Below, one piece after another: positions 1-47,905 of a stretch of DNA of 47,905 nucleotides. This DNA comes from Deltaproteobacteria bacterium (lineage in GTDB: Bacteria > Desulfobacterota > Dissulfuribacteria > Dissulfuribacterales > UBA5754). Location: positions 1-47,905 of the forward strand of contig JAINCN010000066.1 of assembly GCA_036574075.1 (NCBI GenBank), written 5' to 3'. Within the stretch, counting starts at the first letter, position 1, and each line of letters starts with the position of its first letter. Both the position numbers and the translations under genes were made by a program. Below the pieces are notes generated by a model. It did not search any database. It saw only the letters and a program-made list of their open reading frames with translations, and was not told the DNA's origin.

Positions 1-242
1 GCTCTCTTAATGTAGGGAGAATAAATCGCCATGTAGTCGTCTATCCCGAAAAATACGTTCTCTGTTTCCATGGAGAACGCATATCACAGCCTCCATGATT
101 GTGCAAGATTTATCTGTCGGAGTAGAACAAATACGCCAGGAGAAACTCGGCTACCTTTCGCCCGCCGCCTTCGAAAAGGTATTTTATGGAAAAGAACTCG
201 CTGCATGAATCCCTTAGTGTCCATTATTGTCAACAGACCCCA
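1..242 (+). mobile_element. Decayed 3' end of an IS3-family insertion sequence
   Basis: Two overlapping frames carry pieces of an IS3-type OrfB C-terminus. One reads AYHSLHD (about 79-99). After a frame change the other reads RQEKLGYLSPAAFEK (about 132-176) and stops at 208-210. The LGYLSP-x-x-FE signature is typical of the end of IS3-family transposases. The stop is followed by TGTCCATTATTGTCAACAGA and then CCCCA, which looks like an IS3 right terminal repeat ending near 242. The left end lies outside the window and the catalytic part is not recognisable, so this is an inactive relic. It sits immediately upstream of the arsenic genes, consistent with their arrival by transfer. Confidence 0.5.
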
Positions 243-275
243 GTTTATTGCTCCCAACCTTGATCAAAATCCGAA

Positions 276-304
276 TTGACATCCCCCTATCGATTCGCTA
301 TATT
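276..304 (+). promoter_or_regulatory. Sigma-70 promoter of the ars operon
   Basis: TTGACA (276-281), a 17-bp spacer and TATATT (299-304) form a near-consensus housekeeping promoter 14 bp before the arsR start. Transcription would begin near 311, leaving a leader of only about 7 nt and no Shine-Dalgarno sequence. The AT-rich -10 region (TATATTCTTTTATAACGATA) is the natural place for an ArsR operator, but I see no perfect dyad. Confidence 0.7.
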
Positions 305-317
305 CTTTTATAACGAT

Positions 318-674
318 ATGAGCACTTCGCTCAGGGAATTTATAAAGGTCATGAAGGCCCTATCTGACCCTAACCGGGTCAAGATGATCAAGCTGCTGCA
401 GCAACGGGTCTTGTGCGTGTGCGAGATTCAGGAGGCCCTTGGACTGGGCCAGTCCACCGCCAGCAAACACCTCAAGATACTGGAAGAGGCCGGCTTGATT
501 ACCTATTCAAAAGCGGGACAGTGGGTGAATTACCGTCTGGCCGACGGGGCCAGAAATCCCTATGTTGCCAGCCTGCTTGGAAACTTGCGGCATTGGCTCG
601 AGGATGATGCGGATGTGTCGGCACTGATAACGAGGCTGCCGGAGATCAAACGCGAAACCATCTGCAGGAACTAA
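318..674 (+). CDS. arsR: ArsR/SmtB-family arsenite-responsive repressor
   Basis: A 118-residue winged-helix repressor. The family binds operator DNA as a dimer and releases it when As(III)/Sb(III) binds cysteines. The metal-site motif LCVCE (residues 32-36, Cys33 and Cys35) begins the DNA-binding region. The recognition helix follows at QSTASKHLKIL (about 45-55), then the wing. An upstream in-frame ATG at 276 would put the promoter inside the gene, so ATG 318 is preferred although no ribosome site precedes it. It leads the arsenic operon and probably represses its own promoter. The family identity is clear; arsenite as inducer is inferred from the two-cysteine motif and the neighbouring ACR3 gene. 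Confidence 0.9.
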   Translation: MSTSLREFIKVMKALSDPNRVKMIKLLQQRVLCVCEIQEALGLGQSTASKHLKILEEAGLITYSKAGQWVNYRLADGARNPYVASLLGNLRHWLEDDADVSALITRLPEIKRETICRN

Positions 675-718
675 TTTTTTGGGCTCATCATATCGTCATA
701 TGACAAAATATGAATAAA

Positions 719-960
719 ATGGCATCCTGTGATACCGCTGGCCTGATCACCCTTTGCGGTCACGCTCATGAAACTTGTCCCATCTTTCCGGGCAGCGCAA
801 AAAGATACTCGTCGGCCTTGACGATTCCCCGGCCCTGGCCAGGGACGCGAAGACGGAGGAGGAAGCACTTGCGCATTATCGCAGGGTGAGGGACCAAATT
901 CGGCAATTCGTGTCCGGGCTTCCGGAAGCTTTACCTGCATCGAGCAAAGGGGACCACTAA
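719..960 (+). pseudogene. Truncated, frameshifted arsenate-reductase-like LMW phosphatase
   Basis: Only the C-terminal half of a low-molecular-weight-phosphatase-type arsenate reductase remains. From 719 one frame reads DTAGLITLCGHAHETCPIFPG. Near 790-800 the reading passes to another frame with [29 protein letters not shown] and a stop at 958-960. The N-terminal CX5R phosphate loop is missing altogether. The pattern CGHA-x-E-x-CP-x-FPG, then DDPP-like and EEEAL-HYRRVRDEI, is that of the ArsC subfamily of about 140 residues. It lies between arsR and a second arsC copy, so it is probably a leftover of an earlier arrangement. Function is lost. Confidence 0.65.
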
Positions 961-1396
961 TGGCTGACAAACGCGTTTTATTCATCTGCGAACACAACAG
1001 CGCCCGAAGCCAGATGGCTGAGGCATTTTTGAAACAACTCGGCGGCGAGACATTTACTGTCGAAAGCGCCGGATTGGAACCCACCACGTTTAATCCTCTT
1101 GCTATGGGAGTCATGCGGGAGGTGGGGGGAATCGACATCAGCGGCAACAAGCCCCAAGCGTGTTTGAGTTGTTTAAACAGGGCAAGCTGTATACCCATGT
1201 CATCACCGTCTGTGAACAGGCCGCCATGAAGTGCCCGGTTTTCCCGGGGCTGACCCAACGGTTGTACTGGCCGTTTCCAGATCCAGCCGGTTTTGAAGGT
1301 CAATGGGAGCAGAAAATCGCGCAGACCCGCACGGTTCGCGAGCAGATAAGAAACAAAATCAGCCAATGGCTGAATGAACTCAAGGAGGGGGTATGA
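960..1396 (+). pseudogene. arsC: Arsenate reductase (LMW-phosphatase type) interrupted by one frameshift
   Basis: The first frame begins [18 protein letters not shown], with the phosphate loop CEHNSAR at residues 10-16, and continues to ISGNKPQ. At about 1157-1162 (CCCCAAGCGTG) one base seems to be missing. The second frame resumes with [20 protein letters not shown], then MKCPVFPG, and runs to the stop at 1394-1396. Joined, the two parts give a normal reductase of about 145 residues. The product would reduce arsenate to arsenite for export by the ACR3 protein encoded next, whose ATG overlaps this stop (ATGA). No classic slippery heptamer is present, so I favour a real or sequencing frameshift over programmed frameshifting. 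Confidence 0.75.
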
Positions 1397-2484
1397 CCGA
1401 TTCGATTATTAAAAAGCTGGGCTTTCTGGACCGCTTTCTCACGCTGTGGATCTTTCTGGCCATGTTCGTCGGCGTGGGGGGCGGTTACCTGTTTCCGGAG
1501 ATCAAGAACTTTATCGACCGCTTTTCCGTGGGCACCACCAACATCCCCATTGCCGTGGGGCTGATCCTGATGATGTATCCGCCTCTGGCCAAGGTGAAAT
1601 ACGAAAAGCTGGGTTTCGTGTTCCGAGACGTAAAGGTGCTTGCGCTCTCTCTTGTGCAAAACTGGATCATCGGCCCGATCCTGATGTTTCTGCTGGCCAT
1701 CGCCTTTCTGTCCGGCCACCAGGAGTACATGGTCGGGCTGATCCTCATCGGTCTGGCGCGCTGCATCGCCATGGTGATCGTCTGGAACGACCTGGCCAAA
1801 GGCGACCGGGAGTATTGTGCCGGGTTGGTGGCCTTCAACTCCGTCTTCCAGGTGCTCTTTTTCTCTGTTTACGCCTATATTTTCATCACTGTCCTGCCCC
1901 GCTGGATAGGCCTTGAGGGCATGGTGGTAGATATCTCCATCGGCCAGATCGCTGAAAGCGTGTTCATCTACTTAGGCATTCCCTTTATTGCAGGGGTGCT
2001 TTCACGGGTCATCGGTTTGAAGACCGTTGGCGTCGAACGCTACGAAAAGAATTTCATCCCTAAGATCAGCCCCATCACCCTGATTGCGCTGCTGTTCACG
2101 ATCCTGGTGATGTTCTCGCTCAAGGGCGACTATATCGTTCAACTGCCCATGGATGTGGTGCGGGTGGCCATCCCGCTGTGCATCTATTTCGTGATCATGT
2201 TCTTCATGTCCTTCTGGCTTGCCATGAAGGCCCGGGCGACCTACGAGCAGGCCACAACCCTGTCCTTTACCGCAGCCTCCAACAACTTCGAGCTGGCTAT
2301 TGCCGTTGCGGTGGCTGTCTTCGGTCTGGACTCAGGGCAGGCCTTTGCTGCCGTGATCGGACCCCTGATGGAGGTGCCGGTATTGATCACTCTGGTCAAC
2401 GCCGCCATGTGGTTCAAACGCAAATATTTCCCTTACGCCGTGGAAACTCCCGCCGGAGTGCGCCATGTGACGTGCAAGCCATGA
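1393..2484 (+). CDS. acr3: ACR3-family arsenite efflux permease
   Basis: A 363-residue integral membrane protein with about ten hydrophobic segments. ACR3 carriers expel As(III) using the proton-motive force. The conserved transport cysteine lies in [12 protein letters not shown] (Cys124), followed by the family hallmark NDLAKGD. The conserved [10 protein letters not shown] and GPLMEVPVL stretches appear in the last third. Full length and uninterrupted, it contrasts with the two broken reductase genes before it. Its ATG overlaps the arsC stop, so it is translated as part of the arsR-arsC-acr3 operon. With arsC broken, the operon could still protect against arsenite but perhaps not arsenate. 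Confidence 0.95.
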
Positions 2485-2503
2485 GTGAGGAAGTTGCAGC
2501 ACA

Positions 2504-2587
2504 TTGGCAAAACTGCTTAAGCTGTGGCTGATTGCCACCTATATCGGTGTCGTGTGCGCGGGCATCCTGATGGCCGGGTATCTTCAA
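2504..2587 (+). pseudogene. Remnant of a membrane-protein gene cut by the palindromic element
   Basis: A short frame starting at TTG 2504 encodes one hydrophobic helix, LWLIATYIGVVCAGILMAGY, and then runs straight into the palindromic element at 2588. The helix resembles the final membrane segment of COG0701-type permeases that often accompany acr3, but the match is too short to be sure. It could be the tail of such a permease whose front is deleted, or the start of a gene cut off by the element. It has no plausible independent function. Confidence 0.35.
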
Positions 2588-2760
2588 CCTGAATCCGTGA
2601 GCCGACGTCAGGGGTGTTTGTTCCGTGCGGCAAATAGCCCCCGTCCATGGGGGCGGATTTGCCGACGGCGCCCGTCCATGGGCGCCTCACTCCACAAACA
2701 CCCCGGCCGTAGGCTTATTTTGAAAATCAAATGGTTGACTGCATGTCTCACGGATTCAGG
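2588..2760 (+). repeat. Palindromic MITE-like element, copy A (plus orientation)
   Basis: The ends are CCTGAATCCGTGAG and CTCACGGATTCAGG. Inside are a long stem ending TGTTTGT / ACAAACA and two hairpins: GGCAAAT...ATTTGCC and the perfect palindrome GGCGCCCGTCCATGGGCGCC. The copy is flanked by a perfect 5-bp direct repeat TTCAA (2583-2587 and 2761-2765), as expected of transposition. It separates the broken tail of the arsenic operon from the efflux operon and ends 28 bp before the tolC-like start. It belongs to subtype 1 (GACGGCGCCC arm). Confidence 0.9.
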
Positions 2761-2788
2761 TTCAATTTTGTGATATAGGAGCCGAGCG

Positions 2789-4063
2789 ATGAGACGCTTT
2801 AGCTTGATTGGAGTTCTGGTGGCTTTCTGGAGCGCCGAATGCCATGCCATCAGTATCGGCGATCTTCTGGATGCAGCCGCGCATCAGCCGGGTTATGAGG
2901 TCAGCACGCTATCCGTCCAGGAGAGCGATCTGCAAAAAGAGCGGGCTACAGGGGCCCTGTTCCCAAAGCTGGGGCTTTTCGGTAAGTTCGAAAGCTACAA
3001 CTCACCGACCAACCTGCGTCCCATGCCGCCTTCTAAGGACATTATCCTGGCCGGTGATTCGATTCCTTTTTCCTACCAGATCCTGCGCTACGGGCTGAGC
3101 TTCGACGCCCCTGTGTATGTCCGCGAGTTGTACGTGCTGCGGCAAAAGGCGATGCTGCTGCGAGATAAAGCCGAAACCGACAGGCAACTGGACCAGCTCA
3201 GCCGTCAGGCAGCTGTGGTATCACTCAACAGCTCCTTGAGCTATCTCCAGGCCCTCGAAGCGGCGATCGATGCGCGGCGTGCTTCGCTTGCCAAAACTTT
3301 TGAGGATATGTCGCTTAACGTGAAAACCGGCAGGGCCCCGGAATCCGAGCTTCTAAAGATTCAGAAGACGATCAACGACCTGGACCTGCAGCGCAACGAC
3401 CTGGACGTCAAGCGCCTTGACACCCTTCGGGAGCTCCGGGCATTAACAGGCGTCGAGCTCACCGAAGCTGTGGATATGACCCTCGTGCATCTGCCTGGCG
3501 GGGCCTCCTATCTGCCGGTGACTGCTGCACAATACAACACCGAAGCCGCTGCAAAGGAGGTCCAGCGCCGGCGGGCGGCCCGGTGGCCGACTTTGGCGGT
3601 CACCGGTTTTGTCTCCGGTAATGACGGCGAGGCTTACAACACCGACAGCCATATCTACAGAAGTTACGACGAAATCGCCCTGGTGCTTAAGTTCCCCTTG
3701 TTTGACCGCACGCTGAGCACCGACGAGTCTATCGCCCGTGTTCAGCTGGAAAAGGCCAAAAGACAACTGGAACAAACACGCCTCGATATGTCGGCCTTGG
3801 CGGACACGTTGGATCGCAAAATTCCGGTGATCGAAAGGTCCATCGGTCTGGCAGAAAAATCCATCGCCGACAGCCAGACCCTGCTCTCAGTGGCCCGGGT
3901 CGCGGTGCGCTCCGGCCGTATGACCACGGAGGATTATCTGCGCTACGAAAGCGATGTGCTGGACGCCCAGGCCATGCTTTATCAGGCGCGTCAACAAAAG
4001 TGGCAGATTGTGGCCCAGCTGGCAGTACTTTACGGCACGGATTTAAAAGGAATCGTGAAATGA
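2789..4063 (+). CDS. TolC-family outer-membrane efflux protein
   Basis: A 424-residue protein with an N-terminal export signal (MRRFSLIGVLVAFWSAECHA), followed by long alpha-helical stretches and two homologous halves typical of outer-membrane efflux channels. The family forms a trimeric channel-tunnel through which RND pumps expel substrates. RBS AGGAG lies 7 nt upstream, inside what was the target sequence of palindromic copy A. The gene opens a three-gene operon with a periplasmic adaptor (ATGA overlap) and an inner-membrane RND pump, so the complete tripartite exporter is encoded. Sequence similarity between family members is low, so the assignment rests on the signal, repeat pattern and context. 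Confidence 0.87.
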   Translation: MRRFSLIGVLVAFWSAECHAISIGDLLDAAAHQPGYEVSTLSVQESDLQKERATGALFPKLGLFGKFESYNSPTNLRPMPPSKDIILAGDSIPFSYQILRYGLSFDAPVYVRELYVLRQKAMLLRDKAETDRQLDQLSRQAAVVSLNSSLSYLQALEAAIDARRASLAKTFEDMSLNVKTGRAPESELLKIQKTINDLDLQRNDLDVKRLDTLRELRALTGVELTEAVDMTLVHLPGGASYLPVTAAQYNTEAAAKEVQRRRAARWPTLAVTGFVSGNDGEAYNTDSHIYRSYDEIALVLKFPLFDRTLSTDESIARVQLEKAKRQLEQTRLDMSALADTLDRKIPVIERSIGLAEKSIADSQTLLSVARVAVRSGRMTTEDYLRYESDVLDAQAMLYQARQQKWQIVAQLAVLYGTDLKGIVK

Positions 4064-5115
4064 AAAAACGCATTGTGATTATTTTAGTCCTTGTACTGAT
4101 CGTCGCCGCCGCTCTGATGTTGCTTAAAAAGAGAAAAGCCGATCTTGCCCAGGCATCTCCGGCACCGGTTCTGAAGGCGGTCGTGGCGGCCATGGAACTC
4201 AAAGCCCAACCGGTCACCCTGACGCTGCCGGCCATGGGTGTGGTGGCCTCGGATGTTTCAGCAGCCTTGTCCACGCGGATCAGCGGCCGGATTACCAAGG
4301 TTTTGAAACGGGAAGGGGAAACAGTTCATGAGGGCGATCTGATCGCGCTAATCGACAACGGCGAACTTGAAGCCAAACGCAAGGGGCTGTTGGCCAAACG
4401 GGACGGTCTTGACGCGGAAATCGAGGCACAGCGCCAGGCGCATCAACGCACTCTCGAACTGTTCAAGGTCGGCGGGGCCTCTTTGGAACAGATGCAGATG
4501 GAAGAGGCCTCCATCGAACGCCTGGTCCAAGAACGGGCAAGCATCATGCAAAACGTGCAAGAAATCGAAGAATTGTCCAGCTACGCCCGTATCTTGTCTC
4601 CGGTCTCCGGCACGCTGAGTCAGGTCCTGGTCAATCCCGGTGACCTGGCCATGCCCGGCAAACCTTTATTCCGGATCGCCTCCAAGGCCGGACTTTACCT
4701 GAAACTTTCCCTGCCGAGTTCGGTTCCCGCCGAAAAGATCATACTGCAAGGCCACATCATGCCCCTGACCTCTAAGGATCAAACCGGAGAGACGGGACTG
4801 GTGCAGTACGTGGCGCCTCTGCCCCCGGACATCAGAAGAGTCGAGGGAGAGTACGTCAATGTCCAGGTGGTTGTTTATCAGGGCAAGGACGTGCTTTTAC
4901 CAGTGGACGCCCTGCTGACCATGGACGGTACTAACTCGGTATTCGTGTTGTCAGACGACGGCAAGGCAGAACGGTTGGACGTTACCATCAAGGCCCGGGG
5001 CATCGAGGGCGTGACAGTCGAACAAAACCTGAGTGGCCGAAGGGTCATCGTGGCCAAGCCGGATATCCTCTTGCGGGTGGCTGCGGGCGTTCCTGTGAGC
5101 ATAAGCAATCTATAA
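4060..5115 (+). CDS. RND efflux periplasmic adaptor (membrane fusion protein)
   Basis: A 351-residue adaptor with one N-terminal membrane anchor (residues 4-22, IVIILVLVLIVAAALML). A lipoyl/barrel-sandwich half-motif follows (ISGRITKVLKREGETVHEGD, about 76-95), then an alpha-helical hairpin and the second lipoyl half (ILSPVSGTLSQVLVNPGDLA). The beta-barrel and membrane-proximal domains complete it. Such proteins bridge the inner-membrane RND pump and the outer-membrane channel. ATG 4060 overlaps the tolC-like stop as ATGA; an in-frame ATG at 4000 would extend it into the previous gene and is rejected. The pump gene follows after 12 nt. Confidence 0.93.
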   Translation: MKKRIVIILVLVLIVAAALMLLKKRKADLAQASPAPVLKAVVAAMELKAQPVTLTLPAMGVVASDVSAALSTRISGRITKVLKREGETVHEGDLIALIDNGELEAKRKGLLAKRDGLDAEIEAQRQAHQRTLELFKVGGASLEQMQMEEASIERLVQERASIMQNVQEIEELSSYARILSPVSGTLSQVLVNPGDLAMPGKPLFRIASKAGLYLKLSLPSSVPAEKIILQGHIMPLTSKDQTGETGLVQYVAPLPPDIRRVEGEYVNVQVVVYQGKDVLLPVDALLTMDGTNSVFVLSDDGKAERLDVTIKARGIEGVTVEQNLSGRRVIVAKPDILLRVAAGVPVSISNL

Positions 5116-5127
5116 GGACCGACGACG

Positions 5128-8100
5128 ATGTTCGATTTCTTTCACAAACGTCCGTACCTGCTCTACAGCCTGATAGCCGGCCTTTTCGTTTTGGGCGTCT
5201 ACGGTCTGGTCATAATGCCCAAGAACCTTTTCCCAGACAGTGACCGGCCCACGATCATCATAATGAGCCAGGTGCCCGGCGGTACGCCCAACGTGGTGGC
5301 CACCACGGTTTCCAAGCCCATCGAGGAGGAGGTTTCCACCCTGTCACTGATCCGCCAGGTCAGTTCTGTTAATGTCGCAGGCTTGTCTATTGTCACGGCA
5401 GAGTTCGAGTATGCCAAGGGGCTGGAACCGGCGGCGGTTGATGTCAACAACGCCGTCAACAGGGTTCGCGGCAATCTGCCGCCTGAGGTTAATCCCTCCA
5501 TTTACATAGCCGGCTCCCATGTCCCGCCGGTGGATGTCTTCGCCCTTTCGCCGGCCGGCGGCGGCCTGACCCTAAACGATGTGCGCAAGATCGCCGAAAG
5601 CGACATCAAACCTGCCTTGCTGCGCGATACGCAGGTCGGCAATGTGGAGATCTTCGGCGGCTACCAAAGCGCCATCAACATCAACGTGGACCCGTTCAAG
5701 GCCAAGGCTGTGGGGTTGAGTCTGGACAAGATCGCAACGACGGTGCATGCCCTGGACCGCGACTCTCCCATTGGATTCAGCAAGGATGCCGATTCCTTCT
5801 ATACGATCACCTTCTATGGTGAAAGGGCCAGCGTTGAGGCGCTAAAGATGCTGCCGGTGGCTCCCAACGTGCGCCTGGGCGACATCGCCAGTGTCAAATG
5901 GGAACATCAGAAACGCTTTTCCGGCTACGCAGGTAACGGCAAGGCTGCCATCGCCCTGGCGATCCAGCGCGCGCCAGGAGGATCGGTGCTCTCCACCAGC
6001 AAGGCCGGCCGTGCAGTGCTGGAAAAACTAAAACTGCGTTATCCCAATATCCGGTTTGAACTGGCCGACACCCAGCGTAACCTGATCCAGACCGCCAACA
6101 CCAACATGCTCGAAGCGTTGCGCGACGCCATCATTTTTACACTGCTGGTCATCCTGCTGTTTTTGGGCAATCTGCGGGCCGTGGCCGCGGCCCTGGTTTC
6201 CATCCCCATGGTGTTTTTCGCCACCATAGCCATCATCTGGATGACCGGCGGCGAGCTAAACATGGTTATTTATACGGCCATCATTCTGGCTTTGGGAATG
6301 CTGGTGGATGACGCAGTCGTCGTCTTGGAGAACATCGAGCGCCACCTGGTGGAGCTGAAGCAGGATTTGAACACCGCGATCATCGCCGGGACAAAAGAGG
6401 TGATCGCGCCAGTGTTCGCCGGCACCGTGGCCACAGTGGCCATCATGTTTCCATTCATGTTCGCTGGCGATTTTCCCCAGCAGATCTATCGGCCTCTGAT
6501 CTCAACCTTGATCATCGCCCTCGTGGTTTCCTATTTCCTGTCCATCACGTTCATACCCTCCATCTCCTTTTTTCTCTACCGCAAAGGGGTCGCCAAAACG
6601 CGCTTTGAACAACTCTTTGAGCGGCTCTATGAGAAGAGCTTCGGGCGCCTGGTGGGCCCCTACTTGGCCATCTTGCGGTTTTCAGCCGGGGGCCGCTCCG
6701 GCTGGCGGCGACTCCTGATGACCGTCGCCGTAGTGGCGCTGCTTGCGTTCAGCCTCAAAAACATCATGCCTGTGATCGGCCGTGACCTGATGCCGCCCAT
6801 GGATACCGGCATCATCAAGGCCCATGTAAAGTTTTCCGCCAACGAGTCGGTGGAATCGGCGGAAAAACGCCTCGAACCATTTCTCACATGGCTTCACCAA
6901 CAGCCTGAAGTGGTTATGAGCTCGGTTAGCTACGGCTCCGAGCCCGGCGTGCTCTCCCTGGGGTCTGGATCCCTGCCCGCCGAGGCCTTGATGACCATCC
7001 AATACGTGGACCGTTTTCATCGCAAGAAAAACATTTGGCAGATCGAGGATGAACTCCGTTCGCGGCTGTCCGATTTGCGAAATGTCAAGGCGGTCGACGT
7101 GTATGACTACGGCGCCACCGCCATGTCCAGCATCAAGGCCCCCATAGACGTGCGGCTGCTGGCTGAAGACTACAATGTCCTGCCGCATGCCGCACAAAAA
7201 GTCTGCACCGCCTTGGGTGAAGTGAAAGGCCTGACATCGGTCAGCACCAGTTGGGACAACGATTTTGCTGAAGCCAGGCTGAATGTCGACACCAACCGCG
7301 CCCTGGCCTATGGCATGACCCCGCTGCAGATCGCGGCCCAGCTTCCCCTGGCCGGTCATCCGGTGGCGATCAGCGCCAGCCTGGTTTCCATGCAAAACCA
7401 AATCGTGCGCCTCTATTTTAACCAACCCTTTGACGGTAATCTGGATCAGTTGCGCCTGATCCCTATCCAGACCCCCAAAGGCCCTGTGCCGCTGGCGGCC
7501 CTGGCTCAGATCGACTATGGGCTGACCGCCAACAAGATCGAGCGCAACCAGATGCTCTATTCCCTGGACATCTCCGGATACCGTAGCCGGCGCCCCATCT
7601 CGATGTTGACCGAGGACAGCCAGACCGCCTTGAACAAGGCCGGCATCAACGGCGTGGAAATCAGCCAAGAGGGCGATATTAAGCAGATGAAAGACTCCTT
7701 TGCCCGGATGATCAAATCCATCAGCATCGGCATCATCCTGCTGCTCATGGCACTGGTGGCGATTTACCAGTCGGTGCGCCTGGCCATCGTCATGGTCCTG
7801 GTGCTGCCCCTGGCCATGATCGGGGCCTCGTGGGGCATGCTGATCTTCAACAAACCAAGCTGCATGCCCAGCCTGGTGGGTATTTTGCTGCTATTCGGCA
7901 TCATCATCAAGAATTCGATTCTACTGATCGATTTTTATCAAGAGTTTAGAAAGAAGGGTGAATCGCCCTTTGAGGCCGCACTTGAAAGCGTGCGGGTGCG
8001 CTTCCGGCCGGTGTTTATGACCGCCTTCGGCACCATCGCTGGCATGATCCCCATCGCCTTCGAGTGGGCCGTGGGGCTGGAGCGGCTCTCACCCCTGGCC

Positions 8101-8181
8101 GACGTGGCCGTGGGCGGGCTTCTGGTAGGAACGGTGCTGACGCTGATTTACATCCCCATGTTTGCTTACAGCGTGGAGTAG
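5128..8181 (+). CDS. RND-superfamily inner-membrane efflux pump
   Basis: 1017 residues, the standard length for a proton-driven RND pump: TM1 at residues 9-29, two large periplasmic loops and clusters of helices near residues 330-530 and 860-1017. The proton-relay acids Asp394-Asp395 sit in LGMLVDDAVVVLENIER on TM4. The partner Lys928 lies in FGIIIKNSILLIDF, equivalent to AcrB Lys940. These features place it nearer the drug/hydrophobe (HAE) class than the heavy-metal (HME) class, despite the arsenic genes upstream. Substrate unknown. It is the last gene of the tolC-adaptor-pump operon. Confidence 0.93.
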   Translation: MFDFFHKRPYLLYSLIAGLFVLGVYGLVIMPKNLFPDSDRPTIIIMSQVPGGTPNVVATTVSKPIEEEVSTLSLIRQVSSVNVAGLSIVTAEFEYAKGLEPAAVDVNNAVNRVRGNLPPEVNPSIYIAGSHVPPVDVFALSPAGGGLTLNDVRKIAESDIKPALLRDTQVGNVEIFGGYQSAININVDPFKAKAVGLSLDKIATTVHALDRDSPIGFSKDADSFYTITFYGERASVEALKMLPVAPNVRLGDIASVKWEHQKRFSGYAGNGKAAIALAIQRAPGGSVLSTSKAGRAVLEKLKLRYPNIRFELADTQRNLIQTANTNMLEALRDAIIFTLLVILLFLGNLRAVAAALVSIPMVFFATIAIIWMTGGELNMVIYTAIILALGMLVDDAVVVLENIERHLVELKQDLNTAIIAGTKEVIAPVFAGTVATVAIMFPFMFAGDFPQQIYRPLISTLIIALVVSYFLSITFIPSISFFLYRKGVAKTRFEQLFERLYEKSFGRLVGPYLAILRFSAGGRSGWRRLLMTVAVVALLAFSLKNIMPVIGRDLMPPMDTGIIKAHVKFSANESVESAEKRLEPFLTWLHQQPEVVMSSVSYGSEPGVLSLGSGSLPAEALMTIQYVDRFHRKKNIWQIEDELRSRLSDLRNVKAVDVYDYGATAMSSIKAPIDVRLLAEDYNVLPHAAQKVCTALGEVKGLTSVSTSWDNDFAEARLNVDTNRALAYGMTPLQIAAQLPLAGHPVAISASLVSMQNQIVRLYFNQPFDGNLDQLRLIPIQTPKGPVPLAALAQIDYGLTANKIERNQMLYSLDISGYRSRRPISMLTEDSQTALNKAGINGVEISQEGDIKQMKDSFARMIKSISIGIILLLMALVAIYQSVRLAIVMVLVLPLAMIGASWGMLIFNKPSCMPSLVGILLLFGIIIKNSILLIDFYQEFRKKGESPFEAALESVRVRFRPVFMTAFGTIAGMIPIAFEWAVGLERLSPLADVAVGGLLVGTVLTLIYIPMFAYSVE

Positions 8182-8237
8182 AAGATCAGGAGATATAGCT
8201 TGGTGTAAGGCAAGCGTTTATGGAGTAGTACGGTGCG

Positions 8238-8266
8238 TTGACAAGCCATGAGTGAAAGGCGATAGA
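8238..8266 (+). promoter_or_regulatory. Candidate promoter for the aconitase operon
   Basis: A perfect -35 box TTGACA (8238-8243), a 17-bp spacer and a weak -10 box GATAGA (8261-8266) lie 37 bp before the aconitase start. The gap after the RND gene is the likely boundary between the accessory block and the housekeeping genes. The poor -10 keeps this tentative. Confidence 0.3.
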
Positions 8267-8302
8267 AGGCATTTTCAAAAGCCACCGAGAAAGGAAGGAC
8301 TA

Positions 8303-10252
8303 ATGGGCCTCACAGTCACGGAAAAGATCCTCGCACGCCACATCGTCGAGGGCGAGATGACCCCCGGCAAGGAGATCGGGATCAGGATAGATCAGACCCT
8401 AACCCAGGACGCCACCGGTACCATGGCGTACCTCGAGTTCGAGGCCTTAGGCCTCGACCGGGTCCGGACCGAGGTCTCGGTGAGTTACGTGGACCACAAC
8501 CTCATCCAGTCAGATTTCCGGAACGCGGACGACCACCGGTTTCTCCAGTCCGTCGCGGCCCGGTACGGGATCTTCTTTTCCCGTCCCGGAAACGGGATCT
8601 GCCATCAGGTCCACCTCGAGCGCTTCGCAGCCCCGGGGAAGACACTCCTCGGCTCTGACAGTCATACCCCGACCGCCGGGGGCTGCGGTATGCTCGCCAT
8701 AGGGGCTGGCGGTCTCGACGTGGCCATGGCCATGGCAGGCGAGCCCTTCCATTTGAGGATGCCGGAAATCGTCGGCATCCATGTCACAGGAGGCCTCCCA
8801 CCCTGGGTCACGGCAAGGGACGCCATCCTCGAGATCCTGCGTCGCATGACGGTGAAGGGCGGGGTGGGCAAGGTCCTTGAATACTTTGGGCCAGGGCTTG
8901 CGGGTCTCTCCGTCCCGGACAGGGCAACCATGGCGAACCTCGGGACCGAGCTCGGTGCCACAAGCTCTGTCTTCCCATCGGATGAGGTGACCCGGGCGTT
9001 TCTGATCAGTCAGGGCCGGGAAGGGGTCTGGGAGGAGATCACCGCAGACCCGGATGCAACCTACAGCGAGGTGATGGAGCTGGATCTTTCCTCCCTCGAG
9101 CCCATGATCGCCCGCCCGTCTTCCCCGGACAACGTCGTCCCCGTGCGGGAGGTGGCAGGGCGCCCTGTCGTGCAGGCCATCATCGGCTCCTGCGCCAACT
9201 CCTCCTATCGGGACCTCGCCATCGCGGCCAAGGTCCTGGAGCACGGAAGGATCCACCCGGGGGTGAGCTTCGAGATCAATCCAGGAAGCAATCAGGTCCT
9301 CGAGAACATAGAGATGGACGGCCTTCTCCGGCACATCATCCACGCGGGAGCCAGGATCCATCAGTTGGGCTGCCTCGGCTGCATCGGCATGGGCCAGGCA
9401 CCTCCGACCGGGGGGATCTCGCTGCGGACCTTCACCCGGAATTTCTCTGGAAGAAGCGGTACCAAGGGCGACCAGGTCTATCTCTGCAGCCCTGAGACGG
9501 CAGTGGCCTCGGCCATGAAGGGGGTCATCACGGATCCCCGGGAGCTTGGGGCTGCGCCCGAGGTGAAGATCCCGGAGCGATTTCTCGTAAATGACGTGGG
9601 CATCATTCCTCCGCCAGCAGATGGCTCGGGCGTCGAGATCCTTCGGGGTCCCAACATAAAACCCCTTCCCGCCTTCGAGCCCCTTCCGGATGACCTCTCT
9701 GGGCGGGTCCTCCTGAAGCTCGGGGACAACATCACGACGGACCACATAATGCCGGCCGGGAGCAAGATCCTACCCCTGAGGAGCAACATCCCGGCCATAA
9801 GCGAGTATGTCTTTGCGGCCGTGGATCCCGCCTTCCACGAAAGGGCAAAGGGGGCGGGGACAGGCATCATCGTCGCCGGAGAGAACTACGGGCAGGGCTC
9901 ATCGAGGGAGCACGCGGCCCTTGCCCCTCGCTACCTCGGCGTGCGGGCCAAGCTCGTCAAATCCTTTGCCCGTATCCACAAGGCGAACCTCATCAATTTC
10001 GGGATCGTCCCCCTCGTCTTCGAGGACCCCGACGACTATTTCGTCGTGGAGCAGGAGGACGTCCTCTCGATCACCGGGCTCCGCTTCGCCCTCCTTGACG
10101 GGGCCGAGACCGTGACCGTGCGGGTAGGTGACAAGACCGCGATCCATGCCAGGCTCGAACTCTCAGAGCGGGACAGGCTGATCATTGCCGCAGGCGGACT
10201 CCTCAACTGGGTGAAGGCCAGGCTCGAGGCAGGATTACAGGCAGGGGCATGA
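8303..10252 (+). CDS. Aconitate hydratase (short, approx. 650-residue type)
   Basis: A 649-residue aconitase that interconverts citrate and isocitrate through a [4Fe-4S] cluster. Cluster cysteines are Cys297 (IGSCANSSYRD), Cys357 and Cys360 (LGCLGCIGMG). The substrate loop GSDSHTPTAGGCG is intact, and the swivel domain begins near residue 470 (GDNITTDHIMPAGS). The length fits the shorter aconitase group common in anaerobes and deltaproteobacteria rather than AcnA (about 890) or AcnB (about 860). ATG 8303 is chosen over 8252 because AAGGAAGG precedes it closely. Its stop overlaps the aroE start, making an acn-aroE-aroA operon. Confidence 0.92.
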   Translation: MGLTVTEKILARHIVEGEMTPGKEIGIRIDQTLTQDATGTMAYLEFEALGLDRVRTEVSVSYVDHNLIQSDFRNADDHRFLQSVAARYGIFFSRPGNGICHQVHLERFAAPGKTLLGSDSHTPTAGGCGMLAIGAGGLDVAMAMAGEPFHLRMPEIVGIHVTGGLPPWVTARDAILEILRRMTVKGGVGKVLEYFGPGLAGLSVPDRATMANLGTELGATSSVFPSDEVTRAFLISQGREGVWEEITADPDATYSEVMELDLSSLEPMIARPSSPDNVVPVREVAGRPVVQAIIGSCANSSYRDLAIAAKVLEHGRIHPGVSFEINPGSNQVLENIEMDGLLRHIIHAGARIHQLGCLGCIGMGQAPPTGGISLRTFTRNFSGRSGTKGDQVYLCSPETAVASAMKGVITDPRELGAAPEVKIPERFLVNDVGIIPPPADGSGVEILRGPNIKPLPAFEPLPDDLSGRVLLKLGDNITTDHIMPAGSKILPLRSNIPAISEYVFAAVDPAFHERAKGAGTGIIVAGENYGQGSSREHAALAPRYLGVRAKLVKSFARIHKANLINFGIVPLVFEDPDDYFVVEQEDVLSITGLRFALLDGAETVTVRVGDKTAIHARLELSERDRLIIAAGGLLNWVKARLEAGLQAGA

Positions 10253-11088
10253 TGATGTACCCTGACGCCCGGACGCTCCTCCACGGGATCATCGGGCATC
10301 CTGTTGGGCACAGCCTGAGCCCGGTCTTCCAGAACGCGGCCTTTAGTGCCCTTGGAATGAACGCCGTCTATCTCGCCTTCGATGTCTCACCTGCCGACCT
10401 GGGAGACGCCCTCAGGGGCGTTTGCGCCCTTGGGATCCGGGGCCTATCAGTCACCATCCCCCACAAGGAGGCGGTCATCCCCTTTCTCGACGAGGTCGAC
10501 GGGGATGCCCAATCCATCGGGGCAGTGAACACGGTTCTGAACAGGGACGGACGCCTCATCGGGATGAATACGGACTGGCAGGGCGCGGTGCAGGCACTGG
10601 AATCCGCCACATCCCTTGCCGGGAAGAAGGTCCTTGTGATCGGGGCCGGGGGTGCGGCCCGGGCGGTGTGCTACGGCGTGACCAGAAAGGGAGCGATCCT
10701 CCACGTCGCAAACCGCACGCCTGAGAAGGCGCGTGCCCTGGCCGAGGCATTCGGAGGGACCTGGTCTGGGCTCGAATCGCTTGACAGGCTTAACGCCTCT
10801 ATCCTCGTGAACACCACCTCCGTTGGCATGGCCCCGGATGTGGACTGTTCGCCGGTCCCTGCCTCTGTGCTCGAAGGCGTCGAGGTGGCCATGGACATCG
10901 TTTACAGGCCCCGCGAGACCCGCCTTCTCCGGGAGGCCAGGGCCGCAGGGTGCCGGACCGTGGACGGGCTTGCTATGCTCCTCCATCAGGGGGCGGCCCA
11001 GTTCGAGATCTGGACGGGCCGGATGGCCCCTGTCGATATCATGGAAGAGGCCCTCGCCAAGGCCATTTCCGAAAAGGAATCTGCATGA
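10249..11088 (+). CDS. aroE: Shikimate 5-dehydrogenase
   Basis: 279 residues. It reduces 3-dehydroshikimate to shikimate with NADPH in aromatic amino-acid synthesis. The substrate-binding SLSP motif (GHSLSPVFQN), the catalytic lysine in TIPHKEAV and the aspartate in GMNTDWQG are all present. The nucleotide-binding loop GAGGAARA follows, then NTTSVGM and the C-terminal GLAMLLHQGA. Three consecutive ATGs occur at the start (10249, 10252, 10255); the first overlaps the aconitase stop. The end overlaps aroA, so the two shikimate-pathway enzymes are translationally coupled. Confidence 0.96.
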   Translation: MMMYPDARTLLHGIIGHPVGHSLSPVFQNAAFSALGMNAVYLAFDVSPADLGDALRGVCALGIRGLSVTIPHKEAVIPFLDEVDGDAQSIGAVNTVLNRDGRLIGMNTDWQGAVQALESATSLAGKKVLVIGAGGAARAVCYGVTRKGAILHVANRTPEKARALAEAFGGTWSGLESLDRLNASILVNTTSVGMAPDVDCSPVPASVLEGVEVAMDIVYRPRETRLLREARAAGCRTVDGLAMLLHQGAAQFEIWTGRMAPVDIMEEALAKAISEKESA

Positions 11089-12335
11089 TGGAAGTGAAGA
11101 TCACGGTCCCGGGCTCAAAGAGCGTCACGCAGAGGGCCATTGCGGTCGCCGCCCTTGCTGATGGCGCATCCCGCCTGGTCGGCCCTCTCGAGAGCGAGGA
11201 TACACGGCTTTTCCGGGCTGCACTCTCCAGGCTCGGCATAATGATTGAGGACGCAGACGGCTCCTGGATGGTTCACGGACAGGGTGGAAGGATCCTTCCC
11301 GCAGGCGGAGAGCTTTTCATGGGGAACAACGGGACAGGGATCCGGTTTCTTGCATCTATAGTGGCGCTCGGTGAGGGCAGATACGTGCTTGGTGGCACGG
11401 AGCGCATGGCTGAGCGCCCCATTGAGCCCCTCCTTTCGGCCTTGAGGGCCTGGGGCGCAGGGGCCGTGAGCCTTCGGGGGACGGGCTGTCCTCCGGTTGC
11501 AATCGAGGCCCGGGGGCTCGAAGGGGGTGAAGTCGCCCTTTCGGCAAACCTCAGCAGCCAGTACCTATCCTCCCTTCTGATCGTCGCACCCTATGCCCGC
11601 AAGCCTGCTCGCATCCGGCTCGACGGACCCCTCGTCTCCAGGCCTTATGTGGACATCACCCTCTCTGTCATGGCCTCCTTTGGGATCGAGGCCAGGGAGG
11701 AGGAGGGCATCTTTACCGTCCCTCGCGGGATCTACCAGGCCCGCGAGTACCGTATCGAAGGCGACGCATCGAGCGCCTCCTATTTCTGGGCGGGAGCTGC
11801 AGTGACAGGGGGCTGCGTGACCGTAGCCAACATCCCTCAAGATGCCCTCCAGGGAGACGCGGCCTTTGCCGACATCCTCGGGCTCATGGGCTGCTCTGTG
11901 GAAAAGGGGCCGGATGGGGTCACGGTCCAGGGCCCTAAGGATGGGCTTACGGCCATCGAAATCGACATGGGAAAATGGCCTGATGTGGTACCGACCCTTG
12001 CGGTGACCGCAGCCTTTGCCCGGGGGCGGACGGTCATCAGAAACGTCGCCCACCTCCGGATCAAGGAGACCGACAGGCTTCGGGCCGTTGCTGTCGAACT
12101 TGGCCGTCTCGGGGCCGATGTGAGCGAGCTTCCAGACGGCCTCGTGATAGAAGGGGGAAGGAAGCTCCATGGAGGGAGCATCCGCACCTACGACGACCAT
12201 CGGATCGCCATGGCCTTTGCCGTCGCTGGCCTACGGGTCCCTGGTGTCGTAATCGAGGATCCAGGGTGTGTCAGGAAGTCGTTCCCAGAGTTCTGGGATC
12301 TCTGGAGTCGGATCAGACCCTTAAGCGCAGGGTGA
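11085..12335 (+). CDS. aroA: 3-phosphoshikimate 1-carboxyvinyltransferase (EPSP synthase)
   Basis: 416 residues. It transfers enolpyruvate from PEP to shikimate 3-phosphate. Recognisable parts are the N-terminal PGSKSVTQRAI (usually PGSKSITNR), the GNNGTGIRFL loop (family NAGTAMRFL), DGDASSASYF, and the C-terminal LRIKETDRLRAVAVEL and DDHRIAMAFAVAGL. The start is the ATG inside ATGATGG overlapping the aroE stop; an in-frame ATG at 10950 would lie within aroE and is rejected. The variant loop sequences suggest it is not the classical glyphosate-sensitive class I enzyme, but that is inference only. Confidence 0.95.
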   Translation: MMEVKITVPGSKSVTQRAIAVAALADGASRLVGPLESEDTRLFRAALSRLGIMIEDADGSWMVHGQGGRILPAGGELFMGNNGTGIRFLASIVALGEGRYVLGGTERMAERPIEPLLSALRAWGAGAVSLRGTGCPPVAIEARGLEGGEVALSANLSSQYLSSLLIVAPYARKPARIRLDGPLVSRPYVDITLSVMASFGIEAREEEGIFTVPRGIYQAREYRIEGDASSASYFWAGAAVTGGCVTVANIPQDALQGDAAFADILGLMGCSVEKGPDGVTVQGPKDGLTAIEIDMGKWPDVVPTLAVTAAFARGRTVIRNVAHLRIKETDRLRAVAVELGRLGADVSELPDGLVIEGGRKLHGGSIRTYDDHRIAMAFAVAGLRVPGVVIEDPGCVRKSFPEFWDLWSRIRPLSAG

Positions 12336-12656
12336 CTACGAAATCAGATTTTTCTCCGTGCCCTCTGAGGCGCTACATTCAAGGGTTTTGTCAGTACGAC
12401 CATACCTCCGTTTTCTCGGGGGCCATCTTCCCATGCGGAGGTGGATAAAATCCTTTACGGCGTTCGCATAGAATTCGCCAGTGGAGCTGGCGAGGGACTC
12501 CCGGTCCGGACTGGGGGCGATCTGGAACTGGGTGGCCTTGGAACGGCTGTCGCATACGAGCCATTCCACCTGGGTGATGGAGACTACCGGGTCCCGGGAG
12601 CTATGAAGGATCTCCGGAAGGTCCAGGATCGCCAGGTCTTCTATTCTCTCCACCAC
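12336..12656 (-). CDS. Hypothetical protein, 106 residues
   Basis: An open frame whose start overlaps the end of the preceding minus-strand gene by 16 nt. The centre has a protein-like composition (VVSITQVEWLVCDSRSKATQ, then GEFYANAVKDFIHLR), whereas the last 25 residues are basic and low in hydrophobics. No family is recognised. Overlap with its neighbour and absence of a competing frame support it mildly. It may be translated by coupling or may be the decayed end of a longer gene. It converges on aroA and nearly touches its stop, with no room for a terminator outside the frame. Confidence 0.35.
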   Translation of the reverse strand: MVERIEDLAILDLPEILHSSRDPVVSITQVEWLVCDSRSKATQFQIAPSPDRESLASSTGEFYANAVKDFIHLRMGRWPPRKRRYGRTDKTLECSASEGTEKNLIS

Positions 12657-13042
12657 AGCCTCCTTTTCCGGAATTCCTCGAATTCTCGTCGAATGACCCC
12701 GGCAGCAAAGTCCTTATGGGCCAAATAATCGATGACATGGGCCTTGAGGCGGCTATGGATCCGCTCGAAGACCTGGACCTTTTCTCGCTCGTCAATAAAG
12801 TTTCTCTCCTTTTTGAGCTCAAAAATGAGGATGCCGCCAGTTTTTTCGAGAAATTCGTCAGCAAGCTCAGGTCCCTCAGGGAGGGTGAGGAGTGCGTCAC
12901 GCGAGACCGGGACCGGGATCCTGGTAATGAGCCCCACATACCACCGATCCCCTGCCACCCTTCTGGAGGTGTCGTAGAACTCGACTGTCAATCCATTCGG
13001 GAGCTCACATCTTTCAACTATCTCCATTGGTCGTTCTGCCAT
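12641..13042 (-). CDS. Conserved-looking hypothetical protein, 133 residues
   Basis: A soluble, charged protein with no signal peptide or membrane segment. It starts MEIVERCELPNGLTVEFYD after a short in-frame extension (ATG 13042, with an alternative ATG five codons in), and continues RRVAGDRWYVGLI. The C-terminal half is helical and basic (REFEEFRKRRLWWRE). The NGL-x-VEF-D-x-SRR-AGDRW pattern resembles uncharacterised proteins I associate with deltaproteobacteria, but I cannot name a function. It lies downstream of the AICAR transformylase on the same strand, separated by palindromic copy B, and upstream of another hypothetical frame that it overlaps. Confidence 0.6.
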   Translation of the reverse strand: MAERPMEIVERCELPNGLTVEFYDTSRRVAGDRWYVGLITRIPVPVSRDALLTLPEGPELADEFLEKTGGILIFELKKERNFIDEREKVQVFERIHSRLKAHVIDYLAHKDFAAGVIRREFEEFRKRRLWWRE

Positions 13043-13043
13043 T

Positions 13044-13063
13044 CCCTGTGTCCTCTGTGGTGA
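13044..13063 (+). repeat. Short repeat CCCTGTGTCCTCTGTGG
   Basis: The reverse complement (CCACAGAGGACACAGGG) occurs again with one change at 15374-15391 (CCACAGAGAACACAGGG). Both sites lie at gene edges. The motif looks like a fragment of a small dispersed palindromic repeat. Confidence 0.4.
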
Positions 13064-13090
13064 AGGAGGATTTTTGGCATTTGAGTATAG

Positions 13091-13265
13091 CCTGAATCCG
13101 TGAGCCTACGGCCGGGGTATTTGTTTCGTGCGGCAAATAGCCCCCGTCCATGGGGGCAGATTTGCCGTTCGAGCCCCATCCGTGGGCGCCTCACTCCACA
13201 AATACCCCGGCCGTAGGCTTATGCTGTGAAATCGAAAGGTTGAGTGCATATCTCACGGATTCAGG
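13091..13265 (+). repeat. Palindromic MITE-like element, copy B (plus orientation)
   Basis: This copy has intact 14-bp ends and the cleanest inner stem: CCTACGGCCGGGGTATTTGT (13105-13124) pairs perfectly over 20 bp with its complement near the right side. It carries the subtype-2 arm (GTTCGAGCCCC) in the second hairpin. Flanks are TATAG (13086-13090) and TACAG (13266-13270), a 4/5 match to a target duplication. It lies between the AICAR transformylase stop and the next minus-strand gene, so it is probably transcribed as RNA within that operon. Confidence 0.9.
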
Positions 13266-13300
13266 TACAGGGCCATCACCACAGGGACAGTGAAAAGGCC

Positions 13301-14593
13301 TCAGTGTTTGAAGGCCCTTTGCCCGGTAAACACCATGGCGACAGGAGGATCTGCCTCGTTGCAGGCCTCGATGGCCTCCCAGTCCCGCAGGGAACCTCCG
13401 GGTTGCACGATGGCCGTGACCCCCTCCCGAATCCCCACGTCCACCCCGTCACGGAAGGGGAAAAAGGCGTCAGAGACCATGACCGACCCAGGTAGGCCCC
13501 CCCGGTCCTTTTTGACCTGGGCGTCGATGGCAGCGATTTCTTCCTGGGGCCGCTCCCCCTTTTGGACCGCGAGTTCAAGATTCTTGTACGGGATGCCGTG
13601 ACGATCGTAGCAGAGGATGTCCGCGTATTTCGTGTAGGCCTTGAAGACCGCGATCTCTGCCACCCCGACCCGATCCTGCTCTCCCGTCCCGATCCCAACG
13701 GTCACGCAGTTCTTTACGTAGATGACCGAGTTGGAGGTGATCCCCTGCTCGACTGCCCACCCAAAGAGGATATCCTCATACTCCCGATCATCAGGCAGGC
13801 GTTTCGTGCGGTAGGTCTTCCCCTCGTATTCGCATTCCGCGGGCCTCAGATCCTCACGGGAACGGATCCTGTTTATCTGGGACTGCTGGAGGATGATCCC
13901 CCCGTCTATGAGGCTCTTGAAGTCCACGAACCGTGTGTCCCAAAAGGTCTCGAGCCTGTCAATGCGCGGGATCTGGATGATCCTGAGGTTCTTCCTACGG
14001 CCAAGGACAGAGAGCGTCCCTTCTTCAAAGGAAGGTGCGCAGACCACCTCGAGGTACTGGGAGGCAAGGAACTCGGCGGTGGCCAAGTCCACGGGTCGGT
14101 TGAGGGCCACACATCCGCCGAAGGCGGCCACCCGGTCCGCTCGCCAGGCCTTTATGACGGCCTGCTCAAGGGTATCTGCCATGGCGACCCCGCAGGGGTT
14201 GTTGTGCTTGACGATGACCGCTGCAGGCCTCTTCATGAGGAACTTCAGTATATTCAGGGCATTGTCCGCGTCTGTGAGGTTGATCTTCCCTGGGTGTTTG
14301 CCTGCCTGGAGCATGTCTGATTCAGTGATAGCGGAGACAAGTCCGTTACCAGGTTTGATGTAAGAGCAGCCCCCAAGCACAAGGTTCCCGTTCACCAGTT
14401 CATAGAGGGCGGCCTCTTGATCGGGGTTCTCCCCGTATCTGAGGCCCCTTTCCTCCATGGCCCCTGTCTTTTCATTCTTGAAGCACCATGTGCGTTTCTT
14501 GTAGACCAGGGTCTGATCTCCAAACGAGATTCGGAGATCGGCTGGAAACTGATCCCCTATGATGGTCCTATACATCTGTTTCAGGTCCTTCAT
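13301..14593 (-). CDS. Free-standing AICAR transformylase (PurH C-terminal domain only)
   Basis: 430 residues. It formylates AICAR from 10-formyl-THF, the ninth step of purine synthesis. The catalytic pair Lys129-His130 sits in VIVKHNNPCG, and the conserved RYGENPDQEAALY and GIREGVTAIVQPGGS are present. The N-terminal IMP-cyclohydrolase (MGS-like) domain of ordinary bifunctional PurH (about 520 residues) is absent. IMP cyclisation must therefore be done by a separate protein that is not in the window. The start overlaps the stop of the DsbC-like gene (ATGA), placing it in a minus-strand operon with redox genes. Confidence 0.9.
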   Translation of the reverse strand: MKDLKQMYRTIIGDQFPADLRISFGDQTLVYKKRTWCFKNEKTGAMEERGLRYGENPDQEAALYELVNGNLVLGGCSYIKPGNGLVSAITESDMLQAGKHPGKINLTDADNALNILKFLMKRPAAVIVKHNNPCGVAMADTLEQAVIKAWRADRVAAFGGCVALNRPVDLATAEFLASQYLEVVCAPSFEEGTLSVLGRRKNLRIIQIPRIDRLETFWDTRFVDFKSLIDGGIILQQSQINRIRSREDLRPAECEYEGKTYRTKRLPDDREYEDILFGWAVEQGITSNSVIYVKNCVTVGIGTGEQDRVGVAEIAVFKAYTKYADILCYDRHGIPYKNLELAVQKGERPQEEIAAIDAQVKKDRGGLPGSVMVSDAFFPFRDGVDVGIREGVTAIVQPGGSLRDWEAIEACNEADPPVAMVFTGQRAFKH

Positions 14594-15345
14594 CGTGCCG
14601 CGTCTCCTTTCTTGCCCGTGATCCGGCCCTTGAGGGCCACCTCATCCAGCACGCCCGAGTGCGGAAGACCGTCCGGGAAGATGTAGGACGGCGTCCCTGT
14701 AATGCCCTTTTCGGAGAGGAACTTCACCGTCTCCTCCACCTTGCGCTTCCCGTCCTCGCACTGGTTTTCAGACCGGTAGCGCGTCCGGAGTCCATCCAAT
14801 CCCTTATTGTCGCAGATGATGGAGATGCACTCCTCCTTGGCCCCCCGGTGGAACGAAAGGGGATAGAAGAGGACCTTAAGGGTGATTTCCCCGCGTTCGG
14901 CCATGGGGCCGAGGACCGCCTCGGCCTTTTGGCAGTAAGGGCACTGGGGGTCGGTCACGAAATAGACCACAGGGCCGGAGTTTCCCACCGTAAAGGCCGT
15001 AAGTGCGGAGAGCCTCTCCATTTCAGCAGGAAGGAACCGGTTGAGTTCAGAGATCCGCTCCTGTGTGAGGTTTCCTCCGTCTGAGACGCGGAATGCCTGT
15101 CCGGCCAGGAGGTAGGAGCTGTTCCGGTCAGAATAGATGATCCGGCGCTGGCCCTTGTGCCGGATCTGGACATCGCAGAGGCCTGGGATCTCGCTCGGAG
15201 TGACCTTTTCCACAGTGACCTCCTGCTGCTTGAATACGTTCTGGACCGCCTTTTGAAGGGTCTCAGTGGAGGGGCAGCCGGCAGAGGCAATGGAGGGGAG
15301 AAACAGAAATCCAGCGCACAGGTAGGGGGCGATTGGGCGAGTCAT
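14590..15345 (-). CDS. DsbC-like periplasmic thiol-disulfide isomerase
   Basis: 251 residues starting with a signal peptide (MTRPIAPYLCAGFLFLPSIA, cleavage near residue 22). An N-terminal dimerisation-like region with two cysteines follows, then a thioredoxin fold with the active site C135-P-Y-C138 in VTDPQCPYCQKAE and the cis-proline loop GTPSYIFPDG. Two further cysteines (ECISIICDNK) lie in the helical insert, as in DsbC. Proteins of this type reshuffle or reduce disulfides in exported proteins such as multiheme cytochromes. ATG 15345 follows AAAGGAAA and begins the signal peptide; the longer frame from 15396 is less likely. It is downstream of the CoA-disulfide reductase gene. Confidence 0.87.
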   Translation of the reverse strand: MTRPIAPYLCAGFLFLPSIASAGCPSTETLQKAVQNVFKQQEVTVEKVTPSEIPGLCDVQIRHKGQRRIIYSDRNSSYLLAGQAFRVSDGGNLTQERISELNRFLPAEMERLSALTAFTVGNSGPVVYFVTDPQCPYCQKAEAVLGPMAERGEITLKVLFYPLSFHRGAKEECISIICDNKGLDGLRTRYRSENQCEDGKRKVEETVKFLSEKGITGTPSYIFPDGLPHSGVLDEVALKGRITGKKGDAAR

Positions 15346-15373
15346 GGGCAGATTTTTTCCTTTAATTCGCCTC

Positions 15374-15391
15374 GCCACAGAGAACACAGGG
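15374..15391 (+). repeat. Short repeat CCACAGAGAACACAGGG
   Basis: This is the inverted counterpart of the motif at 13044-13063, in the gap between the CoA-disulfide reductase and DsbC-like genes. A second, imperfect inverted half (CTCCTCTGTGTCG, near 15407-15419) follows, so a weak hairpin is possible. Confidence 0.35.
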
Positions 15392-15436
15392 TTCATAGAG
15401 ATCTGTCTCCTCTGTGTCGAAGTCTTTTTTGGTTTT

Positions 15437-17158
15437 TTACGGCATCCAGGATGGATCCATCCGTTTTATGACGTTGAGCCCTCCGGGAAGCACGGACGAA
15501 TTTACCATGCCGATGCTGTCCAGGAAACACTGGATCTCGTAGGAGCGGGTCCCAGCATTGCAAATGAGTACGAGGTGCCGGTCCCTGGGGAGTTTCTCCC
15601 GGTTTGACCGCACCGTGTCGTAGACAAGGGCCATCCACCTGTCAGGAAACCTTTCGACGAACGGCGCCGCCTCCTTAGGGTGCCTGAGGTCTACTGCCAT
15701 CCAGTCGGGATGATCGGCCTTTCCCTTCATCCAGTCGAGGAAATCCTCCGGGGTGATGGTCCTGAGCCTGCCTGCCACAAGGTTGTCAGCCGTGTTCGCA
15801 GCTGCGTTCAGGATGTCCACTGCAGTGGAAAACGGTGGGGCGTAGGCGAGCTCGAGGGTGGAGAGGTCGGAGATGGTGGGCCGACCCGTTTCGAGGAGGG
15901 AGGCGACCGCGTTGATCCGGGCCATGAGCCCGTCTCCCATGGCCCCAAAGCCACTGAGCCCGAGGACCCGCCTGGTCCCCCGGTCCACGACGAGGCTCAG
16001 GAACATGAGGGCGTAGGTCGGAAAGAAGTGGGCCCGGTCGGACTGGGTGGCAAGGGCCTCGACCGCATCAAAGCCCTCCATCCGTGCGGTCTCAGGGCTG
16101 AGGCCCGTGGCCCCGACGCAGGCATCAAAGACCTTCATGACGAAGCTGCCCACCGCCCCGGGAAAGACGCTGGGTATGCCAGCCAGGTTGTCGGCCACGA
16201 CCCGGCCCTGCCGGTTTGCAAGGGAGCCCATTGGGAAATAGCCCTTCTTTCCTGTCACGAGGTGGATGGTCTCAACACAGTCCCCGGCAGCGTAGATATC
16301 CGGGTCTGAGGTCTGCATCCTCTGGTTCACAACGATCGCCCCTTGGGGCGAGACGAGGAGACCTGCATCCCTGGCGAGTTCCCCCCGGGGGCGTACACCT
16401 GTCGCCACCACCACGAGGTCTGCCTCGAGCTCCCGTTGGTTCGTCACCACCTTTCGGATGCGTCCGCCCTCGCCCACGAACTCCCGGGCCGATTCATTCT
16501 TGTATACTGCGACCCCGTGCTTCCGAAGCTCCCCTTCCACCAGGGCGGCGATGGTCCGGCTCACGATGCGCGGAAGGACCTGGGGCATGAATTCCACGAT
16601 GGAGGTCTCGATGCCCCAGAGGTCCACGAAGGCCTCGGCCATCTCGATCCCAATGGCCCCGCCCCCGATGATAACGACCTTCCCCACCTCGCCCCTGGAT
16701 AGGCGTTCCTTGATCTCGATGGCCTTGTGGAGGTCAGAGATGCTGAAGACCCCGTCGAGATCGTTTCCCGGGATGGGGGGCATGAAGGGTCGGCTCCCGG
16801 TGGCGAGGACGAGTTTGTCATAGGGAAGGGCGTCAGTGCGTCCTGTCTGCACGTCCTCCACGTGGAGGACCTTTTTCGTCCGGTCGATAGAGATTGCGCG
16901 GGTCCCGGTGCGAATGTCGAGGCCCTTAGCCTCCCGAAAGAAGCGCTCGTCCCGGGCCATGTGAAAACTCGTTGATCGGAGTTCCTTCTCGTCCGGGACC
17001 TCCCCGGAGACATAATAGGGGATCCCGCATCCCCCGTAAGAAATGAGGGTGTCCTGATCGATGACGGTGATTTCGGCCTCCGGCATGAGCCTGCGTGCCC
17101 GGCATGCGGCCTTGGGGCCAGCAGCAACCGCTCCGACAATGACGATTCTCTTTCCCAT
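15437..17158 (-). CDS. CoA-disulfide reductase with C-terminal rhodanese domain
   Basis: 573 residues. Residues 1-450 form an FAD/NAD(P)H pyridine-nucleotide-disulfide oxidoreductase: dinucleotide loop VGAVAAGPKAA, redox-active Cys44 in YGGCGIPYY, NAD loop GGGAIGIEMAEAF, and FAD motif YAAGDCVE. Residues from about 460 form a rhodanese domain with active-site Cys533 in ICNAGTRS. Fused CoADR-Rhd enzymes reduce CoA persulfides and polysulfide and are linked to elemental-sulfur metabolism. GGAGGG stands 6 nt before ATG 17158. It heads the minus-strand operon with the DsbC-like and AICAR transformylase genes and is divergent from the ClpX-like ATPase. Use of sulfur compounds by the host is a reasonable inference. 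Confidence 0.9.
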   Translation of the reverse strand: MGKRIVIVGAVAAGPKAACRARRLMPEAEITVIDQDTLISYGGCGIPYYVSGEVPDEKELRSTSFHMARDERFFREAKGLDIRTGTRAISIDRTKKVLHVEDVQTGRTDALPYDKLVLATGSRPFMPPIPGNDLDGVFSISDLHKAIEIKERLSRGEVGKVVIIGGGAIGIEMAEAFVDLWGIETSIVEFMPQVLPRIVSRTIAALVEGELRKHGVAVYKNESAREFVGEGGRIRKVVTNQRELEADLVVVATGVRPRGELARDAGLLVSPQGAIVVNQRMQTSDPDIYAAGDCVETIHLVTGKKGYFPMGSLANRQGRVVADNLAGIPSVFPGAVGSFVMKVFDACVGATGLSPETARMEGFDAVEALATQSDRAHFFPTYALMFLSLVVDRGTRRVLGLSGFGAMGDGLMARINAVASLLETGRPTISDLSTLELAYAPPFSTAVDILNAAANTADNLVAGRLRTITPEDFLDWMKGKADHPDWMAVDLRHPKEAAPFVERFPDRWMALVYDTVRSNREKLPRDRHLVLICNAGTRSYEIQCFLDSIGMVNSSVLPGGLNVIKRMDPSWMP

Positions 17159-17176
17159 TGTGATCCCTCCTTCTTT

Positions 17177-17300
17177 ATCCGTGAGTCGATGTACGAGTTA
17201 AACAGCCCTACGTACATGGTCGCCTGGCTCTGCAAATACCCCGGCTGTCGGCTTATTTCGTGAAATCAAAAGGTTGAGTGCTTAGCCGTTAACTTATACG
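17177..17300 (+). repeat. Palindromic MITE-like element, copy C (decayed, internally deleted)
   Basis: The left end ATCCGTGAG, the right part GCAAATACCCCGGCTGTCGGCT, and the conserved unpaired segment (GTGAAATCAAAAGGTTGAGTGC) are recognisable. Both internal hairpins are lost and the right terminal repeat is degenerate (CCGTTAACTTATACGG). No direct repeat is visible at the flanks. This is the oldest-looking copy, in the divergent gap between the CoA-disulfide reductase and ClpX-like genes. Confidence 0.7.
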
Positions 17301-17409
17301 GGTACCTCTAAAAATTCCCGCTTCGTCAACCCGGCAAAGGCCTGGATCCATACAAATCAACCATCTGGATTCCGGCCTCCGCCGTTGTAATGACGAACTT
17401 TTCGAGACC
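17301..17409. repeat. Second, unrelated imperfect palindrome
   Basis: The left arm (GGTACCTCTAAAAATTCCCG, CTTCGTCA, CCCGGCAAAGGCC, TGGATCCA) pairs imperfectly with the right arm CTGGATTCCGGCCTCCGCCG...TGACGAA...TTTTCGAGACC. The arms resemble the common 'CTGGATTCCGGC-CCGGAATGACG' intergenic repeats of proteobacteria. Just beyond it, 17409-17430 is the reverse complement (one gap) of the sequence at 2761-2781 before the tolC-like gene. Together with copy C it fills the whole gap between the two divergent genes; no other gene is seen there. Confidence 0.55.
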
Positions 17410-17520
17410 TCCTTATATCACAAAATTGAAAGCAGAGTAATGAATAATTGATGGATTCTTCGGGTGGTTCTTTTCGTGCGTGTGTTGAGTTCCATGTCCC
17501 TCTCTGGTATATTGTCATTT

Positions 17521-19338
17521 ATGGTTAAAAAGATTGGAGGCGGGGAAGATCGGCCCGGCGGCTCTGGCATGAACGGGCCGATCTCGAGCGATCTTCCGTC
17601 CCAGAAGGATCTGGAACAGGAGATTCGGGACTACCTCGTCAAGAAGTACGGGGGCAAGGTCCGGGTCGTCACCCAGTCGTTCATTCCGGAGCGCAAGGCC
17701 TCTGATGAGGATAGACCCGGCGAGGGCGGAAAGCAGCGGGACAGGTTTGTCTTTGATCTCAAGCCTGAAGATCTTGAGGCCTATCTCAACGAGTACGTCA
17801 TTCGCCAGGACCAGGCGAAGGCCGTGCTCGCGACCAAGGTCTGCACCCATTTCAACCGTGTCGCCTATCTGGCCCGAAGGGGCGGAAACCGCCTCCCGGT
17901 CGGCAACATCAAGAACAACATCATCCTCATCGGCCCGACCGGTGTGGGGAAGACCTATCTCATCAAGCTTATCGCCGCGCGGCTCGGTGTCCCGTTCGTG
18001 AAGGGGGACGCCACCAAGTTCAGCGAGACGGGCTATGTTGGGGCGGACGTGGAGGACCTGGTCCGGGATCTCGTCAAGGAGGCCGACGGTGACATCGAGC
18101 TTGCCCAGCACGGCATCATCTATATAGACGAGATCGACAAGATCGCTGCGCCGTATCACGTGTACGGACCGGATGTCTCTCGCTCTGGGGTTCAGCGGGC
18201 CCTTTTGAAGCTACTGGAAGAGACGGAGGTGAGCCTGCGCATCCCGCACGACCCCATCTCCCAGATCGAGGCCATCGAACGTTATCGAAAGAGCGGCAAA
18301 CGGGAAAAGCAGACCATCAATACCCGCAATATCCTCTTCATCGTGAGCGGGGCCTTTCAGGGTCTGCCGGAGATCATCCGGCGGCGCCTATGCCGTCAGG
18401 GGATCGGCTTCGGGGCCGAACTCGATCTTGGTGAAGAAAGGGAATGGTTGAAGTTTCTGAAACCCCAGGACCTCATCGACTACGGCCTTGAATCCGAGTT
18501 TGTGGGCCGGTTTCCCGTAGTGGCCGTTCTTGACGAGCTTACGGAAAAGGACCTCTATGATATCCTTCGCTCTCCAACATGCGCAGTGATCCAGAGCAAG
18601 AGGCATGATTTCCGGTCCTACGGTATCGATCTTCGCTTCGAGGATGAGGCCCTGAAGCTCCTGGCCCGGCAGGCGGCCGCGGAGCAGACCGGGGCACGGA
18701 GCCTGGTAAGTGTGGTGGAAAAGGCCCTCCTCCCGTTTGAAAAAAGGCTCCCTTCCACGGACATTTCCTACCTTGTGGTCACGAAAAAGGCGGTGGAGGA
18801 CCCGGATGCGGCCCTTGCTGCCCTTCTCAGCGATCCCAGGGATCCCTCCCTTGAGCGCCGTTACGAGGCCGTTCTGGCCGAGGAGCGCAGGCGCTGCAGG
18901 GAAAGGCTTGGGGCTATGGTGCCTGCGTCCTTGGAAAAGGCCGGGGTCGATGTCACTGAGCCCCGCCTTGCCTGTGTCTGCGAGCTCGTCCTTTCGGAGG
19001 ACCTGGATCCTGCGGCCGCATGCGAGGAGGTACTCAGCCGCATTCGACAGATCCGGGGTTATGAATCCTCCTTTTACCATCGCTGCGGCCTGCATATATC
19101 TTTTGACAACGAGGCCATCGATGCCCTGCTTACAGCCAATCTCCTGGACGCACAGAGACTCAACGCCCAGTGTGAGAGGATCTGTAACATCCTCGAATAC
19201 GGGCTCACGCTCGCTCGCGAGAGGCAGGCCCAGACAGAATTCGTCATTCCGGTAGAGGCGGTGAGGAACACGGAACTCTACATCAACCGCCTGATCCGTT
19301 CCTGTTACCGACCAGAAGGAAAGACCGAGGCCCGATGA
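17521..19338 (+). CDS. ClpX-like AAA+ ATPase without zinc domain, with C-terminal extension
   Basis: 605 residues from ATG 17521; the start is uncertain (GTG 17464, ATG 17494 and ATG 17569 are also in frame). Walker A GPTGVGKT is at 138-145, the pore loop GYVG at 171-174, and Walker B IYIDEID with Asp203-Glu204. The ClpP-docking IGF loop is at 295-297 (RQGIGFGAEL) and sensor 2 GARS has Arg393. These match ClpX closely, yet the N-terminal zinc-binding domain is missing and replaced by about 80 charged residues. About 170 residues of unrecognised helical sequence follow the AAA+ small domain. It may be a ClpP-associated or stand-alone unfoldase with different adaptor specificity. It overlaps a degenerate receiver-domain gene (ATGA). 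Confidence 0.85.
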   Translation: MVKKIGGGEDRPGGSGMNGPISSDLPSQKDLEQEIRDYLVKKYGGKVRVVTQSFIPERKASDEDRPGEGGKQRDRFVFDLKPEDLEAYLNEYVIRQDQAKAVLATKVCTHFNRVAYLARRGGNRLPVGNIKNNIILIGPTGVGKTYLIKLIAARLGVPFVKGDATKFSETGYVGADVEDLVRDLVKEADGDIELAQHGIIYIDEIDKIAAPYHVYGPDVSRSGVQRALLKLLEETEVSLRIPHDPISQIEAIERYRKSGKREKQTINTRNILFIVSGAFQGLPEIIRRRLCRQGIGFGAELDLGEEREWLKFLKPQDLIDYGLESEFVGRFPVVAVLDELTEKDLYDILRSPTCAVIQSKRHDFRSYGIDLRFEDEALKLLARQAAAEQTGARSLVSVVEKALLPFEKRLPSTDISYLVVTKKAVEDPDAALAALLSDPRDPSLERRYEAVLAEERRRCRERLGAMVPASLEKAGVDVTEPRLACVCELVLSEDLDPAAACEEVLSRIRQIRGYESSFYHRCGLHISFDNEAIDALLTANLLDAQRLNAQCERICNILEYGLTLARERQAQTEFVIPVEAVRNTELYINRLIRSCYRPEGKTEAR

Positions 19339-19706
19339 AAGAGGGACAGACGATCCTACTCGTGGATACGGACGAGAGGAACCGGGAGGTCTTTCGAGCC
19401 GTTGCCGAGGGTGCTGGCCTGCACCTCATCCTTGCTGACGACGGCCAGGAGGCCGTGGATGAGGCTGGAAAATCGCCACCGGATCTCATCGCCATCAAAA
19501 GAAACGCCCCCATCCTCGATGCCCTTGCGGTGAGCGTCCTCCTTAAGCAGTCGGACCGGACCAAGGCGGTTCCGATCCTTGTCATCTGCCGGGATGCATC
19601 CCGGGAGGAGGCGGAACGATACAGGGATGCGGGTTGTTCTGGCTGTATCCAGGAACCGTTTACCGAGAAAGAGCTCCAGGAAAGACTGAAAGGACTCCTG
19701 CCATGA
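19335..19706 (+). CDS. Single-domain pseudo-receiver (response-regulator fold)
   Basis: 123 residues with the receiver fold and no output domain. The acidic pair Asp11/Asp13 (LLVDTDERN) is kept. The phospho-acceptor aspartate is replaced by Lys55 ([11 protein letters not shown]), the conserved Thr/Ser position by Cys85 (ILVICRD), and the conserved lysine by Glu107 (IQEPF). It therefore cannot be phosphorylated in the usual way. It is translationally coupled at both ends, to the ClpX-like ATPase before and hemB after. By analogy with receiver-type protease adaptors such as RssB, it could deliver substrates to the ATPase; that is a hypothesis from context. Confidence 0.85.
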
Positions 19707-20683
19707 TGTTTCCTGAATACCGACCCCGAAGACTGCGCCGCAACGAATCCCTGCGCGCCCTTGTGCGCGAGACCTCTGTCTCGCTGCAGCACCTCGTCCA
19801 GCCCCTTTTCGTCGTGCCGGGAAGCGGGATTCGAAAAGAGATCGAGGCAATGCCCGGATGTTTCCACCTCTCCCAGGACACCCTCCTCGAGGAATGCCGC
19901 GAGCTTGCCGGTTTGGGCGTTCCGGCCGTGATCCTCTTCGGCTTGCCTGAGAAGAAGGACCGGCAAGGCTCCCAGGCCTGGGCCAAGGCCGGGGTGGTCC
20001 AGCGGGCGGTATCTGCCATCAAGAAGTCCGTTCCGGGGCTTCTCGTGATCACGGACGTGTGTCTCTGTGAATACACGAGCCACGGCCACTGCGGGGTCCT
20101 CTCCGGGGACCAGGTGGACAACGACGCCACCCTCGAGCTCCTTGCCAAGATCGCCCTCTCCCACGCCCGGGAAGGGGCGGACATGGTGGCCCCCTCGGAC
20201 ATGATGGACGGCAGGGTCGGGGCCATTCGGGATGCCCTTGACGAAGAAGGACTAAACCACGTTTCCATCCTTTCCTATGCCGTGAAGTACGCCTCGGCCT
20301 TTTACGGCCCGTTCCGGGAGGCTGCGGAGAGCACCCCCCAGTTCGGGGATCGGAAGGCCTATCAGATGGATCCGGCCAACATCCGCGAGGCCTTCCGGGA
20401 GGCCACTCTGGATATGGAGGAGGGGGCGGACATCCTCATGGTGAAGCCTGCCCTCCCGTACCTCGATGTGATCCGGGCCTTGCGGCAGGAATTCACCCTG
20501 CCCATCGCGGCCTATCAGGTGAGCGGCGAGTACTCCATGATCAAGGCCGCTGCCGCCCGGGGCTGGATAGACGAAAGGCGGGTCATGGAGGAATCCATCC
20601 TTTCCATCCGGAGGGCCGGGGCGGACATGATCATCACGTATTTCGCCAAGGAGATCGCTCAGGGGGGCGCTTTTCGCGCTTGA
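19703..20683 (+). CDS. hemB: Delta-aminolevulinic acid dehydratase (porphobilinogen synthase)
   Basis: 326 residues. It joins two 5-aminolevulinate molecules into porphobilinogen for heme, siroheme and cobalamin synthesis. Schiff-base lysines are Lys195 ([14 protein letters not shown]) and Lys248 ([10 protein letters not shown]). Three cysteines, Cys120, Cys122 and Cys130 ([14 protein letters not shown]), form the catalytic zinc site, so this is the zinc-dependent type. ATG 19703 overlaps the receiver stop; a longer in-frame start inside that gene is rejected. Heme supply fits the multiheme cytochromes encoded elsewhere in the window. Confidence 0.97.
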
Positions 20684-20705
20684 GGCCTTTGGACCGTTTT
20701 GACCT

Positions 20706-21932
20706 TTGAGAGCCTTACTCAACCCCGGTTTTCGCATCCTGCTCCTGGGCCAGTCCGTATCCATCCTTGGGACATGGATCCAGGGGCCGGCACAGCGCTG
20801 GCTCGTCCTGGAACTCACGGGTTCTCCCTTTGCCGTCGGTGTACTCGGCGCCTCTGCAGGCCTTCCCCTCCTCATCTTTTCCCTTTTCGGCGGGTGGATC
20901 TCGGACCGCCTCCCCCGCATTCGGGTCCTTCTTGCCGCAAACGGTGTCATCCTCTGCCAGGCCCTCGTCCTTGGATCCCTCGTCCAGGGCGGTGGGATAC
21001 GGCTCGGCCATATCCTCGTCCTTGCATTCCTTTTCGGCTATTCCATGGCCTTCGAGGTCCCTGCGCGCCAGGCCCTCATCTTTGACATCGTGGGGCGGGA
21101 TGCGGTCACAAACGCGGTAGCCATCCATTCCATGGCATTTAACGCCGCCCAGTTCATCGGTCCGGCCATAGCCGGTTATCTCATAGCAGGCGGCATGACG
21201 GCCTCATGTTTTTACGCCAAGGCCGCCTCGGCCGCGGTGGTCATGGGGGCACTCGTCCTTCTTCGGCAAAGGGGACGATTCGAACAGGCCCAGGAGACAG
21301 GAGCGGGTGGGAAGGTACGGTTTCTCGCTTCCATCAGGGAGACCCTCGCCTTTGTCCGCGCCGAACCCCGCGTCCGTGGGGTCCTCCTCGTGGTGACGGC
21401 CTTCGGGGTCCTGCTTCTTCCCTATGCCATCCTCCTTCCATCCTTCTGCCGTGACGCCCTCGGGCTCGGGCCGCGGGAATACGGGATCCTGAGCTCGGCC
21501 AACGGGCTCGGGGCCTTCTCCGCCGCGACTCTCGTGGCCATTGCCGGACACAAGGGGAATCGGGACCGCTGGTGGTGGACCGGGGTCTTCCTGTTTCCCC
21601 TTGCGGTTCTTGCCCTTTCCACCGCTCCAGACTATTACCTTGCCATGCCTCTGCTTTTTGTCACGGGTTTTTCCATGGTCCTCACGTCCACGAGCGCCAT
21701 CGGCCTGATCCAGATCTCCACCCCCGATGCATTGAGGGGAAGGCTGATGGGCCTTTTCACCATGTGTTTCATGGGCCTTTTCCCCATCGGGAGTCTGACG
21801 GGCGGCGCGGTGGCGGCCGTCATCGGCATCCGCCCGACCTTGGCCTTCATGGGAGGCTGTGGCCTAGCGGCAGTGATTGGGGCAGGCCTTCTGTCGAGGC
21901 GATCTTCGTGTCCGGTGCCGAAAAGGGACTGA
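20706..21932 (+). CDS. Major facilitator superfamily exporter (EntS/MFS_3-like)
   Basis: A 408-residue membrane protein with about 12 hydrophobic segments in two halves and a basic central loop. The family signature between TM2 and TM3 appears as GGWISDRLPRIRVL, and VPARQALIFDIVGRDAVTNA matches the loop of the EntS-like/PF05977 group. Such carriers export siderophores, drugs or metabolites by proton antiport; the substrate here is unknown. The start is probably TTG 20706, 22 nt after hemB, with no strong ribosome site. The last 25 nt overlap the helicase gene. It belongs to the long plus-strand run from 17521 to 26162. Confidence 0.85.
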   Translation: MRALLNPGFRILLLGQSVSILGTWIQGPAQRWLVLELTGSPFAVGVLGASAGLPLLIFSLFGGWISDRLPRIRVLLAANGVILCQALVLGSLVQGGGIRLGHILVLAFLFGYSMAFEVPARQALIFDIVGRDAVTNAVAIHSMAFNAAQFIGPAIAGYLIAGGMTASCFYAKAASAAVVMGALVLLRQRGRFEQAQETGAGGKVRFLASIRETLAFVRAEPRVRGVLLVVTAFGVLLLPYAILLPSFCRDALGLGPREYGILSSANGLGAFSAATLVAIAGHKGNRDRWWWTGVFLFPLAVLALSTAPDYYLAMPLLFVTGFSMVLTSTSAIGLIQISTPDALRGRLMGLFTMCFMGLFPIGSLTGGAVAAVIGIRPTLAFMGGCGLAAVIGAGLLSRRSSCPVPKRD

Positions 21933-23653
21933 ACGAGGCCCAGCTCCGGGCCGTCACCCACGATCAGGGGCCTCTCCTCGTGGTTGCAGGGCCGGGGACC
22001 GGAAAGACTCGGGTCCTGACCCACCGCATCTCCCATATCATCCAGGACCGTGGCGTGGCTCCGGAACGGGTCTTAGCCATCACCTTCACGAACCAGGCCG
22101 CCCGTGAGATCTCCGCCCGTGTCTCGACCCTTCTCGGGCAGAAAGGACAGGGCCCTGTCATCGGGACCTTTCACGCATGGGCCCTCTCTTTCCTGAGGAG
22201 AAATCTGGGAGAGGCGGCCCGTCTTCTCATCGACGAGCAGGAGGCATCGGCCCTCCTCAGCCGCGCCATGGAGGAGGCCGGAATCCCCCTGAAAGATCTC
22301 CGGGCGACGAGGGAGGCGGTCTCGAGGATCAAACTGGCAGGGCCCTGCCCGGAAGATGGAGATCGTCTCCTCAATTGTCTTTCGGCCTATCAGGGGCTTC
22401 TTTCCCGCCACGGCCTCTGGGACTTCGACGATCTCCTCGTCGAGGCCCTCCGCCTGCTCCGTGAAGACCCTGACCGAGGTAGGCCCGATGCCCTTCTCGT
22501 GGACGAGTTTCAGGACGTGAACAGGATCCAGTCAGATCTCGTCCGGGCTATGGCCCCTTCCACCGGAGAGGTGACTGTCATCGGCGATCCCAACCAGTCC
22601 ATCTACGGTTTTCGGGGGGCTGCACCGGAATTTCTTGACCGTTTCGTCCAGGATTTTCCCCAGGCGACGGTCATACGTCTCGATACGGCATACCGCTCCC
22701 CGCAGCGTTTTCTCGATGCCGCGACCCATGTGATAAGGGCCGAGGGGCTCATATCCAGCCGGGGTGAGGGACCGCGGATCCTCGCCAAAGGTTTTCCAGA
22801 TCCGGAGGAGGAGGCGGCGTGGATCGCGCGAAAGGTGGACGAGCTCGTGGGAGGGGTGAGTTTCGAATCCCTGAATTCGGGCGGATGCCGTTCCGGTCCC
22901 CTTCAAGGCCTTTCCGGGATTGCCGTACTGTACCGAATAAATGCCATGGGAGAGGCCATCTCCAGGGCATTCTCCGCAAGGGGCATTCCTCACCAGAGGG
23001 CGGACCGGAAAGACCCTTTCGAGGACCGGGATCTGCGTCTTGCCGGGCGGCTGTGGGATGCGGTCAGGGCCCGTCACAGAGGGGGGCGTGCCTATCTTGC
23101 GGCACGTCTTGCCGAGGAGTCTTTCCTGCCGGAACGGGAGATAGAAAAGGCCCTCTCGGATCTTTCGGGCCTCTCTGGCCTGACCCTGTTTGAGGCAATC
23201 CTCAAGAGGTTTTCCCTGACCCTTCCAGTTTTTATCCAGAAGGCCATAGAAAAGGCATTTGAGGCCGACCCTGAGCCCGTGTCCTTTTCCTCACTCGTGC
23301 GGGAAGGGGCGGACCTTTTCGTCCCTGGCGTGGAGGCGGCAGCCCTCATGTCCCTGCATGCGGCCAAGGGGCTCGAGTTTCCGGTGGTCTTCATCGCTGG
23401 CTGCGAGAATGGGATACTTCCGTGGGGGGATTCGGACCCCGGGGAGGAGCGCCGTCTCTTCTACGTGGGGCTCACGCGCGCCTCCCAGATCCTTCATATC
23501 ACCTGGGCTGAGAGACGGGTCTTTCACGGGCGCACTCAATGCGGCGGAATGAGCCCGTTTCTTCGGGATATACCCGATGGGCTCATATCCCTCGAGGAGG
23601 CTCGTCCTCGGCCCAGGCGGCGTCCCAGGCAGAAAGGGCTCTTCGGGTCGTGA
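21908..23653 (+). CDS. Short UvrD/Rep-family superfamily-1 DNA helicase
   Basis: 581 residues from GTG 21908; an open frame continues upstream inside the MFS gene. Helicase motifs in order: Q-motif-like GLNEAQLRAV, motif I GPGTGKT (28-34), Ia ITFTNQAAREI, motif II VDEFQDVN, motif III GDPNQSIYGFRGA, motif IV LDTAYRSPQRFL, motif V SLHAAKGLEFPVVFIAG, and motif VI RRLFYVGLTRAS. UvrD, Rep and PcrA are 650-750 residues. The shorter length comes mainly from a reduced 2B region and an absent C-terminal tail. All catalytic motifs are intact, so it should be an active 3'-5' translocase, perhaps a repair helicase. It ends in a GTGA overlap with the phosphatase gene. Confidence 0.88.
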   Translation: MSGAEKGLNEAQLRAVTHDQGPLLVVAGPGTGKTRVLTHRISHIIQDRGVAPERVLAITFTNQAAREISARVSTLLGQKGQGPVIGTFHAWALSFLRRNLGEAARLLIDEQEASALLSRAMEEAGIPLKDLRATREAVSRIKLAGPCPEDGDRLLNCLSAYQGLLSRHGLWDFDDLLVEALRLLREDPDRGRPDALLVDEFQDVNRIQSDLVRAMAPSTGEVTVIGDPNQSIYGFRGAAPEFLDRFVQDFPQATVIRLDTAYRSPQRFLDAATHVIRAEGLISSRGEGPRILAKGFPDPEEEAAWIARKVDELVGGVSFESLNSGGCRSGPLQGLSGIAVLYRINAMGEAISRAFSARGIPHQRADRKDPFEDRDLRLAGRLWDAVRARHRGGRAYLAARLAEESFLPEREIEKALSDLSGLSGLTLFEAILKRFSLTLPVFIQKAIEKAFEADPEPVSFSSLVREGADLFVPGVEAAALMSLHAAKGLEFPVVFIAGCENGILPWGDSDPGEERRLFYVGLTRASQILHITWAERRVFHGRTQCGGMSPFLRDIPDGLISLEEARPRPRRRPRQKGLFGS

Positions 23654-24336
23654 ATCCCTTCTTTCGCACCCATATTTTGCGTCCGGACTGCCTTTTGGCC
23701 CTGGCAGCCGCCTTGCTCTTTACCCTCTTTCCAGGCCTGGACCTGACGATCTCGGGCCTTTTTTACGATCCCGAAGGGGGGTTCTTCCTGAAGGATTCGC
23801 CCATGGTCAAGGCCGTGTACCAGGGGACGCCCTTTCTTCTCGTCTTTTCTGTGTTCCTCGCCACCGTTTCCTTAGTCGGGAGATATGAGCGGGATGGTCT
23901 TTTCCGTGCCCTCCGCCCGTTCATCTTCATCCTCCTCGTCTATCTCCTCGGGCCTGGGCTCTTGATCAACGGGGTGCTCAAGGACCACTGGGACCGGGCC
24001 CGGCCTCGGCAGGTGATCGAGTTCGGAGGATCTGCCTCCTTTACTCCGGCCCTCCTGCCCGCGGATCAATGCGAAAGGAATTGTTCCTTTGCAAGCGGTC
24101 ATGCCTCGGTCGGGTTTGCCCTGATGGCCTTTGCCGACTGCTTTCCCGGGTTTCGTCCCTTCTGGATGGGGGCGGGGATCGTCATGGGATCGGTCATCGG
24201 ATTCGTCAGGGTCGTCCAGGGCGGACATTTCCTGAGCGACGTGGTCTTTTCGGGCCTGATCGTATGGTTTACGATCCGTTCTCTCCGGTGGATCCTGAGA
24301 GATCTTCATCGCACGCGAGGTCCGGATGACGGTTGA
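23650..24336 (+). CDS. PAP2-family membrane phosphatase
   Basis: 228 residues with five to six membrane helices. The three-part phosphatase signature is complete: KDHWDRARP, then SFASGHAS, then RVVQGGHFLSDVV with the catalytic histidines. PAP2 enzymes in Gram-negative bacteria dephosphorylate undecaprenyl pyrophosphate, phosphatidate or lipid A on the periplasmic face; the substrate cannot be told here. An extra cysteine pair (DQCERNC) precedes the second motif and could form a periplasmic disulfide. GTG 23650 overlaps the helicase stop, and the first 110 nt of the longer frame lie wholly within the helicase gene. Confidence 0.87.
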   Translation: MNPFFRTHILRPDCLLALAAALLFTLFPGLDLTISGLFYDPEGGFFLKDSPMVKAVYQGTPFLLVFSVFLATVSLVGRYERDGLFRALRPFIFILLVYLLGPGLLINGVLKDHWDRARPRQVIEFGGSASFTPALLPADQCERNCSFASGHASVGFALMAFADCFPGFRPFWMGAGIVMGSVIGFVRVVQGGHFLSDVVFSGLIVWFTIRSLRWILRDLHRTRGPDDG

Positions 24337-25429
24337 ATCCCATGCATATTCTGTTCGCCTTGGGCGCGTCCGCGCTGCCCTTCGGGCCCGAAGGCTCCAT
24401 GCCCTGCTCGTCACATGCCCTGAGAACAGGCGGTTCTTGAGCGGTTTCACCGCCGAGGACGCAGGAATTGACGAGTCCTCCGGGGCCCTTTTCATCACGT
24501 GCCGGCAGGCCGTCCTTGTCACAGACGGAAGGTACCAGACCCAGGCCCGCGAAGAGGCGCTGGGGTGGGCGGTCCGCATCCACAAGAAAGGGATCTCCTA
24601 CGAGATCGCTGCCCTTGCCTCGGAATGCGGGGCGCGGCGTATCGGATACGAACCCCGCTACCTCACCTGCCACGCCTTCGACCGCATAAGAAAACGCCTG
24701 CCGGACGGGGAGTTCATCCCGGCTGGGGAGGTGGTCGAAGGGATGCGCATCGTAAAGGATGCAGCAGGGCTTGAGGCCATCAACCGGGCGATTCATGCGG
24801 CCGAGGACGTCTTTGGCCAGGTCCATTCCTGGATTCGTCCGGGCATGACCGAGAAGGAGATCGCATGGAGGATCCTTGCCGGCCTCTTTGCCGTCTCTGA
24901 GGGGCCGTCCTTCCCCCCCATCGTGGCATCCGGACCCAACGCAGCCCTCCCACACGCTGTCCCCACGGATAGGGCCGTCCAGGAGGGAGAGCCCATCATC
25001 ATCGACATGGGGGCCAGGGTGGACGGCTACTGTTCTGACATGACCCGGACGGTCTTTCTCGGGGAGCCAGATCCTGCCATGAGGGAGATCTACCGGTTGG
25101 TCCGTTCGGCCCAGCTCGCAGCTGAAAATGCCCTGCGTGCTGGCATTACCGGACGGGAGGCGGACAGGACGGCGCGCGAGATCATCACCACGGGGGGCCA
25201 TGGGGACCGGTTCATCCATGCCCTCGGACATGGTGTCGGGCTTGCAGTGCACGAAGCACCCCGGCTTTCCCCACGTGAGCGCCGGATGCTGAGATCGGGC
25301 ATGGTGGTGACCGTGGAGCCGGGGATCTATCTGCCAGGTGTGGGCGGAGTGAGGCTCGAGGACATGGTGCTCGTCCAGGAGGGCGGGGCGAGGGTGCTCT
25401 CCAGGAATGACTGGTACTATGAATGGTGA
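24326..25429 (+). CDS. Xaa-Pro aminopeptidase (M24 family)
   Basis: 367 residues. The N-terminal creatinase-like domain occupies residues 1-130. The catalytic pita-bread domain then supplies the metal ligands: DMGARVDGYCSDMTRT (two Asp), HALGHGVGLAVHEAP (His), VTVEPGIY (Glu) and RLEDMVLV (Glu). The conserved SGPNAALPHA loop precedes them. The enzyme removes N-terminal residues preceding proline, using two Mn or Co ions. The start overlaps the PAP2 gene by 11 nt. The size fits the PepQ/YpdF-type short group rather than E. coli PepP (about 440 residues). Confidence 0.93.
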   Translation: MTVESHAYSVRLGRVRAALRARRLHALLVTCPENRRFLSGFTAEDAGIDESSGALFITCRQAVLVTDGRYQTQAREEALGWAVRIHKKGISYEIAALASECGARRIGYEPRYLTCHAFDRIRKRLPDGEFIPAGEVVEGMRIVKDAAGLEAINRAIHAAEDVFGQVHSWIRPGMTEKEIAWRILAGLFAVSEGPSFPPIVASGPNAALPHAVPTDRAVQEGEPIIIDMGARVDGYCSDMTRTVFLGEPDPAMREIYRLVRSAQLAAENALRAGITGREADRTAREIITTGGHGDRFIHALGHGVGLAVHEAPRLSPRERRMLRSGMVVTVEPGIYLPGVGGVRLEDMVLVQEGGARVLSRNDWYYEW

Positions 25430-26162
25430 AGATGCCCTCACCCTGACGGACCACCTCAGGGAGCTCCGTTACCGTCTCATCTTATCCCTCTCTGCGACTG
25501 CCGTCGCGTCTGTCCTTGCCTACGCGGTCATAGAACCCGTCTTTTCGGCCTTAGCCCGTCCCCTCCTTGATGTGCTTCCCCCAGGGTCGAGTTTCGTCTT
25601 TACGTCCTACCCAGAGGCCTTCTTCACCTATATGAAGCTCTCAGTCGCGTGTGGGATATTTCTCGCAAGCCCTGTCATCCTTTATCACATCTGGGCCTTT
25701 GTCGCGCCTGGGCTCTATGCCCACGAGCGAAAGGTCCTCTTGCTCCTCGTCTTCTCTTCGTCCGTCTTTTTCATTGCTGGCGGGCTCTTCGGGTATTTTG
25801 TCGTCTTTCCCGCCGCCTTTAGGTTCCTTGCCGGATACACTGGCGAAAACCTGAAGCTTCTGCCGAGCGTGAGCGATTACGTCACCCTGATCCTTCGTCT
25901 CTTTCTGGGTTTTGGATTCGCCTTTGAACTTCCTGTGGCCCTCACCCTCCTCGGCTGGATGGGGCTTGTGGACTCGCGAGCCATGCGTCGCAACCGCAAG
26001 TACGCCCTGCTTGCCGCCTTTTTCATCGGGGCCGTCCTGACGCCGACTCCCGATATCCTGAACCAGACCCTCCTCGCCCTTCCCGTCTATCTCCTCTACG
26101 AGGTGAGCATCCTGACTGTTGGGATCGTGGGAAGGCGGAGACCAAAGGAGGACCTTTCCTGA
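25419..26162 (+). CDS. tatC: Sec-independent translocase subunit TatC
   Basis: A 247-residue protein (251 if ATG 25407 is used) with six membrane helices. Conserved features are LTDHLRELRYR near the N-terminus, PEAFFTYMKLS in the first periplasmic loop, ILYHIWAFVAPGLYAHERK, and FVVFPAAFRFL. The last helix region has TPTPDILNQTLLALPVYLLYE. TatC recognises twin-arginine signals and forms the receptor of the Tat pore. A likely client is the Tat-type ferredoxin at 36057. The start overlaps the peptidase stop. No tatA/tatB is in the window, so these must be elsewhere. Confidence 0.95.
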   Translation: MNGEDALTLTDHLRELRYRLILSLSATAVASVLAYAVIEPVFSALARPLLDVLPPGSSFVFTSYPEAFFTYMKLSVACGIFLASPVILYHIWAFVAPGLYAHERKVLLLLVFSSSVFFIAGGLFGYFVVFPAAFRFLAGYTGENLKLLPSVSDYVTLILRLFLGFGFAFELPVALTLLGWMGLVDSRAMRRNRKYALLAAFFIGAVLTPTPDILNQTLLALPVYLLYEVSILTVGIVGRRRPKEDLS

Positions 26163-26202
26163 TCGCATCGCAGAAATGGCCCAGTACCGACCTGTCAAAA
26201 CC

Positions 26203-26255
26203 CATAACCCCTCTACCCCTCTACCCCTCTAATCCTCTATCTCTCTAATCCTTTA
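26203..26255. repeat. Pyrimidine-rich low-complexity tract around palindromic copy D
   Basis: CCCCTCTA and CTAATCCT units are tandemly repeated and resume after the element (26430-26462, TTTAATCC units). The tract lies in the convergent gap between tatC and the radical SAM gene and encodes the last codons of the latter. The element has inserted into the middle of it. Confidence 0.7.
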
Positions 26256-26429
26256 CCTGAATCCGTGAGCCTACGGCCGGGGTATTTGTTTCGTGCGGCA
26301 AATAGCCCCCATCCATGGGGGCGGATTTGCCGACGGCGCCCGTCCATGGGTGCCTCACTCCACAAATACCCCGGCCGTAGGCTTATGCTGTGAAATCGAA
26401 GGGTTGAGTGCATATCTCACGGATTCAGG
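26256..26429 (+). repeat. Palindromic MITE-like element, copy D (plus orientation)
   Basis: This copy has intact CCTGAATCCGTGAG / CTCACGGATTCAGG ends, the inner stem CCTACGGCCGGGGTATTTGT with its exact complement, and two hairpins of subtype 1 (GACGGCGCCC). A perfect 5-bp direct repeat CTTTA flanks it (26251-26255 and 26430-26434), the clearest target-site duplication together with copies A and E. It lies between convergent genes. Confidence 0.93.
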
Positions 26430-26447
26430 CTTTAATCCTTTACCCCT

Positions 26448-28244
26448 TTAATCCTCTAATCCTTTTAATCGTATGGCGAGACTGAGAATCTCGTTTCCCT
26501 CCCGGAACATGAGCCTTTTCTTTACGAGATCCGTGACGAAGGCATCCAGCTCGTGCTGCCGGCGCCCTTTTGCAAGCCCGGTGACCTCTTCCCATGGGGT
26601 GATGTCCAGGCAGGCGAGATAGATCTCCCTCGACAGTCCGGTAAGCCGATGGGTCAGGACCCGGCCGTCAGGGAGGACCTGGCGGATCTCGATGAATTCT
26701 TTTCCATCCCGGTACGTGAGGAGTTTTCCAGCGGCCCTGGTTTGTTTCTGACTCTGTTGCCAGCGAGCGAGTTCCTTTTCGACCTCCTTCCAGAGGGTCT
26801 TCTGTCGCCTCCGATCCCCTTGGTATGACAGAATGAAGGGGGAGATCGAGGACGCGAGCTCTATGGGAAAGAGATCGGCGTAAGATGGATGGGCTTTGAT
26901 CCTCGTGATCTTGAATCGGGATGGGTCCCTTTCCACTGCGCTTCCGGTCCCAAGCCAGAAGGAGACGGCCTTCAGCGGACGGAAAGGCCATACGAACCGG
27001 AGTACGTGGAGGGTCTCCTGGATCTCGTCTTCCGTGCTCCCCGGAAAGTGGAGGATGAGGTTTCCGGACAGACGTATGCCGTGTTCCTCGGCATGGCGCA
27101 TGGCTGCTACGTTGTCTATGGCCTTAGTCCCCTTGCCGAGTCTCTTCAAGAGGGAGGTGCTCAGGGCCTCGATCCCCACCTGGACCTCCCGGAGGCCGCC
27201 TTGGGCCATCTCTGCCCATTCCTCACGGGTGTACACGGCCCGGAGCTCCGCAAAGAATCGATAGTCCCGGCCGTGTTTCTGGGTTTCCAGAAAAAGCCTT
27301 GGTGTCTGCCTGCGGGGAAGGGCATTGTCCATGAACGCGAAGTCGATCGTCCCATATCGGCGGGAAAGTGTGTCGATCTCACGGGACATCCGTTCCACGG
27401 ATTTCATCCGGTAGCCCGACCACTGGAGGTTGAGATTGCAGAAGGCGCATTGACCCCACCAGCAGCCCCGGGACATCTCCACGGGAAGGACGGGCCGGAA
27501 TCTCTTGCCGGGCGGAAGAAGGCCCAGGTCCTGGAAAAAGTCGTCGAAGTCCGGGCAGGGAAGGGAGTCCATGTCCGGGACCTGGGAGAAGGAGAAAGGG
27601 GTCCTGTCGTCACTGCGGGCCGATACCCCAGAGGGGTGCGAGGGGCCTTCGCCTGCAATGTGCTGTATGAGGCCGATGAGGGGAAGTTCGCCCTCTCCGT
27701 GTATCACGTAGTCGATTTCGGGAAAGCGGGAGAGCAGGGAAGGCCCGGTCAAACCGGCGCAGCCTGGGCCGCCGATGGCAAGGGGTGTTTCGGGCGCGAG
27801 TTCCTTGATCCTTCGAGCAAGGTAGAGGGCAGCTGTCAGCTGGTTGATGGAGATCGAGATGCCCACGAGCCCGTAACGCCGCCAGGGGACCGATTCGATG
27901 AAGGCATTGAGGACCTGGACGACCTTTTCCCTGACCGATCGCGGATCCGGGCCCAGGGGCGGAACACCACCCCTTTTTCTCAAGGAAACCTTAAAGAGTC
28001 TGTCGCAGCGGTCGGACATCTCCGGAAAGAGGATGCCGGCGCAGACCGCTTCCGATGCCCATCCCGACTGGCTGATGGCAAGGTAGTCGCCGAACCCCAC
28101 GGCCTCCGCCACGAATAGATAAGGGTGAAAGGCGCGGATCGTATGTGTTGGGGCATTTTTGCGGATAAATGCAGTAAGGGTGGCAAGCTGTATGGATGGC
28201 CGGTTGAAGAGGGGCCAAGGAGGGGCGATTAGGGCGATCTCCAC
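26448..28244 (-). CDS. B12-dependent radical SAM protein, RiPP-maturation type
   Basis: 598 residues. The N-terminal part (1-220) is a cobalamin-binding-like domain starting ALIAPPWPLFNRPSIQLATL. A radical SAM core follows with cysteines in SRGCWWGQCAFCNLN, spaced C-x4-C-x2-C rather than the canonical CxxxCxxC. The C-terminus (TGLSREIYLACLD onward) looks like a small winged-helix domain. The layout and the RGCWWG motif match radical SAM proteins that modify ribosomal peptides (RiPP maturation protein 1 group). No precursor peptide was found beside it. It starts at GTG 28244 downstream of htpX, possibly co-transcribed. B12 methyltransferase activity is inferred from the family. Confidence 0.75.
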   Translation of the reverse strand: MEIALIAPPWPLFNRPSIQLATLTAFIRKNAPTHTIRAFHPYLFVAEAVGFGDYLAISQSGWASEAVCAGILFPEMSDRCDRLFKVSLRKRGGVPPLGPDPRSVREKVVQVLNAFIESVPWRRYGLVGISISINQLTAALYLARRIKELAPETPLAIGGPGCAGLTGPSLLSRFPEIDYVIHGEGELPLIGLIQHIAGEGPSHPSGVSARSDDRTPFSFSQVPDMDSLPCPDFDDFFQDLGLLPPGKRFRPVLPVEMSRGCWWGQCAFCNLNLQWSGYRMKSVERMSREIDTLSRRYGTIDFAFMDNALPRRQTPRLFLETQKHGRDYRFFAELRAVYTREEWAEMAQGGLREVQVGIEALSTSLLKRLGKGTKAIDNVAAMRHAEEHGIRLSGNLILHFPGSTEDEIQETLHVLRFVWPFRPLKAVSFWLGTGSAVERDPSRFKITRIKAHPSYADLFPIELASSISPFILSYQGDRRRQKTLWKEVEKELARWQQSQKQTRAAGKLLTYRDGKEFIEIRQVLPDGRVLTHRLTGLSREIYLACLDITPWEEVTGLAKGRRQHELDAFVTDLVKKRLMFREGNEILSLAIRLKGLED

Positions 28245-28364
28245 GGGTGCTCAGCCCTGGAGAAGGTCTTTTTCATGGCAATCAGGGATGAGAAAGGCCC
28301 TGGGCATGCATGAAGGAAAGGGCGTCGGCACGGGTCTCCAGGAAAACCTTGCCATGCGGGCCGT

Positions 28365-29228
28365 TTAGGAACGGCCCTGCATGGCAAGCAGCCTCTTGAT
28401 GCGCTCCTGAATGGGAGGATGGGTGCTGAAGAGGTTCGCAATGCCCCCGCCAGAGAGGGGATTGACGATGTACATCTGGGCGGTGGCCGGATTGACGTGC
28501 ATGGGAAGCTGGTGGTTCCATTCCTCGAGCTTGCGAAGGGCACCTGCGAGGGCAGCGGGTCTGCCGCAGATCTCGGCGCCGGTGGCATCCGCCTTGTATT
28601 CCCTGCTTCGCGATATGGCCATCTGGATGAGCATGGCCGCAATGGGTGCGACGATCATGGTGACAACGGCCCCTGCAAGCCCGGCGACCCCTCCGCCATC
28701 GTCGTCATCCGAGCGCCCCATGCCTCCGAATATGAGGGCCCACTGGGCCATGTTGGCCAGATAGCTGATGGCCCCGGCCATGGTGGCAGCGATGGAACTG
28801 ACGAGGATGTCGCGGTTCCGTATGTGGCCGAGCTCGTGGGAGAGCACCCCCTCGAGTTCCTCCTGGGAGAGAAGACGCAGGAGCCCCTGGGTCACGGCGA
28901 CTGCAGCGTGGTCGGGGTTTCGGCCTGTGGCAAAGGCGTTAGGTGTGTCCGTCGGCATGATATAGACACGGGGCTTGGGGATTCCGGCGCTGTGGGCGAG
29001 CTTGGCCACCGTGGCATGGAGCTGGGGGGCGTCCTGTTCCGAGACCGGACGGGCGCCGCTCATGGCAAGGGCCATCTTGTCGCTGAACCAGTATGCGCCG
29101 AAGTTCATGACGCCTGCCATGACAAGGGCGATGGTCATTCCATGCCGTCCACCAAGGGCCTGCCCGACCACGAGGAAAAGACCTGTGAGTACGGCGAGGA
29201 GAAGGGTGGTCTTAAGGGTATTGGTCAT
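28365..29228 (-). CDS. htpX: Membrane metalloprotease HtpX (M48B)
   Basis: 287 residues: two N-terminal membrane helices, the zinc motif HELGH, two further hydrophobic segments ([17 protein letters not shown] and [18 protein letters not shown]), and the third zinc ligand in [11 protein letters not shown]. The C-terminal [13 protein letters not shown] is typical. HtpX removes misfolded or damaged inner-membrane proteins from the cytoplasmic side. It lies 45 nt downstream of the histidine phosphatase and 120 nt upstream of the radical SAM gene, all on the minus strand. The 28245-28364 gap holds no convincing gene. Confidence 0.96.
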
Positions 29229-29273
29229 GATGTAATGGTACCTCTCAAGGTGTTTATGCGGAGGCGACTTGCC

Positions 29274-29867
29274 TTATGGAATCACCCCCGATTGCACATA
29301 ATAATTCTCATCTTTCCATGTCAAGGCAAGGGGGGTGGCGTTGGGGACATGGATGTGACGATAGAAGGATAGGTCTTTCCCTTCTACGGCAAGGAGGATG
29401 ACGCGGATCAGGGCGAGGTGGGAGACGGCTGCCACGGCCTCTGCCGCGTGCCGGTCAAGGATCGCACGAATGGAGGCCATGGCCCTCTTTTGGAGATCCG
29501 CAAGGGTCTCAGCGCCAGGGAGGGAAAAGGCCGAGGGATCTTTTTTCCAGCTTGCGTATTTTGAATCAGGGTCGCGCTCCAGATCAGACTTCAATCGGCC
29601 GTCCCATGGCGGGATGGAGATCTCGGCAAGCCCTGGCTCTTCCTCCACGGGGATCTTGAGGATCGATGCCATGATGGCGGCAGTCTCGCGGGCACGGGCA
29701 ACGGGACTTGTATAGATGAGAGAGATCCCGGCCTCCCTCAGGGAGGCCGCTGCTTCTCTTGCCTGATTTCGCCCAAGGGCCGTGAGGGGTTCGTCTGTGC
29801 GTCCGGCAAAGCGACCGATGCGGTTGGCGAGGGTCTCACCGTGGCGTACGAGATGGATCGTGGTCAC
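29274..29867 (-). CDS. Histidine phosphatase (phosphoglycerate-mutase/CobC-like)
   Basis: 197 residues of the branch-2-like histidine-phosphatase fold: catalytic LVRHGET at residues 6-12, second arginine region [12 protein letters not shown], and the C-terminal histidine in [12 protein letters not shown]. Such proteins include alpha-ribazole phosphatase of cobalamin synthesis, phosphoglycerate mutase and sugar phosphatases, and sequence alone does not decide between them. Start GTG 29867 overlaps the fructose-bisphosphatase stop (GTGA). That coupling with a gluconeogenic enzyme hints at a sugar-phosphate role, while the B12-using radical SAM gene nearby leaves CobC possible. Confidence 0.85.
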
Positions 29868-30877
29868 ACCTTGCCTTGCATGATGGCCGTGGCCATCTCC
29901 ACATCCTTTCTGCTTCCGATGAAAAGGGGGACCCGCTCATGGAGTGCGGTCGCCTTGATGTCGAGGATCCTCTTTTCGCCGTCAGTGGCGGCGCCTCCGG
30001 CCTGCTCCACTACAAAGGCAAGTGGGGCGGCCTCGCAGAGAAGACGGAGCTTCCCACGGGGCTTTGCCGGGTCCTTGCTGTCCGCCGGATACATGAAGAT
30101 CCCTCCTTGAAGGAGGTTTCTGTGAAAATCCGCGACCAAGGAACCGATGTAGCGGGCCGTGTAAGGTTTTTTGCGCTCGTTTTCCGTGGACTTGAAATAG
30201 GAAACGACCTTCTTTGTCCGGTCGTCCCAGTAGAGGGTGTTGGATTCGTTTACCGAATAGATCTTTCCACGATCAGGGATGCGGATGTTGGGATGGGAGA
30301 GGAGGAATTCTCCGACCGATGGGTCGAGGGTGAAACCGTGGACCCCGTTTCCTGTGGTATATACGAGCATGTTGCTGGATCCGTAGAGGAAATATCCGGC
30401 CGCAACCTGTTCGGATCCGGTCCTCAGAAAGTCATCGGTCGTAACATATGGACGATCGCTCAACTTCCGATGGATGGAGAAGATCGTCCCGATGCTCACG
30501 TTCACGTCGATATTGGAAGACCCGTCAAGTGGGTCAAAGATGAGGATATATGAACCCCTCGGCATGTCTTCAGGGACCTCGATGATGTCCGCGTTTTCCT
30601 CTGAGGCCATGGCGCAGAGCATCCCGGATCGCTGCATCCGGTAGATGAGGACGCGGTTGGCAAACTCATCCAGTTTCCTGACCTGCTCCCCCTGGACGTT
30701 CACTTCTCCGGTGAGGCCGAGGATGTCCACCAGGCCCGCCTTGTTCACCTCGCGGGCGATGATCTTTGCCGCGAAGATGAGTTCGCTCATGAGCCGGGTG
30801 AACTGGCCGGTTGCAGCAGGTGTCTGTTTCTGGTGGATAAGGATGTGTTCAGTTACCGTTATCCCTATGCCTTCCAT
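29864..30877 (-). CDS. fbp: Class I fructose-1,6-bisphosphatase
   Basis: 337 residues. It hydrolyses fructose 1,6-bisphosphate to fructose 6-phosphate in gluconeogenesis. The metal-binding signature [11 protein letters not shown] is complete, with ASEEN upstream and the substrate/active-site stretch [20 protein letters not shown]. Nucleotide-binding residues near the N-terminus ([15 protein letters not shown]) follow the usual class I pattern. RBS AAAGGAG stands 7 nt before the ATG. It is divergent from glnE, and palindromic copy E sits in the shared intergenic region. Confidence 0.97.
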
Positions 30878-30967
30878 GGGGCGGCTCCTTTTGATAGGGT
30901 GGAAGAAAAAATGTTATTTTAGATAGCTAATGTTTGATATTTTATCAAATTACTGAGGAGCTGAAAA

Positions 30968-31141
30968 CCTGAATCCGTGAGATATGCACTCAACCTTTCG
31001 ATTTCACAGCATAAGCCTACGGCTGGGGTATTTGTGGAGTGAGGCGCCCATGGACGGGCGCCGTCGGCAAATCTGCCCCCATGGACGGGGGCTATTTGCC
31101 GCACGAAACAAATACCCCGGCCGTAGGCTCACGGATTCAGG
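30968..31141 (-). repeat. Palindromic MITE-like element, copy E (minus orientation)
   Basis: A complete subtype-1 copy in reverse orientation, 174 bp, flanked by a perfect 5-bp repeat GAAAA (30963-30967 and 31142-31146). It fills most of the divergent fbp-glnE promoter region and ends about 32 bp before the glnE reading frame proper. Insertion here must have displaced or replaced the original glnE promoter. One frame through the element stays open into glnE but is not considered coding. Confidence 0.93.
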
Positions 31142-31173
31142 GAAAAGTTTGGAGGGACAGAAATTCCATTTTT

Positions 31174-34113
31174 TTGTCTGTGCTGGGCCTTTCACTCGAC
31201 CAGGATCTGCCCGTGAGGACTTTCCAGCTTCCTGACAAGGCCGTTCCCATTCCAGATGGGCTGAAGGAGGCCGGAAAAGACCGTCTTCACGCCTTTCTCG
31301 CCTCTGCGGATGCAGCCCGTGTATCCGTTTCCTCCCTGCCGATCGATTGTCTTGAGCGCGTTTTTGCCGTGAGCGATTTCGTGGCCCAGGCGGCCATTCG
31401 GGATCCATCTATATTTTGCGGACTCTTTTCTTGCGGATACATGGATCGATCCATGGCTGAGGTAGAGTATGGCCGGATCCTTCGGGAAGCCCTGGCGAAC
31501 GAGATGGGCGGAGAGGATTCCCTTATGCGGGCGCTCAGGCGGCTGCGGCGCCGGGAGATGGTCAGGATTGCCTGGAGGGATCTTACAGGTGTGAGCAGCC
31601 TTTATGAGACCATGGGAGAGCTCTCGGGGCTTGCCCGCTCTGTCCTCGACGTGGCGGTTTCCCGTCTCCAGGACGAACTCGTGCTACGGTTCGGGGCCCC
31701 TTGCGGGGTAGACGGTTCGTCCCAGTCCCTCGTGGTCTTCGGCCTGGGAAAGCTCGGGGCTGGGGAGCTTAACTTCTCGTCAGATATCGATCTTGTTTTC
31801 GCATATCCGGAGTCGGGTGAGACCCGCGGCGGGAAGGATGGCGTCTCGAACCACGAATTTTTCGACCGTCTCGTCCGGCGTCTTATCCGGATCATGGGCG
31901 CGGCCACAGAGGAAGGTTTTGTCTTCAGGGTGGATACCAGGCTTCGGCCTTTCGGGGAGGCAGGCCCCCTCGTCATGAGTTTCGACGGTCTTCTCGACTA
32001 TTACGAGATCCACGGCCGGGAGTGGGAACGCTACGCGTGGATCAAGGCCGGGGTCGCGGCCGGGGACAGGACGGCAGGGGAGAGATTTCTCGAGGACATG
32101 CGCCCCTTCGTCTATAGGCGGTATCTGGATTTCGGGGCGTTTGACGCCATTCGGGACATGAAGGGCATGATCGCCAAGGAGGCGCGGAAAAAGGGCCTTC
32201 TGGATAACATCAAGCTCGGATCCGGCGGTATCCGGGAGATCGAGTTCCTGTGCCAGACGTTCCAGCTCATCCACGGTGGGCGGGATCCGGGTCTGAGGGC
32301 CAGGGCAGTCCTCCATATCCTTCCGGCCCTGGCGGATCGGGGGCTTCTGTCCGGACAGGCGGCAAGCGGACTTGCCGAGGCCTACGTCTTTCTCCGGATG
32401 GTGGAAAACCGCCTTCAGGAATACGCAGATCAGCAGACCCAGGAACTTCCCTCAGACGATTTAGGGCGCCTGCGCCTGGCCTTTTCCCTCGGCTATGAGG
32501 GATGGGAGGATTTCCATCAGGATCTCCAAAGACACCGTCACCATGTGAGCGAGTGCTTCGAGCGCCTTGTTCTTCGGCAGAGGTGCAAGACCGTTCGCGG
32601 GTCCCAAAAGGGGGCATTGGGAGATCTCTGGCATCATGTCCTGGAAGGAGAGGAGGCGGAGTTGGAACTCGCCGGTGCTGGCTTTGAGGATCCGGCCCGC
32701 GCCCTTCGCATCATCAGGGACCTTTGGGATTCCTCTGCGGTCCGGGCCGCAAGCGCCATTGCCCGCCAAAGGCTCGATCGACTCATGCCCGCCCTCCTTC
32801 TTGCAGTTGCGGGCACGGAGAGGCCGACGGACGTACTCCTTCGAATGGCCAGGATCGTCGAGGTCATCGCCCGAAGGAGCGTCTATGTCTCGCTCCTCGT
32901 GGAGAATCCGGAGGTCCTCTCCCGGCTCGTCTCCCTATGCGCCCAAAGTTCCTGGATCGCCACGCAGGTCTCCCGCTTCCCCATTCTCCTGGATGAACTC
33001 ATTGCCCCCGAATCCCTCTTTGCGCCTCTATCCCGCGAGGCCCTCGAAAAGGAGCTGGCCCTCCGCCTCGGGGCCGTTCCGCCTGAGGACGAGGAGCTGG
33101 TCATGGACGAATTGCGCCGTTTTCGGTTGGGAAACGTCCTGCGGGTGGCGGTCGAGGACATCACGGGTGTCACTCCCCTCATGCGGGTGAGTGATCACCT
33201 GACGGACATTGCCGAGGTGGTGCTTGCCGCGGCATGCGACCTTGCATGGGATTATCTCGTCCACCGCCACGGCCGGCCCCCGACCTGCTCACCGGCTGGA
33301 GGCCAGGATGGCAAGGGTTTTCTCGTGGTTGCGTACGGAAAGTTCGGTGGGATCGAGCTCGGTTACGGCTCGGATCTCGATCTCGTCTTCATCCATGCGG
33401 GTGAACCGGGAACGCGGACGCCAGGTCCCAGGCCCCTTGAAACCTCCCTTTTCTATGCCCGCCTCGGCCAGCGGATCCTTCACATCCTTACGACGAGGAC
33501 ATCCATCGGGACCCTCTATCCTGTGGACATGCGCCTTAGGCCGAGCGGTGAGGCAGGACTCCTCGTCTCCAGGATGGATGCCTTTGCGGACTATCAGCGC
33601 AAAGACGCCTGGACATGGGAACATCAGGCCCTTGTGAGGGCCCGTCCTGTCGCCGGAGACGAACGCCTTGCAGAGAGTTTTTCGGAGTTGCGACAAGAGA
33701 TCCTCACCCGGCCCCGGGATCCGTCTGCCCTCAGGGAGGAGGTGCGGGGCATGAGGGCCCGGATGGCGACCGGAAGGAAAAAGACCCCCCCCGGCCTTTT
33801 CGATCTTAAGCACGACCCAGGAGGGATCGTGGACATCGAGTTTCTCGTACAGTTCTTCGTGCTCTCCGGGGCGAACCGTTTTCCCGCCATCGCCCGCTGG
33901 ACGGACAACGTCCGCATCCTCGAAGAGGTGGCTAAGGCTGGCATGATCCCCAACGAAAAGGCCCTTTTTCTCAGGGATTCCTATCTCTTACTCCGAAGCG
34001 GGGTCCATCGGTCCGACCTAAGGGAAGAACCGCCGCTTGTGCCCGAAAGGGAGTTCGAAGAGATCCGGCAAGGGGTGAAAGGCATCTGGCGGGAGATCCT
34101 CGGGGATGGATGA
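31174..34113 (+). CDS. glnE: Bifunctional glutamine synthetase adenylyltransferase / deadenylase
   Basis: About 979 residues from a tentative TTG 31174. GGAGGG lies 17 nt upstream of it and 11 nt from an in-frame ATT at 31168, so the exact start is open. The protein has two nucleotidyltransferase domains. The N-terminal deadenylase has GKLGAGELNFSSDIDLVF (near residue 190) and RVDTRLRPFGEAGPL. The C-terminal adenylylase has GKFGGIELGYGSDLDLVF (near 720) and PVDMRLRPSGEAGLL. It adjusts glutamine synthetase activity to nitrogen status under PII control. No glnA or glnB is in the window. Copy E, inserted just upstream, probably forms part of its leader. Confidence 0.93.
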   Translation: MSVLGLSLDQDLPVRTFQLPDKAVPIPDGLKEAGKDRLHAFLASADAARVSVSSLPIDCLERVFAVSDFVAQAAIRDPSIFCGLFSCGYMDRSMAEVEYGRILREALANEMGGEDSLMRALRRLRRREMVRIAWRDLTGVSSLYETMGELSGLARSVLDVAVSRLQDELVLRFGAPCGVDGSSQSLVVFGLGKLGAGELNFSSDIDLVFAYPESGETRGGKDGVSNHEFFDRLVRRLIRIMGAATEEGFVFRVDTRLRPFGEAGPLVMSFDGLLDYYEIHGREWERYAWIKAGVAAGDRTAGERFLEDMRPFVYRRYLDFGAFDAIRDMKGMIAKEARKKGLLDNIKLGSGGIREIEFLCQTFQLIHGGRDPGLRARAVLHILPALADRGLLSGQAASGLAEAYVFLRMVENRLQEYADQQTQELPSDDLGRLRLAFSLGYEGWEDFHQDLQRHRHHVSECFERLVLRQRCKTVRGSQKGALGDLWHHVLEGEEAELELAGAGFEDPARALRIIRDLWDSSAVRAASAIARQRLDRLMPALLLAVAGTERPTDVLLRMARIVEVIARRSVYVSLLVENPEVLSRLVSLCAQSSWIATQVSRFPILLDELIAPESLFAPLSREALEKELALRLGAVPPEDEELVMDELRRFRLGNVLRVAVEDITGVTPLMRVSDHLTDIAEVVLAAACDLAWDYLVHRHGRPPTCSPAGGQDGKGFLVVAYGKFGGIELGYGSDLDLVFIHAGEPGTRTPGPRPLETSLFYARLGQRILHILTTRTSIGTLYPVDMRLRPSGEAGLLVSRMDAFADYQRKDAWTWEHQALVRARPVAGDERLAESFSELRQEILTRPRDPSALREEVRGMRARMATGRKKTPPGLFDLKHDPGGIVDIEFLVQFFVLSGANRFPAIARWTDNVRILEEVAKAGMIPNEKALFLRDSYLLLRSGVHRSDLREEPPLVPEREFEEIRQGVKGIWREILGDG

Positions 34114-34117
34114 AGAG

Positions 34118-34138
34118 GCCCTGCGAAAAAGGCAGGGC
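34118..34138. terminator. Hairpin between convergent glnE and the membrane-protein gene
   Basis: GCCCTGC, loop GAAAAAG, GCAGGGC lies 5 bp after the glnE stop and 6 bp before the stop of the convergent gene. Seven GC-rich pairs could terminate either transcript, but no T-run follows on either strand, so it may only stabilise the 3' ends. Confidence 0.45.
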
Positions 34139-34143
34139 GGTCC

Positions 34144-34494
34144 TCAGAGATGGATGATGTGATAGAAGATAACCCCGAAGTAAACGGCCACGAGAGAGGG
34201 AAGGGCGATCCTGACGAGGGGCCGCTGGGGAAAGAGGGCAAAAACGGAGACTCCTGCTGCGGTCATGAAGGTCTTCAGCCAAAAGACCTCCATGAATCTG
34301 CCCGCGTGAAATAGGGGGGCGAGAACGGGGTTCATCTCCCTCGCCCCAAGCGAGACATAGTGACAGGTGAGGGAAAAGTCAAGGAGCGAGGCGATGAATA
34401 TGAGGAAAATGGCGGCGCGTGTTCGGCTGTCGGGCAGTGGGATGGCATTCAGTGAGATCTTTGGTGCACTGTTCGCCAATGCAGTGGAAGGCAT
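34144..34494 (-). CDS. Small membrane protein, DUF5658-like
   Basis: A 116-residue protein with three or four hydrophobic helices after a polar N-terminus of about 25 residues. The pattern LLDFSLTCHYVSLGAREMNPVL (helix, then EMNP), followed by an FWLKT motif, resembles the DUF5658 group of uncharacterised membrane proteins. Their function is unknown. It starts at ATG 34494 without a clear ribosome site and converges on glnE. It stands alone on its strand, since the next minus-strand gene (the znuA relic) is separated by palindromic copy F. Confidence 0.65.
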   Translation of the reverse strand: MPSTALANSAPKISLNAIPLPDSRTRAAIFLIFIASLLDFSLTCHYVSLGAREMNPVLAPLFHAGRFMEVFWLKTFMTAAGVSVFALFPQRPLVRIALPSLVAVYFGVIFYHIIHL

Positions 34495-34666
34495 GGCTGT
34501 TTCCGTTCCTTTTTTAAAAAAGGTTTAGATTGCGATTTCCATGCCAGGGGAAAAAAGGGAAAATGTCTTTATTAAGCCGCTTTCATGGGCCTTTAAATTG
34601 CGATTTGGGAGGGACAGGAAATCCATTTCCTGGAAAAGAAATTCTTTTCCATTCTCCGGACCCTAT
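34495..34666. other. AT-richer intergenic stretch with small repeats
   Basis: No gene is seen. It contains CCTTTTTTAAAAAAGG (a 16-bp palindrome), two copies of TTTA-x-ATTGCGATTT (near 34525 and 34592), AGGAAATCCATTTCCT and GGAAAAGAAATTCTTTTCC palindromes. The stretch GGGAGGGACAGGAAATCCAT (34607-34626) closely resembles GGAGGGACAGAAATTCCAT just before glnE (31151-31169). Confidence 0.5.
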
Positions 34667-34842
34667 CCTGAATCCGTGAGATATGCACTCAACCTTTCGA
34701 TTTCACAGCATAAGCCGACGGCGGGGGTATTTGTGGATGGAGGCGCCCATGGACGGGGCTCGAACGGCAAATCCGCCCCCATGGACCGGGGGCTATTTGC
34801 TGCACGGAACAAATACCCCAGCCGTCGGCCCACGGATTCAGT
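34667..34842 (-). repeat. Palindromic MITE-like element, copy F (minus orientation)
   Basis: A subtype-2 copy (GGGGCTCGAAC arm on the plus strand). Its inner stem reads CCGACGG / CCGTCGG where copy B reads CCTACGG / CCGTAGG, a compensated base-pair change. One terminal repeat is CCCACGGATTCAG, with the final G changed to T. Flanks CCTAT (34662-34666) and CCTCT (34843-34847) are a 4/5 match. It lies between the DUF5658-like gene and the znuA relic. Confidence 0.88.
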
Positions 34843-34989
34843 CCTCTCTCCAGCCGCCAATGTGGGATCGTGAGGCCTGAGGTCCGGGCCTTGCTATTCG
34901 AATGATCCAGTGGTCTTTACGGGACCCTGAATTTAGTTCGAGATCACCTCGTGCTGCATCGCTTTCTGCCGGTCTTTTCCGAGGACGGC

Positions 34990-35757
34990 CTACTGCCCAG
35001 AGTCCTTTGGGAGGAGGGCCTGAATAAGGGCGTTGGCAACAGCCTCCATGTTCGCGATGTAGTCTTTCGCAAGGGGGTCGAGAGGGATGACAGCGCCCCG
35101 TACGTCTCTGCGAAATATCCGAACGCGGGGTGATACACGAAGAATTCCCTTCCGGCGAGGGGGGCGAGCAGTTTTGTAAGGCGTTCGTGCAGTCGGTCAA
35201 GATCCTTTGAAAAGGCAGCGAACCCTGCCTCGTATGTGTCCTTCCCGGCGGGATCGATCCGCGTGAGGGCGTCACGGATGGTCTTCGCCTGCTCCTTGAC
35301 GAGGGGCGGGCTCATCCAGACATGGGGGTCGAGTTGGCCGGATGTGTGGCCGTGATCGTTTTCTTCGGACAGGCCACGTTGATGGTCGTGGTCATCAAGG
35401 TGGCGGAGTCGGCTCCCCCTGCCGTGTGTCCACTACCTTCAGACCGGGCATGGCGGACGCGATCTTGGGCATGAGGACATTTTCAAATGGGACGCCGGTC
35501 CGGAAAAAGAGGTCGGCACGGGCGAGTTCCGCCATCTCCTGAGGAGAAGGGGAAAACGTGGAGGGATTTTCGCCCGGCGCAAGGAGAACAGTGACGTTCA
35601 CCCTTTCCCCTCCGATCCGATTCACGAAGTACGCCTGGGGAGGGATGCTCACAAAGACCTTCATCCTGTCCGGAGATGCCGCGCCGAACGAAAGGCCGGG
35701 AGGAAGGGCCAGCACGAAAATAAGGCTCATGAGTGTAAAAAGGATGCCTGCTGTCAT
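34990..35757 (-). pseudogene. Degraded ZnuA/TroA-type zinc-binding ABC transporter protein
   Basis: The 5' part from ATG 35757 encodes a signal peptide and the ZnuA N-terminal lobe (MKVFVSIPPQAYFVNRIGGE, PGENPSTFSPSPQEMAELAR). Near 35415 a G-run (CAGGGGGAGC) shifts the frame. The next frame gives the histidine-rich loop HLDDHDH...ENDHGHT, then DPHVWMSPP and HPAFGYFAETYG. After another frame change it gives AVIPLDPLAKDYIANMEAVA and stops at 34990. About 45 residues between FGYFAETYG and the last segment are missing. So there is one frameshift, one internal deletion and no transporter partners nearby: a dead gene for high-affinity zinc uptake. The G-run shift alone could be a sequencing error, but the deletion could not. 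Confidence 0.8.
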
Positions 35758-35894
35758 CTTTTTGGCTTGAAACGCAGGGCGCAGGTGGGAAATGCAACAA
35801 ATGTGATTGCGGTTACTTGACACACTTTTGTAGTACATTAATTTAGACCCTATTTGTGAAAAAAGTTGAAACCTTCTCAAGCCGCGCATGTCGT

Positions 35895-35962
35895 CTAAAG
35901 GAGTATCCTTGAAAAACGAGAAATTTTGTCCAGTTCATTAGCACAAGGAGGTAACTATGTAG
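35895..35962 (+). promoter_or_regulatory. Possible leader with two minimal translation signals
   Basis: AAAGGAG (35897-35903) precedes a 10-codon frame TTG...TAG (35909-35941, MKNEKFCPVH). AAGGAGGT (35945-35952) then precedes ATG immediately followed by TAG (35957-35962). A third strong site, AAGGAGG (36043-36049), belongs to the ferredoxin gene. Three good ribosome sites in a row, two leading to almost nothing, could be a regulatory leader or the remains of genes lost from this operon. The rest of 35758-36056 shows no gene. Confidence 0.3.
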
Positions 35963-36056
35963 CAAGCTTGCTGGCTGAATTATTGACTGACAGGCAACTC
36001 GTCCACCGGGCGCAAGGAACATTTTTACAGTTTTCTATATTCAAGGAGGATGAGAG

Positions 36057-36818
36057 ATGAAGATCGAGGATCTTGAAAGATTCGAAAAGATGGAGAACGA
36101 AGGGCCCGAGACCCTGCCTTCTGAGGAAAGGAGGCGCTTTTTGCAGATGGGGCTTGCGGTAACAGGTGTGTTTGCCGGGGGAACCGTGCTTTCCCTGATG
36201 TCTGCGAGGTCCGTTCACGGTGCCCTCGTGGGGATCAGCCTCAAGGACTATCCCTACAAACCACACTATTGCATGGTCATACGGCAGGACCGGTGCATAG
36301 ACTGCGAACTTTGCAAGGAGGCATGTGTCAAGACCAATCATGTACCTGATTACGGGTACCGCACGACCATACTCGAGCGGGAGCTCACAGTGGGGCCGAA
36401 GGCTAAACAGCGGGAGTTCATGCCCGTCCTGTGCAACCATTGCAACCGTCCTCCCTGTGTACGGGTATGTCCGACGGTTGCGACCTACAAGGACAAGACC
36501 ACGGGCATCGTCATGATGGACCCCAAGAAGTGTATCGGCTGCAAGACCTGCATGGCTGCGTGTCCCTATAATGCTCGGTATTTCAATGAGGAGATCAGGG
36601 CCATCGACAAGTGTGATTTCTGCTTTGCGTCCCGCCTTTCAAAGGGGATGAAGACTACCGCATGCGCCGAGGCCTGTCCTGCGGACGTGCGGATCTTTGG
36701 AGACCTCTCAGATCCGACGAGCAGGGTCTACCAGCTCGTACACGACCCTGAGCGAGTTTTATGGGTCTTGAGGCCTGAGACAGGCGCCGCACCGAACGTT
36801 TTTTACACCAAAGGATAG
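36057..36818 (+). CDS. Tat-exported four-cluster ferredoxin (DMSO-reductase beta-subunit type)
   Basis: 253 residues. An unusually long acidic N-region (1-24) leads to a twin-arginine signal ERRRFLQMG (residues 24-32) and a hydrophobic stretch. Four cysteine groups follow: CIDCELCKEAC, CNHCNRPPCVRVCP, CIGCKTCMAACP and CDFC...CAEACP, enough for four [4Fe-4S] clusters. This is the beta-subunit pattern of periplasmic molybdopterin oxidoreductases and of DsrO-like proteins. No catalytic or membrane subunit is adjacent. The only partner is the triheme cytochrome 16 nt downstream, so the pair may relay electrons between other periplasmic complexes. AAGGAGG stands 7 nt before the ATG. Confidence 0.92.
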   Translation: MKIEDLERFEKMENEGPETLPSEERRRFLQMGLAVTGVFAGGTVLSLMSARSVHGALVGISLKDYPYKPHYCMVIRQDRCIDCELCKEACVKTNHVPDYGYRTTILERELTVGPKAKQREFMPVLCNHCNRPPCVRVCPTVATYKDKTTGIVMMDPKKCIGCKTCMAACPYNARYFNEEIRAIDKCDFCFASRLSKGMKTTACAEACPADVRIFGDLSDPTSRVYQLVHDPERVLWVLRPETGAAPNVFYTKG

Positions 36819-36834
36819 GGTAAGGGGGAAATTC

Positions 36835-37239
36835 ATGAAAAAGACATTCATCACGGCCTTAGGGCTCGCCCTTGGGGGCATGATCTTTCTCGTACAGGGC
36901 ACTGGTGCAACGGAAGAGGAACACGGTGGGACTATTATTTTCACAAGGCCAGTGAAGGCCGTTGTCTTCGACCATCAGTCCCACATGGACATGGGTTATG
37001 AGTGCGACACGTGTCATGATGGACTTTTTGAATACGCCAAAGGAAGCGCCGAGGAAACCGGAGAGTTCAACCATAAATCCTTTGCAAAAGGACAGTACTG
37101 CGGGGCCTGTCATGACGGGTCTACCGCCTTTACCACCGAGCTCGACAAGGCCACTGGGAAGTGCACTCTCTGCCATATAGGCGTGAAGGGGTATAACCGC
37201 GAATTGAAAACAGAGCCGAAAACACCCCACGGACATTGA
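36835..37239 (+). CDS. c7-type triheme cytochrome c
   Basis: 134 residues with a cleavable signal peptide (MKKTFITALGLALGGMIFLV; cleavage probably after GTGA, near residue 25). Three heme sites follow: CDTCH, CGACH and CTLCH. Distal histidines come from VVFDHQSHM and EFNHKSF. The order (F-x-H-x-x-H, CxxCH-LF, then G-x-x-C-x-x-CH-x-G-x-x-AF) fits the c7-type triheme domain found in deltaproteobacterial electron-transfer chains. It is co-directional and closely spaced with the ferredoxin, suggesting direct electron exchange in the periplasm. Confidence 0.93.
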   Translation: MKKTFITALGLALGGMIFLVQGTGATEEEHGGTIIFTRPVKAVVFDHQSHMDMGYECDTCHDGLFEYAKGSAEETGEFNHKSFAKGQYCGACHDGSTAFTTELDKATGKCTLCHIGVKGYNRELKTEPKTPHGH

Positions 37240-37310
37240 TATCCCAGGCGCCATGCCAACCAGGGGCACCCTCCGGGTTTTTTATGGCCCGGGAGAACGG
37301 TACAGACAGA

Positions 37311-37346
37311 AAAAAGGCCCGTTCCCTTCCGAGGGAACGGGCCTTT
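37311..37346. terminator. Bidirectional rho-independent terminator
   Basis: GGCCCGTTCCCT, loop TCCG, AGGGAACGGGCC (37316-37343) is a perfect 12-bp stem. It is preceded by A6 (37310-37315), giving a U6 run for the minus-strand cytochrome c3 transcript, and followed by TTT for the plus strand. It lies between the two convergent cytochrome genes. Confidence 0.92.
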
Positions 37347-37372
37347 CAATGGTATTTTCAGAGATGCGATTG

Positions 37373-37720
37373 TTACTTCTTATGACACTCGGTGCACTTG
37401 GTGGGTCCGCCCTTGGCCTTGTGACACTCTAAACAGTTCTTGTGCATGTTGTCGCTTGGCTTTCCGAGCTCGTGACAGGTGGTGCATTTCTCGATGGCCT
37501 GGCCTTCGGCGTAGGGAACCTGCTTGCCGTCCGGACCCTTTCCGTGATGGCATTCGCCGCAGGTGGTCTTTCCCTGGTGGGCCTTGTGGTTGAAGGTCAC
37601 GGGCTCCTTCTTTCCAGCCGGTCCCTTGAGCTCTATGGTCTCAGGGCCGGTTCCAGCTGCAAGACAGGTGGATGCAAATCCAAATGCGAGCGATGCGACA
37701 ACTGCGGCGATCCTTTTCAT
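37373..37720 (-). CDS. Tetraheme cytochrome c3-like protein
   Basis: 115 residues with a signal peptide (MKRIAAVVASLAFGFASTCLAA) and four heme sites: CGECH, CTTCH, CLECH and CTECH. VTFNHKAHQ supplies distal histidines, and further histidines between sites fit bis-histidine ligation. Class III cytochromes carry electrons in the periplasm, usually from hydrogenases or formate dehydrogenases to membrane complexes. The spacing is compact compared with Desulfovibrio c3. ATG 37720 is chosen because AAGGAGG precedes it and it begins the signal peptide; an upstream in-frame ATG (37837) lies near palindromic copy G. It converges on the triheme cytochrome. Confidence 0.93.
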   Translation of the reverse strand: MKRIAAVVASLAFGFASTCLAAGTGPETIELKGPAGKKEPVTFNHKAHQGKTTCGECHHGKGPDGKQVPYAEGQAIEKCTTCHELGKPSDNMHKNCLECHKAKGGPTKCTECHKK

Positions 37721-37815
37721 CCTGACGTTCCTCCTTGATGGGTGAAGTATTAAATGTGGGGCAAAATGAATTTTTAAATAAATACCATAAACGGGATTGG
37801 GCATCTCGTCAATAT

Positions 37816-38001
37816 CCTGAAGTCTTGAGATATGCATTCAACCATTTGATTTTATAAAAAATAATAAAATATGTCTGCTGGGTATGTGTGTTTGTGGATG
37901 GAGACGTCCATAGGGGGGCTCGAACGGCTAATCCGCCCCCATGGACGGGGGGTATTTGCCGCACGGAACGAATACCCCGGCCGTTGGCCCACGGATTCAG
38001 G
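37816..38001 (-). repeat. Palindromic MITE-like element, copy G (minus orientation, diverged)
   Basis: 186 bp. The right end GGCCCACGGATTCAGG and one inner arm CGAATACCCCGGCCGTTGG are clear. The other end (CCTGAAGTCTTGAG) and arm are heavily mutated, with an AT-rich stretch in place of part of the conserved segment. It has the subtype-2 arm (GGGGCTCGAAC). Flanks AATAT and ATGAT match poorly, so this is an old copy. It lies in the divergent gap between the cytochrome c3 and zinc-ribbon genes; the rest of 37721-38142 holds no gene. Confidence 0.82.
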
Positions 38002-38142
38002 ATGATATAATCTCGATGTGAATAAAAAGGCCAAAAATCCTTTGCAACTCCCTGCGTGAAGGTTATTATTCCCGCGGCACTGCACACATCTGCGGTTGAG
38101 CGGCCGCACCCGGAATTCGGGCGGCTTTCAGGAGGTTACATA

Positions 38143-38370
38143 GTGAAAATCGAATACGATCCGGACATTCCGCCAAACGTGCGTCCGTCCATAAAGAAGA
38201 TCATCAAGGAATCGGTGGTGGCCCCATGCCCTTCGTGTGGATGTGACGAGATCTACGTCTCCCTGAGTAGCGAAAAGACCATAGATGTCAAATGTTACGA
38301 CTGTGGGACGAGTTTCTTCGAGCTCGAGGTGGAGATAGACGAGGAGACCCACGAGGTGGAGACACCTTGA
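38143..38370 (+). CDS. Small zinc-ribbon protein
   Basis: 75 residues, starting at GTG 38143 with AGGAGG 7-8 nt upstream. Two cysteine pairs, CPSCGCDE (near residue 29) and CYDCG (near 54), form a zinc ribbon between a basic N-terminal half and a very acidic tail (ELEVEIDEETHEVE). It has no membrane segment or signal. The function is unknown; the fold is common in small regulators and in RNA- or protein-binding factors. A GC-rich hairpin-forming stretch (GCCGCACCCGGAATTCGGGC) directly precedes the ribosome site and could affect translation. The inositol-phosphate synthase gene begins 49 nt downstream. Confidence 0.7.
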   Translation: MKIEYDPDIPPNVRPSIKKIIKESVVAPCPSCGCDEIYVSLSSEKTIDVKCYDCGTSFFELEVEIDEETHEVETP

Positions 38371-38419
38371 CCACATTGAGGGTATGTATGTAGGTGTAGG
38401 AGGAGGCTCTTCTTGACAC

Positions 38420-39523
38420 ATGGGCACAATAAGGATTGCCGTTGCAGGCATAGGAAATTGTTTCAGTTCCCTCTGGCAAGGCGTCAATTATTATCGGAGG
38501 GTAATAGGCAAAGAGGCCGTGGGCCTCATGCACTGGGAGATTGGCGGTTATACTCCAGGAGACATCCAGGTCGTTGCTGCCTTTGACATCGACAGGCGCA
38601 AGGTGGGTCGGGATGTTTCCGAGGCGATTTTTGCCCCTCCCAACTGCACCAAGGTGTTCTGCCCGGACATCCCCTTGACGGGTGTGACGGTGCGCAAGGG
38701 GCCGGTACTTGACGGTTTTTCTCCGCACATGGCCGATTATCCGGAGGATCAGACCTTTGTCCTTTCGGATGAGCCTGATCCTGATATGGAGGAGGTTGTG
38801 CGGATCCTTCGTGAGTCCGGGGCCGAGATGCTCCTCAACTACCTTCCTGTCGGATCCGAAGAGGCGGTTCGGTTCTATGCCGAATGCGCCCTCGAGGCCG
38901 GGATCGGTTTCATCAACAACATCCCCGTATTCATTGCGAGCGATCCAGCTTGGGCCGAACGGTTCGCCTCCCGAGGGCTTCCCATCATCGGAGACGACAT
39001 CAAGTCCCAGCTCGGGGCGACCATCACACACCGTGTCCTTGCGGACCTTTTCAAGAACCGGGGCGTGAGTCTCGATCGGACCTACCAGTTGAACACGGGC
39101 GGAAACACGGACTTTCTCAACATGCTCAACCGTCATCGTCTCGCATCCAAGAAACTCTCGAAGACCATGGCGGTCCAGTCCCTCCTCCCTCAGCCCCTAC
39201 CTCCGGAAAACATCCACATCGGCCCGAGTGATTACGTTCCGTGGCAGAAGGACAACAAGGTGGCATTCATCCGTATGGAGGGACGGCTTTTCGGGGATGT
39301 GCCCATGAATCTCGAGCTTCGGCTTTCGGTGGAAGACTCCCCGAATTCTGCAGGTGTGGCCATCGATGCCATCCGGTGCATGAAGCTCGCCCTTGATCGG
39401 GGCATCGGCGGGGCACTCATCTCTCCGTCAGCGTACTTCATGAAGCATCCGCCCGTGCAGGTCCCGGACCACGTGGGGTATCGGAACATTGAAGAGTTTA
39501 TAGGGGGGCAAAGGGATTCCTGA
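38420..39523 (+). CDS. ino1: myo-Inositol-3-phosphate synthase
   Basis: 367 residues. It converts glucose 6-phosphate to inositol 3-phosphate in an NAD-dependent isomerisation. The NAD-binding loop [13 protein letters not shown] is at the N-terminus. The catalytic and substrate regions [27 protein letters not shown] and [18 protein letters not shown] are well preserved. The length matches the short bacterial/archaeal type (about 360-390), not the eukaryotic enzyme (about 530). It supplies inositol for phospholipids or osmolytes. The next gene follows 1 nt after the stop. Confidence 0.94.
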
Positions 39524-39524
39524 G

Positions 39525-40298
39525 GTGTCTCGCGTTCGCCCCATATTCCTTATTCTCTTTTTTGCCCTGTATGTGTGCGGATGTTCGAGCGCTCCATATA
39601 CTGGTCGCTCCCAGATCATCCTGATCGGCGAAGATCAGGAAAGGTCCATGGGGTTTTCCGCATACCAGTCCCTGGTCAAAAAGGAGAAAGTGGTTAAGGG
39701 CACCGCCGCCTCAGAAATGCTTGAGCGGGTAGGGGGCCGGATCGCCGCAGCTGCCGACCGGCCCGATTACGACTGGGAGTTCGTGCTTGTTGAAAACGAC
39801 CAGCTCGCCAATGCCTTCGCCCTTCCAGGCGGCAAGGTCTTTGTTTACACCGGGATCCTCAAATACACCAAAAACGAGGCGGGGCTTGCCACGGTTGTGG
39901 GGCATGAAATTGCCCACGTGCTCGCCCGCCATGGGGCCGAGCGGATGAGCATGGGTCTTCTCGCCCAGCTCGGCGAGGCGGCTTTGCTCACGGCCGTGAA
40001 TTCCCAGTCTCCGACAGCTGTCAGGGCATTTCAGGGCGCGTATGGGATGGCCGCAAACATCGGGGTTATCCTCCCATACAGCCGCCAGCAGGAGTACGAG
40101 GCAGATCGGATCGGACTCATCCTCATGGCCAAGGCAGGCTATGACCCGCGCTCGGCCCTTGATTTCTGGGAGCGCATGTCCCGGAGCTCCGGCGATCCAA
40201 AGCAACCACCCTTCCTTTCCACTCACCCCACGGACGAGGCACGGATCGAGAAGATCCGGGAGCTATTGCCCGAGGCCCTTTCGTACTCTTCTCGGTGA
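39525..40298 (+). CDS. M48-family metalloprotease, probable lipoprotein
   Basis: 257 residues. The N-terminal signal ends in a lipobox-like YVCGC, with Cys at about residue 20, so the protein is probably lipid-anchored on the periplasmic side. The zinc site is HEIAH in VVGHEIAHVLARHGAERM, and the third ligand is in RQQEYEADRIGL. The C-terminal STHPTDEARIEKI is typical of the LoiP/YcaL/BepA group, which clears damaged outer-membrane proteins. GTG 39525 follows the inositol-phosphate synthase stop directly (1 nt). It is a second M48 protease besides HtpX, in a different compartment. Confidence 0.9.
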   Translation: MSRVRPIFLILFFALYVCGCSSAPYTGRSQIILIGEDQERSMGFSAYQSLVKKEKVVKGTAASEMLERVGGRIAAAADRPDYDWEFVLVENDQLANAFALPGGKVFVYTGILKYTKNEAGLATVVGHEIAHVLARHGAERMSMGLLAQLGEAALLTAVNSQSPTAVRAFQGAYGMAANIGVILPYSRQQEYEADRIGLILMAKAGYDPRSALDFWERMSRSSGDPKQPPFLSTHPTDEARIEKIRELLPEALSYSSR

Positions 40299-40357
40299 AT
40301 TTTAGCGCATCTGGTCTCCACGGGACCCTGACTGACTGACGTGAGGCATATCTTCCC

Positions 40358-41509
40358 ATGAAAGCGCTTATCGCCCTGGAAGACGGGCGTGTGTTTGAAG
40401 GACGGTCTTTCACCGGGCCTGGCGAGACCACGGGAGAAGTGGTCTTCAACACCGGGATGACTGGTTATCAGGAGGTCCTGACAGACCCATCATACCGGGG
40501 ACAGATCGTTGTAATGACCTATCCCCTCATCGGCAACTACGGGGTGAACGAAGAGGATGCGGAGTCCTATCGTGTCTTCGTGGATGGTTTCGTGGTACGG
40601 GACTATGTGGATTTTTACAGCAACTGGCGTGCCACGGAAAGTCTCGCTGACTATCTCGTCCGGCACGAGGTCCTCGGCATCCACGGCGTGGACACCCGGG
40701 CACTCACACGGCACATTCGGCTCGCCGGGGCCATGAAGGCAGCCATGTCCACCGAAGACCTGGATCCTTCATCCCTCGTGGAAAAGGCTCGGAAGGCCCC
40801 TGGGCTTGTCGGGAGGGATCTCGTCGGGGATGTGAGCATCACGGCACCTTATCGATGGGGGCCGGGAGATGTCCGTCCCGTGCCTTCGCAAGGGTTTTCG
40901 GACGCACTCCACATCCGTTTTCGGGTAGCTGTCCTCGACTGCGGTCTCAAGTACAACCAGCTCCGTCTCCTTGCCGGGCGAGGGTGCGAATGCCTCGTTT
41001 TCCCGTCCTCGACCCCGGCAGAGGAACTCCTTGCCCGGGACCCGGACGGGGTCTTTCTCTCCAACGGTCCCGGGGACCCGGCTGCCCTTGCCGGCATCGT
41101 ACGGACGACGCGGAAACTCCTTGGCAGGCGCCCCCTTTTCGGCATCTGTCTCGGTCACCAGATCCTCGGCCAGGCCGTGGGGGGGCGGACCTTCAAGCTC
41201 AGGTTCGGTCACCACGGATGCAACCAGCCGGTCAAGGACCTCAAGACCGGAAGGGTCGAGATCACCTCCCAGAATCACGGCTTTTCCGTGGATGAAAAGA
41301 CCCTCCCGCCTGACGTGGAGGTCACCCACGTAAATCTCAACGACCACACGGTGGAGGGTATCCGTCTTCTGGGTGCGCCGGCGTTTTCCGTCCAGTACCA
41401 CCCGGAGAATGCCCCAGGTCCCCATGACTCCGAGTACCTCTTCGACCGGTTCATGGAGATGATGGCCGCCTTTCGTTCTCCCAATGCCACCCGTGGGAAG
41501 GGGATCTGA
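40358..41509 (+). CDS. carA: Carbamoyl-phosphate synthase small subunit
   Basis: 383 residues. It hydrolyses glutamine and passes ammonia to CarB for carbamoyl phosphate, the precursor of arginine and pyrimidines. The N-terminal domain has TGMTGYQEVLTDPSY. The class I glutaminase domain has the nucleophile Cys264 in FGICLGHQ, SQNHGFSV, and the His-Glu pair in VQYHPENAPGPHD. Full length. carB follows after 3 nt, so subunits are made together. Confidence 0.97.
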   Translation: MKALIALEDGRVFEGRSFTGPGETTGEVVFNTGMTGYQEVLTDPSYRGQIVVMTYPLIGNYGVNEEDAESYRVFVDGFVVRDYVDFYSNWRATESLADYLVRHEVLGIHGVDTRALTRHIRLAGAMKAAMSTEDLDPSSLVEKARKAPGLVGRDLVGDVSITAPYRWGPGDVRPVPSQGFSDALHIRFRVAVLDCGLKYNQLRLLAGRGCECLVFPSSTPAEELLARDPDGVFLSNGPGDPAALAGIVRTTRKLLGRRPLFGICLGHQILGQAVGGRTFKLRFGHHGCNQPVKDLKTGRVEITSQNHGFSVDEKTLPPDVEVTHVNLNDHTVEGIRLLGAPAFSVQYHPENAPGPHDSEYLFDRFMEMMAAFRSPNATRGKGI

Positions 41510-41512
41510 CCC

Positions 41513-44500
41513 ATGCCCAAGAGAACGGACATAAAAAGGATCCTCATCATCGGTTCCGGCCCCATCGTCATCGGGCAGGCCTGCGAGTTCGACTATTCGG
41601 GCACCCAGGCATGCAAGGCCCTCAAGGAAGAGGGCTACGAGGTGGTGCTCGTGAACTCTAATCCCGCAACCATCATGACGGACCCGGAGACGGCTGACCG
41701 TACCTATGTCGAGCCCATCACCCCGGAGTTCGTTGCGCGGATCTTGGAAAAGGAGCGGCCCGACGTCATCCTTCCCACCCTCGGAGGCCAGACCGGCCTC
41801 AACACCGCGGTGAAACTGGCTGACTCCGGTGTGCTGGACCGACTTGGCGTTGAGCTCATCGGGGCATCGAGGCAGGTGATCCACAAGGCAGAGGACCGGG
41901 AGCTCTTTCGTGACGCCATGAACCGTATCGGGCTCCGCATCCCCAAGAGCGCCATCGTCCGGTCCATGGATGAGGCCCGTAAGGCCGCCTCAGAGCTCGG
42001 CTTTCCCCTGATCGTCCGTCCAAGTTTCACCCTCGGGGGTACGGGAGGCGGGATCGCATACAACCCCGAGGACCTGGACGTCATCTGTGCCCAGGGGCTC
42101 GATCTCAGCATGATCCACGAGGTCTTGCTCGAGGAGTCGGTCATCGGCTGGAAGGAGTTCGAGCTCGAGGTGATGAGGGATGCGAAGGACAATGTGGTCA
42201 TCGTCTGCAGCATCGAGAACCTGGATCCCATGGGCATCCATACCGGTGACAGCATAACCGTGGCCCCGGCCCAGACCCTTACGGACCGGGAGTATCAGCG
42301 CATGCGGGACGCCTCGCTCGCCATCATTCGGGAGATCGGGGTGGAGACGGGCGGCTCCAACATCCAGTTCGCCGTCCACCCTGACACAGGCGAGATGGTC
42401 GTGGTGGAGATGAATCCACGGGTCTCCCGGTCGTCTGCGCTTGCATCCAAGGCTACGGGATTTCCCATTGCGAAGATCGCGGCCAAGCTTGCTGTGGGCT
42501 ACACCCTTGACGAGATCCCGAACGACATCACCCGCGAGACCATGGCCTCCTTCGAACCTTCCATCGACTACTGCGTGGTCAAGATCCCCCGTTGGACCTT
42601 TGAGAAGTTCCCCGAGACTGAGGACGTGCTCACCACCTCCATGAAGAGTGTAGGGGAGACCATGGCCATCGGGCGGAACTTTAGGGAGGCCCTTCAGAAA
42701 GGGCTCCGCTCCCTCGAGATAGGCCGCTTCGGCCTCGGTTTCGACGGCCGTGACCCATGGGAGAGCGGAGGCGTCCTTCCGGATCGCGAGACCGTTATTC
42801 AGCGATTGAGGGTCCCCAACTCCCAGCGGATCTTCTGGATCCCGCTTGCCCTGAGGATGGGTTTCGGCCTGGAAGAGATCAGGGCCCTTACTGGGATCGA
42901 TCCCTGGTTTCTGCACCAGATCCGTCAGATCACTGAGGAAGGAAAGGCCCTTTCGGCAGAGACCCCGGATACCCTTGCCTCCAGGCTTTTCCACTATAAG
43001 CGGGAGGGATTTTCGGACGCCCAGATTGCCCATTGCACTGGTCTGGATCAGGCCCGCGTGAGGGAGATGCGGGAGACGGCAGGGGTAAAGCCGGTCTATA
43101 AGCTCGTCGACACCTGCGCTGCGGAGTTTGAGGCATACACCCCGTACTACTATTCCACGTACGAGACCGAGAGCGAGGCCCGTGCCGGGACGCGCAGGAA
43201 GGTCATGATACTTGGCGGAGGACCGAACCGGATCGGCCAGGGGATCGAGTTCGACTATTGCTGTGTGCACGCCTCCTTTGCCCTGCGGGAGGAGGGATAC
43301 GAGAGCATCATGGTGAACTCGAACCCCGAGACCGTCTCTACGGATTACGATACCTCGGATCGACTCTATTTCGAGCCCCTGACCCTGGAGGACGTCCTGC
43401 ACATCGTGGAGGCCGAGCGGCCCCTCGGGGTCATCGTCCAGTTCGGCGGACAGACACCGCTCAATCTCGCCGTCCCCTTGGCCCGGGCCGGTGTCCCCAT
43501 CCTCGGGACGAGCCCAGAGTCCATAGACAAGGCAGAGGACCGGAAGAGTTTTCAGGCCATGCTCCGCAAGCTCGGGCTCAGGCAGCCGGAAAACGGGACT
43601 GCCACCGACCTGGACGGGGCCATGGCTGTGGCCAGGGAGATAGGTTACCCTGTAGTGGTGAGGCCGTCCTACGTCCTCGGAGGTCGTGCAATGCGGATCG
43701 TTTACGACCAGGATGCCCTTGCCTCGTACATGTCTGAGGCCGTGGCCGTATCCGAGGGCCATCCAATTCTCATTGACAAATTCCTCCAGGATGCGATCGA
43801 GATAGACGTGGACGCGGTCTCGGACGGGAGGCTCACGGTCATCGGCGGCATCATGGAGCACATTGAGGAGGCTGGCATACACTCCGGGGACTCGGCCTGC
43901 ATGATCCCCCCCCGGACCATCGGCCCGGAGCTCTTGGCCCGAATCAGGGCTGCCACGAAGGCAATGGCCGAGGAGCTCGGGGTCGTGGGGCTTATGAACG
44001 TCCAGTACGCCATCAAGGACGATGAGCTTTACGTCCTCGAGGTAAATCCGAGGGCATCCCGGACGGTCCCCTTCGTGAGCAAGGCCACAGGGGTCCCCCT
44101 TGCCAAGATCGCTACAAAGGTGATGCTTGGAAGGACCCTTGAGGAACTCGGGTTTACCGATGAGGTCGTCCTGAACCACGTGGCAGTGAAGGAATCCGTC
44201 CTGCCTTTTCGAAGATTCCCGGGCGTGGACATCGTCCTCGGTCCTGAAATGAAGTCAACAGGCGAGGTCATGGGGATAGACCGGGACTACGGCATGGCCT
44301 TTGCTAAAAGCCAATTCGCTGCTGGCCTTCATCTTCCCACGAGCGGGACCGCCTTTCTTAGCATCCGCCCCGGGGACAAGGCGGCGGTCCTTTCGGTGGC
44401 ACGCTGCCTTGAGGACGCGGGCTTTCGGATCATCGCAACCGAGGGCACTGCCCAATTCCTCCAGGAAAAAGGCGTTAAATGTGAACGGGTCTACAAGATC

Positions 44501-44761
44501 TCTGAGGGGCGGCCCAATGTGGTCGACCTCATGAAGAGCCGGGAGGTCCATCTGGTCATCAACACGCCAAGCGGCAAGAAGCGGACCCGGTCGGATTCCT
44601 ATTTCATCCGAAGGACGGCCCTTGAGTACGACATTCCCCATTTCACCACCATTGCAGGCGCCAGGGCCGCGGTGGAGGCGATTCTCGCCCTCAAGACCCA
44701 TGAGCCGACCGTCCTGTCCCTTCAAGGTTATTACCGCCTGGCCAGGGAGGGGGTGTCATGA
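41513..44761 (+). CDS. carB: Carbamoyl-phosphate synthase large subunit
   Basis: 1082 residues with the usual duplicated architecture. The first ATP-grasp half begins [17 protein letters not shown] and uses bicarbonate. The second begins [17 protein letters not shown] (near residue 565) and uses carbamate. The C-terminal MGS-like allosteric domain starts near 930 ([19 protein letters not shown]). Metal and ATP residues ([18 protein letters not shown] and [18 protein letters not shown]) are conserved in both halves. The stop overlaps the purF start as ATGA. Confidence 0.98.
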
Positions 44762-46161
44762 GCTGCCTTGTGGAGCGCGGCCCGAGGGAATCCTGCGGGG
44801 TCTTCGGCATCTTCGGCCATCCCGATGCCGCCAAGCTCACCTACTTCGGTCTCTACGCCCTCCAGCACCGGGGGCAGGAGAGCGCGGGCATCGCGAGTTC
44901 GGACGGCAAGACACTCAAGGCAAGAAAGGCCATGGGGCTCGTGAGCGAGGTCTTTTCCGAATCCTCGCTCGGGGAGCTCATGGGCGAGCTTGCCATCGGA
45001 CACGTCCGGTATTCCACCACTGGGTCTTCCATTCTCCAGAACGCCCAGCCCTTCTGCGCGCGCCACTGCGGGTGTTCCATCGCCCTTGCCCATAACGGAA
45101 ATCTCGTCAATTCCCACGAGCTTCGCCAGGTGCTCGAGTCCAGCGGATCCATATTCCAGACCACCATGGACAGCGAGATCATGGTCCACCTGCTCGCCCG
45201 TTCCTTTCGAAAGGGGATCGAAGAGGCGGTATCGGACGTCATGCGGACCGTTCAGGGCGCTTACTCCGTCCTCATGGCCACGGAGGACAAAATCGTGGCG
45301 TTTCGTGATCCTAACGGTTTTCGTCCCCTTTGCATCGGCGTTCTGAACGGGTCGTATGTCTTCGCCTCCGAGACCTGCGCCCTGGATCTCGTCCAGGCGG
45401 AGTACGTCCGGGATGTCATGCCAGGCGAGGTGGTGATCGTGGATGCCGACGGCCTTCGGTCTTTTCAGGCCGTCAAGCCCAGCCGCATTTCCCATTGCAT
45501 CTTCGAATTCATCTATTTCGCCCGCCCAGACAGCACCATCTTCGGCCAGAACGTCTATGGGTTTCGCAAGGCCCTTGGCGCGGCCCTTGCCCGCGAGGTC
45601 TCCATTGACGCGGATTTCGTCATGCCTTTCCCGGATTCCGGCAACTATGCGGCCCTCGGATATGCCCACGCCACTGGGCTTCCCTTTGAGCTTGCCATGA
45701 TCCGTAACCACTACGTGGGCCGGACCTTCATCCAGCCAAGCCAGAGCATGCGCAACTTCGGTGTGCGCGTGAAACTCAACCCCGTCCGGGATACGATTCG
45801 GGGGAAACGGGTCGTGATCGTGGAGGATTCCGTTATTCGAGGGACGACGAGCCTCACCCGGGTGAGGGCCGTCCGAGAAAGCGCGGCACGGGAGATCTCC
45901 ATGCTCGTGAGCTGCCCCCCGACACGCTTTCCTTGCTTTTACGGGATCGATTTTTCCTCATCCGGGGAACTCATTGCGTCTCAAAAAACGGTTGAGGATA
46001 TCAGACGTTTTCTCGAGCTGGACACGCTCCATTATCTCAGCAAAGAGGCCATGCTCCAGGCCGCGGGTGGGGATCCGGATCGATTCTGTCTTGCCTGTTT
46101 CGATGGAAATTACCCCATTCCCATCCCGCCGTCCTGTTCAGGAAAGCACCAGCTCGAATGA
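44758..46161 (+). CDS. purF: Amidophosphoribosyltransferase
   Basis: 467 residues. It catalyses the first committed step of purine synthesis (PRPP plus glutamine to phosphoribosylamine). A 12-residue propeptide precedes the N-terminal nucleophile Cys13 (CGVFGIFG). The PRPP loop is [13 protein letters not shown]. Cysteines in [16 protein letters not shown] and FCLACFDG match the four ligands of the [4Fe-4S] cluster of the Bacillus-type enzyme, which is oxygen-sensitive. Coupling to carB joins pyrimidine and purine synthesis in one operon. Confidence 0.97.
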
Positions 46162-46162
46162 T

Positions 46163-47185
46163 ATGATGCCTATCCACCCCACACCACAGCCCTTTTCCCC
46201 TGAAGAGACGCAAGACATCCTCGAAACCTGCCGCGAGGTCATCGGGATCGAGATAGAGGGGCTTGAGAGGTTGCGGGGTCGCATTGGCGAGGATTTCGTG
46301 CGGGCGGTTGGAATACTTCTCAAGACCCGGGGGCGGGTGGTCCTCACCGGGATCGGGAAATCCGGCCTCATCGCACGAAAGATCGCAGCAACCCTCGCAA
46401 GTACCGGCACGCCTGCCATTTTTCTCCATCCCGTGGAGGCCATGCATGGCGATCTCGGGATGGTGACTACTGAGGATTGCGTGGTCGCCCTGTCGAACAG
46501 CGGTGAGACCCGGGAGATCTTGGCCCTTGTCCCTGCCTTCAAGAGGAGGGGTGTTCCCGTCATCTCCGTGACCGGCCGTATGGATTCGAGCCTTGCCCGT
46601 GCCGGTGACGTTGTGCTCGATGCAGGCGTAGAGCGGGAGGCATGCGCCCTTGGCCTTGCGCCCACGGCAAGCACCACCACCGCCCTTGCCCTCGGGGATG
46701 CCCTGGCTGTGGCGCTTCTCAAGATGCGGCGGTTCAGCGAGCGGGATTTCCTGCAGAACCACCCGGCCGGAAGCCTCGGCGAGAGGCTAAAGGTCCGGGT
46801 GCGGGAGGTGATGATCACCGGGCCGGGTGTGCCTGTCGTAAAGACAGGCACACCCCTCCGAAATGCCATCCTCGAGATGGACAGGAAGGGGATAGGCGCG
46901 GTCCTCGTCCTGGACGGCGAGGAATCCCTCGTGGGGATTGTTACTGACGGGGACCTGAGGCGGGCCTTGGTAAAGGGTATGGGTTCAGATACATCCAGCG
47001 TGGACGACGTCATGACGGCGAATCCCAAGACCGTATCTCCGGAGGCCCTTGCCGCAGACGCCCTTGCGCTCATGGAGCGACATCTCATCACGGTCTTGCC
47101 TGTGTCTGAGGGGCAGGGAAGGATCCTCGGGGTCGTCCATCTCCACGACCTTCTTGGCAAAGGGAGGTTTACGTTCGAGGTGTAG
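46163..47185 (+). CDS. kdsD: Arabinose-5-phosphate isomerase (KpsF/GutQ family)
   Basis: 340 residues. It converts ribulose 5-phosphate to arabinose 5-phosphate for KDO in lipopolysaccharide. The SIS domain (residues 50-190) has GIGKSGLIARKIAATLASTG, HGDLGMV and LSNSGETREI, then LALGDALAVAL. Two CBS modules occupy about 215-340 (VMITGPGVP and VMTANPKTV). ATG 46163 lies 1 nt after the purF stop, with another ATG next to it; the longer upstream frame runs inside purF and is rejected. It implies a Gram-negative outer membrane with LPS. Confidence 0.93.
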   Translation: MMPIHPTPQPFSPEETQDILETCREVIGIEIEGLERLRGRIGEDFVRAVGILLKTRGRVVLTGIGKSGLIARKIAATLASTGTPAIFLHPVEAMHGDLGMVTTEDCVVALSNSGETREILALVPAFKRRGVPVISVTGRMDSSLARAGDVVLDAGVEREACALGLAPTASTTTALALGDALAVALLKMRRFSERDFLQNHPAGSLGERLKVRVREVMITGPGVPVVKTGTPLRNAILEMDRKGIGAVLVLDGEESLVGIVTDGDLRRALVKGMGSDTSSVDDVMTANPKTVSPEALAADALALMERHLITVLPVSEGQGRILGVVHLHDLLGKGRFTFEV

Positions 47186-47380
47186 CAAAGATTGGAGCTT
47201 GAGGTTCTTTTGAGTTAGGGTTCAGGATATGGTCTAAAAACGGGCATGAAGACGAGCCCTGGCCCGAAGGAGCTTGTAAGAGAACGGGATTACTAGCTGT
47301 TCCTGCGGTTTGTCCCTTTTTACCTGCAGGACTCGGCGCACCCAGCGGGCATTCATAGGACGCCCAAGGAGGAAGATATC
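47186..47380 (+). other. Intergenic region before ssb
   Basis: 195 bp without a convincing gene, ending in the strong ribosome site AAGGAGG 8 nt before the ssb start. No promoter close to consensus and no terminator with a T-run is visible after kdsD. Confidence 0.5.
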
Positions 47381-47782
47381 ATGGCACGTGGACTCAACAA
47401 GGTGTTGCTTATCGGCCGACTCGGCGCAGATCCCGAGATCCGCTACACCCAAAGCGGCACAGGTGTGGCAACTTTCCGCATCGCGACAAATCGAAGCATC
47501 AAACGCAACGACCAGTGGGAAGAGGTGACGGACTGGCACAGGATTGTGGCATGGGATCGGCTTGCGGAGACCGTCAGCCAGTATCTCAAGAAGGGGAGCC
47601 TCGTCTTTATCGAGGGCGAGCTCAGGACCCGTGCATGGGAGGACAAGGACGGGAACAAGCGATACACCACCGAGGTCTTTGCCCGAAACATGCAGATGCT
47701 CGACTCCAGGGGCGAAAAGGATCGAGAGTCGCCGGATTTCGAGGTAGGACCGCCGCCCATCGAGGATGACGTTCCGTTTTAA
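47381..47782 (+). CDS. ssb: Single-stranded DNA-binding protein
   Basis: 133 residues. The OB-fold (residues 1-108) begins ARGLNKVLLIGRLGADPEIR and contains TDWHRIVAWDRLAETVSQYLKKG and RTRAWEDKDGNKRYTTEV, all characteristic of bacterial SSB. A short linker leads to the acidic tip IEDDVPF, which recruits repair and replication partners. The linker is much shorter than in E. coli SSB (177 residues). AAGGAGG precedes ATG 47381. The remaining 123 bp of the window (47783-47905) show no gene. Confidence 0.97.
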   Translation: MARGLNKVLLIGRLGADPEIRYTQSGTGVATFRIATNRSIKRNDQWEEVTDWHRIVAWDRLAETVSQYLKKGSLVFIEGELRTRAWEDKDGNKRYTTEVFARNMQMLDSRGEKDRESPDFEVGPPPIEDDVPF

Positions 47783-47905
47783 TTCTACTCCGACAGATAA
47801 ATGAATGTGCTCACATCAACATTTTCATCAAATATAACGCGATCCGATGCCGGACATCGGGCAGAGAGGGCATGTGTTTCAGTTCTCGTTGTCTGCTCCG
47901 CCATC

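Follow-up and report, generated by a model that had tools for sequence, protein, structure and literature searches.

The 175-bp element at positions 13091–13265 of the window (the whole stretch of DNA analysed here, 47,905 nucleotides) belongs to a genus-specific MITE family. Its inner stem carries real and recurrent compensated base changes, more of them than the preliminary description had seen, and there is no evidence that the folded state is maintained in resident copies. Covariation is commonly read as proof of a selected structure; in this MITE a palindrome covaries without a detectable pairing constraint in its resident copies, which calls for caution when structures are assigned to repeats. 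The best explanation, which we hold to be somewhat more probable than all others taken together, is that one arm was copied onto the other in source elements and that the result was spread by transposition.

The Element and Its Predicted Fold

The element occupies exactly 13091–13265, as first assigned. Its 14-bp TIRs enclose an inner inverted repeat of 20 bp as well as internal hairpins (Table 1). Folding both strands, as the preliminary description had proposed, yields very stable predicted structures, with a z-score of about −11 each: −108.5 kcal/mol (z −11.1) for the forward RNA and −104.1 (z −11.0) for the reverse-strand RNA, and the DNA fold is likewise far beyond chance (z −11.5). The predicted fold has an outer stem of 13–14 bp and an inner stem of 20–21 bp; the inner loop contains two hairpins, and the 33-bp segment forms a weak one. 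Thus, the outer stem, inner stem, and two hairpins of the topology initially described are retained, but its four-way junction gives way to two nested three-way junctions. Perfectly complementary inner arms, reported earlier for two copies, are indeed seen in those starting at 13091 and 26256.

Table 1. Coordinates of the element, its parts, other copies in the window, and the transposase fragment joined to a MITE terminus. Positions refer to the window unless a contig handle is given.
Feature	Position	Strand	Evidence or observation
Complete 175-bp MITE copy	13091..13265	+	Element described here
5-bp target duplication, left copy TATAG	13086..13090	.	G001 has GCAAA (5 bp) between the same flanks
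Left TIR CCTGAATCCGTGAG	13091..13104	+	Terminus search of own genome
Left inner-repeat arm, element positions 15–34	13105..13124	+	Continuous with TIR; majority of covarying positions
Internal hairpin 1 (GGCAAATAGCCCCC...)	13126..13172	+	Near-invariant, little covariation
Internal hairpin 2	13173..13189	+	Two alternative sequence versions across copies
Right inner-repeat arm, element positions 108–128	13198..13218	+	Fold and covariation
Asymmetric 33-bp segment, inner arm to right TIR	13219..13251	+	Weak hairpin; missing from the 135–144-bp form
Right TIR	13252..13265	-	Sequence match
5-bp target duplication, right copy TACAG	13266..13270	.	One mismatch against left copy TATAG
Copy	2588..2760	+	Pair 29 compensated; pairs 17, 21, 23 mismatched; target duplication TTCAA
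Degraded copy fragment	about 17172..17284	+	Sequence match
Copy	26256..26429	+	Inner stem perfect; target duplication CTTTA
Copy	30968..31141	-	Target duplication GAAAA (+ strand); sister genome G001 without element (GGGAA)
Copy	34667..34842	-	Pair 17 compensated, pair 23 mismatched; G001 without element (5 bp between matches)
Diverged 186-bp copy	37816..38001	-	Sequence match
IS1634-like fragment and MITE right terminus	L219:3300-3534 = G000 C9 about 19000-19233		NF033559

A MITE Family Confined to One Genus

The element is identified as a genus-specific MITE by its TIRs, 5–6-bp target duplications, empty loci in a sister genome, and hundreds of termini; at 175 bp, it is too short for a transposase gene of its own. 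The terminus CCTGAATCCGTGAG has 405 matches with at most one mismatch in its own 1.99-Mb genome, against 0 for the reversed control pattern, which corresponds to some 200 elements, or about one per 10 kb. Counted exactly, the terminus occurs 270 times in this genome and 35 times in G001 (same genus), and it is absent from 44 further genomes of the order. The copies analyzed were collected from searches and sequence stretches and are a subset of all genomic copies. Among 84 core copies, 170–180 bp long and inserted at AT-rich target sites, exact target duplications measure 5 bp in 34 and 6 bp in 12, compared with 0.7 and 0.2 in shuffles. G001 lacks the element at the loci 13091, 30968, and 34667 and has 5 bp there instead, the letters being read directly at the first two (Table 1).

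The arms and flanks of a 140-bp copy in G001 match a copy in DIFG01000091.1, labeled ‘Deltaproteobacteria bacterium UBA5754’, which makes it very probable that G001 and this genome are the same. Neither plasmids and phages, searched with blastn, nor viral contigs, searched with the exact pattern, gave a MITE match. Beyond the genus, the sole strong match is to the end of a contig attributed to Lentisphaera (L021:4832–4898): this contig, from a MAG recovered from a sulfidic cave, ends within a copy of the element, which probably reflects misbinning rather than transfer.

The main form of the MITE, 171–178 bp in length, has a 33-bp segment on the right side only. A 135–144-bp form (L039, L140, and L149) is devoid of this segment and has a TIR of 34 bp, which identifies the inner stem as a continuation of the TIR. 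A 206-bp copy that has the segment in both arms (L060), the only one symmetric in this way, was set aside because of its position at a contig end, and so was a possible shared insertion in L011 and L027 (one-base offset, contig end). Three copies (L042:358–571, L053:980–1186, and L040:521–724) adjoin or sit in the terminal part of another copy, as nested or tandem insertions.

Compensated Changes in the Inner Stem

Double changes were found at inner-stem pairs 17, 18, 21, 22, 23, 24, 29, and 31 in an alignment of 82 copies, and compensated changes at these eight pairs fill 79 cells (74–82 copies). Cells changed on both sides number 119 in 74 copies, versus 48.5 in shuffled data (reached in 0 of 500 shuffles) and 11–19 with slid partners. 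The change described earlier at the third pair in the copy at 34667 is present on both arms of pair 17, and the double change in the copy at 2588 is present on both arms of pair 29, each giving G-C; left out of that description were the uncompensated mismatch of the former copy and the three mismatched pairs of the latter (Table 1). Some of these changes separate nearly identical copies. L009 and L011 differ at only three positions, two of which make up pair 17; L088:1508 carries a private change of pair 18 from A-T to T-A; private or near-private double changes occur at pairs 17, 18, and 31; and compensated changes are found among copy pairs with 3–5 total differences. Two copies have a one-base insertion on both arms. 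Across the 8 variable pairs, nine arm haplotypes are identical on both arms, and arm hybrids between subfamilies are present among the copies.

On a tree from all sites, the inner stem has 15 same-branch changes from one Watson–Crick pair to another (null mean 3.0, maximum 11); when the tree is built from non-stem sites (the loop tree), the inner stem has 27 such changes versus a null of 3.7. The covariation, which beats both the shuffles and the tree null, is a property of the inner stem and not of the outer TIR, which shows none: same-branch double changes amount to 0 in the outer stem and to 4 and 2 in the hairpins (null about 1.1). An R-scape-like tree-based test over all pairs, along the lines of the check suggested in the preliminary description, returned no pair of the structure at E<0.05 (best pair 17-125, E 4.65), and the alleles behind its strongest signals are linked within subfamilies and lie outside the stem. 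The pairs covary, and the whole-alignment test certifies no structure.

Proposed Arm-to-Arm Copying in Source Elements

The preliminary description listed gene conversion between the arms, as an explanation of the matches, among the outcomes that would refute it, and this process has direct support. In five copies, drawn from both genomes (L026, L051, L063:1693, L144, and L152), the loop is inverted between the inner arms, and alignment identity rises from 64–71% as found to 82–92% when the loop is flipped back; these copies are not especially well paired. The inverted loops prove exchange between the arms, not that every compensated pair originated in this way, and the inversion in L026 is possibly an assembly error, since this copy, like L060, is located at the end of a contig. 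We favor arm copying because of these inversions, the compensated changes between near-identical copies, and the offset of the right inner arm, which lies 33 bp deeper within the element than its left counterpart.

In the mechanism we propose, the MITE, a short non-autonomous DNA transposon whose long inverted arms make the fold inevitable, would be moved in trans by a transposase. Now and then, while the element replicates or transposes, a template switch or gene conversion at the hairpin would overwrite one inner arm with the sequence of the other, and this would be the main source of matched changes; the corrected source elements would then be amplified as subfamilies. Inserted copies decay in pairing at about the background rate, as far as the data can resolve. 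One caution concerns the loop tree, on which loops exchanged between subfamilies could look like same-branch double changes; the count falls from 27 to 15 when all sites are used.

The same pattern might instead result from selection on source elements, if transposition required paired or identical arms, whether as a cruciform, as a hairpin in single-stranded DNA, or to provide each end with a subterminal transposase site, such that only matched variants spread and residents decay neutrally. The outer TIRs are strongly conserved across copies, and 40 close copy pairs have almost no common mismatches, which indicates that the source elements had intact arms and may mean that they needed perfect ones; intact source arms fit both selection on sources and repeated arm correction. 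However, the 33-bp displacement of the right inner arm from its TIR breaks the symmetry of the ends and argues against a symmetric transposase site, the appearance of compensated changes within 3–5 total differences is faster than a two-step route suggests, and loop inversion shows that the arms do exchange. We therefore regard selection on source elements as unlikely, albeit worth keeping in mind. It is more improbable still that few old matched arm haplotypes were copied and spread by exchange, with few independent events, an ancestry that would agree with the negative all-pairs test, the linked subfamily blocks outside the stem, and the arm hybrids, but not with the private and near-private double changes or with the surplus of same-branch events that both trees show.

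Pairing in Resident Copies

Selection on the fold, the central claim of the preliminary description, is not established. Private substitutions per site are 0.82 in the outer stem, 0.71 in the inner stem, and 0.55–0.89 elsewhere, and alleles present in at most two copies are about equally dense in stems and outside (1.34 per stem site versus 1.55 per other site, p = 0.28). The majority of private stem substitutions break the pair, with 13 leading to G-T and 10 to A-C; the inner stem contains 33 G-T and 43 A-C combinations, so G-T is not favored over A-C, as it would be with an RNA-strand bias. Copies with more rare changes at other positions also have more stem mismatches (rho 0.55 overall; 0.43, p = 3e-4, for copies of the own genome). 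Within the power of the data, pairing in resident copies erodes about as fast as the background.

These figures also weigh against an RNA-level function, whereby a transcribed hairpin (a terminator, RNase III site, or mRNA stabilizer) would be selected in resident copies. The fold is very stable on both strands, the copy at 13091–13265 lies immediately 3′ of a gene resembling purH (PF01808), and RNA-level roles have been proposed for other bacterial MITEs, e.g., NEMIS (PMC2229807). Nonetheless, Rfam gave 0 matches in the window at the gathering threshold, no terminator-like or promoter-like site was found, rare changes are as dense in stems as outside them, the inner stem has no G-T excess, and three loci of the window lack the element in the sister species, all of which makes such a function very unlikely.

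Relation to Known Systems

The element resembles bacterial MITEs such as Correia/NEMIS, RUP, ERIC, QMITE2, and Chunjie in its length of under about 250 bp, its TIRs, target duplication, and high copy number, and its long predicted hairpins (PMC10969869, PMC2229807). It differs from them in its own TIR sequence, its 5–6-bp duplication, its confinement here to one genus, its nested inner repeat, the coexistence of asymmetric 175-bp and symmetric 135–144-bp forms, and its loop inversions.

A second likeness is to template switching in rRNA hairpins, a process that copies one arm onto the other, yields multi-base compensated changes, and can be recognized by inverted loops (Monttinen and Loytynoja 2022, PMC8794818). 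In that study, a loop inversion together with a compensated change is the strongest possible support for template switching, and such combined cases are extremely rare in rRNA, whereas loops of about 70 nt are inverted in 5 copies of the MITE. The rRNA genes are under strong structural selection; here, the stems lie in a mobile repeat. It is tempting, at slightly less than an even chance, to see the MITE family as a replicated natural record of template switching, with compensated changes and ~70-nt loop inversions arising without selection on the fold. With its many copies, the family lends itself to counts of arm-copying and loop-inversion events.

Candidate Transposases

No transposase with matching ends was found, and none was found intact in the own assembly: PF01609 transposases had zero matches in the own genome, and none of the 20 stretches examined has an autonomous copy between unpaired termini. 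IS1634 elements generate 5–6-bp target duplications. An IS1634-like transposase fragment (NF033559, E = 5.9e-7) is fused directly to a MITE right terminus (Table 1), possibly a trace of the parent insertion sequence, and IS1634 is a lead because this fragment abuts the terminus and the duplication is 5–6 bp, but an intact IS1634 copy was not found, and the MITE TIR is absent from eight IS1634 relatives examined in related genomes of the order. The IS1380 family has CC ends and 4–5-bp duplications, and two remnants of its transposase are present in the own genome (L103:1205–1858 and L104:1271–2010), the first flanked on both sides by MITE pieces. IS1380 was rejected as a parent, as the common end of the two remnants is CCCAAATTATGCA and not CCTGAATCCGTGAG.

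Insertion Contexts in the Window

Apart from one fragment, the window contains six copies that are full or nearly so (Table 1). The listed start of a glnE-like ORF (31039–34113) falls within the copy at 30968–31141 (window 31039–31141); the actual start probably lies further inside, unless the MITE insertion altered it. Between tatC-like and radical-SAM genes, an array of ~8-bp units (CTCTAATC / CCTTTACC) is split by the copy at 26256 into two parts, 26203–26254 and 26430–26473.
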